In this document: positions 1 to 64,000 of the stretch, piece after piece
Position numbering within the stretch: position 1 is the stretch's first letter
Layout: each line of letters opens with the position of its first letter
NCBI RefSeq assembly: GCF_000024185.1
Contig: NC_013790.1
Coordinates: forward strand, 2,865,613-2,929,612
Direction: 5' to 3'
DNA: 64,000 nt
From: Methanobrevibacter ruminantium M1
GTDB lineage: Archaea; Methanobacteriota; Methanobacteria; Methanobacteriales; Methanobacteriaceae
Notes under the pieces: model-generated
What the model saw: the letters and a program-made list of their open reading frames with translations, nothing else
Told to the model about the DNA's origin: nothing
The model's database searches: none
Translations under genes and position numbers: made by a program

Positions 1-230
1 TTTCTAAAATTATCAATTCCTCCGGTGGAATCTGAACTGGAACCACCAGAATTAGCGCTATGGTCATAATAGGCGCTAGCAGAGCCAGCACTCTTGCCTG
101 TTGTAGAACCATACTCTCTTGATTTGCCATCAAGATTATATGGGTCCTTTATATCTAATTTAGCACCGCAACTATGACAAAACTTTGCTTCAGACTTATT
201 TTCACTCCCACATTTTGAACATTTAACCAT
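1..230 (-). CDS. Zinc-ribbon protein, C-terminus cut off by window edge
   Basis: Reading leftwards from an ATG at 230, the 76 visible residues open with a single zinc ribbon of the form CSKCGSEN...FCHSCGAK, followed by a Ser/Gly/Ala-rich stretch. The frame is open to base 1, so the C-terminus lies outside the window. The start follows directly after the TAA of the upstream zinc-ribbon gene (231-233), and its GGGGGTG ribosome binding site lies inside the end of that gene, so the two are probably co-translated. The N-terminal ribbon is nearly the same as that of the neighbour, pointing to a tandem duplication. Function is unknown. Such ribbons usually bind protein or nucleic acid. Confidence 0.75.
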   Translation of the reverse strand, partial: MVKCSKCGSENKSEAKFCHSCGAKLDIKDPYNLDGKSREYGSTTGKSAGSASAYYDHSANSGGSSSDSTGGIDNFR

Positions 231-1457
231 TTATACACCCCCTAGATTAATCTGGACTATAGGAGCCAAGAGATCCATATAACCTTCCTGATAGTTTAAT
301 TCCAAGTCATCAGGATTATGAATAATGCTACCACAGTCTGCACACTTATAATAGCTTCCAGACTCATAAATAGCCTCGCTTCCACAGTATGGACAGGTTA
401 ATACATAACCGTCACTGGAAGAGTCATAATCGCTAGAGCTGCTAGATGAGCTGGATGAGCTAGATGAGCTTGAACTGGAATACTTATGGGAATTTGATGA
501 AGAAGAACTACTTGATGATGAGGAATAAGGTTTCACATCACTATAAAAGTCATCAAATTCATGGCCTATAAGATAACCATTGTTGTTCTTATCAGCTTCA
601 TTGAAATATGAACTAATGCTTGAATCAGACATTCCAGGGTTTAACTGACTAGCCTCTGAAAGTGACAATCTTCCATCCCCATCAATGTCCAATTGGTAAA
701 ATTCGTCATCATAAGTTGCTGAAAAGTTTTCAGGAAAAGCATTCAATAAAATTGCAAATATTATAAAAAGAACTAAAAGAATAACAGGAACATAGCAACA
801 GCATATTTTCTTTAATCCAGGCCCTTCATTTCCTGTATTGGCAGTGGTAGAAGAGATTGTTGAATTAGATTGATTTTTGGTAGAGGCTGTTGAATTAGAT
901 TGATTAGCAGAAGAAGCCGTAGAACCCTGATTATTGGAACTGGAATTAGAGTTAGAACTAGAATTAGAGTTAGAACTAGAATTAGAGTTAGAACTAGAAT
1001 TAGAGTTAGAACTAGAACTATAGTTAGAACTGGAATTAGAGTTAGAACTAGAATTAGAGTTAGAACTAGAACTAGATTTATCATTAGAACTAGGATCAAA
1101 AGCAAAAGAATCAGCTACACCATTGGCTCCAGCACCAAAAGGACCATTCATAACAGAACCAGGCTTATCATTAGCACCAGCACCAAAAGGACCATTCATA
1201 ACAGAACCAGGCTTATCATTAGCACCAGCACCAAAAGGACCGTTCATTCCAGTGGGATTATAAGAACTAGAACTGCCAGAAGAAGAATTAGAGCTTAAGC
1301 TAGCTCCACACTTATGACAGAATTTTGCTTCCTTCACATTGGATTCGCCACATTTAGGACAAATATTTTCATTTGTTCCAAAATCCTTTGAGCCGCAATT
1401 ATGACAAAATTTAGCATTATCTGGATTTTCTGAACCACATTTACTACATTTTTTCAT
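231..1457 (-). CDS. Membrane protein with zinc ribbons and paired EF-hands
   Basis: A 408-residue protein of unknown function. In order: two N-terminal zinc ribbons (CSKCGSEN...FCHNCGSK and CPKCGES...FCHKCGAS, residues 4-52); three copies of a 16-residue repeat starting MNGPFGAGAN (about 70-115); a Ser/Asn-rich stretch; one hydrophobic membrane segment (about 220-243); two EF-hand calcium loops (DIDGDGRLSLSE and DKNNNGYLIGHE, about 257-305); a Ser-rich linker; and a C-terminal CPYC...CADC ribbon. With one membrane segment the EF-hands and last ribbon would lie on the opposite side from the first ribbons. The start at 1457 has a GGGGGTGA ribosome binding site. The architecture suggests a metal-sensing or surface role, which is inference only. 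Confidence 0.8.
   Translation of the reverse strand: MKKCSKCGSENPDNAKFCHNCGSKDFGTNENICPKCGESNVKEAKFCHKCGASLSSNSSSGSSSSYNPTGMNGPFGAGANDKPGSVMNGPFGAGANDKPGSVMNGPFGAGANGVADSFAFDPSSNDKSSSSSNSNSSSNSNSSSNYSSSSNSNSSSNSNSSSNSNSSSNSNSSSNNQGSTASSANQSNSTASTKNQSNSTISSTTANTGNEGPGLKKICCCYVPVILLVLFIIFAILLNAFPENFSATYDDEFYQLDIDGDGRLSLSEASQLNPGMSDSSISSYFNEADKNNNGYLIGHEFDDFYSDVKPYSSSSSSSSSSNSHKYSSSSSSSSSSSSSSSSDYDSSSDGYVLTCPYCGSEAIYESGSYYKCADCGSIIHNPDDLELNYQEGYMDLLAPIVQINLGGV
943..1074. repeat. 18 bp tandem repeat coding Ser-Asn tract
   Basis: An 18 bp unit (GAACTAGAATTAGAGTTA on the plus strand) is repeated about seven times with small changes and encodes SNSNSS units in the minus-strand zinc-ribbon/EF-hand gene. 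The unit is a multiple of three, so changes in copy number would keep the frame. Confidence 0.8.
1123..1247. repeat. 48 bp in-frame tandem repeat
   Basis: The segment GGACCATTCATAACAG recurs at 1141 and 1189, and at 1237 with one change, giving an exact 48 bp period. It encodes the 16-residue repeat starting MNGPFGAGAN in the minus-strand gene. Near identity at DNA level suggests recent expansion. Confidence 0.85.
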
Positions 1458-1575
1458 GATTCACCCCCTAAATAAAAAGAACTATAATAAAATAAAAAAA
1501 TATATAAAAGACAATTAATTATAAAATATAAAAAAAATTAAAAGTACATTAATTATAATTTAATAATAAGAATAA

Positions 1576-1956
1576 TTAAATGTCTATTGTTATTACAACC
1601 TCATCTCCATCTTTAAAATTATATTTATCCCTCAATTTATCCTTTGAAATAAATTCCAAATAGTTTTCATCATGAGTGGTCTTGTCTGGAAATACAATTG
1701 CTCCAACAATATTCTCATTCAAATAAGCTCTGATGTGTTTGACTCCGCCAAATCCTTGATCTGGCTTTATAACATTTGTGCAACTGTTTTTCATAAGTCT
1801 GATGTCTTCGAGCTTATTCTCTTCTACAATAAGGTTTAAAGTACCTGGAAAAGGTGTAAAACCGCATTTTTCATTGAATTGACTTTTGTAGAAATCCTGA
1901 CCTAGAAAGTAAGCTGCTTTTCCTAAACCTGTTGTAACAATTCCTGTAATTTCCAT
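1576..1956 (-). CDS. ribK: CTP-dependent riboflavin kinase
   Basis: About 126 residues matching the archaeal riboflavin kinase family (DUF120), which phosphorylates riboflavin to FMN with CTP rather than ATP. Visible family features are the N-terminal GIVTTGLGKAAYF segment, the PFPGTLNL motif, GGVKHIRAYL, and the late KTTHDENYLEFIS stretch. I chose the ATG at 1956 (MEITG) over the one nine bases upstream, because family members start close to this point and a weak GATGAT site lies in front of it. The gene stands alone between the zinc-ribbon gene and a glycosyltransferase. The absence of a fused helix-turn-helix domain is normal for the short form. Confidence 0.88.
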   Translation of the reverse strand: MEITGIVTTGLGKAAYFLGQDFYKSQFNEKCGFTPFPGTLNLIVEENKLEDIRLMKNSCTNVIKPDQGFGGVKHIRAYLNENIVGAIVFPDKTTHDENYLEFISKDKLRDKYNFKDGDEVVITIDI

Positions 1957-2022
1957 TTTAATCATCTAAATTGTAATCATAATTATTCTAAACTATAAGT
2001 AAATCACCAAATCAATACATCA

Positions 2023-3732
2023 TTAAAGAGTGTACAGCTTAACAAATGAATCCCTATCGGAATCTATAAAGTTCCTTATAGAGGTATTGTTTCTGTCTTC
2101 AAACACTATCATTCCATCCTTGCCTGCATACTCAAAAGTAACATTTCCCTTCTTGATGTCGTCTCCTGTAAATGCACATAGAATATCGTCGTCATATGCA
2201 ATTGTATAATAGGAATCGTTTTTGAAATTGCCCACTGATGAAAGAAGTGATTCATTATCCAATGTAAGATTGAAGAAAGTTGCATTTGTAGCCTTAGGAC
2301 TTATGCTGAATTGGACATATCCTTCCATGACTTCAGAGGAATTATTGAAGTTGATGTTATGATTGACAATGACTCCATTGAAGACTTCAGCCAAACGACT
2401 GTTTGGTATGACTTCACGAGGATATAAATCCAAATCATGCCTTACTGCTTTTGAAAGGCGGAATACATCCACTTCCCCTTCTCTTGAAGTGTTGACAGAA
2501 TAATATTCACCGTCTATAATCATCGTATCGTTTGCAGACATCTCCAACGTGCTCAATGCATCTGGAGGGATTCTAACCATATCTGTTTCATTTTCAATTG
2601 CGCTGTCAATGGTATAAGGCCCTCTTACTGAAATGGTTTGATGATAGTCATCTGAAGGGGAATATACAAAGTTTCTTGAAGTAAGCTCCACTGATATCCT
2701 GCCATCATTAAATGTTGCTGCTGATAAGAATGTGGAAAGCATTAGAATCAATATAAGGCCTGATACGATTACAGGAAAGTGCATCTTAACAAATGACTTT
2801 AATGCCGTACTTGTATCCCCTTTCCTTAAAATAGGAATTGACCTTTGAACTATTTTAATTATATAGGCTATAGTCAGTGCAATTCCAACAAGAGCCACTA
2901 AAACGGATATGACCAATGGAATGAATGGAACAAAGAAAATCATGAACAGTCCAAGAATGATAAGGGACAATCCCATGATGGCCATTCTGATATAATTTCC
3001 AAGGGTATCCATCATAGTGACACGGCCATAATCAACTGCCCTGTCAATGATGGTTCTAACCACTTCGTTTGCCATTTTGTTTAAATCGGCAAGGGAAGAC
3101 ATGTCATGTTGAATGTCTCCAATATCAACTTCCAAAATGCTTATTCCATGAACATCAGCATCCAATACTATGCCAACATCCACACCATAGTCCTTTTCAA
3201 ATTTGATTTTATTAAGTGCAGAACGCTTTCCTGCAAATTGACCGCTTAAAGGCTGTTCATAATTCAATTCAGGGAAGAAGAAACTTAAAAGAGGTTTTGC
3301 AGTAAGCTCTGTAACACGGCCACTTTCCCGTGCAAATTTGGTCTTTGTAATGTCTGTCTTACCTTCCAAAATAGGCTTGATTATCTTGTCTATCTTTGTA
3401 GGAGTGAAATTGGATACATCTGCATCTATAAAGGCAACTATATCACCATGGGAATTTTTAAATCCTGTTTTGATAGCTACCCCCTTACCTTGGTTGCCTT
3501 TATGGCTTATGACAGTTGCTCCTGCCCTTTCCGCTTCCTCTACAGTTTTATCAGTTGATCCATCATCCACCACTATGACTTCGCTTATATATGATAGCTT
3601 GCGAGCTACAGTTACCACTTGAGCTACAGTCGCTTCTTCATTGAAGGCTGGTATAACCACAGACACAGATGGATTCTTAGTTGATTTTATTGAAGCAAGC
3701 AGAAACACTATAAGAACAACTAGCCAAGACAC
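2023..3732 (-). CDS. GT2 family glycosyltransferase, GpgS-like, membrane bound
   Basis: 569 residues. A short N-terminal membrane anchor (1-15) is followed by a GT-A glycosyltransferase domain (about 20-230) with VIPAFNEE, VVDDGSTD, NQGKG and the metal-binding FIDADV. The later PLSGQFAGKRSAL and YGVDVGIVLDAD segments resemble glucosyl-3-phosphoglycerate synthases and their relatives. Two to three membrane segments (about 250-340) lead to a C-terminal domain of some 230 residues, probably outside the cell and rich in NxS/T sites. The sugar acceptor could be a lipid phosphate or phosphoglycerate, and the extra membrane and external domains argue for a role at the cell surface. The acceptor is not decided by sequence. 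Confidence 0.8.
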   Translation of the reverse strand: MSWLVVLIVFLLASIKSTKNPSVSVVIPAFNEEATVAQVVTVARKLSYISEVIVVDDGSTDKTVEEAERAGATVISHKGNQGKGVAIKTGFKNSHGDIVAFIDADVSNFTPTKIDKIIKPILEGKTDITKTKFARESGRVTELTAKPLLSFFFPELNYEQPLSGQFAGKRSALNKIKFEKDYGVDVGIVLDADVHGISILEVDIGDIQHDMSSLADLNKMANEVVRTIIDRAVDYGRVTMMDTLGNYIRMAIMGLSLIILGLFMIFFVPFIPLVISVLVALVGIALTIAYIIKIVQRSIPILRKGDTSTALKSFVKMHFPVIVSGLILILMLSTFLSAATFNDGRISVELTSRNFVYSPSDDYHQTISVRGPYTIDSAIENETDMVRIPPDALSTLEMSANDTMIIDGEYYSVNTSREGEVDVFRLSKAVRHDLDLYPREVIPNSRLAEVFNGVIVNHNINFNNSSEVMEGYVQFSISPKATNATFFNLTLDNESLLSSVGNFKNDSYYTIAYDDDILCAFTGDDIKKGNVTFEYAGKDGMIVFEDRNNTSIRNFIDSDRDSFVKLYTL

Positions 3733-4026
3733 TTTTTCACCTCTTTGATTCGATAGACAAATATTGGGATATAGGTTTTTTTAATTGATTTATTTTAATA
3801 AATTTCACTTCAAGAAAAAAACAATATCCATTATAATATTCTATATTTGTTTTTAGGAATGTATATATTTTGTTATATTTATTAATTGAATTGATACTGT
3901 TCGTAATTATTAAAATAAAAAAATGCATTAGAAGCAATATAAGAAAAATTTTAAAAAAAAAAATAGTAAGCAAAAAAGCAAATTCTAAAAAAAAGTGATT
4001 AAATAAATAAAAAAATAAAAAAAATA

Positions 4027-4058
4027 AGAGCTTATCACATAAAGTGATAAGATCTTTT
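4027..4058 (-). terminator. Terminator of the purine permease gene
   Basis: CTTATCAC-ATAAA-GTGATAAG forms an 8 bp stem, extended by four more pairs after one mismatch. On the minus strand it is followed by T-rich runs (TTATTTTTTTATTTTTTTA). It lies just after the permease stop at 4077. Confidence 0.75.
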
Positions 4059-4076
4059 AATTGGGCTAATGATTAT

Positions 4077-5413
4077 CTAAAGTCCGAAGAACACGTATGC
4101 TGCAAATATAATAACCATTAACCACATAATCCAACTGAACTCTTTAGCTTTGCCAGTAGCGATAGCTGCAACAGCGTAGGTGACGAATCCCCATGCGATA
4201 CCTAAGGAAATTGAGTAGGTTAAAAGCATCATGATGATAGTCATGAATACAGATGCAGCTACAACCATATTGTCCCAATCAACTTCTTTCAATTGCACAA
4301 TCATTAAGATACCTACAATAACCAATGCAGCAGCGGTTACAGAAGAAGTGAACAATGATAAAACAGTAGGAGCAAGGACAAGTGCAATCAAGAAGAAAAC
4401 ACCTGTGAATATAGCGGTTAAACCTGTTCTACCACCAAGACCAATACCGTTGCACTTTCTACATATGCAGTTAAGGTTGAAGTACCTAAGATAGCACCAA
4501 TGATTCCGCTTATAGCATCACCAAGGAAAGCTTTGTCAATTCCATCAGCCTTACCTTCTTCATCGACGAAACCACATTGATTTGCTAAAGGAATCAAGGT
4601 TCCAGTAGTATCAAAGAAAGTAACGAATAATAATGAGAATAAAATCATGATAAGGTTAGGGATGTTAGTGAACAATTGTGAAAATCCTTTTAAAAATGCT
4701 CCAACTACAGAAGTGTCGAAATTAAAGGAAATGAACTCTGTAGGAATGGCAGGCATTAATGGATCTCCAGCACCGAAACCGAACAATGTAAAGATTACAC
4801 CTAAAATTGCAGTTATTACCAATCCAAGGAATACAGCTGCAGGGACTTTTTTAATGTATAATATCAAAGTAAGCAATATGCCGATTACAGCTAAAAGCGC
4901 AGGAGCGGATAAGATAGTTCCCATACCTACGAGAGTAGCAGGGTCTGCTACGATAATTCCAGCACCTTTCAAACCAATGAAAGCCAAGAAGAAACCAATA
5001 CCAGCACCAATCGCTAATTTTAAGTCAAATGGAAGAGCGTTAAGAATTGCTTCCCTTAAACCGGAAATGGTAATTAATAAAAAGATTATGCTTGAAACGA
5101 ATACAGCTGCAAGTGCAGTTTCCCAAGTGTTACCCATAGCCAATATGATTGTATAGGTAAACAATGCATTCATACCCATACCAGGAGCAAGACCAACAGG
5201 ATATTTGGAAACAAGACCCATGATGATACAAGATACCCCTGAAGCAAGAGCAGTTGCGAAAAATACTCCTGTTGCAGGCATTCCACCTTCAGCAAGCATG
5301 GTTGGGTTTACACCTAAAATATAAGCCATTGCTAAAAAGGTTGTCAAACCTGCAAGAAACTCAGTTTTTATATCAGTATTGTTTTCATCCAATTTGAAAA
5401 ATTTATTTAACAT
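4077..5413 (-). pseudogene. Purine permease (AzgA/PbuG-type NCS2), one-base frameshift
   Basis: The protein matches the AzgA/PbuG branch of the NCS2 family, proton-driven importers of adenine, guanine or hypoxanthine with about 12-14 membrane segments. The N-terminal 331 residues (MLNKFFKLDENNTDIKTE... to TAYVESAT) run in one frame. The expected continuation GIGLGGRTGLTAIFTGVFF and the last membrane segments follow in another frame up to 4077. Adding one base in GCAACGGTATT (about 4446-4453) restores a 445-residue protein of normal family length. The start at 5413 is chosen because GAGGTG sits four bases before it; the ATG at 5425 lies upstream of that site. This is either a recent inactivating deletion or a sequencing error. 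Confidence 0.85.
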
Positions 5414-5887
5414 AAAACACCTCATAAAAGAAATTTTAATTTATATAAAATATGAATTAAAAATTTCTCTTAATATTATTTATTAGATTAAGTATTTATT
5501 AAATTTTTGATAAAAGTATTACTTTTTTTCATATTTTTCAGGATGATTTTTGAAATTTCATTTCTCCAGCCTATGACGAATCTTCAAATTTTTTAGTTTG
5601 CATTTTTAAATTTTTTAATAACAGATACGAATTTGCAAATTTAAAATTTATCTTCAAACTTAAAATTTTCTATGAACTTATCTTCATAAAATCCTTAATG
5701 AAAATGATAGAAAAAATATACAATATATTGAATTTTAATATTGAAAAATAGCAAATTGAAAAGAGATCATAATGACAAAAATTCATGAAAAATATAAAAA
5801 TTGGGCCTATGAAAAAAGTATACAATATATTTTTTTATGGAATTAAATTGCTTCAATTAAAAAAATAAGTCATTTTATTAATTTTTT

Positions 5888-6183
5888 AAAAATCATAATT
5901 TTTTATATTCAAAAAGTATACAATATATTTTTTTCATATCAATTGCAATAAATATCCAGAATAAAATTTTATAATTTTCATAATAAAAAAATCATATAAA
6001 TTTCATAAAAATAAATCATAAAAATCATAAAAATCACAAGAAAAGATCATATAATTTCATAGAATCTGCAATGATTCTAATAAAAATGAACTAAAACTTG
6101 AAATAGTTAATTAATTTTGAAGAATATTAAGAAAAAAATACACAAATTTGTTAGGTTGTATAGAAATAATAATAAGATTTATA
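5888..6183. repeat. Long direct repeat, copy 1
   Basis: It starts AAAAATCATAATTTTTTATA and matches copy 2 at an offset of about 755 bp. The first ~215 bases are almost identical, and the rest (after AACTTGAAA) has diverged moderately, ending at GTATAGAAATAATAATAAGA. No coding capacity is seen. Confidence 0.85.
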
Positions 6184-6402
6184 TTTATTAAGTTAAAAAT
6201 AAATATGCTTATATGAAAACTATAGCGAATATAGTGAGTATGTAGGCGTATGAAAATTTTGTTATAAAATAGTATTAAAAAAATTTTGAAATTAAATGGA
6301 AGATATTTATCCTTTATTTTTATATACCTGTTAAATTAGGTCCATTATTAATGGGTAGAATAAAAAGGGGGATAAATGTAGTTTCAACTACATTAAATAA
6401 CT

Positions 6403-6490
6403 TAAATAACTATTTTCTATATAAGATTCCTTCTTTATAGAAATGATTTAATCATATCAGCTGTTTTCAATGGTTGATAATAGTTATTTA
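6403..6490. ncRNA. Candidate structured RNA with perfect four-way junction
   Basis: An outer 11 bp stem (TAAATAACTAT 6403-6413 with ATAGTTATTTA 6480-6490) encloses three hairpins with no unpaired base between them: TTTCTATA/TATAGAAA (6414-6443), TGAT/ATCA (6444-6454) and TATCAGC/GTTGATA with one G-T pair (6455-6479). A further hairpin AATGTAG/CTACATT lies upstream at 6375-6394, a TATA-like TTTATATA at 6317-6324, and T-rich DNA follows. A plus-strand transcript starting near 6350 would contain the whole fold. The structure is seen; transcription is inferred. In AT-rich DNA, single stems arise by chance, but four that abut exactly are less expected. Confidence 0.4.
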
Positions 6491-6642
6491 TTTTATTTAA
6501 TTATTTCAAAATTTATTTTTGTCTTTTTTTAAAATCATAACTCTGATCTTTTTTTATTGAATATTATTCATTTTCTACCATTTTTAATAAACATTGTTCA
6601 AGAATTCTTAATATTATTAGCTCTTTTTTTGAAATTTTAAAT

Positions 6643-6946
6643 AAAAATCATAATTTTTTATATTCAAAAAGTATACAATATATTTTTTTCATATCAATTG
6701 CAATAAATATCCAGAATAAAATTTTATAATTTTCATAATAAAAAAATCATATAAATTTCATAAAAATAAATCATAAAAATCATAAAAATCATAAAAATCA
6801 CAAGAAAAGATCATATAATTTCATAGAATCTGCAATGATTCTAATAAAAATGAACTAAAACTTGAAAACGTTAAGTAATTTTGAATAATATTAAGAATAA
6901 ATACTCAAATTTGTTTGTTTGTATAGAAATAATAATAAGATTTATA
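6643..6946. repeat. Long direct repeat, copy 2
   Basis: Second copy of the ~300 bp repeat, with one extra ATAAAAATC-like unit in its middle. It ends at about the same motif as copy 1 (GTATAGAAATAATAATAAGA). The two copies bracket the candidate structured RNA. Confidence 0.85.
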
Positions 6947-7134
6947 AGTATATAATAATAAATAATTGAGTACAAGTACACTTTGATAAGTTATATATTG
7001 AAGTTGATACTTTGTACCCTTTCATTTATTTCTTTTTTTTACTATATATTTGATATGTACCAGTCAAATATGCCAAAAGGAAAAGGTACTGCGTACCGTT
7101 TCAATAATTTTTTTAATTAAGATGAGGATTTACA

Positions 7135-7206
7135 CTTTAATAAGACTTTTCAATTATTAAAGGAGTATATTATATGCACTTTAATAACACTTTTCGATTA
7201 TTAGAG
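7135..7206 (+). promoter_or_regulatory. Two tandem leader hairpins before the adhesin gene
   Basis: CTTTAATAA (7135-7143) pairs with TTATTAAAG (7154-7162) around the loop GACTTTTCAA. 44 bp further on, CTTTAATAA (7179-7187) pairs with TTATTAGAG (7198-7206) around the loop CACTTTTCGA. The one stem difference keeps pairing as a G-U pair, and each hairpin is followed by a purine-rich AGGAG- or GAGAGG-type segment. They look like paired RNA elements controlling the downstream adhesin gene. Further down, the leader has three TTTTATAATTAA units (about 7224-7260) and two related AGCGAG/AACGAG segments just before the start. Confidence 0.45.
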
Positions 7207-7435
7207 AGGTAAAGAGACATCGCGAATTTTATAATTAATTTTATAATTAATTTTATAATTACATACTAATTTTAGCAAAACTTTCATTGTACTATAGTTA
7301 AACAAAATTTTCTTAGTTTTAAAAATTAAGATGTAACAAATTTTTCTAAAGTTTGTTTCAAGCGAGATGAAATTTTTAAGTATCTAGCGAGGAGAAAACC
7401 AATTTACTAAAATTTGTTTTAAACGAGGAAAAAGT

Positions 7436-10400
7436 ATGAGTATTAAACGAATATTACTTACGAGTTTAATGCTATTTATAATAATATTTTCAATTTCGTT
7501 TGTAAGTGCAAATGAAAATGTAACAAATGACGTAAGTACGAATGAACTATCAACACAAACTGTATCAAACGATATAACTACTAGTGAAAGTATAAGCGAT
7601 ACTAGTCTAGACTCTGGAGAAAACCGGGGTTTGGATGAGATCAAATCGAATTCGACAGAAGAGTCATCATCATCCAATTTGGACCTTGAGGATGGCACTT
7701 TAAATAACGATGAAATTGAAAGTGATGATTGTTTAACTAAAAATGGAAAAGAAGCAACATTGCAAGCAAATAAACTTAGTCTTGACATTAATATGAGTAG
7801 AGGTACAGCCCAAGATGTACTGGACGCAATCGTACGAATTTCCAGTCAAGGGGGAGGTACACTCTATCTGAATGGTGGAACCTATACTGAAGGAGGCCAT
7901 GCCAGAGTTTATAATAATGACACTGATAGTTTCCGTAATATCGTAAGGAACGATGGAATAGTAGACATTTCAAATGTTCGCGTAGTTGGTGGTAGCGTAG
8001 ACAATCCAAATCAATATGCTACATTTCAACCAAATACTCGTGATAGTACTTCATTGGCCTTTAGCGGTTACGGTGTTTGGGATGGTAATGGAACTAGATA
8101 TTACCCTGATTCCGGTTTTAATTTAACTAACGTTACTTTTGAAAATTTAAACTGTACAGGTAGATTCTTTAGTTTTAACAGCGGGTATTTGACAGATTGT
8201 GTTTTTAATAATCTGGAGTCCTATCAGCACCTCTTCTTCGTAACTGGAGCTTACAATGATGGTGGTAAGCCAATAGTACTAACTAATTGTAACTTCACCA
8301 ATTCCAAACAAACTTACAGGGGTGACGGCCCTGGGGATGGTACTGATGGTACCGGTCAGTTTGGTGTAGTATTCGGTGCTGAAATGTATGGATGTAACTT
8401 CATCAATACAAGCACTGCTACTCACGGTGGTGCTTTTTGTCTTTCAGACGAATGGATAAGTGCTGCATGCGTTCCAAGTAAGTTAGTTGATTGTAATTTT
8501 ATCAACATTACTTCTCGATGGTTTGCAGTTTACATACATGGAAATTACTCCAATACCACCAGATTTATTACAGAACCTCAAGTGGTGGAAAACTGTAGCT
8601 TTATTAATTGTACAGCAACCGGTGAATTTGGTGGTGCACTCGGAATAAGTCATAACAATGTAATTATAAATAACACTGAGTTTATCCATAACGTCGGTGG
8701 AAAAGGTTCCGCTATTATGGTTGGTGGAATCAATAATACTCATGACGGATTCTTGGGTGTTAATACGCAAGGTAATAATATTACGATTTATAATTGTACC
8801 TTTGAGGACAATATTGCAAAAATTGAAGGTCAAAGCAGTGCTCACAGTACTGATCCTCCATTCACTACTTACCCTACAGGTTATGGAGGTGCTGTTTATG
8901 TGTATGGTAATCATACCAAAATCATAGATAGTACATTTAACAACAACACTGCAGATGATTCTTGTGGTGCTGCAATCTACATTAGAGGTGACAATACCAC
9001 TGTCGTTAATTCTGAGTTCTATAACCATACCAGTGAAAACGGTACTATATATTTAGTTGGTAACGATTGTAAAATCAAAGATTCCCTTTTCCACGACAAC
9101 GATGCAGACTCTACTGGTGCTTGTATTTTCGTTGAAGGAAATAGGGCAGAAATCGGCAATACTACATTCGTCAACAACACCGCTCCTAATGGTGGATGTG
9201 TATTCATTATAGGTGACCATACCTTGGTAGACAATGACACCAAATTCATAACAAACAATGCTACAAACGGTGCAGGAATCTATGTTAACGGATCAAACAC
9301 CATGATTCTAAATACCAGCTTTATCAACAATACAGCTGTAAACGGATCAGGTGCATTCATCTATGGTCACGACACTGACGTAAACGGCTCTTACTTTGAA
9401 GGAAACGATGCTACAAACGGTGGAGCAGTATTCATTGAAGGAAACATCAACGATATTTCCAACAATACATTCCTCAGAAACAATGCTACCAATCAAGGTG
9501 GAGCAGTATATATTGACGGAAACCATACCAAAGTCAATTATAACAACTTCACAGAGAATGAAGCGATTCCAATTAGCGAAGATCAGGAAACCGGTCTCGG
9601 TGGAGCTATCTTCATAAGGGGAAACGATACAAATACAACTGCAAACACTTTCCTCCACAACAAGGCACGTAACGGATCTGCAATCTACACAGACGGAACT
9701 AACTTCTATCTTCACAATGATCATTTCTTAGAAAACCAAGCGTGGAGTTATCTGTTAATTACAACTGCAGACCCTGCAGAAAGCTTATATAAGGAACAAG
9801 ATATTGAAATCAACGTTTTATACAGAGCTGGAGACAATATTATCAATGCTATTCACAACAGGAACAAACCAAATGAAACACACTTCATGAATGTAACCTA
9901 TTCCCACAGTGAATTCGGTAATATCACAACTAGTCCTGCCGACCAGTATGTCGAACCTGTAGACGGCGTTGAAAACAGTCGAGAAGGAGAGTTATTGTAC
10001 CAAGACGACCGTGAAAACTATCAACAAATCGAACTCAGGGTAGAGCATGAAAATGGTGATTTAGCATTGCCAAGGACACCATTTAGAACCAACATCTACG
10101 GAAATGTTAACACTACCTTGAATAAATCTTCCTTAAGGAAAGGTTTATACGTTGTAGGGGCTGAGCACATTGAAGATTGGAACTATAAGTTCATTATGAA
10201 TTCTACAAGTTTCAGAATCCTTGATACAATGGACATAATGGTTAACAAAACCAGTGACAAGGAAGAATACTTCCAAGACGAAATAGCAGAATGGGAATTA
10301 ATTTTCCATAACACAGACAACGGTACTGACGCTGAAAACGTGACAATGACCGATCACTTGCCTAATGTATTTGAATTGATGAATCTCAGCTACATGTTCT

Positions 10401-13400
10401 ATACCCCAACAGAGGCAATTACAAATGCTACACTCTACTTAAACAATAATACCTTAAGATACGGAGTATATAACTCAAGCAGTCAGCAATGGGTCTACGG
10501 CGATGCAAGATATAATGCAAGCGCCAATAGTTGGACATATTATTTCTTTGACTATGACAATGTCACTTATGTCTACACTGAATTCAACGCTGATGACTTT
10601 GTACCTGTATTCGGACCTGTCATATACAGCAACAGCACTGATGTCTGCTATGACAACATCAGCTACAACATTCCTGAAGAGGACTGGTACTATGATACCA
10701 TCATGGTAAACGGTCAGGAAGTAAGATACGGTCATTTCAATGCAACAGAATTCGAACAATACTTCGGACCATCATACTATGATGAAGACAACAAGACTTG
10801 GGTTTGGATACATAGGGGAGAGGACCCATTGAATCCAGGCCAGGAAACTGATCTTCGCACTATCTATGATCCTGAGTCTAACATCTGGGTTATAGATGAT
10901 TATATGCACTATCCAGAGAGAAAGACAGTTACAGAAAAAGTCGTCTTTACCATTGTAAACGACACAGCAAACAATCTGACCCATCTTTCATTATACGCAA
11001 GAGACTTTGATGTAAACGTAACAGGTTACGTAAACTTCACAACAAACTGTACAAGATCAGGTGACTACACTAACGTTGTAAACGTTACAACCCCAGACTA
11101 TGACTGGGACTTGTCAAACAACGTAGCTAACAGATCTGTACTCGTCGACCCGCTTCCAAACAAGACAGTCAGCAACACAACTCCTTACTACCATGACTAT
11201 GTCGACTACAACTTGACAATCATGAACACAGGCAATTCAACCTACGACCAAATCCTAACCGTTGTAGACAGCTTGCCTGAAGGACTAGTCTACAATACAA
11301 CAGTAGGCATTTTATACGCTGACCAAATCGGCGAAACACTTGTGGAAAACCAAGGACGCACAGTTACCTGGAACGTTACAAACATTCCGGCAAATACCAA
11401 TGCAACCATAATTGTAAGGGTATATGTAGATGCTCTTGGAAACTTGACAAACAACATGACACTCATAGCTCCAAGCGGAGACAACAGAACCGTAAACGCT
11501 ACAATTACACCGGTAACCTATACCGATGTATCTGTTAACAAAACAGTCGAAAAAGAGGAATACTTCATAAACGACACTATAGTTTGGACCATAACCGTAT
11601 CCGTTGCAGGAAACGGTTCAAATGCAACAAACGTCAACCTTTCAGATGTATTGCCTCCTGAAGTCGAATATATTAGCACAAACGGTACATACGACAATGC
11701 AACCAATTCCTGGTACATCGGCAACATGACCAATGGAAGCAGCGTATCAATCACAATTGATACCCGGGCAATAAGAGTTGCAGAAAATGTTACCAACGTA
11801 GCAAACGTAAGCTGTAACGAAACCGAATGGGACTATGAAAACAACAGAGACAACGCAACAGTAAGCATTATTCCTGTTCCTCAGAAAACCGTCAACGAAA
11901 CAAATCCAACATTTGGCAAATACGTTGACTACAACCTAACAATAATCAACAATGGTGCAGAGCCATATACAGACACATTGACCGTTGTAGACAACTTGCC
12001 TGAAGGACTAGCCTACAATAACACCGTAAGCATTCTATATGCTGATCAAGTTGGCGACACAATTGTGGAAAACAATAACCGCACCATTACATGGTACGTT
12101 ACAAACATTCCTGCAAATACAAATGCAACAATAATTGTAAGGGTCTATGTAGGCATTCTTGGCGAACAGATAAACAACTACACTCTTATAGGTCCAAAAG
12201 GATCTAACAGAACTGTAAATGCTTCAATTGTTGTAGAACCAAAAGTTGACATATCAGTTGAAAAAACAAGCGACAAAATCAACTACTTTGAAGGCGAAAC
12301 CGTAATCTGGACCATTACTGTATCAAATGCAAACAATGCAACTCCAGCAACCAACGTAACCCTCAAAGACATCTTGCCAGAGGAAGTAGAATTTGTAAGT
12401 GCCAACGACACATACAGCAACGAAACCGGAATCTGGTACATCGGAGACATGGCAAACGGAACAAGCAGAACAATAGTAATTAATACTACTGCTATAAGAT
12501 CCAAAACAAATGTCACAAACGTAGCAAGCGTAAACTGTACTGAAAAAGAATGGAATTACACAAACAATGTTGACAATGCAACAATAAACATCTACCCATT
12601 GATTAACAAGACTGTAAGCAATTCTACCCCTGACTATGGAGATGAAGTTGAATACAACCTCACAGTGATAAACACTGGAGACGTAATGTTCAACGAAACT
12701 GTCACACTTGTGGACAGGCTCCCAGAAGGAGTCGACTTCATAAAAGTACTAAACGAAGATGGTTTAAAGGTAATAAGTTTCGACCACTCTACCAAAAACC
12801 TAACATGGGTTGTCACAAACATATCAGCTAACACAAAAGCAACCATAACCATCCTAGCAAATTGTACCTTGGTCGGTCTCCAAGAAAACACCTGGACCAT
12901 CTACGGACCAGAGGGCATGAACAGAACAGTTAACGCAACAATCGTAGTAGGACCAAAAGTAGACGTATCAGTTGAAAAAACAAGCGACAAAATCAACTAC
13001 TTCGAAGGGGAAACAGTCATTTGGACCATAACCGTGCACAATGCAAACAATGGAACAAACGCAACAAACGTGACCCTTAAAGACATATTACCAGAAGAAG
13101 TCTTATACGTTAGCTCAAATGGTACATACAACAATAATACCGGAATCTGGTACATAGGCAACATGACCAATGGATCAAGCAGAACAATCGTGATCAACAC
13201 CACTGCAATAAAATCCAAAGCAAATGTAACAAACGTGGCAAACGTAAGCTGTAATGAAACCGAATGGAACTACACAAACAATGTAGACGATGCTGTAATC
13301 AACATCTATCCATTAATCAACAAGACCGTAAGCAATCCAACCCCAGACTATCACGAAGAGATTGAATACAACCTCACCGTGGAAAACACTGGAGACATAA

Positions 13401-16400
13401 TGTTCAACGAAACCGTTACACTCGTCGACAGGCTCCCAATAGGAGTTGACTTCATAAAAGTAGTGAACGTAACCGGTTTAAAGGTAATAAGTTTCGATAA
13501 CACTACCAAAAACCTAACCTGGAACGTAACAAACATAACAGCACATACAAAAGCAACTATAACAATACTTGCAGTATGTAATGCTATTGGAGTCCAAGAC
13601 AACACTTGGACAATCTACGGACCAGAAGGTATGAACAGAACCGTAAACGCTACAATCGAAGTAAAACCAATAGTGGACGTGTCAATTACAAAGGTAGCCG
13701 ACCAAGAAATATACCACATAGGCGACAACGTAACCTGGATCATTACTGTGCACAATGCATGGAACGGAACCAACGCAACCAACGTCAACGTCAACGACAT
13801 ATTACCAAAAGAAGTCGAATACCTAACCCACACAGTTACACAAGGTCAATACAACAACAGAACCGGAATCTGGACTATAGGATTCATGGCAAACGGAACA
13901 AGTCAGACACTCACAATAGTATCCGTCGCAAAAATCAACAAAACCGACATAACCAATGTCGCAAACGTAAGTTGCAGCGAAAAAGAATGGAACTATTCAA
14001 ACAACAGAGACTACGCAACAATAGAAATTGTTGACACTCCAATCAACAAGACTGCAAGCAAACCGGTCCCAGACTACCACGAAGAGATCGAATACTACTT
14101 GACAGTCACAAACCTAGCAAATGAAACCTATAACAAAACCGTGACACTAGTGGACAGCCTACCAGAAGGAGTCACATTCCTTAGAGTGGTAAACGAAACC
14201 GGCTTAAGAGTACTAGGCTTCGAAAGACGTGGCAATCACCAAATCTGGAACGTCACAGACATCGAACCAAACACAACCGCAGTAATTACCATACTAGCAA
14301 GATGTGACGCAGTCGGAACAAAAATCAACAACTGGACAATCTACTACCCTAACGGAGACAGCGAAACCGTAAACGCAACAATCGAGGTAAAACCAATAGT
14401 GGACGTGTCAATTACAAAGGTAGCCGACCAAGAAATATACCACATAGGCGACAACGTAACCTGGATCATTACTGTGCACAATGCATGGAACGGAACCAAC
14501 GCAACCAACGTTAACGTCAACGACATATTACCAAAAGAAGTCGAATACCTAACCCACACAGTTACACAAGGTCAATACAACAACAGAACCGGAATCTGGA
14601 CTATAGGATTCATGGCAAACGGAACAAGTCAGACACTCACAATAGTATCCGTCGCAAAAATCAACAAAACCGACATAACCAATGTCGCAAACGTAAGCTG
14701 CAGCGAAAAAGAATGGAACTATTCAAACAACAGAGACAACGCAACAATAGAAATTGTTGACACTCCAATCAACAAGACTGCAAGCAAACCGGTCCCAGAC
14801 TACCACGAAGAGATCGAATACTACTTGACAGTCACAAACCTAGCAAATGAAACCTATAACAAAACCGTGACACTAGTGGACAGCCTACCAGAAGGAGTCA
14901 CATTCCTTAGAGTGGTAAACACAAGCGGCTTAAGAGTGCTAAGCTTCAACAGCACTGAAAAAGTCCAAACCTGGACCGTAACAGACATCGAAGCAAACAC
15001 AACCGCAGTAATTACCATACTAGCAAGATGTGACGCAGTCGGAATAGAAATCAACAACTGGACAATCTACTACCCTAACGGAGACAGCAAAAAAGTAGAA
15101 ACTCCAATCGATGTACAGCCAATAGTTGACTTGTCAACTACAAAAACCAGCAATAAGGACGTATACTTCCTAGACGACACAGCAGTCTGGACCATTACCG
15201 TCCACAATGCATGGAATGGAACCAACGCAACAAATGTCGTCATAGACGAATTGTTCCCAAGTGAATTTGAAATCATCAACTACACAACAACAAAAGGAAG
15301 ATACGATCCTAGCGCACGTGCATGGACAATTGATTTCATGGAAAATGGCACAACAGAAACATTGGTAATCACCTCAGTTGCAACAGTGGTTACACCATTC
15401 GTTGACAACCCTGTAAATGTAACAAGCGATGAAAGGGATTGGAACCTATCCAACAACCCATCCAATAAGTCTGTAAAAGTCATAGACATTCCAGATCCAG
15501 AAAAAACCGTGAACAATGCAACTCCTTACTACAATGATACCGTTGTATACAGCTTGACTATCAAAAACACTGGAGACATTAAATACACTAACAAGTTAAC
15601 AGTTATTGATAGCATGCCACAAGGATTGGAATATGTCAAAACCGTTGGTATAAGTGGTGCTAAGTTAATCAAGGAAGTTGTTAAAGGACAAGTGATCACT
15701 TGGACAATTACCAATATCTCTGCACACTCAAATGCAGTGATAAAAGTAAGAGTCAGAGCAAAAGCACTTGGAAACCTAACCAACAACTTGACCATTGTAA
15801 CTCCACATGCAAACAAGACTGTAAACTGTACCATTACTCCAGTACCTATTGCTGACTTAGCAGTCACAAAAACAAATGACCATTATGGCAAAGACTGCCT
15901 TAACAGCACATTTGTATACTGGACTATAAAAGTTGTAAACTACGGCCCTAACACCGCAGTGAATGCAATCGCAAAAGACATCTTACCTGAAGGAATAATC
16001 TACCTTTCAGATGATTCTGACGGAGCATACGATTACGAAACTGGAATCTGGACAATAGGAAACCTTGCAAAAGGCAAATCTGTAACAATGACCATAGAAA
16101 CAATTGTTGACGCTATCGACACAAGAATCAACAACAAAGTGGTCGTCTCATCAGACACCTACGATCCGGACAAATCCAACAACCGTGACAACAGCTCTAT
16201 AAAAGTCATTTCAATCGCTGACTTGAAACTCACCAAGACAGCTAACGTGACCAAAACTTATGTAGGAGAAAACTTCACTTACACTATTACCGTTGTCAAC
16301 CTTGGTCCTGATACAGCAGTAAACTCTCGTGTATACGACGTATTGCCAAAAGGAGTGAAACTCCTAAGCTTCAACGAAAGCAAAGGAAGTTACAACCCTC

Positions 16401-16675
16401 AAACAGGCAAATGGGCCATCGGAGACATGGCATTAGGTGAAGAAGTAACCCTTAAAGTAAACGTCAGAGCATTAACAACTGGAAAAATTGTTAACGAAGC
16501 ACGCGTCGAAAGTGACACTTACGACAACGACACTTCAAACAACAATGACTCAGCAACTGTAATCGTGATCGGAGACAATCCTCCAATCAAGATGCTACCT
16601 ACAGGTAATCCAATACTAATTGCACTCTTGTCATTACTTGCAATTGTTGGCGTAACACTTAGAAGGAAAAGTTAA
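7436..16675 (+). CDS. Giant adhesin-like surface protein
   Basis: 3079 residues. A signal peptide (1-25, ending SFVSA) and an acidic Ser/Thr-rich segment lead to a right-handed beta-helix region (about 115-780) built of GGAVYI-G-N and NxTF-NN repeats. After a tyrosine-rich region (about 990-1180) come more than a dozen DUF11/CARDB-like beta-sandwich repeats of ~120 residues that alternate in two types. The C-terminus has MLPTGNP, a hydrophobic segment and RRKS, which resembles a sorting or membrane-anchor signal. NxT/NxS sites are very dense. Such adhesin-like proteins are a hallmark of gut Methanobrevibacter and probably mediate contact with other cells or surfaces. The start has GAGGAA eight bases upstream. 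The binding target cannot be read from sequence. Confidence 0.9.
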   Translation: MSIKRILLTSLMLFIIIFSISFVSANENVTNDVSTNELSTQTVSNDITTSESISDTSLDSGENRGLDEIKSNSTEESSSSNLDLEDGTLNNDEIESDDCLTKNGKEATLQANKLSLDINMSRGTAQDVLDAIVRISSQGGGTLYLNGGTYTEGGHARVYNNDTDSFRNIVRNDGIVDISNVRVVGGSVDNPNQYATFQPNTRDSTSLAFSGYGVWDGNGTRYYPDSGFNLTNVTFENLNCTGRFFSFNSGYLTDCVFNNLESYQHLFFVTGAYNDGGKPIVLTNCNFTNSKQTYRGDGPGDGTDGTGQFGVVFGAEMYGCNFINTSTATHGGAFCLSDEWISAACVPSKLVDCNFINITSRWFAVYIHGNYSNTTRFITEPQVVENCSFINCTATGEFGGALGISHNNVIINNTEFIHNVGGKGSAIMVGGINNTHDGFLGVNTQGNNITIYNCTFEDNIAKIEGQSSAHSTDPPFTTYPTGYGGAVYVYGNHTKIIDSTFNNNTADDSCGAAIYIRGDNTTVVNSEFYNHTSENGTIYLVGNDCKIKDSLFHDNDADSTGACIFVEGNRAEIGNTTFVNNTAPNGGCVFIIGDHTLVDNDTKFITNNATNGAGIYVNGSNTMILNTSFINNTAVNGSGAFIYGHDTDVNGSYFEGNDATNGGAVFIEGNINDISNNTFLRNNATNQGGAVYIDGNHTKVNYNNFTENEAIPISEDQETGLGGAIFIRGNDTNTTANTFLHNKARNGSAIYTDGTNFYLHNDHFLENQAWSYLLITTADPAESLYKEQDIEINVLYRAGDNIINAIHNRNKPNETHFMNVTYSHSEFGNITTSPADQYVEPVDGVENSREGELLYQDDRENYQQIELRVEHENGDLALPRTPFRTNIYGNVNTTLNKSSLRKGLYVVGAEHIEDWNYKFIMNSTSFRILDTMDIMVNKTSDKEEYFQDEIAEWELIFHNTDNGTDAENVTMTDHLPNVFELMNLSYMFYTPTEAITNATLYLNNNTLRYGVYNSSSQQWVYGDARYNASANSWTYYFFDYDNVTYVYTEFNADDFVPVFGPVIYSNSTDVCYDNISYNIPEEDWYYDTIMVNGQEVRYGHFNATEFEQYFGPSYYDEDNKTWVWIHRGEDPLNPGQETDLRTIYDPESNIWVIDDYMHYPERKTVTEKVVFTIVNDTANNLTHLSLYARDFDVNVTGYVNFTTNCTRSGDYTNVVNVTTPDYDWDLSNNVANRSVLVDPLPNKTVSNTTPYYHDYVDYNLTIMNTGNSTYDQILTVVDSLPEGLVYNTTVGILYADQIGETLVENQGRTVTWNVTNIPANTNATIIVRVYVDALGNLTNNMTLIAPSGDNRTVNATITPVTYTDVSVNKTVEKEEYFINDTIVWTITVSVAGNGSNATNVNLSDVLPPEVEYISTNGTYDNATNSWYIGNMTNGSSVSITIDTRAIRVAENVTNVANVSCNETEWDYENNRDNATVSIIPVPQKTVNETNPTFGKYVDYNLTIINNGAEPYTDTLTVVDNLPEGLAYNNTVSILYADQVGDTIVENNNRTITWYVTNIPANTNATIIVRVYVGILGEQINNYTLIGPKGSNRTVNASIVVEPKVDISVEKTSDKINYFEGETVIWTITVSNANNATPATNVTLKDILPEEVEFVSANDTYSNETGIWYIGDMANGTSRTIVINTTAIRSKTNVTNVASVNCTEKEWNYTNNVDNATINIYPLINKTVSNSTPDYGDEVEYNLTVINTGDVMFNETVTLVDRLPEGVDFIKVLNEDGLKVISFDHSTKNLTWVVTNISANTKATITILANCTLVGLQENTWTIYGPEGMNRTVNATIVVGPKVDVSVEKTSDKINYFEGETVIWTITVHNANNGTNATNVTLKDILPEEVLYVSSNGTYNNNTGIWYIGNMTNGSSRTIVINTTAIKSKANVTNVANVSCNETEWNYTNNVDDAVINIYPLINKTVSNPTPDYHEEIEYNLTVENTGDIMFNETVTLVDRLPIGVDFIKVVNVTGLKVISFDNTTKNLTWNVTNITAHTKATITILAVCNAIGVQDNTWTIYGPEGMNRTVNATIEVKPIVDVSITKVADQEIYHIGDNVTWIITVHNAWNGTNATNVNVNDILPKEVEYLTHTVTQGQYNNRTGIWTIGFMANGTSQTLTIVSVAKINKTDITNVANVSCSEKEWNYSNNRDYATIEIVDTPINKTASKPVPDYHEEIEYYLTVTNLANETYNKTVTLVDSLPEGVTFLRVVNETGLRVLGFERRGNHQIWNVTDIEPNTTAVITILARCDAVGTKINNWTIYYPNGDSETVNATIEVKPIVDVSITKVADQEIYHIGDNVTWIITVHNAWNGTNATNVNVNDILPKEVEYLTHTVTQGQYNNRTGIWTIGFMANGTSQTLTIVSVAKINKTDITNVANVSCSEKEWNYSNNRDNATIEIVDTPINKTASKPVPDYHEEIEYYLTVTNLANETYNKTVTLVDSLPEGVTFLRVVNTSGLRVLSFNSTEKVQTWTVTDIEANTTAVITILARCDAVGIEINNWTIYYPNGDSKKVETPIDVQPIVDLSTTKTSNKDVYFLDDTAVWTITVHNAWNGTNATNVVIDELFPSEFEIINYTTTKGRYDPSARAWTIDFMENGTTETLVITSVATVVTPFVDNPVNVTSDERDWNLSNNPSNKSVKVIDIPDPEKTVNNATPYYNDTVVYSLTIKNTGDIKYTNKLTVIDSMPQGLEYVKTVGISGAKLIKEVVKGQVITWTITNISAHSNAVIKVRVRAKALGNLTNNLTIVTPHANKTVNCTITPVPIADLAVTKTNDHYGKDCLNSTFVYWTIKVVNYGPNTAVNAIAKDILPEGIIYLSDDSDGAYDYETGIWTIGNLAKGKSVTMTIETIVDAIDTRINNKVVVSSDTYDPDKSNNRDNSSIKVISIADLKLTKTANVTKTYVGENFTYTITVVNLGPDTAVNSRVYDVLPKGVKLLSFNESKGSYNPQTGKWAIGDMALGEEVTLKVNVRALTTGKIVNEARVESDTYDNDTSNNNDSATVIVIGDNPPIKMLPTGNPILIALLSLLAIVGVTLRRKS
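13661..14916 (+). repeat. 726 bp nearly identical tandem duplication inside the adhesin gene
   Basis: Bases from about 13661 to 14190 recur at 14387-14916 with only a few changes (offset exactly 726 bp, 242 codons). The unit is one pair of DUF11-like domains. Other domain pairs in the gene are clearly more diverged, so this duplication or gene conversion is recent and keeps the frame. Confidence 0.9.
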
Positions 16676-16686
16676 ACACATTTTTT

Positions 16687-16728
16687 AATTGGGAAAATTC
16701 TATTTTTCCCAATTTTTAAATTTTTTTT
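16687..16728 (+). terminator. Terminator of the adhesin gene
   Basis: AATTGGGAAAA pairs perfectly with TTTTCCCAATT (16704-16714) around a 6-base loop, followed by a T-rich run. It lies 12 bases after the adhesin stop codon. Confidence 0.85.
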
Positions 16729-16733
16729 AAAAA

Positions 16734-16868
16734 ACTAATTTTAATAAAACTAAATTTTACTAATCTTAATAACTTAACTAATTTTAATAAAACTAAATTT
16801 TACTAATCTTAATAACTTAACTAATTTTAATAAAATAATTTTACTAATCTTATAACTGAACTAATTTT
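16734..16868. repeat. 43 bp AT-rich tandem repeat, about 3 copies
   Basis: Units beginning ACTAATTTTAATAAAACTAA start at 16734, 16777 and 16820, with a partial fourth at 16860. They are non-coding and lie between the adhesin terminator and tex. Confidence 0.85.
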
Positions 16869-17188
16869 CATTTTCAGTAATTTTTAATAGAATTTTTACT
16901 CACATTAAAAACTAATTTTTTAACGATTTTAAAAAGAATTTTATATTAATGATTAAACAATTTATTAAACTCAGATAACTTGCATCTAATTTATTTTGAA
17001 GTTGATTATTTTGATGGTAATTTAAGAATATGTATAAAATAAAAATAGCTACTTTTAATTTAATTGATTTATATATTCAAATATTATTTTTCAAAATATT
17101 ACATATACCATAAATGGTAGAAAGAGCTCAAAAAGTGAAAAAATTAGAAATTGAAAAAAATTTAAAATTCGATGAATTAACATTATAA

Positions 17189-17345
17189 AAAAAATTAATG
17201 AAATTATGATTGAAGGAATAATAAAATTTTATCTAAAAAATTAATGAAATTATGATTGAAGGAATAAAAAAATTTTATCTAAAAAATTAATGAAATTATG
17301 ATTGAAGGAATAAAAAAATTTTATCTAAAAAATTAATGAAATTAT
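17189..17345. repeat. 46 bp AT-rich tandem repeat, 3.4 copies
   Basis: Units beginning AAAAAATTAATGAAATTATG start at about 17189, 17235, 17281 and 17327. They contain GATTGAAGGAAT, are non-coding and are not spaced like CRISPR repeats. The rest of the 16676-17608 gap shows nothing further. Confidence 0.85.
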
Positions 17346-17608
17346 GAAATTAAAAAATTATAAATATAGACAGAATTATAAAATTATTAAGGTAAAAATT
17401 AATAGAATTATATTATTTTTATAATCTTAAATTTTTTTAACTTAATTTAAAACTAATTTATAACTTAATTAATAACTTAATATATAACTTAAATTTCAAT
17501 GAAAAAATGAAGATAATAGATGATTTACTTTATAATCTAAAACTTTGATTAAAATAGGAATTTAAAAAATATATTTTGGATTAAATTTTACGAGGAGGAA
17601 AAACAAAC

Positions 17609-19795
17609 ATGATGATTGCTGATACATTATCACAAGAACTTAATATAAAGATATCACAGGCTGAAAGCGTTATAAAACTTATAGATGATGGAAACACCAT
17701 TCCATTTATTGCAAGATACAGAAAGGAACTTACAGGTTCCCTCGATGATGAAGTGCTACGTAAATTCGATGACAGGCTAAAATACCTTAGAAACCTTGAA
17801 GAGAAAAAGGAGACAGTGTTGAATTCAATCGAAGAGCAAGGCAAACTAACAGATGAACTTAAGCAATCCATCCTTGACTGCAAAACACTTGTAGAGCTTG
17901 AAGACTTGTATCGTCCATACAAGCCAAAGCGCAGAACCCGTGCAACAATAGCTAAGGAAAAGGGCTTGGAAGAGCTTGCAAACATTATCCTTGCACAGGA
18001 AATCGAGGTTCCATTAGAGGAAATCGCTGAAGACTACATTACAAAGGATGACTCTGTAGAAGAGGAATTAAGAGTAAACACTGTGGAAGAGGCAATCGGC
18101 GGTGCACAAGACATTATCGCTGAAATCATATCTGACAATGCAAGCTTCCGCTCCCTAATTCGTGAGCTAAGCTATGAAGATGGAGAACTAATCTCTGAAG
18201 CAAAGGACAAGGATGCAGATTCAGTCTATGACATGTACTATGAATATAGCGAAGAGGTCAGCAAGATTGCAAGCCATAGGGTGCTTGCAATCAACCGAGG
18301 AGAGAAGGAAAAGTTCCTGAAAATTAAGATAAGCGCTCCTGAAGAGGATATAATTAGCTATCTTACCAGACATGTGCTTATCAATAAGGGCGGAAAGCCA
18401 ACAAAGCCTATATATAACAAGTATACTGAAGAGACTCTTAAAGAGGCCATACAAGACTCCTATAAACGTCTTATAGCTCCTGCCATTGAAAGGGAGCTTA
18501 GAAATCAGCTCTTTGAAAAGGCAGAGGACAAGTCTATAAAGCTCTTTTCAAAAAACCTTGAACAGCTCCTGATGCAGGCCCCTATCATAAACAAGGTTGT
18601 CCTTGGCTGGGACCCTGCATTCAGAACAGGATGCAAGCTTGCAGTTGTTGACGAATATGGGAAAGTCCTTGACACTACAGTGGTCTATCCAACAGAGCCT
18701 CAAAACAAGATAGCTGAAACCCGCTCAACTGTTCGCGACCTTATTTTCAAATATGATATAAACATCATTGCAATCGGTAACGGAACCGCTTCAAGGGAAT
18801 CCGAGGCGATTGTAGCAGACATAATAAAGGACCTTGACGTTCAGTATGTGATAGTGAATGAGGCCGGAGCAAGCGTATACTCTGCAAGCGAACTTGCAAC
18901 AGAGGAATTCCCAGACTATAATGTAGGGGAGAGGAGTGCAATCTCAATAGCAAGGCGTCTTCAGGACCCTCTTGCCGAACTTGTAAAGATAGATCCTAAA
19001 TCTATCGGAGTGGGACAGTATCAGCATGACATGAACCAGAAGAAGCTAGGTGAGTCCCTTGACAATGTGGTTGAAAAGTCTGTAAATAATGTTGGGGTTG
19101 ATGTAAACACAGCATCTGTATCCCTCATGGAGCATGTTGCAGGGATAAGCAAGACAGTGGCCAAGAACATTGTAAGCTATAGGGAGGAAAACGGCAAGTT
19201 CTATACAAGGGATGAGCTTTTAAATGTCAAGAAGCTTGGACCTAAGGCATTCGAACAATGTGCAGGATTCATGAAAGTCAAAGGCCCTAATCCATTGGAC
19301 AACACCACAGTACACCCAGAGTCCTATGGGGCAACAATAGCTTTCTTAAGCTTCTTAGGCTATTCTATTGAGGATTTAGAGAATAAGAAGATAAAGGAAT
19401 CAGACCTTGACCTTACAGACAAGCAGTTTGAGGACATGGCCCAAGAACTAGGAATAGGTTCAATAACATTGAAGGACATTGCAAAGGAGCTTAAGAAACC
19501 TGGCCGTGACCCAAGGGATGAGATGCCTCAGCCAATCCTTAGAAAGGATGTTCTAACAATGGAAGACCTTGAAAAGGGCATGGTATTAAGCGGAACTGTA
19601 AGAAACATAGTTGACTTTGGAATCTTTGTAGACATTGGGGTCCATCAGGATGGCATGGTTCACAAGTCAGAGATAACAGACAGCCAATACGTAAATCATC
19701 CTATGGACTTTGTAAGTGTAGGGGACATAATTGATGTTAAGGTCTTGGATGTGGACATTCCAAAACGTAGGATTCAGTTATCTATGATTATTTAA
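17609..19795 (+). CDS. tex: Tex-like RNA-binding transcription accessory protein
   Basis: 728 residues, the normal length of Tex. Recognisable parts are the N-terminal Tex domain (IPFIARYRKELTGSLDDEVLR; LEDLYRPYKPKRRTRATIAK), the YqgF/RNase H-like fold (VVLGWDPAFRTGCKLAVVD, about 330-460), the helix-hairpin-helix region (VGVDVNTASVSLMEHVAGI, about 490-560) and a C-terminal S1 RNA-binding domain (GMVLSGTVRNIVDFGIFVDIG, about 650-728). In bacteria Tex binds nucleic acid and acts in transcription. The family is chiefly bacterial, so transfer into the methanogen line is likely. A strong GAGGAGGAA site lies nine bases before the start; the next codon is also ATG. It stands alone. Confidence 0.92.
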   Translation: MMIADTLSQELNIKISQAESVIKLIDDGNTIPFIARYRKELTGSLDDEVLRKFDDRLKYLRNLEEKKETVLNSIEEQGKLTDELKQSILDCKTLVELEDLYRPYKPKRRTRATIAKEKGLEELANIILAQEIEVPLEEIAEDYITKDDSVEEELRVNTVEEAIGGAQDIIAEIISDNASFRSLIRELSYEDGELISEAKDKDADSVYDMYYEYSEEVSKIASHRVLAINRGEKEKFLKIKISAPEEDIISYLTRHVLINKGGKPTKPIYNKYTEETLKEAIQDSYKRLIAPAIERELRNQLFEKAEDKSIKLFSKNLEQLLMQAPIINKVVLGWDPAFRTGCKLAVVDEYGKVLDTTVVYPTEPQNKIAETRSTVRDLIFKYDINIIAIGNGTASRESEAIVADIIKDLDVQYVIVNEAGASVYSASELATEEFPDYNVGERSAISIARRLQDPLAELVKIDPKSIGVGQYQHDMNQKKLGESLDNVVEKSVNNVGVDVNTASVSLMEHVAGISKTVAKNIVSYREENGKFYTRDELLNVKKLGPKAFEQCAGFMKVKGPNPLDNTTVHPESYGATIAFLSFLGYSIEDLENKKIKESDLDLTDKQFEDMAQELGIGSITLKDIAKELKKPGRDPRDEMPQPILRKDVLTMEDLEKGMVLSGTVRNIVDFGIFVDIGVHQDGMVHKSEITDSQYVNHPMDFVSVGDIIDVKVLDVDIPKRRIQLSMII

Positions 19796-19800
19796 GTTAA

Positions 19801-19909
19801 TTTTGATTAAATTTAGAAGATCTTAATCTAAAATAATTTATAACTTAATTTAGCTAAATTTTGATTAAATTAGAAGATTTTAATCTAAAATAATTTATAA
19901 CTTAATTTA
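19801..19909. repeat. 58 bp AT-rich tandem repeat, about 2 copies
   Basis: TTTTGATTAAATT starts at 19801 and again at 19859, each followed by AGAAGAT(C/T)TTAATCTAAAAT and TTATAACTTAATTTAG. Non-coding, directly after tex. Confidence 0.75.
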
Positions 19910-19992
19910 GATTATTTTAGAAAATCTTTTATCTAAGGTTATTTACTTATAAAAGAGCCTAGATTTAATTTATAATTTTTAAAAACATAAAA

Positions 19993-20016
19993 AGGAGGGA
20001 TAAATATGCAATAAGT
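19993..20016 (+). other. Strong ribosome binding site before a two-codon frame
   Basis: AAAAGGAGGGATAAAT is followed by ATG CAA TAA and then by GTG with 13 further sense codons before a stop. This is a very good Shine-Dalgarno site with no gene behind it. It may be the remains of a lost gene or a regulatory leader of the acyltransferase. Confidence 0.35.
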
Positions 20017-20095
20017 GAAAAATAATAGTTTTCTTAAATTTCTTGTTTTCAGTTTATAAAAAAATTTAAATAATGTTCAATACATAAACTTTACC

Positions 20096-21145
20096 ATGGA
20101 AAGAGTCAGATTACAATACATTGATTTATTGAAGTTTTTCGCTATTTTTTCAATCATAGCATTGCATGTGTTTCTAGTATGGCCCAAAGCAAAAGTCATG
20201 GGCATAAAAGTATATTCATTATCAAGTATTGTAAGGTTCGGAGTTCCTGTTTTTATAATGATAAGCGGAGCTCTTCTTTTAAATAGGGATATTGAAATCG
20301 GTTCTTTTTTAAAAAAAAGAATAAATAGAATAACATATCCTTTCCTGTTTTTTTACATTATAACATTCATATTCATAGCATTGACTAACCATACCCATGA
20401 ACAGCAAAACATATTTGCTTTCAGATGGTATTTCTGGACAATCTTAGGTGTTTATTTAAGCATACCTATAATAAATAAATATATTCAACATTCATCATTG
20501 AAAGAAATCGAATATTTCATTTACATATTTATCTTTGCATCAATATTCTATCAATTTACTTACTTCTTTGAAATAAAACAATATTTTTACTTGACTTTGT
20601 TCTTATCCCCATTAGGATATTTGGTTTTAGGTTATTACTTATCTAAAAAAGACTTTAATCTCAGTACAAGCAAGATGATTGTCATTTCCATAATCCTATT
20701 CATATTGTCTACATCCATAAAGATTTGCGGCCAGTTAGGATACATACCTATAACTGAAAATTTTGTTGCCAGCCAATCAGTCATCCTATCTTCATGGCTA
20801 GATGTCAGCTTCATAGGAATCTTGCAAGCAGCTTCATTCTTCTTATTATGTAAGAGCATTTATGAAGCTTCAAAAGGTATCTTTTCACCAATCAAGAAGT
20901 TTTTAGAATCAAATATCATTTCAAAATTTGTTCTTTCAGTAAGCAGGGCAAGCTATGGAATGTATTTAATTAATCTAATTCCTACAGTCATTGTTTATTA
21001 TTATATACAGCCAATGAATTTAACAGGCAGTCAAGTCTTTTTAGCAATTCCCTTGATTTCCATAATCATCTTCTTGGTCAGTTGGATTATCATTGTAATA
21101 TTATGTAAAATACCATATATTAAATATGTATCAGGTTATTCCTAA
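20096..21145 (+). CDS. Membrane acyltransferase, acyltransferase-3 family
   Basis: 349 residues and about ten membrane segments. The N-terminus LQYIDLLKFFAIFSIIALHV carries the conserved family histidine, and RFGVPVFIMISGALLL is the typical second motif. The family (OafA/NodX-like) moves acetyl or other acyl groups onto cell-surface sugars. Its neighbours are glycosyltransferases and TagF-like enzymes, so it probably decorates a surface polymer. No ribosome binding site is visible before the ATG; a TTTATAAA box about 40 bases upstream would give a short leader. A related gene lies at 31632-32751. Confidence 0.85.
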   Translation: MERVRLQYIDLLKFFAIFSIIALHVFLVWPKAKVMGIKVYSLSSIVRFGVPVFIMISGALLLNRDIEIGSFLKKRINRITYPFLFFYIITFIFIALTNHTHEQQNIFAFRWYFWTILGVYLSIPIINKYIQHSSLKEIEYFIYIFIFASIFYQFTYFFEIKQYFYLTLFLSPLGYLVLGYYLSKKDFNLSTSKMIVISIILFILSTSIKICGQLGYIPITENFVASQSVILSSWLDVSFIGILQAASFFLLCKSIYEASKGIFSPIKKFLESNIISKFVLSVSRASYGMYLINLIPTVIVYYYIQPMNLTGSQVFLAIPLISIIIFLVSWIIIVILCKIPYIKYVSGYS

Positions 21146-21349
21146 GAAAATAATAATATAGGCTTGGATAAGTCTAGCGATTGCTCCCCTATCTCCTTAG
21201 AAAGGTAAAAAAAGGAATATATATAAATTTTCTTGATATGATAAGATTTTTGATATGATAAGAAAAAGTATATGAATAAAAAATCTTAAAAAAAAAAAAA
21301 ATAAATTATCTAGAAAATATTTAAAATTAATTAGATACTTGCCAGAATA

Positions 21350-24300
21350 TTATTTTCCAGAAACCAAATCATTAAAGATCTTTTCAGAAGAATTAGCGCA
21401 TTCATAAGGAATGAACTTATTTCTAAACTCTTCTCTAAGATATTTAGTATCCTCTTCTGTTTTTTCAATATTACTGATGGCATCCTCCACTTCTTTTGAG
21501 CTAAACAAAATAGGGCCGGGCTTATTCTCTTGAATATCAATATAAAATCCTCTTAGCTTTTCAGCGTAATCCTCTAAATCATAAGCAAAAAGAATTATAG
21601 GCCTATCTAAAATGGAGTAGTCAAACATTACAGAGGAGTAATCAGTGATAAGAATATCTGAAATCAAATACAGTTCCTCTATGGAATCATGTCTAGAAAG
21701 GTCATAAACAAAATCATCCTCTATAGGGGCAAAATCAGCTGAAAACATCAAATGATGGAGCCTTAGAATCAAGATATAATCATCGGAGAGGCTTTCCTTA
21801 AATGACTGGAAATCCAACATGATTTCCACCTTATTTTTCTTTCTCCAAGTAGGGGCATAAAGAATCACTTTCTTATCTAAAGGAATGTTCATTCTTTCCT
21901 TTATCTTATTTATGTCCTCTTCATTGTTCATTGTATAAAGCATGCTTGTTCTAGGATAGCCATATCTTAAGAAGTCCTTATCGAACTTAAAGCAGCTTCT
22001 GGCAATGTCTTCAACATATTCGCTCTGAACAGTGATATAATCCCAACGGCTACATCTTTCAATGAAGCGTTCCTCACTTGCTTTTGTAGGGAAATCCCCT
22101 GGAACATCCAATCCCAATGTCTTTAAAGGTGTTCCGTGCATTGTTTGAACATATCTTTGAGGCTCCCTCTTTTCATAGCGCTCATTGAAATTGACATTGT
22201 CAACAAAATACTTAGAAGTTGCAAGATAATAGAAATATTTTAGAGTCCAACGCCTTACGCGAATTCCATTTCCGTTAATAGGGATATGCTCATCATTCAA
22301 GGACCAAATGCATTCATAGTCAGGGTGGTTTTCGTCTATGTATTCATAAAGGTATCTTGGATTGCAGCTGTATTTTGCACCCCACATTGACTCAAACATT
22401 ATTCGTTTCTTATTGATTGGCAAGTGCTTGAAGATTCTATATGCTCTTGTATATATTCTAGGTCTGCCATCCCACCAATTCCATTTTTTCTTTGCCCTTA
22501 TCCTTAAAGTCCAAGCATTTCCCCTATAGATAGTAAAATGAAATACCTTCTTCTTAAGAAGGGCCTTGAAATCATCCAAAAGATGTATAGGTGTTGAAAA
22601 GACCAAATCGCCAAAATCATAGCGAATTAATAGATCAAAGTAACCATGATAAAGATTTTCTGTGATTATCTTATTGTTCATATTGAATTTAAAATTCAAT
22701 TCATAAGTATTTTCTCCATTAAGGGAAGAAGAATCAATATCCTCACTATCCTTATCATCAATGTAAGCATTATCCCCAATATGACTATCTTGTGTAGTAG
22801 AAACATCTTTAATTATCTTAGCCTCTGCAATAGGATAAGAAGATTGATTCTTATCTAAAAAGAAATAAAGGGTTGCAGACTTCAACTGTCTATCACCAAG
22901 GTCTAAAGAGTGAAGCCTTGAAACAATATCTATCTCATTATTTCTTTCACTAATCTCAGAGACTAATGAAAAATTCTTAAACTTATTTATCTTAATATTA
23001 TGATCCAAAAGACTGCTGATTACACATTGGCCTTTAGAAGAATACAAACATAAAAGCTCTTTATCTTTATAAACAAGGGATTCTCCATTATCATATAGAA
23101 TCTGGCCTTCTGTTGACCGAATATTATCTAAATCTAAACGGTAACACTGATTGCCATCATCATAAGCAAATGGAATATTGCTTTCGGGACTGATGAAACT
23201 TTTATTGTAATGGAGGAAGACATCCCCATCATAAGGGCCGAATATGCATAGATCATCATCCTCAATCTCTATCCTATCATAAGAATGTCTGGCTTTTGAA
23301 ACATTGATTATAATCTCGTTATTCTTATCATATCCAATGGACATATATGTTTTTCCAATGAGAACCGCCCTGTTTTCGCTCCTGCTGCGGACATTCTTTT
23401 TAGCGTTTCCTGCAAAAATATTATGAGTGACTCCCCTTTGCTTAAAGACCACTATGATTTTATTTTCTCCTAAGAAGTCCTCGTTGTCTTCAATCAATTC
23501 ATAAGGAACAAATACCGTATATCCTGCAGCCTTATAAGAGAATTTCTTTCCAAAACGAAGACGATAGGAATTGATATTACCCAAATAAATCTGTTCATGA
23601 CGCAAGGCAATCTTCTTGCGATTTTCGCTATTTACCAAATAAAAGGAATATTCCACATCCTTGAATTCCTTTGCCTCCAAACCGGGAATGACTACAAAAC
23701 CGCTGACTTCCAATGCCTCTTCCTCTAGATTGACCTTTTGAATGTACTTTGCTTTTTTCCCTTCCTTAATGAAATCGTTTACAATGAATGATGATGTCTT
23801 AAAAACGTCCTTATCTCCTTCAATGACAACATCGGAACCTTTTGAGTGAATATTTAAAGTATAGAAATTAACATGCTCATAATTAAGCAATTTCAATAGT
23901 CTGTCAAAATCCCTTTCAAACAAATATTCATACTTGAGCTTTTCAATCTCATTTATCTCATCAAAGTATTTAGGGTCTATGTTACGGTCGATATAATCAA
24001 GCAAAAGGTCAATGATTTCTTGAGACTCGTCTATGTCCATGCTTTTTAGCTTATTGATGAAGATCATCAAATCGTTCTTTATCCATTTCAAATTCTTTAC
24101 CCTATGCAATTCCTCTTCCTTGACATTTTCGTTAAAGAACTTATCCACCAATCCCATGACATAAAGCCTGTCCTCAACATTTTTCAGGTCATCTGTAGTT
24201 TGAGTTATTGATTTGGATATTCCATCCCTCACTCTCCATAAATAGCAGTTTTCATAGACTATTGAAACATTGTTTGCCAAATAATGCATAGGCATTGTAA

Positions 24301-24886
24301 CTGGAATGTCTTCATAGAGTATTCCTTCAGGGAATTGGAAACCATGCTCTTTCCAAAAGCTAAATTTGATAAGCTTGTTCCATGCAGTGGTGTCATAAAA
24401 TAGCTCAGGGCTTTCCTTAATGTGAGTAAGCTCTTTTGTTCCGCCAAAAGCGATTTCATGAATGTTGGAAGCCCAAGTCAGCTTTGAATTAAATCGCCAT
24501 ACAGATCCGATAGTAAGGTCGCTGTCATTTTTAAGCGCAATGCGATACATCCTTTCATATGCCTTTGGAGGAATGATGTCATCTGAATCTATAAAAATGA
24601 TATAGTCCCCTTCAGCAAATTCGCATCCGTAGTTTCTTGCATGGCCTAATCCTTGATTTTCCTCATATCTGTATTCAACATTTTCATATTTGGCTGCATA
24701 AGACTTAGCAATTTCACCGCTGTCGTCGGTAGAGCCGTCATCCACTAAAATGATTTGAAGATTCCTTTGATAATCATCTACAAGGTCCCAATGATTGATA
24801 GTCTGTGCCAAGACAGATTCTATGCAATCCTCTAGGAATTCATGAACATTGTAAATTGGAATGATGACACTAATTCTGGTTTTCAT
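21350..24886 (-). CDS. GT2 glycosyltransferase fused to TagF-like glycerophosphotransferase
   Basis: 1178 residues. The N-terminal GT-A domain (about 1-230) has VIIPIYNVHEFLEDC, LVDDGSTDDS and the metal-binding FIDSDD. A middle part of some 550 residues looks like beta-sandwich modules. The C-terminal third is a CDP-glycerol:poly(glycerophosphate) glycerophosphotransferase domain with MHGTPLKTLGLD (about 915), YAPTWRKKN and ITDYSSVMFDYSILDRP (about 1080). In bacteria such domains add glycerol phosphate from CDP-glycerol to teichoic acid. The start has GTGAT five bases upstream. It is divergent from a paralogue at 25596, whose two end domains are very alike. The exact polymer is not known. Confidence 0.87.
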   Translation of the reverse strand: MKTRISVIIPIYNVHEFLEDCIESVLAQTINHWDLVDDYQRNLQIILVDDGSTDDSGEIAKSYAAKYENVEYRYEENQGLGHARNYGCEFAEGDYIIFIDSDDIIPPKAYERMYRIALKNDSDLTIGSVWRFNSKLTWASNIHEIAFGGTKELTHIKESPELFYDTTAWNKLIKFSFWKEHGFQFPEGILYEDIPVTMPMHYLANNVSIVYENCYLWRVRDGISKSITQTTDDLKNVEDRLYVMGLVDKFFNENVKEEELHRVKNLKWIKNDLMIFINKLKSMDIDESQEIIDLLLDYIDRNIDPKYFDEINEIEKLKYEYLFERDFDRLLKLLNYEHVNFYTLNIHSKGSDVVIEGDKDVFKTSSFIVNDFIKEGKKAKYIQKVNLEEEALEVSGFVVIPGLEAKEFKDVEYSFYLVNSENRKKIALRHEQIYLGNINSYRLRFGKKFSYKAAGYTVFVPYELIEDNEDFLGENKIIVVFKQRGVTHNIFAGNAKKNVRSRSENRAVLIGKTYMSIGYDKNNEIIINVSKARHSYDRIEIEDDDLCIFGPYDGDVFLHYNKSFISPESNIPFAYDDGNQCYRLDLDNIRSTEGQILYDNGESLVYKDKELLCLYSSKGQCVISSLLDHNIKINKFKNFSLVSEISERNNEIDIVSRLHSLDLGDRQLKSATLYFFLDKNQSSYPIAEAKIIKDVSTTQDSHIGDNAYIDDKDSEDIDSSSLNGENTYELNFKFNMNNKIITENLYHGYFDLLIRYDFGDLVFSTPIHLLDDFKALLKKKVFHFTIYRGNAWTLRIRAKKKWNWWDGRPRIYTRAYRIFKHLPINKKRIMFESMWGAKYSCNPRYLYEYIDENHPDYECIWSLNDEHIPINGNGIRVRRWTLKYFYYLATSKYFVDNVNFNERYEKREPQRYVQTMHGTPLKTLGLDVPGDFPTKASEERFIERCSRWDYITVQSEYVEDIARSCFKFDKDFLRYGYPRTSMLYTMNNEEDINKIKERMNIPLDKKVILYAPTWRKKNKVEIMLDFQSFKESLSDDYILILRLHHLMFSADFAPIEDDFVYDLSRHDSIEELYLISDILITDYSSVMFDYSILDRPIILFAYDLEDYAEKLRGFYIDIQENKPGPILFSSKEVEDAISNIEKTEEDTKYLREEFRNKFIPYECANSSEKIFNDLVSGK

Positions 24887-24966
24887 TTAATCACTGAACC
24901 TTTCTTTTAAGTATAAATCTTTTTAAATAAAGCATGATGATAATTCTAAAATAAATATCATGAGTA

Positions 24967-25060
24967 AATTAATAATAAATCCAAATATCCTAAATAGATT
25001 AATTATAAAACTAAATATCCCAAATAGATTAAAAATAAATCCAAATATCCATAATAAATT
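24967..25060. repeat. 30 bp tandem repeat, 3 copies
   Basis: AAATCCAAATATCC-type units recur at 30 bp steps (CCAAATATCC at 24981 and 25041, CTAAATATCC at 25011), each followed by a similar AATTAAT-like segment. This is in the 709 bp gap between two divergent glycerophosphotransferase genes. Confidence 0.7.
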
Positions 25061-25382
25061 AATAATTTTTATAAAACAAAATCTTTACTAAATTAAGCAT
25101 GAAGGATACAGTCAAATATTATATTTGTTTCTTTTTAAATATATAAATAAGCATTTTTAAATTTAAAATACTTTTTCTAAATCTTTTTCCATTTTAATAA
25201 GGAATTAAATTAAAATTCTATTCAATTTTATTGTAAATTAGTTAATTTTAAGATGCACTTCATTTAGGCTATATTTACAAAATAAATTAAGAAATAAAGT
25301 TAAATTATTTATATAAAATCATACTTATATTAAATTAAATCGAGTAAATAGTAAAAATAAAATAATATAAATTAACAACCAT

Positions 25383-25547
25383 AAAGACCAAACAAAAAGC
25401 ATTGCAAAAAGAAAAAAACATCAAAAAACAAAGACCAAACAAAAAGCATTGCAAAAAGAAAAAAACATCAAAAAACAAAGACCAAACAAAAAGCATTGCA
25501 AAAAGAAAAAAACATCAAAAAACAAAGACCAAACAAAAAGCATTGCA
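25383..25547. repeat. 47 bp perfect tandem repeat, 3.5 copies
   Basis: AAAGACCAAACAAAAAGCAT starts at 25383, 25430, 25477 and 25524. The first three units are identical over 47 bp, and the fourth is cut after CATTGCA. There are no spacers, so it is not CRISPR. It ends about 48 bp before the downstream start and may overlap its promoter. Confidence 0.92.
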
Positions 25548-25595
25548 TAATGATTAAAAAACGTCCCCATTAAGATTTAATTATGGAGAATTGAA

Positions 25596-28500
25596 ATGAA
25601 AACTAGAGTAAGCGTGATCATTCCCATTTATAATGTTTACGAATTCTTAGAGGAGTGCCTTGAATCCGTCGTTAATCAGACCATAAATGATATGGAACTG
25701 ACTGACGGATATGAAAGGAATCTTCAAATAATACTGATAGATGACGGATCTACAGATTCCAGCCCTATAATCGCAAAAGAATATGCCCAAAACTACGAAA
25801 ACATTGAATACCACCATGAAGTCAATCAAGGATTAGGCCATGCCAGAAACTACGGATGCGAATTTGCAGAAGGGGACTACATAATTTTCCTTGATTCAGA
25901 TGATAAGCTTTCTCCAAATGCCTATGAATGGATGTATAAAACAGCCATAAGAAACGATAGCGATATGACCATTGGAGGATTCTGGAGATTTAATTCAAAA
26001 AAATACAAGATTTCAAACATTAATAAAATAGCTTTCAATGGAAACAAAGAGAAAACACACATCAGCGAAAGCCCAGAACTCTTTTATGATACAACCGCTT
26101 GGAACAAGCTAATCAAGCACAGCTTCTGGAAGAAACATAATTTCCAGTTTCCCGAAGGAATACTCTATGAGGACATACCTGTAACAATACCTATGCATTT
26201 TCTAGCAAACAACGTTTCAATAGTCTACGAAAACTGCTACTTATGGAGAATAAGGGAAGGAAAATCCAAATCGATTACACAAACAACCACCGAAATTAAA
26301 AATCTCGAAGACAGGCTTTATGTCATGGGGCTGGTGGACAAGTTTTTCGATGAGAATGTTGATGATGAAAGGCTCCGCCATGTAAAAACAATGAAATGGC
26401 TTAAAACCGACCTTCTTATTTTTATTAGAAAGCTAAGAAGCATGGATAAGGAACAGGGATATAAAATAATGTCACTAATCCGAGATTACATCCAAAATAA
26501 CATAGATGCTGATGAATTCAAGTACTTGAATGAGTATGAAAGGTTAAAATATGAATATCTGATGGATGATGAAATTGACAAGATAGTTTCAATATTGAAC
26601 TTCAAGGCTGAAAATATAAAGGAGACAAAGGTCTATCAAAAAAACGGACATATAATGTTCAATGCAGATAAGGAAGTGTTTAAGCAAAGCCCATTTTACA
26701 TAGACCAATACATCAGGGAAAGATACAATAGAAAATACATTCAAGACATTGAGATTAGGGATGACGGATTTCTAATAAGAGGATTTATGCTTATTCCAGG
26801 ACTGGATATCAAAAACTTTAAGGACAGAGAGCACAGATTCCATCTGACAAATGCCAATAGCCATAAAAAGATCAAGATAGATTCAGAAGATGTTGAAACT
26901 GGAAACATAAGCTCCTTCAACATAAGGTTTGGAAGAGGATTTTCATATGATGCTGCAGGATATAAGATCTTCATACCATTCTCTAAAATATGTGATGATG
27001 AGGACTTCTTTGGAGAGAATAGAATATCTGTAGACTTCAAGCTAAATGGCATCTATCAAAGCCCATTCCTATCTTATGAAAAAAAGGAACTCTGTCAAAA
27101 TTTCTTTTTAGGATATGCGAAAAAGGACATTCGTCAAAAAACCAATATGAAAGCTGTAATCTATAAAAACACCTATTTCCTCATTAGATATACCTTGAAG
27201 GATGAAATCATTATTGAAGCACTCCCTTTAAAAAACTACTTTAAAGAGATTAGACTAGATGAAAATGTTTTAAAATTAGATAGCGACCATATCGGAAATT
27301 TATACATTTATTACGAAGCGGACTCAATAAATGAAGAAGAAAAAATAGCTTTTGAATATGACAACGAGGATAAAAGCTACCAGATAGATATTAGAAAGCT
27401 AAAGAAGAAGCCAGGTAAAATACTTTGTGATGGGGAAAATTCCATATACAAGTCAAAAGAACTTATATTATTAGATTCCAAATATGGACAATGTCTTATT
27501 AGTACCTTAAATGATTATTACTTGGACATTTATTATTTTGATAGCTTGACACAAGTTTTAGATATCAGACAAAATAGGGACAGAATTGATATTGATGCCA
27601 AATTATATTCCAATAGGTTTAATGAAACAAGAAGCACATATAAAGCAGATAGAATAAAAACAGCCAAACTATACTTTAAAGACGATTCAAGCAAAGAGAA
27701 TTACATACTATCTGATGGAATGATAGATAGGCAAACCGGAGATATAAAATTCAGCATAGACTTTTCAAATAAGGAGATTACTAAAAACCTATATGAGAAG
27801 ATTCATGATCTCTATGTGGAATATGCTTATGATGAAACTTCTACAGAAGAAGAAGCAATTGTAAATAAAGAAGTAGATGAAAGTGAATATGATTCAGTCT
27901 CAAAAGAAGAAAAAGAAAATAATAAAATAGAAAAAACCGAAAATGAACCAGTTCCAGTTGAAGGAAGAAACAATAAAATCAATGAAGAATCCCGATTTTC
28001 AACTGAACTCTATCTTTTCAAGGGTGATGATAAAACCATCTCTAAAAGCTACTATGAATATAAGGTCTATCATGATTTAAAAGGCTTCTTAAAACTAAAA
28101 GTCTTAAAAAGATGGCCAGTCTATGAAGACACCCCTGGAAAAAGGCTTAAACATTCACAAATATCCTATAAATTGTTTTCAAAACTGCCTATAAATAAAA
28201 AGCGCATAATGTTTGAGTCAATCTGGGGTGGAAAATACAGCTGCAATCCAAGATACCTTTATGAATACATAGACGAAAACTACCCTCACTATGAATGCAT
28301 CTGGTCCTTTAAGGATGAGCATTACCCTATCAAAGGAAATGGAAAATGCGTAAGAAGATCTTCACTGAAATACCTCTATTACCTCGCAACTTCAAAATAT
28401 CTAATCAATAATGTAAACTTTAAGAAGCATTTCATAAAAAGAAAAGGCCAGGTTGAAATACAGACCATGCATGGAACTCCATTAAAGACAATAGGACTGG

Positions 28501-29270
28501 ACGCCCCAGGAGAGTTTCCAACCAAAAAGAGCCAAAAGGACTATATCAAAAAGAATAAGAATTGGGATTACCTCACTGTGCAAAGCGATTATGTTGCAGA
28601 GATAAGCAGAACATGTTTTAAATATGAAAAGGACTTCTTAAAATTTGGATATCCTCGAACAGACATATTATATACAAAAAACAATAAGGAAGACATTCAA
28701 TCAATAAAAGAAAGGATGGGGCTTCCATCAGATAAGAAAGTAATCCTTTATGCCCCTACATGGCGCTTTAAAAACAATTTTGACTTGATGCTGGATTTGA
28801 AGTCCTTTAAGGAAAGCCTGAAGGATGAATACATATTGATTCTCAGATTGCATCACTTTTCAGCGGGAGGCTGGAAACAGCCTCTGGATGATGATTTCGT
28901 ATATGACTTTTCAGGATATGGCTCAATCGAGGAGCTGTATCTGATTTCAGATATTCTAATAACCGATTACTCCTCTGTAATGTTTGATTATGCCATTTTA
29001 GACAGGCCAATAATACTGTTTGCATATGATTTGGAAGAATATGATGAAAAGCTTAGGGGATTCTATATGGATATTGAATCAAATAAGCCTGGACCTATTT
29101 TACATAGCTCAAAAGAGGTTGAGGAAGCCATTTTAAATATTGAAAAGACTGAAATGAAATATAAGGATTTAAGAAGAAGCTTCAAAGAAAGATTTAATCA
29201 GTATGAATGTGAAAACTCATCAGAGAAAATATTTAATAAAGTGATAGATAAAAAGAAGAATAAGAAATAA
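25596..29270 (+). CDS. GT2 glycosyltransferase fused to TagF-like glycerophosphotransferase, paralogue
   Basis: 1224 residues with the same plan as the divergent gene at 21350: GT-A domain (IDDGSTDSS, FLDSDD, about 1-230), beta-rich middle part, and C-terminal glycerophosphotransferase domain with MHGTPLKTIGLD (about 957), YAPTWRFKN and ITDYSSVMFDYAILDRP (about 1125). The N- and C-terminal domains are close to those of the paralogue, while the middle has diverged. A Glu/Lys/Asn-rich insert (about 748-805) precedes the last domain. The start has GGAG eight bases upstream. It probably builds a phosphate-linked surface polymer; donor and acceptor are inferred from the family only. Confidence 0.87.
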   Translation: MKTRVSVIIPIYNVYEFLEECLESVVNQTINDMELTDGYERNLQIILIDDGSTDSSPIIAKEYAQNYENIEYHHEVNQGLGHARNYGCEFAEGDYIIFLDSDDKLSPNAYEWMYKTAIRNDSDMTIGGFWRFNSKKYKISNINKIAFNGNKEKTHISESPELFYDTTAWNKLIKHSFWKKHNFQFPEGILYEDIPVTIPMHFLANNVSIVYENCYLWRIREGKSKSITQTTTEIKNLEDRLYVMGLVDKFFDENVDDERLRHVKTMKWLKTDLLIFIRKLRSMDKEQGYKIMSLIRDYIQNNIDADEFKYLNEYERLKYEYLMDDEIDKIVSILNFKAENIKETKVYQKNGHIMFNADKEVFKQSPFYIDQYIRERYNRKYIQDIEIRDDGFLIRGFMLIPGLDIKNFKDREHRFHLTNANSHKKIKIDSEDVETGNISSFNIRFGRGFSYDAAGYKIFIPFSKICDDEDFFGENRISVDFKLNGIYQSPFLSYEKKELCQNFFLGYAKKDIRQKTNMKAVIYKNTYFLIRYTLKDEIIIEALPLKNYFKEIRLDENVLKLDSDHIGNLYIYYEADSINEEEKIAFEYDNEDKSYQIDIRKLKKKPGKILCDGENSIYKSKELILLDSKYGQCLISTLNDYYLDIYYFDSLTQVLDIRQNRDRIDIDAKLYSNRFNETRSTYKADRIKTAKLYFKDDSSKENYILSDGMIDRQTGDIKFSIDFSNKEITKNLYEKIHDLYVEYAYDETSTEEEAIVNKEVDESEYDSVSKEEKENNKIEKTENEPVPVEGRNNKINEESRFSTELYLFKGDDKTISKSYYEYKVYHDLKGFLKLKVLKRWPVYEDTPGKRLKHSQISYKLFSKLPINKKRIMFESIWGGKYSCNPRYLYEYIDENYPHYECIWSFKDEHYPIKGNGKCVRRSSLKYLYYLATSKYLINNVNFKKHFIKRKGQVEIQTMHGTPLKTIGLDAPGEFPTKKSQKDYIKKNKNWDYLTVQSDYVAEISRTCFKYEKDFLKFGYPRTDILYTKNNKEDIQSIKERMGLPSDKKVILYAPTWRFKNNFDLMLDLKSFKESLKDEYILILRLHHFSAGGWKQPLDDDFVYDFSGYGSIEELYLISDILITDYSSVMFDYAILDRPIILFAYDLEEYDEKLRGFYMDIESNKPGPILHSSKEVEEAILNIEKTEMKYKDLRRSFKERFNQYECENSSEKIFNKVIDKKKNKK

Positions 29271-29402
29271 TAAGAAGTTTTATTAAAATAAATAAAATGC
29301 AAAAATAAATAAAATGCAATATTGCAATAATTATTAAAAGATATGAATAAAGAGAATGTTAAAAACCTAAAAAAGAATTAAAAAGCGTTTAAAGGTGTTT
29401 AT

Positions 29403-31493
29403 ATGCAAGATCCTAAGATTTCTGTAATTATTCCAATATATAATACAGAAGACTATATCGAAGAGACATTACTGTCTGTAATTAATCAAACAATCTTTGA
29501 TGAGATAGAGGTCATCATAGTTGACGATGAGTCAACAGACAATTCAAAATACATCATAGAGAAATATGCATTGGACTACAGCAATATTCAAGTTTTCCAT
29601 CAAAAGAATGAAGGGCAGGGAATATCACGGAATTATGGCCTATCAAAATCCAAAGGAGAATATATCCACTTTTTAGACTCTGATGATTATCTGCCACCAA
29701 CAGCATATGAAACACTATATAATATGGCCTTAAAGAATGAAAGCGATATTGTCATAGGAAATGTCTTAAGATTTGCATTATACAACGTATGGGAAGAGAG
29801 CCTTTATAAAAATGCATATAATGACTTTGATGAAGACATTGCCATCATGAGCTTAAACGAAAGGCCTTCCATATTATGGGATACCCTTGTAACAAATAAG
29901 TTATTCAATAGGGAATTCCTGATTAGGAAGAATATAAGATTCCCAAACAAAAAAATATCATTCCAAGACATTCCATTTTCACTGGAAAGTTATATCTTAG
30001 CTGATTCAATCTCATTTTCAAAGGAAATCTTCCACTATTGGAGATTGAGATCCAATCAAAGCTCCGTCACACAGCAGGACAAGAGCCTAAAGAACATTAA
30101 GGACCGCCTTGAAATCTTAAGAATTGTGCAAAATCTCTTGGAAAAGTACGAAGTTGAAGAGGAGATAAGGAATTATGAGTATTCAAAATGGCTGAATCAT
30201 GACTTGAAATTCTTTTTGAAAAGGTTCAACTATTATCCTAAGGAATATCATGAAGAATTGTTTGAAGAGGTCTATGGGATAGTTAAAATAATACCAGATG
30301 CGCTGATAGACAGCTTGAATTCATATAAGAAGGTTCTTTTCACCATGATAAGAAATAAGGATTATGAGAATTTCCTCCTGTTTGCACCTTTGGAAAATGA
30401 GCTATACAAGAATCCTGAAATTCCATCGTTTTTAAATGATGAATATAAGTCCTATTTCGATTTTGAAAAAGCGATGGAAGAGGAGGAATTGAATATAGAA
30501 TTGCTGGACTTTAAAAATGATAATGATAACTTATACATAGATTTTGATGGCTACCTTAATTACTTATCACCGAATGATAATTACAAGATTATAGCAAAGC
30601 TAGTTGATGAGAATGATTATGAAAATCCTCTTTTAGTAAATCATTTGGAAAATAAGCAAATAGCCATTCCATTTTATTTGCTGAAGGATAAGAAGCGTGC
30701 CCAAATTAAGGTCATTTATGAATTTGAAAGCTTCAAAAAAACTGCATATCTCAAAAACAGACATAGAAAATCCATTGAAAGAGAAAAGTTCTTTATAGAT
30801 TTGGATTTAGGTAAAAATTCCTATTTATATTTAGATATACGTGAAAAAAACATAGAAAATTATATTGACATTATTGATATATCATTCAATTCCAAGGAAT
30901 TTACAATAAAAGCCAAATCAAAAAAGTCGATTGATAAAATATCAATGGAAAATATAATTAGCTTCGAAAAAATAGCATATCCAATATACGATTTAAAATA
31001 TGAAGAGAATGAAGATAATAATTTAAAAAATGAAGAGAATGGAGAATATACGTTTAAATTTAAAATACCTTATTATGATATTCTCAAATCAGCAGTTAAA
31101 AAATGGGAATTGAACTGTGATGAATACTTTAATTCAATAAAGCTATCCGAAACATTTGAATTTTTCACTGAAACCTATAAGATTAAATTTGTAAATACAA
31201 GAAATAAGATTTTGATCGAAAATGAAATATTTAATCCAATTAAAATGATTTATGCCTTAAATCACGAAAATACTGATCTTAAATTGAATATCAAGACATT
31301 GAAGGGTGAAAACAGTAGATTAAATAAAGAGATTAAAAAGACCAATGAAAAGAATGAGATCCTGAATGAAGAAAATAAAAAGCTTATTGATAAAAACAAG
31401 ACCTTAAATAAGGAAAATAAAAAATTGAATAAGAAAATAGAGGAATATAAATCCAGGAAAGTGGTTAAAATAGTGGATAGTTTAAAGAATTAA
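29403..31493 (+). CDS. GT2 glycosyltransferase with C-terminal coiled coil
   Basis: 696 residues. The N-terminal GT-A domain (about 1-220: VIIPIYNTEDYIEET, VDDESTDNS, FLDSDDYLPP) resembles those of the two large fusions. The glycerophosphotransferase domain is missing; the protein instead goes through a beta-rich middle part into a Lys/Glu/Asn coiled coil (about 620-690) of ENKKL-type heptads. The second acidic motif reads DDESTD rather than DDGSTD. A GGTG site lies six bases before the start. It follows the gene at 25596 on the same strand with a 132 bp gap, so they may be co-transcribed. The coiled coil may hold it in a complex with a partner enzyme. Confidence 0.82.
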   Translation: MQDPKISVIIPIYNTEDYIEETLLSVINQTIFDEIEVIIVDDESTDNSKYIIEKYALDYSNIQVFHQKNEGQGISRNYGLSKSKGEYIHFLDSDDYLPPTAYETLYNMALKNESDIVIGNVLRFALYNVWEESLYKNAYNDFDEDIAIMSLNERPSILWDTLVTNKLFNREFLIRKNIRFPNKKISFQDIPFSLESYILADSISFSKEIFHYWRLRSNQSSVTQQDKSLKNIKDRLEILRIVQNLLEKYEVEEEIRNYEYSKWLNHDLKFFLKRFNYYPKEYHEELFEEVYGIVKIIPDALIDSLNSYKKVLFTMIRNKDYENFLLFAPLENELYKNPEIPSFLNDEYKSYFDFEKAMEEEELNIELLDFKNDNDNLYIDFDGYLNYLSPNDNYKIIAKLVDENDYENPLLVNHLENKQIAIPFYLLKDKKRAQIKVIYEFESFKKTAYLKNRHRKSIEREKFFIDLDLGKNSYLYLDIREKNIENYIDIIDISFNSKEFTIKAKSKKSIDKISMENIISFEKIAYPIYDLKYEENEDNNLKNEENGEYTFKFKIPYYDILKSAVKKWELNCDEYFNSIKLSETFEFFTETYKIKFVNTRNKILIENEIFNPIKMIYALNHENTDLKLNIKTLKGENSRLNKEIKKTNEKNEILNEENKKLIDKNKTLNKENKKLNKKIEEYKSRKVVKIVDSLKN

Positions 31494-31631
31494 TAATCCA
31501 TTATTAGGGCAGAACTAAATAAAACATCCGAATCCCTTACTTAATCAAAAGACTTTAAATAGTAAAATAAAATTATTTGGCAATAATCAATAAAAAAAAT
31601 TAGTTAATAATCCAAAATAATAATTAATAAA

Positions 31632-32751
31632 CTATTTAGCACCGATAATCCTATTTAAATATGGAACTCTATTTAATAGAGCCAATAGAGCCCAAGATGT
31701 TCCTAATGTGCAAACAAAGACTAAAAGCAAGGTTACTTTAAATGGAGCATGTTTTAAAAATATTATAATAAAGATATTCATAATAAATTCATGGCATAAA
31801 TAAATCCCATAGCTATATTTTGCAATTGAGAAAGATGCTCTTCTAAAAAAACCATTTTCCTTATGGAAGATTTTAAGCTCTTTTTTATCAATGACCTTAT
31901 AAAGGGTGAAAATTCCAACTACTTCAATCGCTAAAAGAATAGAATATCTATCAAAGACATACATTCCCTCTGGACTAGATAGGAAATATGAACATAGCAT
32001 TATAACAATCATTCCAATCAATAAGAAAGCTAATGCATATGGAAGGCTATTGAATATTTTTCTATCCGTATGCCTTAAATAATATCCTAATACCACCATG
32101 CCTATTGGTCCTGTAAAGTAGGTCAAGGTAACAGGGAATCCGATCAATAAAGTATTGTCAAAAATGCAAGTAATTAGCCAAATAGCCAAGAAATATTCAA
32201 CTTCCCTAATTGAACAATCCTTAATCCATCTATTGAAAATAGGCATGATTAAATAAGTGCCTAATATCATCCAAAAGAACCAATATTGTCCATACCACCA
32301 ATTAAGACCTAAAAAAGAGCTTTTAATAAAATCCCATGAATAAATATTATATAAAGGAATGTGATATGCCGAAAAAAAGTTTTAATAAATCGGGATTGAA
32401 ATAAACTGCAACTAACATTATGGAAATTAATAATGTGGCCCAGAACAGATACGGATAGGTAATTCTTGGAATTCTTTTGCCTAAAAAAGACTTGATGTCC
32501 CAATCACGCCCTAAGGACAAGGCTCCAGAGAGCATTAAAAATATATCAACACCGCATCTGCAGCAAGTCCCTAAAAAATCAGTTATAAACCAATTTAAAG
32601 AAGGAATTAATGAATATTCTGGAATTACAACCCAATTCACTCTATTGAATAAGTGCCATAATATTACAGTTATGATTGCTAATGCACGCAAATAATCTAA
32701 ATACACAATTCGTTTTTTCTTAGGTTCTTTTTTATTTTCTACAATCGTCAT
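31632..32751 (-). pseudogene. Acyltransferase-3 family protein, frameshift in a 7-base A/T run
   Basis: The first part (YLDYLRALAIITVILWH..., CGVDIFLMLSGALSLGRD, ...YLFWATLLIS) is open to a stop at 32347. The rest (WWYGQYWFFWMILGTYLIMPIFN... to LNRVPYLNRIIGAK) continues in another frame. The frames meet at seven A bases on the plus strand (32372-32378). Removing one gives a continuous protein of 372 residues, the normal length for this family of surface O-acyltransferases. Both halves are well conserved, so the change is recent, phase-variable, or a sequencing error. It is a relative of the intact gene at 20096 and flanks the same glycosyltransferase group on the other side. Confidence 0.82.
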
Positions 32752-33158
32752 GTTATCATTAAATAAAAAAAATATATCGACTATATAAACTTTTATAAAA
32801 ATTTAATCCTTTAAAATTGCTTTATTTTTCATAATATAAATATATATCGATTAAACTTAAATCTAATTTGTATTAATCGAGTTAAGTCATTTAAACGTAA
32901 AGAAATATCAATAGTAAGATACTTGCATTTCATCATTTAAAGACATTTTTAAAACCAGCAAACTTTTAAAATAAATTTGAATCTAACCAAGATAATAAAT
33001 AATAGAATCAATAAATATATTTATTGATAAACTGATAGTACTTAAAGCTAAAGCAACTACAAAAAATATTGACAAATATCCAATAGAACTCTAAGAGGGG
33101 AATTAGAGAATAATTAAAAAAAATAATTCTAAAACAAAATAATAAATAAAGGAGAATA
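32752..33158. other. Gap without gene
   Basis: 407 bp, very AT-rich, between the divergent acyltransferase and purE genes. It must hold both promoters. I see no gene, repeat or convincing structure; AAAGGAG just before 33159 is the purE ribosome binding site. Confidence 0.6.
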
Positions 33159-34166
33159 ATGATGATTCCTAAAGTTATGATAATTCTTGGAAGTGCATCT
33201 GATAAGGATATAGCAATGAAATCCATAAAGATTTTGGAAAAGCTTCAGATTCCATATAGCTTAAAAGTGGCATCTGCTCATAGAACCCACGATAAGGTTA
33301 AAAAGCTTGTTAAAGATGCAACAGATAAAGGCGTAGAAGTATTTATAGGAATAGCCGGACTTGCAGCACACTTGCCTGGCGCTATAGCTGCATATACCCA
33401 CAGGCCAGTCATTGGAGTTCCTGTTGACGGAGCTGTGGGAGGTCTTGATGCATTGTATGCATGTGTCCAAATGCCGTTTCCTACAGCGGTTACAACTGTT
33501 GGAATAAACAGGGGAGACAATGCAGCAATCCTTGCCGGAGAAATCATTGCAAGCTATGACGAAAAGGTTGGTCAAAACATTTCCGATTTAAGGGTTGAAT
33601 ATCAGGAAAAGGTTGAAGCAGGTGAAAAGGAGCTTATCGAAAGCATTGAAGGGGAATACTTCCAAAAAGACTTCTTGGAAGAAGAAAAATACGAAAAGAT
33701 AGAGTTTGAAGAGCTTGATGACACTCCAGATGTTATGATCCTTGCAGGAAGCTATTCAGATATGGAAATAGCTAAAAATGTAGCGATACTACTTGAAAGA
33801 ATGCGAATAAATTATAAACTTGATTATATTTCTCCAATAAGACATGCTAAGGATTTTGAATCATATATGAGTAAAAGAAACAATGCTAAAATATTCATTG
33901 CAATAAGTGGCCTGTCTGCACTTGTAGCAGGAAGTGTTGTAGCACTTACTGAAAAGCCAGTGATTGGGGTTCCTTGTTCTAAGAAATTAAATGGCCAGGA
34001 TGCATTGCTGACTATGGCAAACATGCCACCTGGAGTTCCTGTTGGAACCGTTGGAATTGATAATGGTAGGAATGCTGCAATAGTTGCTGGAGAAATCCTT
34101 GCAATATCCAATAAGGAGATAGAAGAGAACTTAAAATGGATAAAGTATAAGAATGCTGATTTATAA
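33159..34166 (+). CDS. purE: Tandem PurE protein, N5-carboxyaminoimidazole ribonucleotide mutase-like
   Basis: 335 residues made of two PurE domains. The first (1-155) has ILGSASDKDI, VASAHRTHDK, IGIAGLAAHLPG and GVPVDGAVGGLDALYACVQMP, all typical of the purine-pathway enzyme that makes CAIR. The second (about 185-330) keeps the fold signature AGSYSDMEIAK, FIAISGLSALVAG and GVPCSKKLNGQDALL, but has ISPIRHAKDF where SAHR should be, so it may be structural. Tandem PurE proteins occur in other methanogens. GGAG lies before a double ATG (33159 and 33162). It is followed by ubiD-like and gpsA genes on the same strand. Confidence 0.9.
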   Translation: MMIPKVMIILGSASDKDIAMKSIKILEKLQIPYSLKVASAHRTHDKVKKLVKDATDKGVEVFIGIAGLAAHLPGAIAAYTHRPVIGVPVDGAVGGLDALYACVQMPFPTAVTTVGINRGDNAAILAGEIIASYDEKVGQNISDLRVEYQEKVEAGEKELIESIEGEYFQKDFLEEEKYEKIEFEELDDTPDVMILAGSYSDMEIAKNVAILLERMRINYKLDYISPIRHAKDFESYMSKRNNAKIFIAISGLSALVAGSVVALTEKPVIGVPCSKKLNGQDALLTMANMPPGVPVGTVGIDNGRNAAIVAGEILAISNKEIEENLKWIKYKNADL

Positions 34167-34335
34167 TCTTAAAATCAGCAATAAAATTCTATAAAAAACT
34201 ATGTATGCTTATTTATGAAAAAAAGATAGAAAAGAGCTAAAACTATACATGCTTATTAACAAATGACAGTAAAAAAAAGATTTGATAAACAATAATATTG
34301 ACTGAAATACTAAAAAGAAGATTAGAGGGAATTAA

Positions 34336-35598
34336 ATGGCAGAAGAATTAAACATTATTCAAATTGATGAAGAGCTAGATGCTGAATATGAAGCTGCAAA
34401 GGTGCTTCGCAAGTATCCAAAGGATACAGTCATGCTAAACAATATAAAAGGATACGACATTCCAGTTGTCTCCGGTATCTGCAATACAAGGGAAAAGATA
34501 GCACAGTCCCTTGGATGTCAGGTTGATGAAATATTATACAAGATAATTGATGGAATGAACAATCCAACTCCAATCACCAAATTCATAGACCTTAAGGATG
34601 AATACGACAGCAAAAGAGTGGATTTAGGAAAGATCCCAATACTCACCCACTATAAACGTGACGGAGGGGCATACATTACTGCAGGGGTTGTCTTTGCAAA
34701 GGACCCTGAAACAGGGATTCAAAACGCTTCAATCCATAGGATGCTTGTTCTGGAAAAGAACAAATTAGCTATTAGAATCGTCCCAAGAAACCTTTACACC
34801 TATTTCCAAAAGGCAAAGGATATGGGAAAAGACCTAGATATCTCCATTGCAATTGGAATGGAGCCTTCCATACTTCTTGCATGTACAACTTCAATTCCAA
34901 TCGATGCAGATGAAATGGAAGTTGCAAACAGGTTCAAGAATGGAGAATTGGAACTTGTAAACTGTAAAAACGGAATAAAGGTTCCAGAAGCAGACATTAT
35001 CTTTGAAGGTAAGATATTGATTGATGAGACCGCTCCTGAAGGACCATTTGTAGACTTGACTGACACTTATGACTATGTTAGAGAAGAGCCTGTAATCAAA
35101 TTAAGCAAGATGTATCTTAAAAAGGAAAATCCAATGTATCATGCAATTCTTCCTGCCGGATTCGAGCACAAGCTTCTTCAAGGAATGCCGCAAGAGCCTA
35201 GAATATTCAATGCAGTCAAGAACACAGTTCCTACCGTGCAGAATGTAGTGCTTACCGAAGGAGGCTGCTGCTGGTTGCATGCTGCTGTAAGCATCAAGAA
35301 GCAAACCGAAGGAGATGGAAAGAACATTATAATGGCTGCACTCGCTGCACATCCATCATTAAAGCATGTTGTTGTAGTTGATGAGGATGTAAATATATTT
35401 GACCCACAGGATATTGAATATGCAATAGCTACACGTGTAAAAGGTGATGATGATATAATTATTGTACCTAAGGCAAGAGGTTCTTCCTTAGATCCAAAGG
35501 CTTCAGAAATAGATGGAACCACTACAAAAGTAGGTGTAGATGCCACTAAATCAATTTTAGAACCACATAAGTTCGAAAGAGTAAGCTTTAGTGAGTAA
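34336..35598 (+). CDS. ubiD: UbiD family decarboxylase, probable anhydromevalonate phosphate decarboxylase
   Basis: 420 residues, a normal UbiD length. Family stretches include [67 protein letters not shown] and [20 protein letters not shown]. UbiD enzymes use prenylated FMN to remove carboxyl groups. In archaea the member of this group acts in the modified mevalonate pathway, turning anhydromevalonate phosphate into isopentenyl phosphate for ether lipids. That assignment rests on the family, not on a motif I can check here. GAGGGA lies before the start. A DUF35 protein often tied to the same pathway is at 50112. Confidence 0.87.
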
Positions 35599-35669
35599 AA
35601 AAAAAGGAAAGTCTTGGGAGAAAGCCAAAACAATTCAAGGATTTAAAGATTAAAAAAATAGGTGAAAGA

Positions 35670-36641
35670 ATGGATAAGGTAGGAATTATAGGAGCAGGTA
35701 GTCTAGGTACAGCTTTAGCTCAAACAGTGGCTAATAATGTAGATACAGTTTATCTGCACTTAAGAAGAGAAGAATTAGCTAAAACAATAAATTCAACTGG
35801 ATATAACAGCGAATACTATCCAAACACTAAATTAAAAAACAATATCATAGCCACTACTGACATGAACGACTTGATTGATTGTAAGATAATATTTTTATCA
35901 ATTCCTTCATCTGCATTCAGATCAACCCTTGAAAACCTAAAAGAGGTCATTTCAGAAGATACAATACTTGTGACAACAGCAAAAGGTATTGAATATCCCT
36001 CATTGAAATCAATGGGTCGCTTGATAGAAGAATACTTTGATGAAAACTTCGTAGCCTTGTCAGGCCCTAATTTTGCATCTGAAATTGTCTTGAACCTTGC
36101 AACCGTATCAAACATTGCTTCAAGAAGCAGTGAAAATGCCATAAAGGTCAAGAAAGTCCTATCCACACCAGAATTCAAGGTAAAAATCATTGATGATGTT
36201 GTAGGCCTTGAGATATGTGGAGTCATCAAGAATATCAATGCAATAGCAAACGGTATCTGTGAAGGAATGAACATAAATGAAAACGCAAGATATGCCGTCT
36301 TGACAAAGGGCTTTGAAGATACTGGTAGGATTATAGAAGCATTTGGTGGAAAAATATCCACAGCAAGCGAATACTGTGGATTCGGAGACCTTGTGCTAAC
36401 CTCAACTTCAAGTGAAAGCAGAAACCACACCCTTGGAATGCTCTATGGCCAAAGAATCATCGTAGATGAAAAGGCAAGCGGTATAGTATTTGAGGGTAAA
36501 AACTCAATCATGGCCATAAAGGACATCTGTAATAATACCAATACTAACAGTGTGGTTGTAAACTTTGTATATGATGTAATTGTTAAACAGATTCCGCCTA
36601 AAATAGCTTTTAAAGACCTATGGAACAATATTGAGGAGTGA
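35670..36641 (+). CDS. gpsA: NAD(P)-dependent glycerol-3-phosphate dehydrogenase
   Basis: 323 residues. The N-terminal Rossmann motif is GIIGAGSLGTALA. The catalytic part shows ALSGPNFASEI, the lysine in CGVIKNINAIANGICEG, and the later FGDLVLTSTSSESRNHTLG, all as in bacterial GpsA. The enzyme interconverts dihydroxyacetone phosphate and sn-glycerol 3-phosphate. Archaeal lipids use sn-glycerol 1-phosphate, so a GpsA here would serve another purpose; the nearby TagF-like genes suggest supply of glycerol 3-phosphate for CDP-glycerol. AGGTGA sits four bases before the start, 72 bp after the ubiD-like gene. Confidence 0.9.
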   Translation: MDKVGIIGAGSLGTALAQTVANNVDTVYLHLRREELAKTINSTGYNSEYYPNTKLKNNIIATTDMNDLIDCKIIFLSIPSSAFRSTLENLKEVISEDTILVTTAKGIEYPSLKSMGRLIEEYFDENFVALSGPNFASEIVLNLATVSNIASRSSENAIKVKKVLSTPEFKVKIIDDVVGLEICGVIKNINAIANGICEGMNINENARYAVLTKGFEDTGRIIEAFGGKISTASEYCGFGDLVLTSTSSESRNHTLGMLYGQRIIVDEKASGIVFEGKNSIMAIKDICNNTNTNSVVVNFVYDVIVKQIPPKIAFKDLWNNIEE

Positions 36642-36702
36642 TTTGAAATTATTAGTTTAATTTTAATCAATCAAAATAAATATTAAAAACAATATTTATT
36701 AA

Positions 36703-37794
36703 TTAAGGCCCATAACATCCATTCTTTGTTATGGTTCCATAAGTTGCATCTGAGCTTTTTAAAAATCCACATAGATATGCGGTAGCTGTTCCTTGATAAT
36801 TTCTTATGCTTCCTCCATATCTAGTTGCAGTATTATTATTGAATGAAGAGTTTGAAATTTTAAGCACACAAGTTCCATTTAAATAAATTGCACCGCCATC
36901 TTGAGAAGCAGAATTATTACTAAATGAAGTATTTAATATATTTACATTAGATGCACCGCTTATATCATTTTTAATTATCCAAATAGCTCCTCCATTGTAT
37001 GTTGAAGATGTTCCTGTTTTATTTTTATTGAAACTACAGTTATTTATATCTATATTTGCACCATCTATTGTTATTGCTCCTCCACTTGTTGTTGCAGAAT
37101 TTTTTTCAAATGAACAATTATTGAAACAACCTTTTGACCATTCATCACAATATATTACTGCACCATGTGCTGTTGAAGAGTTATCTGAAAAGGAGCAATT
37201 TTCTAAGTAAGTATAATTGTTTGTATTTTCCACTCCATTATTTTCGCCATTTATACACAATGAACCTCCAGACTGTGCACTGTTATTTTCAAAGCTACAA
37301 TTTTTACAATACATAATATTATTATTGAAGATAGCTCCACCAAATTTTGCATAATTGTTATTGAATATACAATTGTTAAAATGTGCTTGAGATGTTTTTG
37401 CTATATATACACTACCATAATAACCATTTGTGGAGTTTAAGAATGAACAGTTATTAAAATAAGCAATAGAATTTGTAATACTAACCCTTCCATAGTTCCA
37501 AGTATTTTGGTGACCATTAATAAAATTTAAATCATAAATTTTAACGGTATTGTTATTTGCATTAATTTCCATTAAACTTGAAGTATTATTTCCATCAATG
37601 ACACACCCATTTCCAAAAATGGTTATGTTTTTATTTACTAATACACCTTTCTGTAAAAAATTACTGTCTAAATTGCTATTATACTTGTAATATCCTTCTA
37701 AGATTAATATTCCGCCATTTGCAGTATTGTTTATTTCAGTTTGTAAATCTGTAAAAGATTTTATAGTAAGCAAAATTGAATCTTCACTCATCAT
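36703..37794 (-). CDS. Beta-helix repeat protein, adhesin-like, no signal peptide
   Basis: 363 residues. After SFTDLQTEINNT...GGILILEG, the usual opening of adhesin beta-helix domains in these organisms, comes a right-handed beta-helix of NNCSF-NN and GGAI/GGSL repeats to the C-terminus. Unlike the giant adhesin it has neither signal peptide nor C-terminal anchor. The start at MMSEDS has AGGTGAT upstream. It may be the detached core of a larger adhesin, or may depend on another route of export. It lies on the opposite strand between gpsA and the nucleotidyltransferase. Confidence 0.75.
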   Translation of the reverse strand: MMSEDSILLTIKSFTDLQTEINNTANGGILILEGYYKYNSNLDSNFLQKGVLVNKNITIFGNGCVIDGNNTSSLMEINANNNTVKIYDLNFINGHQNTWNYGRVSITNSIAYFNNCSFLNSTNGYYGSVYIAKTSQAHFNNCIFNNNYAKFGGAIFNNNIMYCKNCSFENNSAQSGGSLCINGENNGVENTNNYTYLENCSFSDNSSTAHGAVIYCDEWSKGCFNNCSFEKNSATTSGGAITIDGANIDINNCSFNKNKTGTSSTYNGGAIWIIKNDISGASNVNILNTSFSNNSASQDGGAIYLNGTCVLKISNSSFNNNTATRYGGSIRNYQGTATAYLCGFLKSSDATYGTITKNGCYGP

Positions 37795-38214
37795 ATCACC
37801 TCATTTTTGATAATTAGAATTATATTATTAAGGAGGTCAGAAATATATTTTGTATCAAACCATGCTTATATTAATTATTTTCTTTGTTTGATTTATATTT
37901 TCATCTTTCCTTATATAATAATTATGTTTTTTATTTTATTTAAAAAAAATAATGCCATTCTAATCGTTAAATTTATTAATAAACTTCTACATATATTATT
38001 TTGTACCATATATTATTGTAAAAAATGATTCACAAGTTTAAATAGGAAAAGACGTCCCTAATTATAATTTTGATATATAGATATTTAAATAATTTGTTAT
38101 ATAATTTATAAAAAATAATGACTAGAAATTGTCTAAAATATGAATAAATTTAATATTTTAACAATTTTATTTAGCACCTATAATATAAAGAATATTTTTA
38201 AATCATCAAAGTTT

Positions 38215-38520
38215 TAGAATTTTATTTGGAACTTTGTAAAAGTTCGGATATTGTTTATGCTGTAAATCAAAAGAAATTATTGCAAGATGAAGATTAAATT
38301 CATTTCCTTTGGAAATAGATAGAATAGAATTAAAATAATCTTAGAAATGATATATTTAGTTATTTGAGGTTTATTGTTGATTCACTCGAACATGGTTAAA
38401 TATAATCCATAAGAAAAAAACTGTATTGCAGATTTTGTTTATGATGAATTATTAAACAGTCCTCAAAAACAGCTTTTAAAAATTTATAGAAAAATTTTGA
38501 CGAGTAATTATTTTAAATAA
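38215..38520 (+). pseudogene. Decayed protein-coding remnant
   Basis: Broken frames give protein-like pieces: ELCKSSDIVYAVNQKKLL (about 38227-38290), LNSFPLEIDRIELK in the next frame, and FVYDELLNSPQKQLLKIYRK ending in LTSNYFK before TAA at 38518. Stops and shifts interrupt them. I do not recognise the parent family. It may be chance in AT-rich DNA. The rest of the 37795-38567 gap shows nothing I can name. Confidence 0.3.
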
Positions 38521-38567
38521 ACCAAAAATTATAATTTAAATATTGAAAAATTTAAAAATGTGATAAA

Positions 38568-39336
38568 ATGATCGGTGTAATATTAGCAGCAGGAATGGGC
38601 ACAAGACTTATGCCCCTTACTAAAGACATCCCAAAGGCATTGCTTAAAATCAATGAAACTACCTTGCTTGAACGTATGATTAAAAACTGCATAAATGCAG
38701 ACATAAGCAAGTTTATAGTGGTCGTTGGCTATAACAAGGATAAGGTAATCGACTTATGCCCCGAAATAGCTGAAAAATATGATATAGAAATCAAGACCAT
38801 TGAAAACGAAAAATACGATGTTACAAATACCTCTGTATCAACCTATCTTGCAAGCAAATTCATTGAAGAAAACGACCTTGACGACTTTATTCTAGTAAAC
38901 GGAGACAATGTAGTAGACCCTGAAATCATTACAAGGCTCGCAGTTTCACAAAATACAGGCATGATAATAGATAACTTCAAGGAGCTTAACGAGGAATCAT
39001 TCAAGCTTATCATTGATGATGAATCCTTTAATGAAGACAAGACAATAGCTAACGGCAAAATAAACTCCATAGGAAAAGGATTAGACATTCCATCCTCTAC
39101 AGGAGAGTTCATTGGAGTTTCTAAAGTCGTATCAGATGACGTAGCCCAATTCAATAGGATTTTAGAAAAATTAATTGAAGAGGACCCTCAAAACTATTAT
39201 GACTTTGCTTATAAGGACTTAAGTCTTATCAAGACCATTGACTTTGTATTGACAAACGGATTAAAAATGGACCGAAATAGATGACCATACCGATTGGGAA
39301 AATGCTCAATTGCTTGTTAAAGAACTAGAAGGGTAA
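38568..39336 (+). pseudogene. Sugar-phosphate-type nucleotidyltransferase, late frameshift
   Basis: The NTP-transferase signature GVILAAGMGTRLMPLTKDIPK opens the protein, followed by NADISKFIVVVGYNKD, YDVTNTSVSTYLA and LVNGDNVVDPEI, closest in style to LicC-like cytidylyltransferases. The frame stops at 39284 after NGLKMDRNR. The expected end WTEIDDHTDWENAQLLVKEL follows in another frame to a TAA at 39336. Removing one A from the run at 39263-39267 gives 255 residues, a normal length. GTGAT lies four bases before the start. Just upstream of a TagF-like gene, it may activate a polyol or choline-like phosphate with CTP; the substrate is open. Loss of only the last ~20 residues may leave some activity. 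Confidence 0.82.
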
Positions 39337-39451
39337 ATTTAAAGCCCATAATAATATCTTTTAAATAATTAGGATAGTTATTTATTTCTAAAATCATAAA
39401 ATTTAAAGAAAAAATATAGTTGAACTAAAAAATGAAAAAAAGCGGGATAAT

Positions 39452-40672
39452 ATGGCAGAAGAGAAAAGAAGCTTTAAAAAACTAATCAAAGACATATTAT
39501 ACATCTCAGCAAAGCGCAGCGCTAGAGCACTATATTATATTGGCTCATACATTATCCCTGCAAATGAAAAAATAATTCTATTTGAATCAAGCAATGGGCG
39601 AAACTACACAGGAAATCCAAAATATATCTATGAAGAAATCGTCAGCCAAGGCCTTGACAAGGAGTACAAATGCGTCTGGTCCTTCATGCATCCGGATAAG
39701 AAAATCCCAGGAAATGCCATACAGGCTAAAAGATCCTTTTTTAAATTCCTATATTACACATTGCGTAGCGGAACATGGATATTTGACTCCAGACATTTAT
39801 ATTACTTAAAGAAGAACAAGAAAACCAAATACATCCAAACATGGCATGGAACTCCCCTTAAAAAGCTTGCATTAGACATGGATTACATTGACATGAGTGG
39901 AAATCAGGATATTGAAGCATACCACGAGGAGTTTAGAAAAAACACATCCGCTTGGCAATATCTCATATCACAAAACGAATACTCATCAAATATATTCAGA
40001 AGGGCTTTTGACTTTAAAGGAGAGATGCTTGAGATAGGATATCCTAGAAATGACATTCTTGTAAACAAAGACAACGAAAAAGACATTGATGAGATAAAAA
40101 CCAGGCTTAATATTCCAAAGGACAAGAAAATCATTCTATATGCTCCAACTTGGAGAGACAATCAGTTCTATACCAAAGGCCAATATAAGTTTGCAACAGA
40201 AATGGACTTCGATAGGCTATATGAAGAATTTTCCGATGATTATGCCTTAATTATAAAATTCCATTATTTGGTCAAGGAGAATATGGATTGGTCCAAGTAC
40301 AATGATTTCATTATAGAATGCGATGCAGATTGGGACATTCAAGAGCTTTATCTAATTTCAGACATGATGATAACTGATTATTCCTCTGTAATGTTTGATT
40401 ATTCCATATTAAAAAGACCTATGATCTTCTTTGCATATGATCTAGATGATTATAAAAACAATCTTAGGGACTTTTATTTTGACATGGTGGAAGATGTTCC
40501 AGGCCCTATATGCCAAACTAATGAAGAATTGGTTGATTTTATTAAAAATTACAGCGAAAATGCTTATAAAAACACGTTTGGAGAAAAATACGAAAAGTGG
40601 AATGATAAGTTCAATCAATTTGATGATGGAAAGGCGTCTCAAAAGATTATAAATCTGATAAAAGAAAGATAA
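39452..40672 (+). CDS. CDP-glycerol glycerophosphotransferase family protein
   Basis: 406 residues, a stand-alone TagB/TagF-type domain without glycosyltransferase. Signature stretches are FESSNGRNYTGNPKYIYEE, YKCVWSF, TWHGTPLKKLALDMD (about 132), YAPTWRDNQ and MITDYSSVMFDYSILKRP (about 308), with the conserved His and Ser/Asp positions of the family intact. In bacteria these enzymes transfer glycerol or ribitol phosphate to a growing wall polymer at the inner face of the membrane. It follows the nucleotidyltransferase by 115 bp on the same strand, and the two are likely one unit. Its C-terminal domain is close to those of the fusions at 21350 and 25596. Confidence 0.88.
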   Translation: MAEEKRSFKKLIKDILYISAKRSARALYYIGSYIIPANEKIILFESSNGRNYTGNPKYIYEEIVSQGLDKEYKCVWSFMHPDKKIPGNAIQAKRSFFKFLYYTLRSGTWIFDSRHLYYLKKNKKTKYIQTWHGTPLKKLALDMDYIDMSGNQDIEAYHEEFRKNTSAWQYLISQNEYSSNIFRRAFDFKGEMLEIGYPRNDILVNKDNEKDIDEIKTRLNIPKDKKIILYAPTWRDNQFYTKGQYKFATEMDFDRLYEEFSDDYALIIKFHYLVKENMDWSKYNDFIIECDADWDIQELYLISDMMITDYSSVMFDYSILKRPMIFFAYDLDDYKNNLRDFYFDMVEDVPGPICQTNEELVDFIKNYSENAYKNTFGEKYEKWNDKFNQFDDGKASQKIINLIKER

Positions 40673-40736
40673 TTAAAAAAGCTCTAAAAAAGAGTAAAGT
40701 GTTGATAAAGAAAGGATAAGAATTTATCTAAAAGAA

Positions 40737-41789
40737 CTAATCAAAGACAAAATTCAATTCATGTCCACAATTAACACAACATCCATCCTTTATTCTATTT
40801 TTATCCCTATTGCAATACCTATTTCTCTCTATCAATAGCTCACCACACTCCGGGCAATAAGTATTGTTATCAGCAGGCATATTTCCTAAATATACATACT
40901 CCAATCCTTCAGAGATAGCTATTTCTCTTGCCCTAATAAGATAATCAATATCAGTTGGAGCCTTATCAGTCATTTTATACATCGGAAAGAACCTTGAAAA
41001 GTGAAGAGGAACTTCAGGACCTAACTCATCTAAAACAAATCTGCTAATTGCTCTAATATGCTCCTTCTCCGTATTCAAATCATTAATTAGAAGAGTAGTT
41101 ATCTCCAAATGATTATTGTACTTTTTCTTAGACTCATAAATAGTCCTTAGATTGTCAAGGACAATGTCTAGTCTGCCACCGCAAATCTTTCTATAGAGCT
41201 CATCGTCAAAAAACTTCAAGTCTATGTTGAATCCGTCAATAAAACTTACTGTTTCTTTCAAGACTTCTTCACCCATATAACCATTGCTGATGAAGACATT
41301 CTTAAGGCCTTGACTATGTGCAAGTCTAGAAGTTTCCTCAGCAAATTCAAAGTATAGTGTAGGTTCATTATAGGTCCAAGATATTGATAGGCAATCATTG
41401 TCAAGTGCATTTTTAACAATCCTTTCTGGCAGTATCTTAATTGAGTTGTTTTCATTATAAGAATTCATTGAAAGCATATAGTTCTGACAGTTCAAACATG
41501 AGAAATTACAGCCAAAACCGCCTATGGAGTAAGTGGATGAGCCTGGAAGGAAGTGGTATAGAGGCTTCTTTTCAATTGGATCTATATGGTATGAGGCAAT
41601 TCTTTGGTAGTTAAGTGCAAATAGTTTGCCATCTATGTTTTTTTGACTTTTACAGAACCCTGTATTATTATTTTTTATTTTACATTCTCTAGCACATAGA
41701 TTGCATTGTACTGACTTATTTGAGTTAGAGATATGGTCGGTGGAATTGTTCTCTTCATATAGTTTGATGTAAAAGCTAGATTCCTTCAT
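40737..41789 (-). CDS. amrS: Radical SAM protein of the AmmeMemoRadiSam system
   Basis: 350 residues. An N-terminal cysteine pair region (CNLCARECKI) and RIASYHIDPIEKKPLYHFLP precede the radical SAM cluster GCNFSCLNCQN, then SWTYNEPTLYFE, and a C-terminal rubredoxin-like pair (YCPECGELL...CCVNCGHEL). This is the AmrS family, found with AMMECR1 and Memo-like proteins in many archaea and bacteria; the reaction remains unclear. The partner genes are not in this window. It is on the same strand as thiL, 157 bp downstream of it. Confidence 0.87.
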   Translation of the reverse strand: MKESSFYIKLYEENNSTDHISNSNKSVQCNLCARECKIKNNNTGFCKSQKNIDGKLFALNYQRIASYHIDPIEKKPLYHFLPGSSTYSIGGFGCNFSCLNCQNYMLSMNSYNENNSIKILPERIVKNALDNDCLSISWTYNEPTLYFEFAEETSRLAHSQGLKNVFISNGYMGEEVLKETVSFIDGFNIDLKFFDDELYRKICGGRLDIVLDNLRTIYESKKKYNNHLEITTLLINDLNTEKEHIRAISRFVLDELGPEVPLHFSRFFPMYKMTDKAPTDIDYLIRAREIAISEGLEYVYLGNMPADNNTYCPECGELLIERNRYCNRDKNRIKDGCCVNCGHELNFVFD

Positions 41790-41946
41790 GTTAATACCTG
41801 TTTTTTAATAATTTAATTCAGTTAATTTAGACTTCACAACAATATATAAAACCTAAAGTCTGATAATATACACTTCATAAGAGCAAATATTTAAAACCTA
41901 AAGTCAGATAATTTAGAGTTTTTTAAAATTGATACAATATTCATAC

Positions 41947-43188
41947 TTATTTAAGATGCTCGTATCCTTTTGAACTTATATTTTTTATATCTCCATTAGA
42001 GAGTACTATTTCAACTGTATTATTGTTTGTAATTTCACCGATTACATAAAAATTCATATCATTTTCTAATTGGCTCTTTAGTTCTTTATTGATTGTAAAT
42101 AGGAGTTCAAAGTCTTCCCCTATATGTAAAAATAAATCAAGGTAATCAATACCTAAAACATCTGCTATTTGCTTAAATTCATCGTCCACTGGAAGCTTGT
42201 CTTCATAAATTCTTATGCCTTTTGAATAATTGCTATCATCATATTCATCAATCACATCTTGATTATTTGTGTTATTCTGATTATTCTGCTGATTATTCAG
42301 ATCATTCGAATCATTCGAATCATTCGGATTATGGGATTCAGTATCTTTATTGAATAGATAATACTTTTTATCGGCATTTAAAATCTCATAGAATTCACTT
42401 GCAAGGCCGTCTGTAATGTCTGTTGCAGATATTCTGTTTTCTTGACTATTATGGCTTGCTAAAATACGGCCTTCTTCATATTTGGCTTCTGGCTTTAATG
42501 CCTTAAAAAGAGCCAAATCCTTAACTGTTGGGTCAATTTTATTAATTTGGAAAATTATATCATTGTATTTGTCAATATTCTCTTCCTTGATTTTTAAAAG
42601 CTCAAAGCCTAAAGCGGCATAGCCAAGATGGTCACTTATCGAGACCAAGTCTCCTTCCTTAAATCCGTGCTTCATAAGGGCCTTGCCTTTTTCTACCTGT
42701 CCGATTGCTGTTCCAGATAAGATTATCTCACTCGCTTCATTTGTATCTCCGCCGACAAGCGGAATATTATAATTGTCGCATGCACGAATAATGCCGCAAA
42801 TGAGATCGTCAAAATTGTCAAGTGATGTGTCTTTAGGGATAGCTATGTTTAAAAGGAATCCTATATTTTTAGCCCCCATGCTTGCCAAGTCGCTTACATT
42901 GACTATGACTGACTTATATCCCATCTGGTAATAAGTCATTTCTCTTGGAAAATGGCTTGATTGGATAAGCATATCAGATGATGCCACTAAATAGTGATTA
43001 GTATTTAGATTTTGGTTTAAGAGTGCAGAATCGTCTCCAATTGATGTTTTAAAATTAGAACTCGGGTAATTAGAATTGAAATCATCTAAATCAAATGGAT
43101 TTTTTAGGGAACATAATTTTGATTTTTCTATGATTCTTTCTATTAGTTGTTTTTCACCAATATCAGAGACTTTAAGAGTGCTTTTCAT
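41947..43188 (-). CDS. thiL: Thiamine-monophosphate kinase with Asn-rich insert
   Basis: ThiL phosphorylates thiamine monophosphate to the cofactor thiamine diphosphate. Family features are SDIGEKQLIERI, IGDDSALL, DMLIQSSHFP, LASMGAKNIGFLLNIAIPK, VGGDTNEASEI, ATDITDGLASEF and LFLHIGEDFELLFT. About 413 residues, against the usual ~320, because an Asn/Asp/Gln tract (around 42200-42340, NDSNDSNDLNNQQNNQNN) is inserted between the central region and IYEDKLPV. I place the start at 43188 (MKSTLKVSD): a TATA-like TTTTATATT about 25 bases upstream would give a leaderless message, and no ribosome binding site is seen for either ATG. Confidence 0.88.
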   Translation of the reverse strand: MKSTLKVSDIGEKQLIERIIEKSKLCSLKNPFDLDDFNSNYPSSNFKTSIGDDSALLNQNLNTNHYLVASSDMLIQSSHFPREMTYYQMGYKSVIVNVSDLASMGAKNIGFLLNIAIPKDTSLDNFDDLICGIIRACDNYNIPLVGGDTNEASEIILSGTAIGQVEKGKALMKHGFKEGDLVSISDHLGYAALGFELLKIKEENIDKYNDIIFQINKIDPTVKDLALFKALKPEAKYEEGRILASHNSQENRISATDITDGLASEFYEILNADKKYYLFNKDTESHNPNDSNDSNDLNNQQNNQNNTNNQDVIDEYDDSNYSKGIRIYEDKLPVDDEFKQIADVLGIDYLDLFLHIGEDFELLFTINKELKSQLENDMNFYVIGEITNNNTVEIVLSNGDIKNISSKGYEHLK

Positions 43189-43315
43189 AAAAGAATATTT
43201 GATTTTTTTAATATAAAAATATGTTTTTATCAAATAAGAAAAAATAAAGAAAAAAATAATAAGCTCCTACTTTAAATAAGTGCAATAAAAAAAAAGAGAA
43301 AAAGTAAATATAATT

Positions 43316-44176
43316 TTATTGTATGAAAAATTTTGAGTCATTATTAGCAACTATTTTGCAACAATCCTTATTAATACTAAAAAAATTCATACAGGCATGA
43401 TGAATGGACAAAACAGTGTCTTGGAACTCGTCATCATCTTCCAAATATGAAATTTTTAGGCCTAATTCTTGACAATCTTTAGCTGATAAATGTCTGCCAT
43501 GACTTTTCGTATTTTCATGAGAGCCTAATTCTAATCTTATTTTATTAATTTTTTCCTCATCCGACCCATCAAACATAGCATATCTTAAAGATTTATCTAA
43601 AATTTCATCAGACCATTTTCTTGCATTTTCACAAAGAATAATAAATGCAGGAGGATATTTTGAAATATTAGTCTGCCAAAAGGGAATGGTTTCTGGCTTT
43701 TCAGAAATTTCATTTTTAGCCCTATAAAACTCTTTAATAACTATCTCAGCAGGAATGCCATTAAATTGAGGATCAATAGGGCCCAAACTAGATTGTTTAC
43801 CCATAATTATTTCTTTTGATGAGCATGCAATCATAGTCCCTCCAGACATGGCAATTTGAGGTATAATAACTCTAATATCTCCATTAAAAACCTCATACAA
43901 ATAATCTATTATAGATTCTGTAGCCCCTACATCTCCTCCGGGAGCATGTAATATTAAATCAAGGCCATTATTCTTATCTAATCCCTTAATTAAATTCATA
44001 AAAGCATTTTTATCTAAATCATTGATTCCAAAATCCTTAAAACTATCTTGAAAGTTTAACCAACCAGAATAATAAACAATTACATTACGATTGGAAATTT
44101 TAAATAATTTGTTAATATATTTTGAAATAATTATTTGAGGCTCAAGTTCATTCTTTAGTTCAAAAAAACTAGGTAT
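43316..44176 (-). CDS. Serine dehydrogenase-type proteinase (ClpP/crotonase fold), start codon reads ATA
   Basis: The coding similarity covers 286 codons. It includes SNRNVIVYYSGWLNFQ, LDLILHAPGGD (about 73-82), the presumed catalytic serine in QIAMSGGTMIA (Ser111) and SSLGPIDPQ, typical of the SDH/SppA-like membrane-associated serine proteinase family. The first ATG in frame is at 43999, inside the domain. The 59 codons before it are clearly coding (PQIIISKYINKLFK matches the copy at 44367-44507), but they begin with ATA at 44176-44174, where that copy has ATG; no GTG or TTG is in frame. AGGTGA lies four bases before the ATA. The gene may be weakly translated from ATA, truncated, or silenced. 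It follows a small-protein gene by seven bases. Confidence 0.7.
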   Translation of the reverse strand: MPSFFELKNELEPQIIISKYINKLFKISNRNVIVYYSGWLNFQDSFKDFGINDLDKNAFMNLIKGLDKNNGLDLILHAPGGDVGATESIIDYLYEVFNGDIRVIIPQIAMSGGTMIACSSKEIIMGKQSSLGPIDPQFNGIPAEIVIKEFYRAKNEISEKPETIPFWQTNISKYPPAFIILCENARKWSDEILDKSLRYAMFDGSDEEKINKIRLELGSHENTKSHGRHLSAKDCQELGLKISYLEDDDEFQDTVLSIHHACMNFFSINKDCCKIVANNDSKFFIQ

Positions 44177-44183
44177 AAGTCAC

Positions 44184-44321
44184 CTATACTTTCAAAGGTA
44201 TCCAATGCATTAGGTCATACTTTGGAAAAAAATCGAACTCCTCATCTCCTTTATCTTTTTTTGGACGATAATAAGGGATTCCAAGATCTCTATATAATCT
44301 CTTTACATAAGATTCGTTCAT
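44184..44321 (-). CDS. 45-residue small protein, copy 1, before the proteinase gene
   Basis: ATG at 44321 with GAGGTGAT five bases upstream, TAG at 44184-44186. The product aligns without gaps to the two other small proteins at 44507 and 44791: M-N/K-E-S at 1-4, aromatic at 10, basic at 11, Pro16 and aromatic-D-F-F at 29-32 (here FDFF). It is charged, with no membrane segment or signal peptide. It sits immediately before the proteinase reading frame, so the two are probably translationally linked. I know no family for it. A role as regulator, adaptor or substrate of the proteinase is a guess from position. Confidence 0.7.
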   Translation of the reverse strand: MNESYVKRLYRDLGIPYYRPKKDKGDEEFDFFPKYDLMHWIPLKV

Positions 44322-44366
44322 TTTTATCACCTCATTAAATTCTACAGCCATATTACTAAGATTTTT

Positions 44367-44507
44367 TTAAATGGGATTGAAAAAACAATATCTGAAATCA
44401 AACCAAGGAGAAATATTAGTTAAATTATACAGTTTCTTAATATATTTAGAAATAATTGTTTGAGGCTTTATCTCGTCTCTAATTTCTTTTAAATCAGGCA
44501 TAATCAT
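44367..44507 (-). pseudogene. Remnant of a second proteinase copy, N-terminus only
   Basis: 46 codons from ATG at 44507. PDLKEIRDEIKPQTIISKYI matches the first residues of the neighbouring proteinase (ELKNELEPQIIISKYINK); after KKLYN the similarity ends, and the frame stops at 44367. The ATG overlaps the stop of the upstream small gene as TGATG, showing the ancestral translational coupling of small protein and proteinase. A second in-frame ATG at 44501 matches the ATA of copy 1. Confidence 0.65.
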
Positions 44508-44644
44508 CAAACATCTATAGGTTTTAAAGATAAATTTTTTGACCTTTTAAAAAAATCATACTCATTTTCTCTATTGTAACCCTTATGAATTTTATGAGGT
44601 AATTGGAAATCCTTATATGACTTCCTTATATCGGATTCATTCAA
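44507..44644 (-). CDS. 45-residue small protein, copy 2, TTG start
   Basis: TTG at 44644 preceded by GAGGTGAT at normal spacing; TGA at 44507-44509. It has the same length as copy 1 and aligns without gaps: NES at 2-4, YKD at 10-12, P16, YDFF at 29-32 and LSLKPIDV at the end. Basic and polar, without membrane segment. Its stop overlaps the start of the proteinase remnant. The intact start region and open frame suggest it is still made although its proteinase partner has been lost. Confidence 0.65.
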   Translation of the reverse strand: MNESDIRKSYKDFQLPHKIHKGYNRENEYDFFKRSKNLSLKPIDV

Positions 44645-44739
44645 ATTATCACCTCTTAAAAAGAAAAAATTCTACAGTCAATTTACAAAATATGTATGGC
44701 TAAAAATTTAAATTAGCCCATGTAATTCTCAATTTTTTC

Positions 44740-44785
44740 GTTAATTGAAAATATTTTCTTTTCTAATTTCTTAAAAGTCTGCTAT
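44740..44785 (-). pseudogene. Remnant of a third proteinase start
   Basis: Just after the third small gene, ATA GCA GAC TTT TAA GAA ATT AGA (minus strand, from about 44783) aligns with ATG CCT GAT TTA AAA GAA ATT AGA of copy 2. It has an in-frame stop at codon 5 and further stops. Similarity is short but is in the same place relative to the small gene. Confidence 0.45.
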
Positions 44786-44790
44786 AGAAT

Positions 44791-44925
44791 CTAATCTAAG
44801 AATTTTAAAGACAAATGTTTAGAACCTTTAAAAAAATCGTATTGTTCTTCCCTCTTTTCAAAATAAATTTTTCTTTTAGGAACAAAAGGGTATCTAAAAA
44901 CTTCTAGATTTTTAGATTCTTTCAT
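44791..44925 (-). CDS. 44-residue small protein, copy 3
   Basis: ATG at 44925 with GAGGTGA at normal spacing; TAG at 44791-44793. It aligns without gaps to copies 1 and 2: MKES at 1-4, FR at 10-11, P16, QYDFF at 28-32 and HLSLKFLD at the end, where copy 2 has NLSLKPIDV. Lys/Glu-rich. It is the first gene of the leftward array; a TATA box lies at 45021-45030 and two palindromes lie upstream of it. No known family. Confidence 0.65.
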   Translation of the reverse strand: MKESKNLEVFRYPFVPKRKIYFEKREEQYDFFKGSKHLSLKFLD

Positions 44926-45020
44926 TATCTCACCTCTTTAATAAAATTCATCTATCGAATATAAAATCTATTTTTAATTTACTTTTAAATAATATATTTA
45001 TTTAATTATTGAATATCCTA

Positions 45021-45030
45021 TTATATAAAG
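45021..45030 (-). promoter_or_regulatory. TATA box of the small-protein/proteinase array
   Basis: On the minus strand CTTTATATAA, about 95 bases before the first small gene. A transcript would start near 44995. The first palindrome lies about 20 bp upstream of it. Confidence 0.45.
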
Positions 45031-45050
45031 TTTGTTGAAAAAAATAAGTA

Positions 45051-45123
45051 GTTTACAATGGTAAACTATACATTAAAGGAAGTAGAATGTTTTAAAAGAT
45101 AAAAATGGTTTACAATGGTAAAC
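45051..45123. promoter_or_regulatory. Pair of identical 16 bp palindromic operators
   Basis: GTTTACAATGGTAAAC occurs at 45051-45066 and again at 45108-45123, 57 bp apart. Each has perfect 6 bp arms GTTTAC/GTAAAC and the same AATG centre. A perfect repeat of a palindrome upstream of a TATA box is typical of a dimeric regulator binding two sites. It lies between the leftward small-protein array and a decayed rightward gene. Confidence 0.6.
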
Positions 45124-45124
45124 T

Positions 45125-45317
45125 ATGCATGAACTAATAAATAAAGTTTTTGAAATTAATAAAAATATAAAAAGAGATTAATCATTTTATTTGTTGATGA
45201 CTTATTTAAACTAAAGCAATCAAGCCCCAAAATAGCAATAAATTATTTAAGCTATCAAAAAAAGAGAATATTAAGGATTTAATTAACTTGATTATTATAA
45301 GCCTTAGGGCATTCTAA
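45125..45317 (+). pseudogene. Decayed short gene next to the operators
   Basis: ATG at 45125 directly follows the second palindrome and gives MHELINKVFEINKNIKRD before TAA. Protein-like pieces continue in other frames (FVDDLFKLKQSSPKIAINYL, then KKENIKDLINLIIISLRAF after an A7 run at 45257-45263) to TAA at 45317. It could be the former regulator of the array. The family is not recognised. Confidence 0.35.
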
Positions 45318-45356
45318 TATATTTAATCTCATAATTTTCAAAATAGAGGGACCTTT

Positions 45357-45752
45357 ATGTTTAAGATAAGAAAATTATCCAATAAAATTATAGTTTTGCT
45401 TATATGCGGGCTATTGATCTGTAGCATACAGGCCTGCTCGGCCTCATGCACTGCAGTCTATGTAGGGCCTGATGTCAGTGCAGACGGTTCAACAATCATT
45501 GCAAGATGCAACGACCATCAGGGAGTTTGGGGAAACCATATCACAGTGACCCCAAGGGTAGAGAACAAGTCAAGCCGTCTTATGGCTGTATGCGAAGATG
45601 GAAGCGTAAAAACAGAGCTTCCGGCAACAACTTACAAATACACAGCCACACCATATATGAACAGCACAAAAGCATGAAAAAGAGCAGTTATACCGCCATT
45701 GAATGTGACTCTAGATGCATCAAAGTATAAGAATGTCCCTGCAGTGCCTTAG
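45357..45752 (+). pseudogene. Truncated C69/choloylglycine hydrolase-like peptidase
   Basis: A signal peptide (to about residue 29) is followed by SCTAVYVGPDVSADGSTIIA and RCNDHQGVWGNH, the start of the C69 dipeptidase / Ntn-hydrolase fold with its N-terminal nucleophile Cys. The frame hits an in-frame TGA at 45675 after 106 residues. It then stays open for KRAVIPPLNVTLDASKYKNV up to TAG at 45750-45752. Family members have 400 or more residues, so most of the catalytic domain is deleted. AGAGGGACC precedes the start. Confidence 0.7.
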
Positions 45753-45796
45753 TAGGGATTGAATATTTAATGCTTAAAGAATAGCTAGCTTAATAT

Positions 45797-45823
45797 AACA
45801 AGGAATTTTCCTTGTTTTTATCT
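45797..45823 (+). terminator. Terminator after the C69 remnant
   Basis: AACAAGGA-ATTT-TCCTTGTT forms an 8 bp stem followed by TTTATCTTTTTATC. It serves the rightward C69 remnant. Confidence 0.7.
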
Positions 45824-45910
45824 TTTTATCTTATAATAATTACTCTTTTAGTAATATATTTGATATTCTTATTTTTTTTTATTTAAACTATTAAGAGCTT
45901 TTTAATTATC

Positions 45911-47362
45911 CTATGACTTTTCAGGAATATTTGTAAAAACATAAGTCAAAATTATAATAAAAACTGTAATTAGACCATAAACAATCAATTCAAAGGTATT
46001 TGCATTTAAAAGCAAATGATATACTCCACTAGCCCACATGAAGAACAATAAGATAGGCAATATGTATTTTAGAACAAATACCCATGTCTTTCCTACTTTT
46101 ACCCTGTCATTTTCATTCAATATAGGAATGACTCCTTCTATGTCATAGAACCATGTGAATATTATGGATTGAATTGCAATTAAAAGAAGGATGCAGAATT
46201 CTGTAATGAAGCTGTCTACAATTCCTACAAGATAGCTGCTGATTCCTGTTGTGAATAATAATGAAACTATGCAGCCTACTATTGACCATACAGTTACAGC
46301 CTTTTTACGGGACCAGTTCAGCTTATGGACTGTTGAATTTATCATCGGTTCAAATACTGCAACAGCTGAAGTAATTCCAGCGAACAATATTGCTATAAAT
46401 AGCAATGGAGCGATTATATGACCTATAGCACCCATAATATTGAAAATCATTGGGAAAACAACAAATACAAGTCCTGTGCCTTCGCTTACCAATTCTACAA
46501 TCGGTGTTCCGGAAGTGTAGGACATATAACCAAGAATGGAAAATATTCCAAAAGCTGTGCAGACTTCAAATGCGCAATTTGCAAAAACCACAATCAATAC
46601 ATTGTCGGTCAATTTAGATCCTTCAGGCAAATAGCTGGCATATGTCAGTGAAATTGACTCTCCCATGCTTAATGAGAAAATAATCTGTGAAAAGGCCGCA
46701 AGCCAAATGTTTACATTCAAAAGCATTTGCCAATCAGGATTCAGCAATGCGCTTATGCCTATGCCTGCACCTGGAAGGGTCAATGCAAATACAATTATGA
46801 AAGCCATTATGCCAAAAAGCAGAGGGATTAGAATCTTTGAAGCCTTTCCTATTCCCTCATTTAAATCCTTGTGGGAGATGTACCAGACACAAATCCACAC
46901 TAAGACCATGGAAATGGTTGTTGGAATTATAAAGCTTGCCATATTGGAGAGGTTTGAGCTTCCTCCGACATTCTGCACGAAATAAAGAGCAGAATCAGCT
47001 CCCCAGCTGAAATTTATGCTTGAGCCTAAATAGACCAAATCCCAGCTTACTATAACCAGATAATAGATTAGAACAAAATAGATAATTAAAACCAATGCCC
47101 ATGAAATGTATTCCAATTTAGGATTGATGCTCTTTAAGATATTGGAAAAAGAGTCTTTATGGCGGAATCCAATTCCATATTCCAATACAAGAAATGGAAT
47201 TCCCATGATTAGAATTGCAACTAAATAAGGTATAAAAAAAGTTCCTCCACCGTTTGAGTAAACAACATAGCTATAACGCCAGATATTGCCTAATCCAACA
47301 GCAGCTCCAATCATTGATAATAAAAAAGCAATTCTTGAATTCCATTGATTTTGATTATCCAT
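45911..47362 (-). CDS. Sodium-dependent transporter, NSS family
   Basis: 483 residues with about 11-12 membrane segments. The N-terminal stretch WNSRIAFLLSMIGAAVGLGN followed by IWRYSYVVYSNGGGTFF is the sodium and substrate site of the neurotransmitter:sodium symporter family, which includes LeuT and MhsT. Prokaryotic members import amino acids with sodium. The substrate is not visible from the sequence. GGTG lies seven bases before the ATG. It stands alone on the minus strand with 178 bp to the next gene. Confidence 0.9.
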   Translation of the reverse strand: MDNQNQWNSRIAFLLSMIGAAVGLGNIWRYSYVVYSNGGGTFFIPYLVAILIMGIPFLVLEYGIGFRHKDSFSNILKSINPKLEYISWALVLIIYFVLIYYLVIVSWDLVYLGSSINFSWGADSALYFVQNVGGSSNLSNMASFIIPTTISMVLVWICVWYISHKDLNEGIGKASKILIPLLFGIMAFIIVFALTLPGAGIGISALLNPDWQMLLNVNIWLAAFSQIIFSLSMGESISLTYASYLPEGSKLTDNVLIVVFANCAFEVCTAFGIFSILGYMSYTSGTPIVELVSEGTGLVFVVFPMIFNIMGAIGHIIAPLLFIAILFAGITSAVAVFEPMINSTVHKLNWSRKKAVTVWSIVGCIVSLLFTTGISSYLVGIVDSFITEFCILLLIAIQSIIFTWFYDIEGVIPILNENDRVKVGKTWVFVLKYILPILLFFMWASGVYHLLLNANTFELIVYGLITVFIIILTYVFTNIPEKS

Positions 47363-47540
47363 TTATAAGCACCGATTAATATATTTCTTTTAGAAATAAT
47401 ATAAAATTATTGATTTTTGTTCAACAAATGGAGATAATAAATAAAGATAATGATTAAAAAATTAGAATAATTTAATGATTACTTCACATTTAAAGCTGAC
47501 AAATAAATATTTAAAAAAAAATAGGAAAATGATGAAAGAA

Positions 47541-48002
47541 TTAAAAAATAAGAGTCTTAAACTCCTTTCTCATGCAAATGCAAGCATCATCGTCCTTAAA
47601 AAAGCCAAAATTATCTATCTTTTCATAGCCTAGCTTCTTATATAAGTTGATGGCAGCCATATTTTCACTTCCAGTTTCAATAATTGAGTATTTGAAATTG
47701 TTTTCCATAGCCAACTTCTCCAAGGCCTTGACAAGCTTATAAGCTATTTTTTTATTTCTATATCTCTTCTTTACATAGACTCGTCTGATTTCAACTGACT
47801 GCTCATCAAATATACGATAGCTGGCACAGGCTATAGGATTTCCCCAATTTAATACAAGCAATACAACATGAGGATCTTCTAAGGTGTTGTAATCGAGATA
47901 CTTTAGAGAGTCTTCTCCAATATTAGAGTAATATTCATTGTTCAATTCATTAGAAAGCTCTATGAATCTTTCGTCTTTTTCGTTGGTTAATATTGTTTCC
48001 AT
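47541..48002 (-). CDS. GNAT family N-acetyltransferase
   Basis: 153 residues. The acetyl-CoA binding region is VEIRRVYVKKRYRNKKIAYK, a variant of the usual R/Q-x-x-G-x-G/A loop, followed by ETGSENMAAINLYKKLGYEK, the standard late GNAT motif. The acceptor is unknown. AGGTGA lies five bases before the start. It is 35 bp downstream of the deaminase gene on the same strand and likely co-transcribed. Confidence 0.85.
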   Translation of the reverse strand: METILTNEKDERFIELSNELNNEYYSNIGEDSLKYLDYNTLEDPHVVLLVLNWGNPIACASYRIFDEQSVEIRRVYVKKRYRNKKIAYKLVKALEKLAMENNFKYSIIETGSENMAAINLYKKLGYEKIDNFGFFKDDDACICMRKEFKTLIF

Positions 48003-48037
48003 AGTTTCACCTAAAATCTCAAAATCTCTAAAAATCT

Positions 48038-48505
48038 TTATTCCTTTAGCTCTGTAGTGTTTCCCACCTTAGCAAGCTCATTTTCCCATATTCCTGGATT
48101 ATTGTTTACAAAGTCTTCAAAGAGCTCTTTGCATTTATCATCGTTTAAGACAATTATTTCAACACCATTATCTTTTAATAGCTTTTCTGCTCCCATAAGG
48201 GTTTGATTATCTCCGATAACGACTCTTGGGATATTGTATAGAATCACTGCACCTGAGCACATTGGACAAGGAGATAATGTTGTGTATAAGGTGCATTTTT
48301 GGTAGTCTTCGTGATTTAATCGCCCTGCATTTTCGATAGCATCCATTTCAGCATGTAGGATGGATGAATCCTTTTGAATAAGTCTGTTATGGCCTCTAGA
48401 GATTATTTGGTTTTCCTTTACAAGGACTGCTCCTATAGGCAATCCTCCCTCTTTTGATGAGATTTCGGCCTCTTTGATGGCCTCTTCCATAAATTTTTGA
48501 TGCAT
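48038..48505 (-). CDS. Cytosine deaminase-like zinc enzyme
   Basis: 155 residues of the cytidine/deoxycytidylate deaminase fold, with zinc motifs HAE (LHAEMDAIENAGRL) and PCPMC (TLSPCPMCSGAVI). The overall pattern GGLPIGAVL, RGHNRLIQKDS, YTTLSPC, IPRVVIGDN and the C-terminal NDDKCKELFEDFVNNNPGIW follows yeast-type cytosine deaminase more than TadA. It probably deaminates a free base such as cytosine or guanine in salvage. SD GAGGA lies six bases before the start. It is upstream of the GNAT gene, 35 bp apart. Confidence 0.83.
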   Translation of the reverse strand: MHQKFMEEAIKEAEISSKEGGLPIGAVLVKENQIISRGHNRLIQKDSSILHAEMDAIENAGRLNHEDYQKCTLYTTLSPCPMCSGAVILYNIPRVVIGDNQTLMGAEKLLKDNGVEIIVLNDDKCKELFEDFVNNNPGIWENELAKVGNTTELKE

Positions 48506-48667
48506 ATGATTCCTCTTTGCTTTTTGATATTATATTTAAAATAGGAAGGATAATAATTTTACTAAAAAAGAAAAGATAAAATCGAAATTCTTAAGAGAAA
48601 TAGTGAAAGAAAGAGAAATAAATTAAAACAATAAAAAAGAGCAAATTTGAATTTAAAAGAGTAATAT

Positions 48668-48757
48668 AAGTTGAAAAAGAGTTAAATTAAAGTTTAAAAA
48701 GAATTGAAGTTAAAAAAGAGTTAAATTAAAGTTTAAAAAGAATTGAAGTTAAAAAAG
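48668..48757. repeat. 39 bp AT-rich tandem repeat, 2.3 copies
   Basis: AAGTTGAAAAAGAGTTAAAT at 48668, AAGTTAAAAAAGAGTTAAAT at 48707 and AAGTTAAAAAAGC at 48746 give a 39 bp period. It lies in the gap downstream of the chelatase gene and ends at its stop codon. Confidence 0.8.
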
Positions 48758-49717
48758 CTAAAGAGCTTCTTTAACCATGGTTTCTAATATTTCAATCAAT
48801 ATGTCATCATCACAGATTGGTTCTGGATATAAGATTTCTCCATCGAACTCCATCTTTTCATCCCCATGGGCATGATGATGGTGATGATGTCCGTGAGAGT
48901 GTCCGTGATCATGGTCATGTCCGTGGTCGTGACTGTGGTCATGGTCGTGATCATGATGGTGATGGTGATGATGTCCGCTACCATCATCCTCAATAAGGCC
49001 TAATATTGTCGGAATGTCCCTTGTTGTATGAACGCCCGGAGCAATGAATACAGGGACTACAATTAATCTGTCAACTTCATTTTCGCTTACAAGCTTGTTA
49101 ATTGTAGTTGGAATGTTAGGATCTACAAGTTCCATGAATGCAAAGTCACATACATAATCGGTTTGTTCTTCAAACTGTTGGAATACGCATGAAATGAACT
49201 CTTTATTGTAGTTTAATCTGCTTCCATGGGATACAAGTAAGACTGCTGTCTTTGCATCATCATCTAGCTTGGAATCTTCAAGAGCTGTGTCTATTCTGTT
49301 GTTTATGATTTCAATAAGTCTTGGATTAGGGCCTATTGCATCGATAAGTTTTAATTCTCCATCGAAATCAACCTCTTCAAGGCCATAGAGATAGTGGCCT
49401 TCTGGGTAATTGCCGTCAGGCTGTCTTGGGTCGGTTTCCTTAGGCTCAAGGCCTAATATTATAGGAATGTCGATGTTTGTATGAATTCCAGGGGCTAAAA
49501 ATACGGGAGTTGCTATGATTCTTTTTAGACCTGGGTTTCTTTCCTTTAAGATATTTATTGCCTCAGGGAGGCTTGGCTTAGCCACTTTCATATAGCCTAC
49601 TTCAGCGTCAAATTCAGTCTGTTCCTTAAATTTAGCGCATATGTCCTTAAAAACTTCTTCTGCATAAGGGAGACTACTTCCATGACTTAATAATAAAACA
49701 GCAGTATCTTCACTCAT
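48758..49717 (-). CDS. Two-domain CbiX/CfbA-type sirohydrochlorin chelatase with His-rich linker
   Basis: About 319 residues, two homologous chelatase domains. Each has its own catalytic-type histidine (LLLSHGSSLPYAEE and LLVSHGSRLNYNKE) and a metal-site loop (PVFLAPGIHTNIDIP and PVFIAPGVHTTRDIP). Near the end a run of about 35 His, Asp and Gly residues (HHHHHHHDHDHDHSHDHG and so on) is inserted, probably holding nickel or cobalt. The family inserts cobalt (cobamides) or nickel (coenzyme F430) into sirohydrochlorin. Short CfbA is about half as long and works as a dimer, so this fused form may do so in one chain. I prefer ATG 49717, with GTGATT as ribosome binding site, over the GTG at 49726. 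Confidence 0.83.
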   Translation of the reverse strand: MSEDTAVLLLSHGSSLPYAEEVFKDICAKFKEQTEFDAEVGYMKVAKPSLPEAINILKERNPGLKRIIATPVFLAPGIHTNIDIPIILGLEPKETDPRQPDGNYPEGHYLYGLEEVDFDGELKLIDAIGPNPRLIEIINNRIDTALEDSKLDDDAKTAVLLVSHGSRLNYNKEFISCVFQQFEEQTDYVCDFAFMELVDPNIPTTINKLVSENEVDRLIVVPVFIAPGVHTTRDIPTILGLIEDDGSGHHHHHHHDHDHDHSHDHGHDHDHGHSHGHHHHHHAHGDEKMEFDGEILYPEPICDDDILIEILETMVKEAL

Positions 49718-50050
49718 AATAATCACATAATAGTTAATGTGTTACAACTTGGTTAAAGTTAATAATATCTTGACTTAAGGGCTAATTTTCAATTTACCGA
49801 TTGGTTATTTAAATAAATATTATTTGTCTAAAGCATAAATTTTTACAATCAGAAAACTTAATAAAATTAAATTTAAGTCAATAAAATATAAAATTTTTTG
49901 TTAAATTTCTTTTATACTATTAATTATAGCTTTATTATTAATAAACTTTGTTAATAATTAGTTAAATTAAATTAAAAGTATTAAAATTAAAGTAAAAATT
50001 TTAAAATTAGTAATAACTTTTTTTAAAAAAGTATTAAAATAAATGCAAAA
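49718..50050. other. Gap without gene
   Basis: Very AT-rich sequence between the chelatase start and the terminator of the DUF35 gene. It must hold the chelatase promoter. I see no gene or distinct repeat. Confidence 0.6.
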
Positions 50051-50077
50051 AAAAATAAAATAGCTAAAAGCTATTTT
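50051..50077 (-). terminator. Terminator of the DUF35 gene
   Basis: AAAATAGC-TAAAA-GCTATTTT, an 8 bp perfect stem. On the minus strand it is followed by ATTTTTTTTTG. Confidence 0.8.
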
Positions 50078-50111
50078 AAAATTATTTTACGATTATAAAT
50101 AAAATCTATAA

Positions 50112-50510
50112 TTATTTTACGATTTTAAACTTGAATCCATATGAGATAACGCCATCAGGGCCATCTTCACGAATCTTTCTAAAGACCATCTCTACAGGGT
50201 CGCCAATTTGAATATCATCAACATCAGCGTCAACAATCTGTGCAGTGACCTTTGCGCCCTCTTCAAGCTCAATGATAGCTACAGCATAAGGAGCTATCTT
50301 TTTAAAGTCAGAAGTAGGTGTTCTAATCACGGAATAGGTGTGAATTTTTCCTTTTCCGGAAAATTGTATATCTTCTATATTTCCTTTTCTTCTGCATTCA
50401 GGACAGATAACTCTTTGCGGGAAGAAAACTTGACCGCAGGTAGTACATTTAGATCCAATAAGATTGTATCTTTGTTGGATATGACGCCATGTTCTTACAG
50501 TATCAGACAT
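50112..50510 (-). CDS. DUF35 Zn-ribbon/OB-fold protein linked to thiolase and HMG-CoA synthase
   Basis: 132 residues. An N-terminal helix (WRHIQQRYNLIGSKC) leads to a zinc ribbon CTTCGQVFFPQRVICPEC and then an OB-fold (GKIHTYSVIRTPTSDF, YAVAIIELEEGAKVTAQIVD). In archaea such DUF35 proteins bridge acetoacetyl-CoA thiolase and HMG-CoA synthase in the mevalonate pathway, passing the intermediate between them. Those two genes are often adjacent but are not in this window. AAGGAGGA lies before the start. Confidence 0.87.
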   Translation of the reverse strand: MSDTVRTWRHIQQRYNLIGSKCTTCGQVFFPQRVICPECRRKGNIEDIQFSGKGKIHTYSVIRTPTSDFKKIAPYAVAIIELEEGAKVTAQIVDADVDDIQIGDPVEMVFRKIREDGPDGVISYGFKFKIVK

Positions 50511-50760
50511 TAAATTCCTCCTTATTGAAATTTAAGTAATTATATAATAAACTTAAAAATTTTAATTTTATTTATGTTAATTTTTCTTTATTTAGTTAAC
50601 TTTTTTGCCTATTTTATAGCAAATAATCTATAACATTAATTTATTTATTTTTCATCTATAATAAACTATAAGGTTTTTAATGGTTTTGGAGTTTTATTTA
50701 TTTAGCAATTTTAAATCAATTTTACACTCTCAAACAACTTTCACACTTTCACATCAATTT

Positions 50761-50910
50761 CACAGGATGACAACAAAATTGTTTCAACTTCACAACAATT
50801 TTACGAAGCCACGACAATTTTACAAGATAACAACAAAATTGTTTTTATTTCATAACAATTTTACGAAGCCACGACAATTTTACGGGATAACAACAATTTT
50901 ACGAAGTCAA
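50761..50910. repeat. 60 bp tandem repeat, 2.5 copies
   Basis: Bases 50761-50820 and 50821-50880 are closely alike (CAACAAAATTGTTT..., CAACAATTTTACGAAGCCAC), and a shortened copy follows. The rest of the 50511-50991 gap shows only AT-rich sequence. Confidence 0.88.
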
Positions 50911-50991
50911 ATCAACTTTTTAAGTCACAATTGTTATTTTTATCCAAAAATACATAGTTTTAAATAGTATTTCCTTGAGAAAGATTTTTTA

Positions 50992-52149
50992 ATGACAATT
51001 AAAAAATATTTCAAAACAAGAAAAGGAACTAAAAAATCAGTCCAAGAAAGAGATTATGATAGTGATTACTCAAATAAAGGGCTCCATAAAGAATCAAGAA
51101 TTAAAAACTTGCTTAATGACAATAAAGGAAACTATTCAATCGTCATTAGTGCAATTCTACTAATATCCTTTTTGATTCTCTCTATTATTGTGCTGAACAC
51201 AGTTTTAGAGGAAAGGGAAGAACATACAGACACAATAGCTTCAAACCAATACCAATACATCATAGAAGATTATAAGCGAAATTTACCTAATATTGAGCGT
51301 GAGGCATTGGAAGAGCTGAGCTTATATGTCATTGAGAATAAAAGACCCTGCTTTAACTCTCGTGATGACTTAAAGGAGATAATAGATGAAAAACTGGCTC
51401 AAAAGAATCAGGAATATTATCAAAACTATAATATTGAAATAAACTCCTCAATCATAGGGATTGAAAACACTAGCGATCCATTTTCCTATAAGTTTAAAAC
51501 ATATATTTCAAGTGTAAAGGGAGACTTTTCCTATGAGGAGATAGATGAATCGTATGTGAACTGCTATAATCTAAAAGATCCAGTACCTGTTCTCTTTTGC
51601 GGTGATGATTCAAGCTTTAGAATAGAGGACTATAGTCTTTTAGGTGACTCTGATTTTGGAACTCATGACTCCAATTTTGAAAATGATGATTCCTCTTCCA
51701 ATCAAAAGGTATTTTATGGCCATTCTTTGGCTAAATTCCTCAGAAGGCATCATGTTGAAAACTATTCATTCTATGAGAATGCAAGCTCTCCATTTATAAT
51801 AAAAAGATGCCCTTACGACCCTTATAAGCATCATGGAGATGACAATGGAAGAATCATGAAAAACTGCAGAGACAATGGATACTATCACGAAAGCGCAGAT
51901 GGAGCTTGCTACTTATGCAGGCTAGAAGGAAAGTCAGGATGTGACCATTATGGCTTTGAAACATTTATAAATCCTCAAAAGACCAATGAAACCGGAGGTG
52001 TCAGTGCCTGCGGCTCTGACCATGTAATATTCAGTGATGACATCTATCCAGGGGTTGAGGTTATTTATAATAGTGAAAATGGATTGAATGAAATATTATA
52101 TCTTGACCCTCATGGACATAAGGTGAAGTATGGAATGAGTGAGTATTAA
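50992..52149 (+). CDS. Pilin-like single-pass membrane protein
   Basis: 385 residues. A basic N-terminal segment ends in DNKGNYSIVISAILLISFLI, a hydrophobic stretch (about 46-70) that resembles a prepilin-type segment. The outer part is charged and contains CPYDPYKHHGDD and a Cys-rich piece (CYLCRLEGKSGCDH, about 303-320) that may bind metal or form disulfides. There is no recognised enzyme domain. It is followed 52 bp later by a second protein of the same plan, probably in one operon. The ribosome binding site is weak. Confidence 0.65.
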   Translation: MTIKKYFKTRKGTKKSVQERDYDSDYSNKGLHKESRIKNLLNDNKGNYSIVISAILLISFLILSIIVLNTVLEEREEHTDTIASNQYQYIIEDYKRNLPNIEREALEELSLYVIENKRPCFNSRDDLKEIIDEKLAQKNQEYYQNYNIEINSSIIGIENTSDPFSYKFKTYISSVKGDFSYEEIDESYVNCYNLKDPVPVLFCGDDSSFRIEDYSLLGDSDFGTHDSNFENDDSSSNQKVFYGHSLAKFLRRHHVENYSFYENASSPFIIKRCPYDPYKHHGDDNGRIMKNCRDNGYYHESADGACYLCRLEGKSGCDHYGFETFINPQKTNETGGVSACGSDHVIFSDDIYPGVEVIYNSENGLNEILYLDPHGHKVKYGMSEY

Positions 52150-52201
52150 AATACGGCCGTGAATTAAATAATAAAAATATGGCCTATAGAGAGTGATTGA
52201 A

Positions 52202-53263
52202 ATGATAAAACTAGTTAATGAGCTAAAAATAGACCAAAAAGGCTTAATGTACTCCTCAGAATTGATTCTGTCCCTCATATTGATTATATTCATCATAGGA
52301 ATCATGGCCAATATAACAGACAGCGTCAATGAAAAGGTCCTTAGCCAAGAGGAGCTTTCCTCCCTAGAGGCCATAAGCATAGAAAGTGTAGATTATCTAT
52401 TGAACAATCCTGGAAGTCCAATGAATTGGGAGGAAGATGAAGGATTGAATAATGGAATTGTATCAAGACGAATCATACCAGGACTTGCCATAAATAAAAA
52501 ATCTGTGGAAAATGGCTTTTTTTATGAAGAAAGCAGTAGTGATGAAGAGATAATACCTAACTCCATATCATATATCAAGCTCTTAAAGCTTCAATCTAAC
52601 TATGATGACTTGATCAATCGGAATCTATTTAATTCGACTCTTAAAAGTTCAATAACTATTTATCCCCACTCTGATATTGATATAATAGCTATGGGAGATG
52701 ATTTAGAATCATCTAGTGATGTTGTGGCTATAAATAGAACAGTTAGATGTGACTATCTTAGCAATTTTGTGATATATAGGTTCAATGACTTTGAGCTTTA
52801 TGGTGAGAATTATAAAAAAACCGAACTCTGCAATCATGACAGCAATGTTAATCTATCTAATCATAGCAATGATCGAAGGTATTTTTGGCTTTGCAAGAAC
52901 TTTAGAATCTATAGAAGTTCTCTAAATAACTATAATTATTACTTGATTTCTGATTCGTCAATAAGGCATGCAAATAGTTATTATATACTGGAAAGCCTTA
53001 ACAGAACAAGGGATGATATGGAAAGATTAAATGATGAGGTGATTGAATTAAATCCGTTCTTTGCTGAAGATATGGTAAATAGCTCTAATGAGATTTATTC
53101 AATTCATTTTAAGGTTCCACATGATGATATTGATGATTTTAAAACGGTTATGGTAGCTATCCATAAGAATATGACTGATGAGATTGTATCCAATAATCAG
53201 TTGAGATATGATTATTTTAATAGCGGGGAGGTGGATTTTGTTTTAAAAACGGCTTATAGATAG
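52202..53263 (+). CDS. Pilin-like single-pass membrane protein
   Basis: About 353 residues. The N-terminus has DQKGLMYSSELILSLILIIF, with a Lys-Gly before a hydrophobic segment carrying an early Glu, as in archaeal type IV pilin precursors. The long outer domain has no recognised family. I prefer the ATG at 52202, with GAGTGAT at normal spacing, over the GTG at 52193. It forms a pair with the gene at 50992 and may be part of a pilus-like or surface complex, but no secretion ATPase or peptidase gene is near. Confidence 0.65.
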   Translation: MIKLVNELKIDQKGLMYSSELILSLILIIFIIGIMANITDSVNEKVLSQEELSSLEAISIESVDYLLNNPGSPMNWEEDEGLNNGIVSRRIIPGLAINKKSVENGFFYEESSSDEEIIPNSISYIKLLKLQSNYDDLINRNLFNSTLKSSITIYPHSDIDIIAMGDDLESSSDVVAINRTVRCDYLSNFVIYRFNDFELYGENYKKTELCNHDSNVNLSNHSNDRRYFWLCKNFRIYRSSLNNYNYYLISDSSIRHANSYYILESLNRTRDDMERLNDEVIELNPFFAEDMVNSSNEIYSIHFKVPHDDIDDFKTVMVAIHKNMTDEIVSNNQLRYDYFNSGEVDFVLKTAYR

Positions 53264-53327
53264 AAAATGAAAGTTAAAAAAAGAAAGAAAAATTTAATTT
53301 TGATAAAACTTTTAATGGAAAAATATA

Positions 53328-53343
53328 TGTATACATGTATACA
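53328..53343. promoter_or_regulatory. Palindromic operator of the VapBC pair
   Basis: TGTATACATGTATACA is a perfect 16 bp palindrome 36 bp before vapB and overlaps an AATATATG TATA-like box. Toxin-antitoxin pairs usually repress themselves through such sites. Confidence 0.6.
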
Positions 53344-53378
53344 AATATACAAGTATTAAAGTATATGAGTTGATTTAA

Positions 53379-53813
53379 ATGAGCACTACAATCAGAATTA
53401 ACAAAGACGTGAAAGAATTATTAAAATTAAAAAGTGTTGAAACAGGTGTAAGTCAGATAGATTTAGCAAATAGATACATTCTATATGGAATCAAATACGA
53501 TGATACCCCTAGTAAACCTATAAAATCAATCGAAGAAATAGAAAAACTATTAAATTACGATGAAATAAGAGAATCTGTCGAAGAAATAGATCTTAAAGAT
53601 TACGAATACGAAATACCTCAAGGAATTTCATTAGTTAAAGAAGGAGAAGAAAATAAACCAATCAATACTGAAGAAGAAATTAAAAAGATATTAAAATATG
53701 ATAAACCAGAAGGAGACGATGTTTCAAGAAGCATCGCCGGAATAATAAAGACAGAAGAAGTCACAGATGCGGTAAAACTAAAGAAAGAAAGATTAAAAGA
53801 GAGGTATAAATGA
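53379..53813 (+). CDS. vapB: VapB-like antitoxin with duplicated C-terminal motif
   Basis: 144 residues. The N-terminus (STTIRINKDVKELLKLKSVE) looks like a ribbon-helix-helix DNA-binding domain. The rest is acidic and contains a motif twice: KPIKSIEEIEKLLNYD (46-61) and KPINTEEEIKKILKYD (93-108). This is likely the toxin-binding part and makes the protein longer than most VapB (about 70-90). The stop overlaps the start of the PIN toxin as ATGA, so they are translationally coupled. The palindrome upstream is the probable operator. Confidence 0.8.
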   Translation: MSTTIRINKDVKELLKLKSVETGVSQIDLANRYILYGIKYDDTPSKPIKSIEEIEKLLNYDEIRESVEEIDLKDYEYEIPQGISLVKEGEENKPINTEEEIKKILKYDKPEGDDVSRSIAGIIKTEEVTDAVKLKKERLKERYK

Positions 53814-54202
53814 TTTTTTTAGATACTACCTATATAATTGCATTAATAAATGAAAATGATAAATATCATAAGAAAGCTTTAAAATTGATGGAAGATGTGG
53901 ATTATGAAAAGAAGATGACAAACAGTGTTGTTTTCGTTGAATCATTAAATATGTTGGATAAAAGAAGCACACAAAAGGATATAGATAACATTGTTAATAA
54001 ATTATATCAATTAGACAAAATACATTGTGTAAATTCTGCAAATATCAAAAACTCACTAAATATATTTAAATTTTACAATGGTTCTATAAATTTTGCAGAT
54101 TGCACTATAATTGATAGTATGATCACATATCGGATAAATGAAATAATATCTTTTGATTCTGATTTTGATAAGGTGAAAGGGATAAAAAGAATTTATATTT
54201 AA
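53810..54202 (+). CDS. vapC: VapC-like PIN-domain toxin
   Basis: 130 residues of the PIN ribonuclease fold. Acidic active-site residues are visible: Asp5 (MIFLDTTYI), Glu44 (FVESLNML), Asp97 (INFADCTIID) and Asp116/118 (SFDSDFDK). VapC toxins cut RNA, often tRNA, when freed from VapB. The start overlaps the vapB stop by four bases. It ends in front of a shared hairpin. Confidence 0.88.
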   Translation: MIFLDTTYIIALINENDKYHKKALKLMEDVDYEKKMTNSVVFVESLNMLDKRSTQKDIDNIVNKLYQLDKIHCVNSANIKNSLNIFKFYNGSINFADCTIIDSMITYRINEIISFDSDFDKVKGIKRIYI

Positions 54203-54214
54203 AAAATAAAAAAA

Positions 54215-54236
54215 GAGTTTTACATAAGTAAAACTC
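54215..54236 (-). terminator. Terminator of the ABC transporter operon
   Basis: GAGTTTTAC-ATAA-GTAAAACTC is a 9 bp perfect stem. On the minus strand TTTTTTTATTTTTT follows, so it ends the leftward permease gene and may also stop vapC transcripts. Confidence 0.8.
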
Positions 54237-54260
54237 ATTCATGTTTTAAATAGTCCTCAA

Positions 54261-56555
54261 CTATTCATTGCTCTTTAAGGATTCGACCATATTAACCTTC
54301 TTAATCTTTCTTGAAAAGAGCAGATTAACAAGTATGGAAAGTCCGAATGTCATTATAAGGCTGATTATAAAGTTCAACGGATAGATATTTATTGGGAAAT
54401 AATAGTCAGCTCCTGTTGAGCCCATCATGGCCTCCATTAGAATATATGCACCTGGAATTGCCAATATGAACCCAATTGTTGAAAACCATAGGTTTTGAGT
54501 GAGTAAAAGTCGTCTCAAGCTCTTTGTATTAAATCCAAGAACCTTAAGAGTTGCAATTTCCCTTTGAATCTCTGTAAATGAGAGAAGGCCAAGATTATAT
54601 AAAACCACAACAGCCAAAATGACAGCAAATATTATAAGAACATAAACCATAAGATTCATGGCTTCAGTCATGTCTTCCCAGCCCTTTACAATATCTTCCC
54701 TTGTAGAGACACTGGTGACTCCTGTATAGTTCTTAATGTCCTTATCCTCTGTTAAAACCACATTAGTTGAATAATTATAGTCATCTCCGCCATACTTTTC
54801 ATAGGTCTTTTCAGACATGATTATTCCCTGTCCGAAAGGAGTTGAATAGGTCTGAGTTATCTCTGAATCAATCCATTTAGGATTTCCAACAAGATGCCAC
54901 CTTACCTTATCCCCCACTTTAAGTCCTAATACTTCAGCAAGCCTGTCTGAAATGGCAACGCCATCTGGATCTATCTCTATATAGTTTCTATTGATGTCGG
55001 TTGGTCTAAAGAGTTCTGAATCATTATAGACCGTCATCGAAGCGGTATGCTTATTTCCCCTATACTTGACCTCAATGGCCTGCTCCATCATCTCTTCGCC
55101 GTTTGTGTCCTTAACTACGGTTGATAATTGAGCATCTGTAATGTTTTCATCAAGATATAATTTTGAGTTGTAATTATAAATCTGGTTGTATTGCCAGTCC
55201 TGAACGTCATTCATAGAGTCATACATTCCAAATGCAGACATTATAAGAAGAGCACAGGCAAATACGCCAAAGATGCTCATTATTGCCCTTACCTTATTTC
55301 TTTTTGCGTCCCTATAGTTCCATCTTCCATTGAATCCCATCTTTTTCCATATCTTTGTTCTCTCCATTATTCCAGAGCTTACTGCCTTTGGAACCTTAGG
55401 CTTGATTGAGTCAGCCGGATTTTCATCATTGATTGTCTTGACAGATATGAATGTTACAAGAACGGAAATGATTACCATAAGAGCTGCCACAAGGAAAAAA
55501 CTGAGATTCCATGCAGGACCCCAATATGGAAGTGAATACATTGCTGACATGCTTGGATAGAAGAGATATGGAAGGGTGAGAGGACCTATTATAAGGCCTA
55601 AAAGAGAGCCTGCAAAGGATAGGAAGAATCCATATGAGAGATAATGGAGAATGATTGTAGTATTGTCATATCCCATAGCCTTCAGTGTTCCAATCTGTGT
55701 TCTCTGTGAAGAAATCACCCTGCTCATTGTGGTTAAAAGGGTTAAAAGGGCCACCATAACAAAGATAATTGGGAAAATTCCTGAAAACATATTATGCTGG
55801 TCTATCTCATCCTGCAATGTGCTTACCCCTACATTGTCTTCCCTTGGAACGAATTGGGCATAGGTGTATTGGCCTAAAAGCTCTGATACCTCACTGCTGA
55901 ACTCCTTAGCGTCAAGTTCCTTCTTGCCGTCTATTGTAATTCTATTGTACTCTATGTCAAAATCAGCTCCCTTACTTGGCATGAATGCATAGCCCACTTG
56001 GCTGAAGTCAGGTATCATGCTTCCTTCCTGGATGTAGTAGACATATTCTGGAGAGTATATAATTCCTCGGATGGTCTTAGACACTGTCTTTCCATCAAAT
56101 TTAAGGGATATCTTATCTCCAATATCTAGGTCTCTTGCATCTGCAAAGCGCTTGTCAATCCATATTCCTTCCTTGTCGTTAGGATTAAAGTCTTTTCCCT
56201 TAAACAGATGGAATTTGGATATCTCTTGCTTTCCTTCCAGTATATGGAGAGTTATGTCTGGGTCCGAAGAGTAGTTGGCTACCGTATCAACTACCATCTC
56301 CCTATGGGCATTCTTGACCTCTTCCATGTTCTTTATATCTTTTAGAGTATCCTTATCAAAGTTCTCGCCATATATCCAACCATCTGCAAGATTTGTGTCT
56401 TCATAGTAGTGTGTTGACACATCTGTGATTCCAACCACTTCTCCATTTATTCCTGTAAAGGCGAATACGCCTAAAAAGGCCATAAGGAAGATGGATACAA
56501 ATTGAATCTTATGGTCAGATAAGTCTCTAAGCATCTTTTTAACTAGCATTTTCAT
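54261..56555 (-). CDS. ABC transporter permease, FtsX/MacB type
   Basis: 764 residues with two FtsX-like modules. One membrane segment (about 17-37) and a large outer domain are followed by three segments (about 260-370). Then comes a segment around 425-445, a second outer domain, and three final segments (about 630-755). Such permeases work with a LolD/MacB-type ATPase in export or in moving lipids and peptides. The ATPase is at 56675, 119 bp upstream in the same direction, so both likely belong to one operon. The cargo is unknown. GTGAT lies before the start. Confidence 0.87.
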   Translation of the reverse strand: MKMLVKKMLRDLSDHKIQFVSIFLMAFLGVFAFTGINGEVVGITDVSTHYYEDTNLADGWIYGENFDKDTLKDIKNMEEVKNAHREMVVDTVANYSSDPDITLHILEGKQEISKFHLFKGKDFNPNDKEGIWIDKRFADARDLDIGDKISLKFDGKTVSKTIRGIIYSPEYVYYIQEGSMIPDFSQVGYAFMPSKGADFDIEYNRITIDGKKELDAKEFSSEVSELLGQYTYAQFVPREDNVGVSTLQDEIDQHNMFSGIFPIIFVMVALLTLLTTMSRVISSQRTQIGTLKAMGYDNTTIILHYLSYGFFLSFAGSLLGLIIGPLTLPYLFYPSMSAMYSLPYWGPAWNLSFFLVAALMVIISVLVTFISVKTINDENPADSIKPKVPKAVSSGIMERTKIWKKMGFNGRWNYRDAKRNKVRAIMSIFGVFACALLIMSAFGMYDSMNDVQDWQYNQIYNYNSKLYLDENITDAQLSTVVKDTNGEEMMEQAIEVKYRGNKHTASMTVYNDSELFRPTDINRNYIEIDPDGVAISDRLAEVLGLKVGDKVRWHLVGNPKWIDSEITQTYSTPFGQGIIMSEKTYEKYGGDDYNYSTNVVLTEDKDIKNYTGVTSVSTREDIVKGWEDMTEAMNLMVYVLIIFAVILAVVVLYNLGLLSFTEIQREIATLKVLGFNTKSLRRLLLTQNLWFSTIGFILAIPGAYILMEAMMGSTGADYYFPINIYPLNFIISLIMTFGLSILVNLLFSRKIKKVNMVESLKSNE

Positions 56556-56674
56556 ATTATCACAAAAATTAAAAAATAAAAATTAAATGTTCATAAATAT
56601 ATAAAAACTAATAATTATTCCTTCTTTTTAAATCTTAAACAGAATAAAAACTAAGTTAATTATTTAATGGACAG

Positions 56675-57379
56675 TTACCACTCAATTTCATTAATATCTA
56701 ATGGATTTTCATTGATTTTAACTTCCTCTATCTGTCCATTCTTGATTCTGATAAGCTTATCAGCTGCATCTGCCAATTTGGCATTGTGAGTCACTATCAC
56801 AACTGTCGTATTCTTCTCGTGACACATTGTCTGGAGCAAGGAAAGAATCAGTACTCCAGTATTAGAGTCTAATGCACCTGTAGGCTCGTCACATAATAGC
56901 ATAGCCGGTTGTTTTGCAATGGCTCTAGCTATTGAGACCCTTTGCTGCTCTCCACCAGAGAGTTGAGCAGGGAATTGGTTTGCATGGTCTAAGAGACCTA
57001 CAGAATCCAATATCTTATTTCCATCTACCTTTAGATTGGTTATATCACTCATAAGCTCAATGTTTTCCTTTGCTGTTAGATTAGGAATCAGGTTATAGAA
57101 TTGGAATATGAATCCAACTTCCTTTGCCCTGTATTTTGTTAATTGATTATCATCATAATCTGCTATGTTTTCCCCATTTACGATTATTTTTCCGCTAGTT
57201 GCGGTATCCAATCCTCCTAAAAGGTTTAAAAATGTGGATTTTCCTGCACCTGATGGTCCTAAAATAACAACAAATTCTCCTTTTTCAATCTTTAGGCTTA
57301 AATTGTCTAATGCCTTTAATATGTGATCTCCACTTTGATATTCTCTTGAAACATTTTGAAATTCTATCATTGTTGTCAT
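56675..57379 (-). CDS. ABC transporter ATP-binding protein, LolD/MacB type
   Basis: 234 residues. Walker [11 protein letters not shown]-loop [11 protein letters not shown], signature [14 protein letters not shown], Walker [14 protein letters not shown] and the switch histidine VIVTHN are all intact. It powers the FtsX-type permease encoded just downstream. AAGGAGC lies seven bases before the start. The 262 bp gap upstream (57380-57641) is AT-rich and separates it from the cation transporter gene. Confidence 0.93.
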
Positions 57380-57641
57380 AGGATTGCTCCTTTAAAATAA
57401 TAAATATGAATATTGTAAAATTTATAAAATTCTTAAGAATTTTCTTATGAATTTTTTGATTGATTCTTAACATTATATAGTTATGTAGTTCATAGTATAA
57501 ATATTTAGGTATACCTAAAAGTAATTTAAAAAATAAAAATATCTATCTAAAAAGAAATAATTTAAAAATTAACTCTAAAAATGAATAAATAAAATACCTA
57601 TCCAAAATTGAATAAAAGAGTAAAATTAGGGATTAAAATGT

Positions 57642-58985
57642 TTAAAAAACATAATTCAATAGACCTAAAGACACAACAATTAAAATTAATGTTGATATAG
57701 AGTCTGTTAGGCTAGTGGATAAAGGTATAACAATATTATCAGGGTCCAATCCTCTTCTATAAGAAATTGTAGAGATGTAGAACACTACAAGCAACATTAG
57801 AAGAATCAAAATCATACCTGCCAAGAAGCTTATTGACATTGATTCAAGTATTCCTACACCAATATTGCCAAATGCGATTGTTGATGACTCAGCCAAAAAT
57901 CCTATAACCGGATACATTACAACTGAAAGGGTCAATATAGCTACAAAATTCTCTACTGTATGCTTCTTAGGTCTGAGCACTGGGTCAATAAGACCTGAGT
58001 GAAGGCCAGATGATAGCCTTGCTCCTAATATGCTTACCAATCCTCCGCTTTCACCTGAGAAGAGTGGAACAAGAGTGAGTAAAGTCTGATTCTTAAGCAA
58101 GGTTGTAAGAGAATCATTCAATATTCCACCTGCAAATGTTCCAAGGAGTGAGCAAATGAATAGTACAGGAGTGGATTGCCTTACAATATGCCTTACATCG
58201 CTTTTTGCTGTGTATCCTGCAATCAATGCTGCTATTGTAACAAATATTACCGCTACAAAGACAATCATCTTGACTATAGGGATTATGGAAATGAATCCCA
58301 CTATGATTACGCTTAATATGATTGCTGGAAGGGTGAAAAAGTCTCCAACAGCTGCAATGAATGGAGTTGTAATATTGTCTGGGTCCCAGCCTCCTTCAAA
58401 GCTCTTAAGTGAGATAAACATTGTAATAGGCAGCATAATGATAGTTGAAATAAGCCCTGCAATAAATGAAATAAGAACAAAGTCATAAATGCTTATGCTT
58501 TTAAATCCAAAGGCTATGCAGACTCCTTTAGCGATTACAGCAAGCAATATGGATAGTACCATAGTCAAAATAAGGGATGCTGTAATGTTTTCGCTAAGTA
58601 TCTCTGATCTTTTAAATTCAGGAGACAAAGTACCAATGTGAAGGTGTGTGCTAAGCCTTGAGCCAAAAGAGCCAAAGATGTTTCCCCTCATTCCTATTGC
58701 ACCTGGAATGATTACCATAAGGCCGGGATAGGTCTTTAGGAAGAATTCCATATTTCCTAAAATGATACCTGCACATAAATCCCCTACAGCACAGATAGAA
58801 AGAGCAATCAGGCTTTCCTTTAATACTGCATCAGTATCTTCTAAAAATAGCTTTATATAGACATAAATACGATTAGGAAGGGTAAATATGTATTTAATTC
58901 CATTAAATAAAAACAGTATTAGATTGACGACAAGAGCGATGGAGGATTCCCCGAATTGACGTATCATCTTCATTAGACTTTTCAA
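57642..58985 (-). CDS. MgtE/SLC41-like divalent cation transporter
   Basis: About 447 residues with two MgtE transmembrane domains in tandem. Each holds the conserved pore motif: MVIIPGAIGMRGNIFGSFGS and LVPLFSGESGGLVSILGARL. It lacks the N-terminal cytoplasmic Mg-sensing part of bacterial MgtE, as usual for archaeal forms. It probably moves magnesium or another divalent ion. I take TTG at 58985 as start because AGGAGGTG lies six bases before it; the GTG at 58994 is part of that site. It follows a PhoU/TrkA-C protein gene on the same strand, and an out-of-frame small ORF overlaps the start. Confidence 0.85.
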   Translation of the reverse strand: MKSLMKMIRQFGESSIALVVNLILFLFNGIKYIFTLPNRIYVYIKLFLEDTDAVLKESLIALSICAVGDLCAGIILGNMEFFLKTYPGLMVIIPGAIGMRGNIFGSFGSRLSTHLHIGTLSPEFKRSEILSENITASLILTMVLSILLAVIAKGVCIAFGFKSISIYDFVLISFIAGLISTIIMLPITMFISLKSFEGGWDPDNITTPFIAAVGDFFTLPAIILSVIIVGFISIIPIVKMIVFVAVIFVTIAALIAGYTAKSDVRHIVRQSTPVLFICSLLGTFAGGILNDSLTTLLKNQTLLTLVPLFSGESGGLVSILGARLSSGLHSGLIDPVLRPKKHTVENFVAILTLSVVMYPVIGFLAESSTIAFGNIGVGILESMSISFLAGMILILLMLLVVFYISTISYRRGLDPDNIVIPLSTSLTDSISTLILIVVSLGLLNYVF

Positions 58986-59007
58986 TTTCGGCACCTCCTA
59001 TACTCAT
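58903..59007 (-). CDS. Possible 34-residue leader ORF overlapping the MgtE-like start
   Basis: ATG at 59007 has GAGGTGACAGGA in front, a better site than that of the transporter itself. Its frame contains the transporter ribosome binding site (as GGA GGT) and runs out of frame across the TTG start to TAA at 58903. It could be a leader peptide that controls the transporter. It could also mark another one-base error, with the transporter truly starting at 59007. Confidence 0.35.
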   Translation of the reverse strand: MSIGGAEIEKSNEDDTSIRGILHRSCRQSNTVFI

Positions 59008-59162
59008 TCCTGTCACCTCATAAAATTTACATATTAATAAGTTGCAATAATTTAAACACTTATTTTTCAAAAATATTTAAATTCATTTTTTTTCTTGATA
59101 AATATTAATTAATTTCTTCAATAAAGTTATCCATACTTCATTTGATTAAAGATTAAAATAAT

Positions 59163-59771
59163 CTAATTATCATCAATAAAGTCTTCCATATTGACTAAAT
59201 CTTCTAAATCCATTTCTCCTTCTGCTAATTTTTCAATAATCTCTGTACCAGCTTCAGAACCTTTAGCTATCAATACATCTCCTGCAATGATAACTGTGTT
59301 TTTATCAGGTCCGTAAATCCAAGAATCTCCACGTCTGATGGAAATGATTCTCATACCAGTACGGTTTAATAATAATAAGTCACCTAATGAATTGTTTACA
59401 AGAACTGAACTTTCATCAACATTCAAACGGATAATGGTCTTTTCACTTTCTTCCATAACCATTTTAAATACTGGGTGAGGTTCGAATCCTTTCAATGTCA
59501 AGTCGGCTAAGTCTTTAGCTGCATTTCCGATGGATTCTGCAGCTTCTGCAATCTCAAGCAAGGTTGTTAGCTTTTCTGCATCCTCAAGAGATCTTGCAGC
59601 AACAAGAGATTGTTTTTTAATCTCATAATTCATGCTGTTTAACTTGTTTTCCAAGGTGATTACCTCTTCAGCAGCTGCTCTGTTGTTAAACAATACAGCT
59701 GAATAAGCTAAATCGACCATTAATTCCGACATATCTTTCATTTCAATTAAAATATCTTTTACGCTAGGCAT
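59163..59771 (-). CDS. PhoU/TrkA-C domain regulator of ion transport
   Basis: About 202 residues. The N-terminal two thirds form PhoU-like helices ([40 protein letters not shown]). The C-terminal part is a TrkA-C domain ([32 protein letters not shown]) that binds ligands such as nucleotides. Proteins of this kind occur next to MgtE-like or potassium channel genes and probably gate them; the transporter follows 177 bp downstream. I chose ATG at 59771 with AGAGTG six bases upstream over the GTG at 59780. Confidence 0.85.
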
Positions 59772-59872
59772 TTTAAACACTCTTTAATATGTAATTTTAT
59801 AATTTTATAAATATGAATAATAATTTATTATTGCCTTAAAACATTTAAAATAAATGTTAATTAAAGTTAAAC

Positions 59873-61237
59873 CTATTTTAAGGTCTTTAAAAGACTCTTA
59901 CGTCTTAATTTAAGTAGCTCAATATGTTTATCCTTCAAATCATCAATTTCCTTTAAGATATCATCCAAGCCTTCTCTAATAGCTACACAAGGCTCTTCCA
60001 GATGTATCCAATCACAGTGCTGACAGCTCCAAACATCCCTGTCCTTAATCCATTCTCCTCCTGTAACTCCATCTGCACAGGGATAGAATGGACAATAGCA
60101 AAAGTCACAAGCTTCCAGATTCACATGGCATGGAAGGAAATCGCAATCATAATCAAGGCCTCTTGGAACCTCTCCATTCAAATACCTTTCAAAGAACTCA
60201 ATAGACCATGAGATAAGTTTAGTCTCTACAATATAATCAGAGGAAGTAACCATTGATTCCTCTAAAATATAGGATAACTTATTTCCAATGAAAAAGATTG
60301 AATTTTCATCAATATCTTCATCATAAATATTTTTAAACTCATCTATAGAGTAATAGCCATCACTATAGACTATTGCAGTCAATAATTCATCATTGTATTC
60401 GTTTATGATTGATTTAATTAAATTATAAGCCTCTCTTCCATCTTCTCTTTTATCGTCGATAGGATTTTTGATTGCCAAGACTAAATTGGCATCTAAAATG
60501 TGTTTTACCTTGTCTTCTATTTCAGATAAAGATGTAATTGGGTTTGATAGGTCTATAAGAGCAAAATCACCTAAAGGAGCACCAACTATAGATGCTGATT
60601 GGCTTATTGAAGAAACCCCAGGATATATTTTATATTTTACATCGCTATACTTGGACTTAATTTGAAGGAAGCGATTGGATAGGCCTAGGATATTTGGGTC
60701 ATCTGAGACTATTAAAGCAACTTGCTTGGATTCCAATGATTTAGAGATGGCTAGTTCAATTAAGAAGTTTTCTTGAAGTATTCTTTCTAATAATGGGTTT
60801 GATTTTAGATCATCTTCTAAATCGATGTCAGATGAGTCATCTGAATCAATATCGGATTCTAAATCATCTGAACCCACATTAGATTCTAAGTCATCTGAAA
60901 TAATATTAGATTCTAAATCATCTGAAATAATATTAGATTCTAAGTCATCTGAAATAATATTAGATTCTAAGTCATCTGAATTAATTTCAGAATCTAAATC
61001 CTCATCAGAATCAATATTTTCAGCTACATCATCATTTAAATCAAGATCATCTTCTAAATCTATGTCATTAATCAAATCAATAGCTGAAATAATCTCTTTG
61101 TCTTTAATTTCAGAATCAAAGAAACTTAAATCAATATCATTGTAATTAATAATAACATCTGCTTCTTTAATAGCCTTAAAAGCATTTAAAGTTATATTTC
61201 CTTTATCATTCCCAATACCAATAAGATGAATCATCAT
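59873..61237 (-). CDS. CbiH/CobJ-like corrin methyltransferase with Cys-rich C-terminal domain
   Basis: 454 residues. The N-terminus IHLIGIGNDKGNITLNAFKA and the later YKIYPGVSSISQSASIVGAP and FALIDLSNP match tetrapyrrole methylases, closest to CbiH, which contracts the ring and methylates C17 of cobalt-precorrin-3 in anaerobic cobamide synthesis. The C-terminal part is the Cys-rich small domain seen fused to CbiH in methanogens (CHVNLEACDFCYCPFYPC, then CQHCDWIHLEEPC). An acidic insert of SDDLESNII repeats splits the methylase domain after residue 60. The start is ATG at 61237 or 61234, after GGGTGGT. Confidence 0.82.
   Translation of the reverse strand: MMIHLIGIGNDKGNITLNAFKAIKEADVIINYNDIDLSFFDSEIKDKEIISAIDLINDIDLEDDLDLNDDVAENIDSDEDLDSEINSDDLESNIISDDLESNIISDDLESNIISDDLESNVGSDDLESDIDSDDSSDIDLEDDLKSNPLLERILQENFLIELAISKSLESKQVALIVSDDPNILGLSNRFLQIKSKYSDVKYKIYPGVSSISQSASIVGAPLGDFALIDLSNPITSLSEIEDKVKHILDANLVLAIKNPIDDKREDGREAYNLIKSIINEYNDELLTAIVYSDGYYSIDEFKNIYDEDIDENSIFFIGNKLSYILEESMVTSSDYIVETKLISWSIEFFERYLNGEVPRGLDYDCDFLPCHVNLEACDFCYCPFYPCADGVTGGEWIKDRDVWSCQHCDWIHLEEPCVAIREGLDDILKEIDDLKDKHIELLKLRRKSLLKTLK
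60850..60990. repeat. 27 bp in-frame tandem repeat in the CbiH-like gene
   Basis: GATTCTAAATCATCTGAAAT followed by AATATTA recurs about five times with silent or small changes, encoding SDDLESNII in the minus-strand gene. The period is divisible by three, so the frame is kept. Confidence 0.88.
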
Positions 61238-61415
61238 ACCACCCTTGGATATGAAATAATTGATTAGATTACTCTATGAGTATTAATTTTACATTAAACC
61301 TAATTTTTTAAATAAATTGCTCAATGTGAATTTTTAATTATTCAATTAGCGAAAATAAGGATTAATTAATTATTTTCTTTCTTATTTATTATTTTTATTT
61401 TACTATATTCGCTAA

Positions 61416-62201
61416 TTAAATAAATGAAAATATAGGACTTAATAGATTAATCACTACATCTCCACTTCCAGAACCAGAAGAAGAACCAGAACCTGAAGAA
61501 GCACCGCTATCATAACTGGAACCTCCACTATAGGAACCAGATGAAGAAGATGCTCCGCTGTCATAGCTTGAACTGCCACTGGATGAATCTGAAGAGATAT
61601 AAGCATTATCATTTGAACTGGAAGAGTCAGATGAATAGCTATAGCTTTGAGAAGCGCCGCTAGGTCCTGAATCATAACCGGAATAGCTTACGTTCTTAGC
61701 GTCATTTGAGTCATATACCTTTAATATGGATTCAATATTGATAGTGTCCAAATCCGCTTCATAGCCATTTATGGTATGCTTAATTTGAACTGAAGCTACA
61801 ATCTTATAATCAGGCTGTCCGCTAATAACGATTGAACCGGAATTTCCTTTAGGAGTGGAATAACCGAATGCAGTTACAGTTGCATTGAATGGCTCTTCAT
61901 CAGTATCTGCACTTGTAGTGATTGTCATATTTTCCACATTGACTCCATCCACCTCTGCCACTTCAGCCAGTTCTGTGGCCAGATCATATTTATTTGTAAC
62001 GTTAATGTTATCTGGATCCTTAATAAGCAATCCGCCTACATTTTCAGGGCTGAAGAATGAACTAACAGTGTTTACCTGCATATCCCATAATTCCTGAGGG
62101 TTTGGAACTTCAGCATTTACTATGGTATATGAGCTGAACAGTCCTATTTCAAAAAATACAACAAAAAGCAATAATATAAGTATAATTCTTGATATTTTCA
62201 T
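61416..62201 (-). CDS. Secreted Ser/Gly-rich protein
   Basis: 261 residues. The N-terminus is a signal peptide or anchor (ISRIILILLLFVVFFEIGLF), followed by a folded domain of about 140 residues with an NATVTAFGYSTPKGNSG segment, and a C-terminal third almost wholly of Ser, Gly, Tyr and Asp (YSGYDSGPSGASQ; SGSGSSSGSGSG), ending VVINLLSPIFSFI. The family is not recognised. The low-complexity tail resembles that of the zinc-ribbon proteins at the window start. GTGATT lies before the ATG. Confidence 0.72.
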   Translation of the reverse strand: MKISRIILILLLFVVFFEIGLFSSYTIVNAEVPNPQELWDMQVNTVSSFFSPENVGGLLIKDPDNINVTNKYDLATELAEVAEVDGVNVENMTITTSADTDEEPFNATVTAFGYSTPKGNSGSIVISGQPDYKIVASVQIKHTINGYEADLDTINIESILKVYDSNDAKNVSYSGYDSGPSGASQSYSYSSDSSSSNDNAYISSDSSSGSSSYDSGASSSSGSYSGGSSYDSGASSGSGSSSGSGSGDVVINLLSPIFSFI

Positions 62202-62461
62202 TTTAAATCACTTTTTGAATTCATTTTAATTCTAATTGTTTAGGGATTAACCAAATCAAAAATTTTTTAAATCAGTAAATCTCTTATAATATTAAAGTTT
62301 TATTAATTATATAATTTATAATTATCGAAAAATCATACTATAAAATAGAAATATAGATTATTTTATAAACAACAAAGTAGATAATAAATATAGATAAACA
62401 TTAGAGCTGAATAATTTTTTATGATAGAATTTTTAATTAAAAAAACAAAAGATTGGTATTT
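62202..62461. promoter_or_regulatory. Divergent promoter region
   Basis: 260 bp of AT-rich sequence between the divergent secreted protein and DNA polymerase genes. It must hold promoters for both; I cannot single out a reliable box. Confidence 0.4.
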
Positions 62462-64000
62462 ATGACAGCTGAAACACTTCTTAAATTTGCAAGAAAAGGA
62501 ATAATATTAACACCAGGGGCGTATGATTTAATTCTAGGCTCAGATAATCCTTTAGATTTAAGTTCATCAATTATTTTAAAATTAAAAAGCGGAAAGTATT
62601 CTAATGAAGATCTGGTTCCGGTAGATGAGAAGCAGATAAAAGAAATGATGAAAGCGCTTGGAATAAGTGTTAAAGAGAACAAGGGATTAGATCATGGCTC
62701 TTTAGATGACTTTGGTAGTAGAACTAGTGGAGAAGGTCTTGAAAGAAAGATTGAAACAAGACCTGAAAAAACTGTGGAAAAAGCAGTAGAGCCACAACAA
62801 GCAGTGGAAACTAGAGAACAAAAACCACAACAAACCTTCAAACCAACACAAGAAAAAACTGTGGAGAAACCTATAGAAAAACCACAACAAACATTCGAAC
62901 CAAACCAACAAAGAACCGTGGAGAAACCTATAGAAAAACCACAACAAACATTCGAAACACCTGCAAAACAAACCCGTGCAGAAAAACCAATAAAACCACA
63001 AATAAAACCAATTAGTGCAGAAAAACCAACAGAAGCACCACAAAGGCAAGAAACTAAAGAAATAGAAAAAACCATAGAAAAACCTAAATCTGATAAGCCT
63101 AAAGTAAATGCAGGCTATCCTAGTGATCATATTGTAAAAATAGACAATGTAGAAGTGTCTGAAGAGACTAAAAAGAAATACAGAAGAAACTTAACAGAAT
63201 CTAAAGTCAATTTTGACGGTTTCAAGGTCCTAAAGGACACAAGCAACAAGTCATACACAAGCGGTGAGATAGGAAACCTTATCGAATATTTCCAAAACAG
63301 GTATAAGAAATTATCTGACATATTATCTAAAAGGCCAGAACTACGTACATGGCAGAAAATCAATGAAATCACCGAGACTCAGACTGATTTAAATCTTATT
63401 GTAATGATTACAGACATAAAAAGCACTAAAAACGGCCATTACTTCATAGAAGTGGAGGACGATACCGGCTCTATGCCTATCCTTGTAAGCAAGGATAACG
63501 ACCAGCTGATACGAGCTGCCAAGAATCTTATGAAAGATGAGGTCATTGGTATTGTCGCTCAAAAAAGGCCGGGAAATGAGCTTGCAATCTGTCAAAACAT
63601 CATAGATCCGGGAGTTCCAAGAATAGCTAAAAAGGAAGTGAACTTTGGAACAGTATTTACCTCAGACATTCACATTGGAAGCTCAACCTTCCTTGAAGAC
63701 GCCTTTACAAGATTCATCAAATGGATTAATGGCGATTTCGGAAGCGAAGAGCAGATGGAAATGGCTAATAACGTTAAATACATGATTATTGGTGGAGATA
63801 TCGTAGACGGAATTGGTGTCTATCCAAATCAGGATAAGGAATTGGCAATAAAAGACATTACAGCCCAATATGATGAGGCTGCACGTCTTGTAGGCGACAT
63901 AAGAAGCGATGTAAAGATCATCATTACTCCTGGAAACCACGACGCTTCAAGAGTGGCTGAGCCACAGCCTGCTGTACCTGAAAAGTATGCTAAATCATTA
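62462..64000 (+). CDS. polB: DNA polymerase D small subunit (DP1), cut by right edge
   Basis: 513 codons are visible and the frame is open at the edge. The conserved part begins near residue 215. It has an OB-fold region (LIVMITDIKSTKNGHYFIEV) and then the calcineurin-like nuclease motifs FTSDIHIGSSTF, IIGGDIVDGIG and TPGNHDASR. This is the proofreading 3'-5' exonuclease subunit of the euryarchaeal replicative polymerase D. Residues about 100-210 are a Gln/Pro/Lys/Glu-rich linker with a 19-residue repeat (KTVEKPIEKPQQTFE). The start at 62462 is the first ATG; a clear ribosome binding site is lacking. Confidence 0.92.
   Translation, partial: MTAETLLKFARKGIILTPGAYDLILGSDNPLDLSSSIILKLKSGKYSNEDLVPVDEKQIKEMMKALGISVKENKGLDHGSLDDFGSRTSGEGLERKIETRPEKTVEKAVEPQQAVETREQKPQQTFKPTQEKTVEKPIEKPQQTFEPNQQRTVEKPIEKPQQTFETPAKQTRAEKPIKPQIKPISAEKPTEAPQRQETKEIEKTIEKPKSDKPKVNAGYPSDHIVKIDNVEVSEETKKKYRRNLTESKVNFDGFKVLKDTSNKSYTSGEIGNLIEYFQNRYKKLSDILSKRPELRTWQKINEITETQTDLNLIVMITDIKSTKNGHYFIEVEDDTGSMPILVSKDNDQLIRAAKNLMKDEVIGIVAQKRPGNELAICQNIIDPGVPRIAKKEVNFGTVFTSDIHIGSSTFLEDAFTRFIKWINGDFGSEEQMEMANNVKYMIIGGDIVDGIGVYPNQDKELAIKDITAQYDEAARLVGDIRSDVKIIITPGNHDASRVAEPQPAVPEKYAKSL
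62805..62960 (+). repeat. 57 bp in-frame tandem repeat in the polymerase D gene
   Basis: GTGGAGAAACCTATAGAAAA recurs at 62861 and 62918 with an older copy before it, giving a 57 bp period that encodes a 19-residue KPIEKPQQTFE-type repeat. Confidence 0.82.

What the first reader, a model, noticed from the sequence alone, without database searches (positions are those of the whole stretch)
44184..45123. Triplicated cassette of a tiny protein and a serine proteinase
Three genes for 44-45 residue proteins align without a single gap (MNES/MKES start, Pro16, aromatic-DFF at 29-32). Each is directly followed by the start of a serine-dehydrogenase-type proteinase: one full-length, one of 46 codons, one only a few codons. 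In copy 2 the small gene stop overlaps the next start (TGATG). The small genes keep open frames and good ribosome binding sites while two of the three proteinases have decayed, so the small protein may have value on its own, for example as inhibitor, adaptor or immunity-like partner. I know no named family that fits. The pairing and triplication are seen; the functional link is inference.
Basis: partly seen in the sequence, partly recalled or inferred. Interest (0 to 1): 0.85.

Follow-up and report, generated by a model that had tools for sequence, protein, structure and literature searches.

The report
Undescribed small partner of ClpP-like protease
Three tiny archaeal genes next to a ClpP-like protease gene belong to a hitherto unnamed family of 40-75 residue proteins that sits beside this protease in many bacteria, archaea and phages, which suggests an ancient two-part protease system whose small part probably controls the protease.

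Summary
The three gap-free 44-45 codon genes are real. Copy A precedes a near-complete ClpP-like (SDH-type) proteinase gene; copy B precedes a 3'-truncated remnant; the copy C remnant is not significant. The 'full-length' proteinase has ATA where relatives have ATG and no canonical in-frame start before codon 60. The main result lies beyond the finding: the small protein is not an oddity. Profiles from six independent two-sequence seeds recruited only segments adjacent to this proteinase, none elsewhere among 25,244 six-frame segments. Of 144 distinct proteinase loci, 91 have a profile-supported small gene, usually upstream and often overlapping, sometimes downstream, once on the other strand. 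Many of the rest carry another small ORF there. No Pfam, NCBIfam or PHROG family covers it. It evolves as protein (dN/dS about 0.2) but faster than its proteinase. The module is in prophages (including E. coli Nissle 1917), phages and plasmids, and at several loci beside defence genes. I propose a small trans-acting regulator, most likely an inhibitor or antidote, of a ClpP-type effector protease. Pairing is shown; function is inferred. A fused AlphaFold model did not support docking.

The parts
44184..44321 (-). small partner gene A, 45 aa, stop included
   Evidence: homologues beside proteinase genes; SD GAGGTGAT at 44326-44333
43316..44176 (-). ClpP-like SDH-type serine proteinase A, 286 codons; codon 1 is ATA (44174-44176), no ATG/GTG/TTG in frame before 43999; putative nucleophile Ser (MSGGT motif) at about 43844-43846
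   Evidence: PF01972 E 2e-22, phrog_11747 E 2e-82, start-codon table, Ser aligned to the ClpP AASMG motif
44507..44644 (-). small partner gene B, 45 aa, TTG start, stop overlaps the next ATG (TGATG)
   Evidence: SD GAGGTGAT at 44648-44655
44367..44507 (-). proteinase remnant B: about 30 codons homologous to proteinase A, then truncated
   Evidence: 46% identity; 0 of 1000 shuffles
44791..44925 (-). small partner gene C, 44 aa
   Evidence: SD GAGGTGAG at 44929-44936
44740..44790 (-). possible proteinase remnant C, with stops; not significant
   Evidence: 10% of shuffles score as well
45051..45066 (.). 16-bp palindrome GTTTACAATGGTAAAC, operator-like, upstream of the cassettes
   Evidence: this pattern occurs at two places in the genome, both here
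45108..45123 (.). second copy of the same palindrome

Best explanation
The locus holds diverged tandem cassettes of a two-gene module: a small fast-evolving protein plus a cytosolic ClpP-fold serine protease. The small protein is a trans-acting partner dedicated to this protease family. It is usually translated just before the protease, and at many loci its gene overlaps the protease start, so partner and protease can be made together. I think it most likely binds the protease and keeps it inactive or correctly assembled until a trigger such as phage infection or prophage induction, in the manner of an antidote; the protease is then the effector. In this genome two cassettes have lost the protease but kept the small gene, and the third may be translated poorly from AUA. 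Shown: the pairing, protein-level constraint, the absence from family libraries, the ClpP-like fold, and presence on phages and plasmids and beside some defence genes. Inferred: binding, inhibition, trigger.
For: Linkage: six independent two-sequence seeds recruited 99 upstream, 6 downstream and 1 opposite-strand segments, all beside the proteinase, and 0 elsewhere among 25,244. Of 144 distinct proteinase loci, 91 have a profile-supported small gene. Held-out plasmids: an unannotated small ORF in an Enterobacter plasmid scores E 2.6e-21 and one in a Pseudomonas plasmid 2.1e-37; the E. coli Nissle 1917 prophage 'hypothetical' upstream of the proteinase scores 3e-22 in a single-sequence search. 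A trans role, not a cis leader, is indicated by downstream and opposite-strand placements. Eight Methanobrevibacter proteinases without an upstream partner each have a 33-45 aa ORF with a ribosome-binding site directly downstream. Protein-level selection: dN/dS 0.17 and 0.23 for two small-gene pairs. Window small A versus L037 is 38% identical while the proteinases are 68%. Fold: ClpP is the best match. Context: BrxL, type III methyltransferase, GmrSD/HEC-06, Hhe-type helicase, MADS and TmtA next to the module at several loci; phages and plasmids; a Nissle prophage between Q and the holin.
Against: No binding or inhibition has been tested. In a fused AlphaFold model the small part was less confident than alone and gave no sign of docking, although only a monomer and few paired rows were used. 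Defence association is by example, from long neighbouring ORFs that I chose, without a background control. In the window itself the neighbours look like ordinary genes. The small proteins fall into several groups; the 'burk' group is not significantly alike to the others, and the basic downstream ORFs may be a different family.
Confidence: 0.42

Rival explanations
1. The small protein is an adaptor or activator that docks on the ClpP-like protease and delivers or selects substrates, as ATPase partners or adaptors do for ClpP.
For: Tight pairing; the helix motif I-x-x-x-[FY]-x-x-L-G-L ends in an LGL/LGI-type tripeptide that recalls, from memory only, the IGF/LGF docking motif of Clp ATPases; no ATPase is regularly next door.
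Against: Fast divergence relative to the protease and kept copies after protease loss fit an adaptor less well; the LG motif may be just a helix cap.
Confidence: 0.27
2. The small protein is the dedicated substrate or precursor: the protease cleaves it to release a peptide signal or active peptide.
For: Small, little confident structure beyond the first helices, variable C-terminal half, beside its protease.
Against: No secretion signal or common cleavage site noticed; extra copies without protease would be idle unless cut in trans.
Confidence: 0.13
3. The small ORF acts only in cis, as a leader or translational coupler that tunes protease translation.
For: Frequent overlap of small stop and protease start (gaps -29 to +1).
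Against: Downstream placement in several loci and opposite strand in L217; dN/dS about 0.2; 45-75 aa is long for a leader.
Confidence: 0.06
4. The copies in the window are decaying remains of a mobile module without present function in this archaeon.
For: Proteinase A lacks a canonical start, B is truncated, C is gone; patchy distribution (16 of 152 genomes of the phylum sample, 4 of 20 genera).
Against: All three small ORFs stay open with strong ribosome sites; in a substitution-only simulation on one branch 2-3% of ORFs would stay open at this divergence; proteinase A keeps its conserved motifs over 286 codons and dN/dS 0.2 against L037. ATA in place of ATG also occurs in L045 and L079.
Confidence: 0.12

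Closest known systems
SDH-type ClpP-like serine proteinase (PF01972; NCBIfam NF047768 Clp_like_SDH; phrog_11747)
   Same: Proteinase A matches PF01972 above cut-off and phrog_11747 with E 2e-82; NCBI names the E. coli Nissle 1917 relative 'SDH family Clp fold serine proteinase'.
   Different: The window protein scores 91 bits against the 250-bit NF047768 cut-off. The family descriptions returned do not mention a small partner.
ClpP peptidase (e.g. 1y7o, 8xop) and 1510-N/NfeD protease (3viv)
   Same: Predicted fold resembles them, and the Ser-containing MS(G/A)GT motif aligns to the ClpP AASMG motif.
   Different: About 12-19% identity; no ATPase partner found regularly next door; extra helices.
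Toxin-antitoxin-like defence proteins with small inhibitors (RpnL/RpnS, PMC10327210; Sofic with a short neighbouring protein, PMC12249575; abstracts only)
   Same: A small protein paired with a potentially toxic effector found in phage conflicts.
   Different: Different effectors (nuclease, Fic AMPylase); no toxicity or inhibition is shown here; no sequence relation was tested.

Membership tests
PF01972 SDH_protease (proteinase A) | Score above the Pfam gathering cut-off | tested here: met
   79.9 bits vs 31.3
NF047768 Clp_like_SDH equivalog (proteinase A) | Score above the NCBIfam cut-off | tested here: not met
   91.2 bits vs 250
ClpP-like serine peptidase fold | ClpP fold and conserved Ser motif | tested here: met
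   Foldseek ClpP E 5e-4, prob 1.00 on the L146 model; Ser aligned to the ClpP Ser motif
ClpP-like serine peptidase fold | Proteolytic activity | not testable with these tools
   needs an enzyme assay
Known small-protein family (any Pfam, NCBIfam, PHROG) | Consistent match of several members to one model | tested here: not met
   57 members scanned; only single weak matches
Small partner family described here | Genome adjacency to the SDH-type proteinase | tested here: met
   window small A groups with L037 and others
Toxin-antitoxin system | Effector toxic alone, neutralised by the partner | not testable with these tools
   no experiment
Toxin-antitoxin system | Two adjacent coupled genes on mobile elements or in defence islands | tested here: met
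   no background control for the defence part
Known anti-phage defence system | Match to a PADLOC model | tested here: not met
   no match for the proteinase or small A

The most novel reading that the evidence does not exclude
A widespread, undescribed antidote-effector system of phage conflict in which the effector is a ClpP-type protease working without its own ATPase and the antidote is a tiny, rapidly diverging protein, shared by archaea, bacteria and phages.
Probability: 0.33. Interest if true: 0.87.

Novelty: new variant of a known kind. Interest (0 to 1): 0.68.

Why it matters
A protease family that databases list as a single gene turns out to come, in most loci examined, with a tiny partner that is often unannotated or called hypothetical. 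That gives an uncharacterised protease family a first testable mechanism, and gives experimenters a tractable copy in an E. coli Nissle 1917 prophage.

Tried and rejected
Rejected: chance similarity of the three ORFs (homologues elsewhere). Rejected: small protein as a split-off N-terminus of the proteinase; in relatives the genes are separate, overlap in another frame or swap order. Rejected: 'solo' proteinases in Methanobrevibacter; they have small ORFs directly downstream. Considered: a 1-base insertion after GTG in proteinase A; the alignment to MPSF starts and ATA in L045 and L079 make an ATA start equally good. Led nowhere: the narrow profile in 139 genomes and profile A11 in 152 genomes (which also missed the known copies, so it is uninformative); small-protein scans of viral contigs; a wider palindrome pattern was not enriched (8 vs 13 in the control). 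Papers: nine searches of the open-access library found no description of this pairing; most subscription papers were not searchable.

Full report
Observation. The window lies in a single-contig genome of 2,937,203 bases; the size and the large adhesin-like ORFs suggest Methanobrevibacter ruminantium M1, which is my inference. Three small minus-strand ORFs, A (44184-44321), B (44507-44644) and C (44791-44925), align without gaps with invariant M1, E3, S4, P16 and DFF at 30-32. Each has a near-perfect ribosome-binding site. Their profile finds no further copy in this genome. Pairwise identity is 25-39%, so the copies are old. Proteinase A (43316-44176) matches PF01972 and phrog_11747. The B remnant is significant; the C remnant is not.

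A caveat on 'full-length'. In relatives the proteinase starts with MPSF or MPNW. At that codon the window has ATA. Of 69 aligned starts, 60 are ATG, 3 ATA, 3 TTG, 1 GTG and 2 other. No ATG, GTG or TTG occurs in frame before position 43999. Either AUA initiates behind the AGGTGA site or the copy is poorly or not translated.

Homologues. The narrow three-copy profile found nothing reliable outside this genome. The proteinase led to relatives: 21 of 139 genomes of the family hold one. Directly upstream of six of them lie 45-50 codon ORFs of the same build, for example MDDLTIDKVKELYDALGISPKSNELNEKSFFNTDEKDEHLAWKSLEV in L037. Scans of genome and viral contigs gave 80 and 73 proteinase loci from many bacterial and archaeal phyla and viral contigs, and most have a small ORF at the same place.

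Linkage test. A profile seeded with the Methanobrevibacter small proteins recruited 52 small ORFs from the upstream set and six of 6,392 decoys. Five of these six proved to lie directly beside the proteinase on its strand, upstream or downstream, and the sixth (L217) lies just downstream on the other strand. Six separate two-sequence seeds were then iterated against 25,244 six-frame segments. They gained 99 upstream, 6 downstream and 1 opposite-strand neighbour and not one distant segment. The search set consists of proteinase loci with flanks, so this measures position within loci, not the absence of lone small genes elsewhere. After collapsing near-identical proteinases, 91 of 144 loci have a profile-supported partner. 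Of the other 53, 36 have a small ORF with a ribosome site beside the proteinase, found by a looser rule that has no chance control. Eight seemingly solo Methanobrevibacter proteinases have a 33-45 aa ORF with a ribosome site just downstream. Whether those are homologous to the upstream partners is open. Profile comparison links the LGL, KCCS, Methanobrevibacter and rhizobial-phage groups (pairwise E 3e-4 to 3e-5), the Bacteroidetes group weakly (E 1.6e-3), and the Burkholderia-type group not. Records not used for training agree: an unannotated small ORF in an Enterobacter plasmid, one in a Pseudomonas plasmid, and the hypothetical gene before the proteinase in an E. coli Nissle 1917 prophage. 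Two further plasmids also have a small gene there, outside the profiles.

Not in the libraries. Fifty-seven members scanned against Pfam, NCBIfam and PHROGs gave only single weak matches. Nine paper searches found no account of the pairing.

Selection. Small-gene pairs show dN/dS 0.17 (L100/L118) and 0.23 (Nissle/L258). Between window A and L037 the small proteins are 38% identical and the proteinases 68%. In a simple substitution-only simulation 2-3% of ORFs would stay open at the A/B/C divergence. The small genes therefore evolved as proteins. How long B and C have lived without a proteinase cannot be dated.

Structure. The proteinase part of a fused L146 model is confident (about 90 or more over most of it, pTM 0.83) and resembles ClpP and the 1510-N protease. 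The conserved Ser of MSGGT aligns with the Ser motif of ClpP. The small protein alone has a confident first helix and little else. In the fusion its confidence did not rise, so there is no structural support for docking; a monomer with eight paired rows is a weak test.

Context. Long ORFs beside the module include BrxL (L105), a type III methyltransferase (L137), GmrSD/HEC-06 proteins (L073, L080), an Hhe-type helicase (L134), MADS-like (L120) and TmtA-like (L095) proteins. These were chosen for length and no background was run. The module is on phages of Porphyromonas, Shewanella and Gordonia, on plasmids, and in a Nissle 1917 prophage between antiterminator Q and the holin. In the window the nearest neighbours look like ordinary genes. 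Two copies of the palindrome GTTTACAATGGTAAAC, found nowhere else in the genome, lie upstream of the cassettes.

Interpretation. The pairing, the usual order small-before-protease, the frequent overlap, the downstream exceptions, the protein-level constraint and the faster divergence of the small partner fit a trans-acting partner better than a leader peptide or chance. Among partner roles I favour an inhibitor or antidote, because the small gene usually comes first, diverges fast, remains as extra copies where proteases are lost, and the module keeps company with phages and defence genes. An adaptor is a serious rival. No experiment or structure decides.

Noticed in passing
window 45051-45066 and 45108-45123: Two identical 16-bp palindromes GTTTACAATGGTAAAC upstream of the cassettes, the only places in the genome with this pattern; a possible operator.
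   Followed up: partly
L039-L044, L047, L048, directly downstream of the proteinase: Small ORFs, mostly basic (e.g. MDERRCRYYEKVFKEDNPMRLSPYERSRPYKEGKRGTLTNK), with strong ribosome sites; perhaps a second partner type.
   Followed up: partly
window 44174-44176; L045 and L079 at the same codon: ATA in place of ATG at the proteinase start; possible AUA initiation for low expression.
   Followed up: partly
L051 and L053 downstream of distant proteinases: Two similar 52-aa ORFs (KPQTxILKKHYxY motif) directly downstream of proteinases only about 25% identical to the window one.
   Followed up: no
window 45357-45677: Secreted-looking truncated ORF resembling the start of a C69-type dipeptidase; looks like a gene fragment (recalled resemblance, not tested).
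   Followed up: no
window 48758-49726: CbiX-like ORF (recalled, not tested) with a long His/Asp-rich stretch, probably metal-binding.
   Followed up: no
window 7436-16675: 3,079-aa adhesin-like ORF with repeated domains.
   Followed up: no
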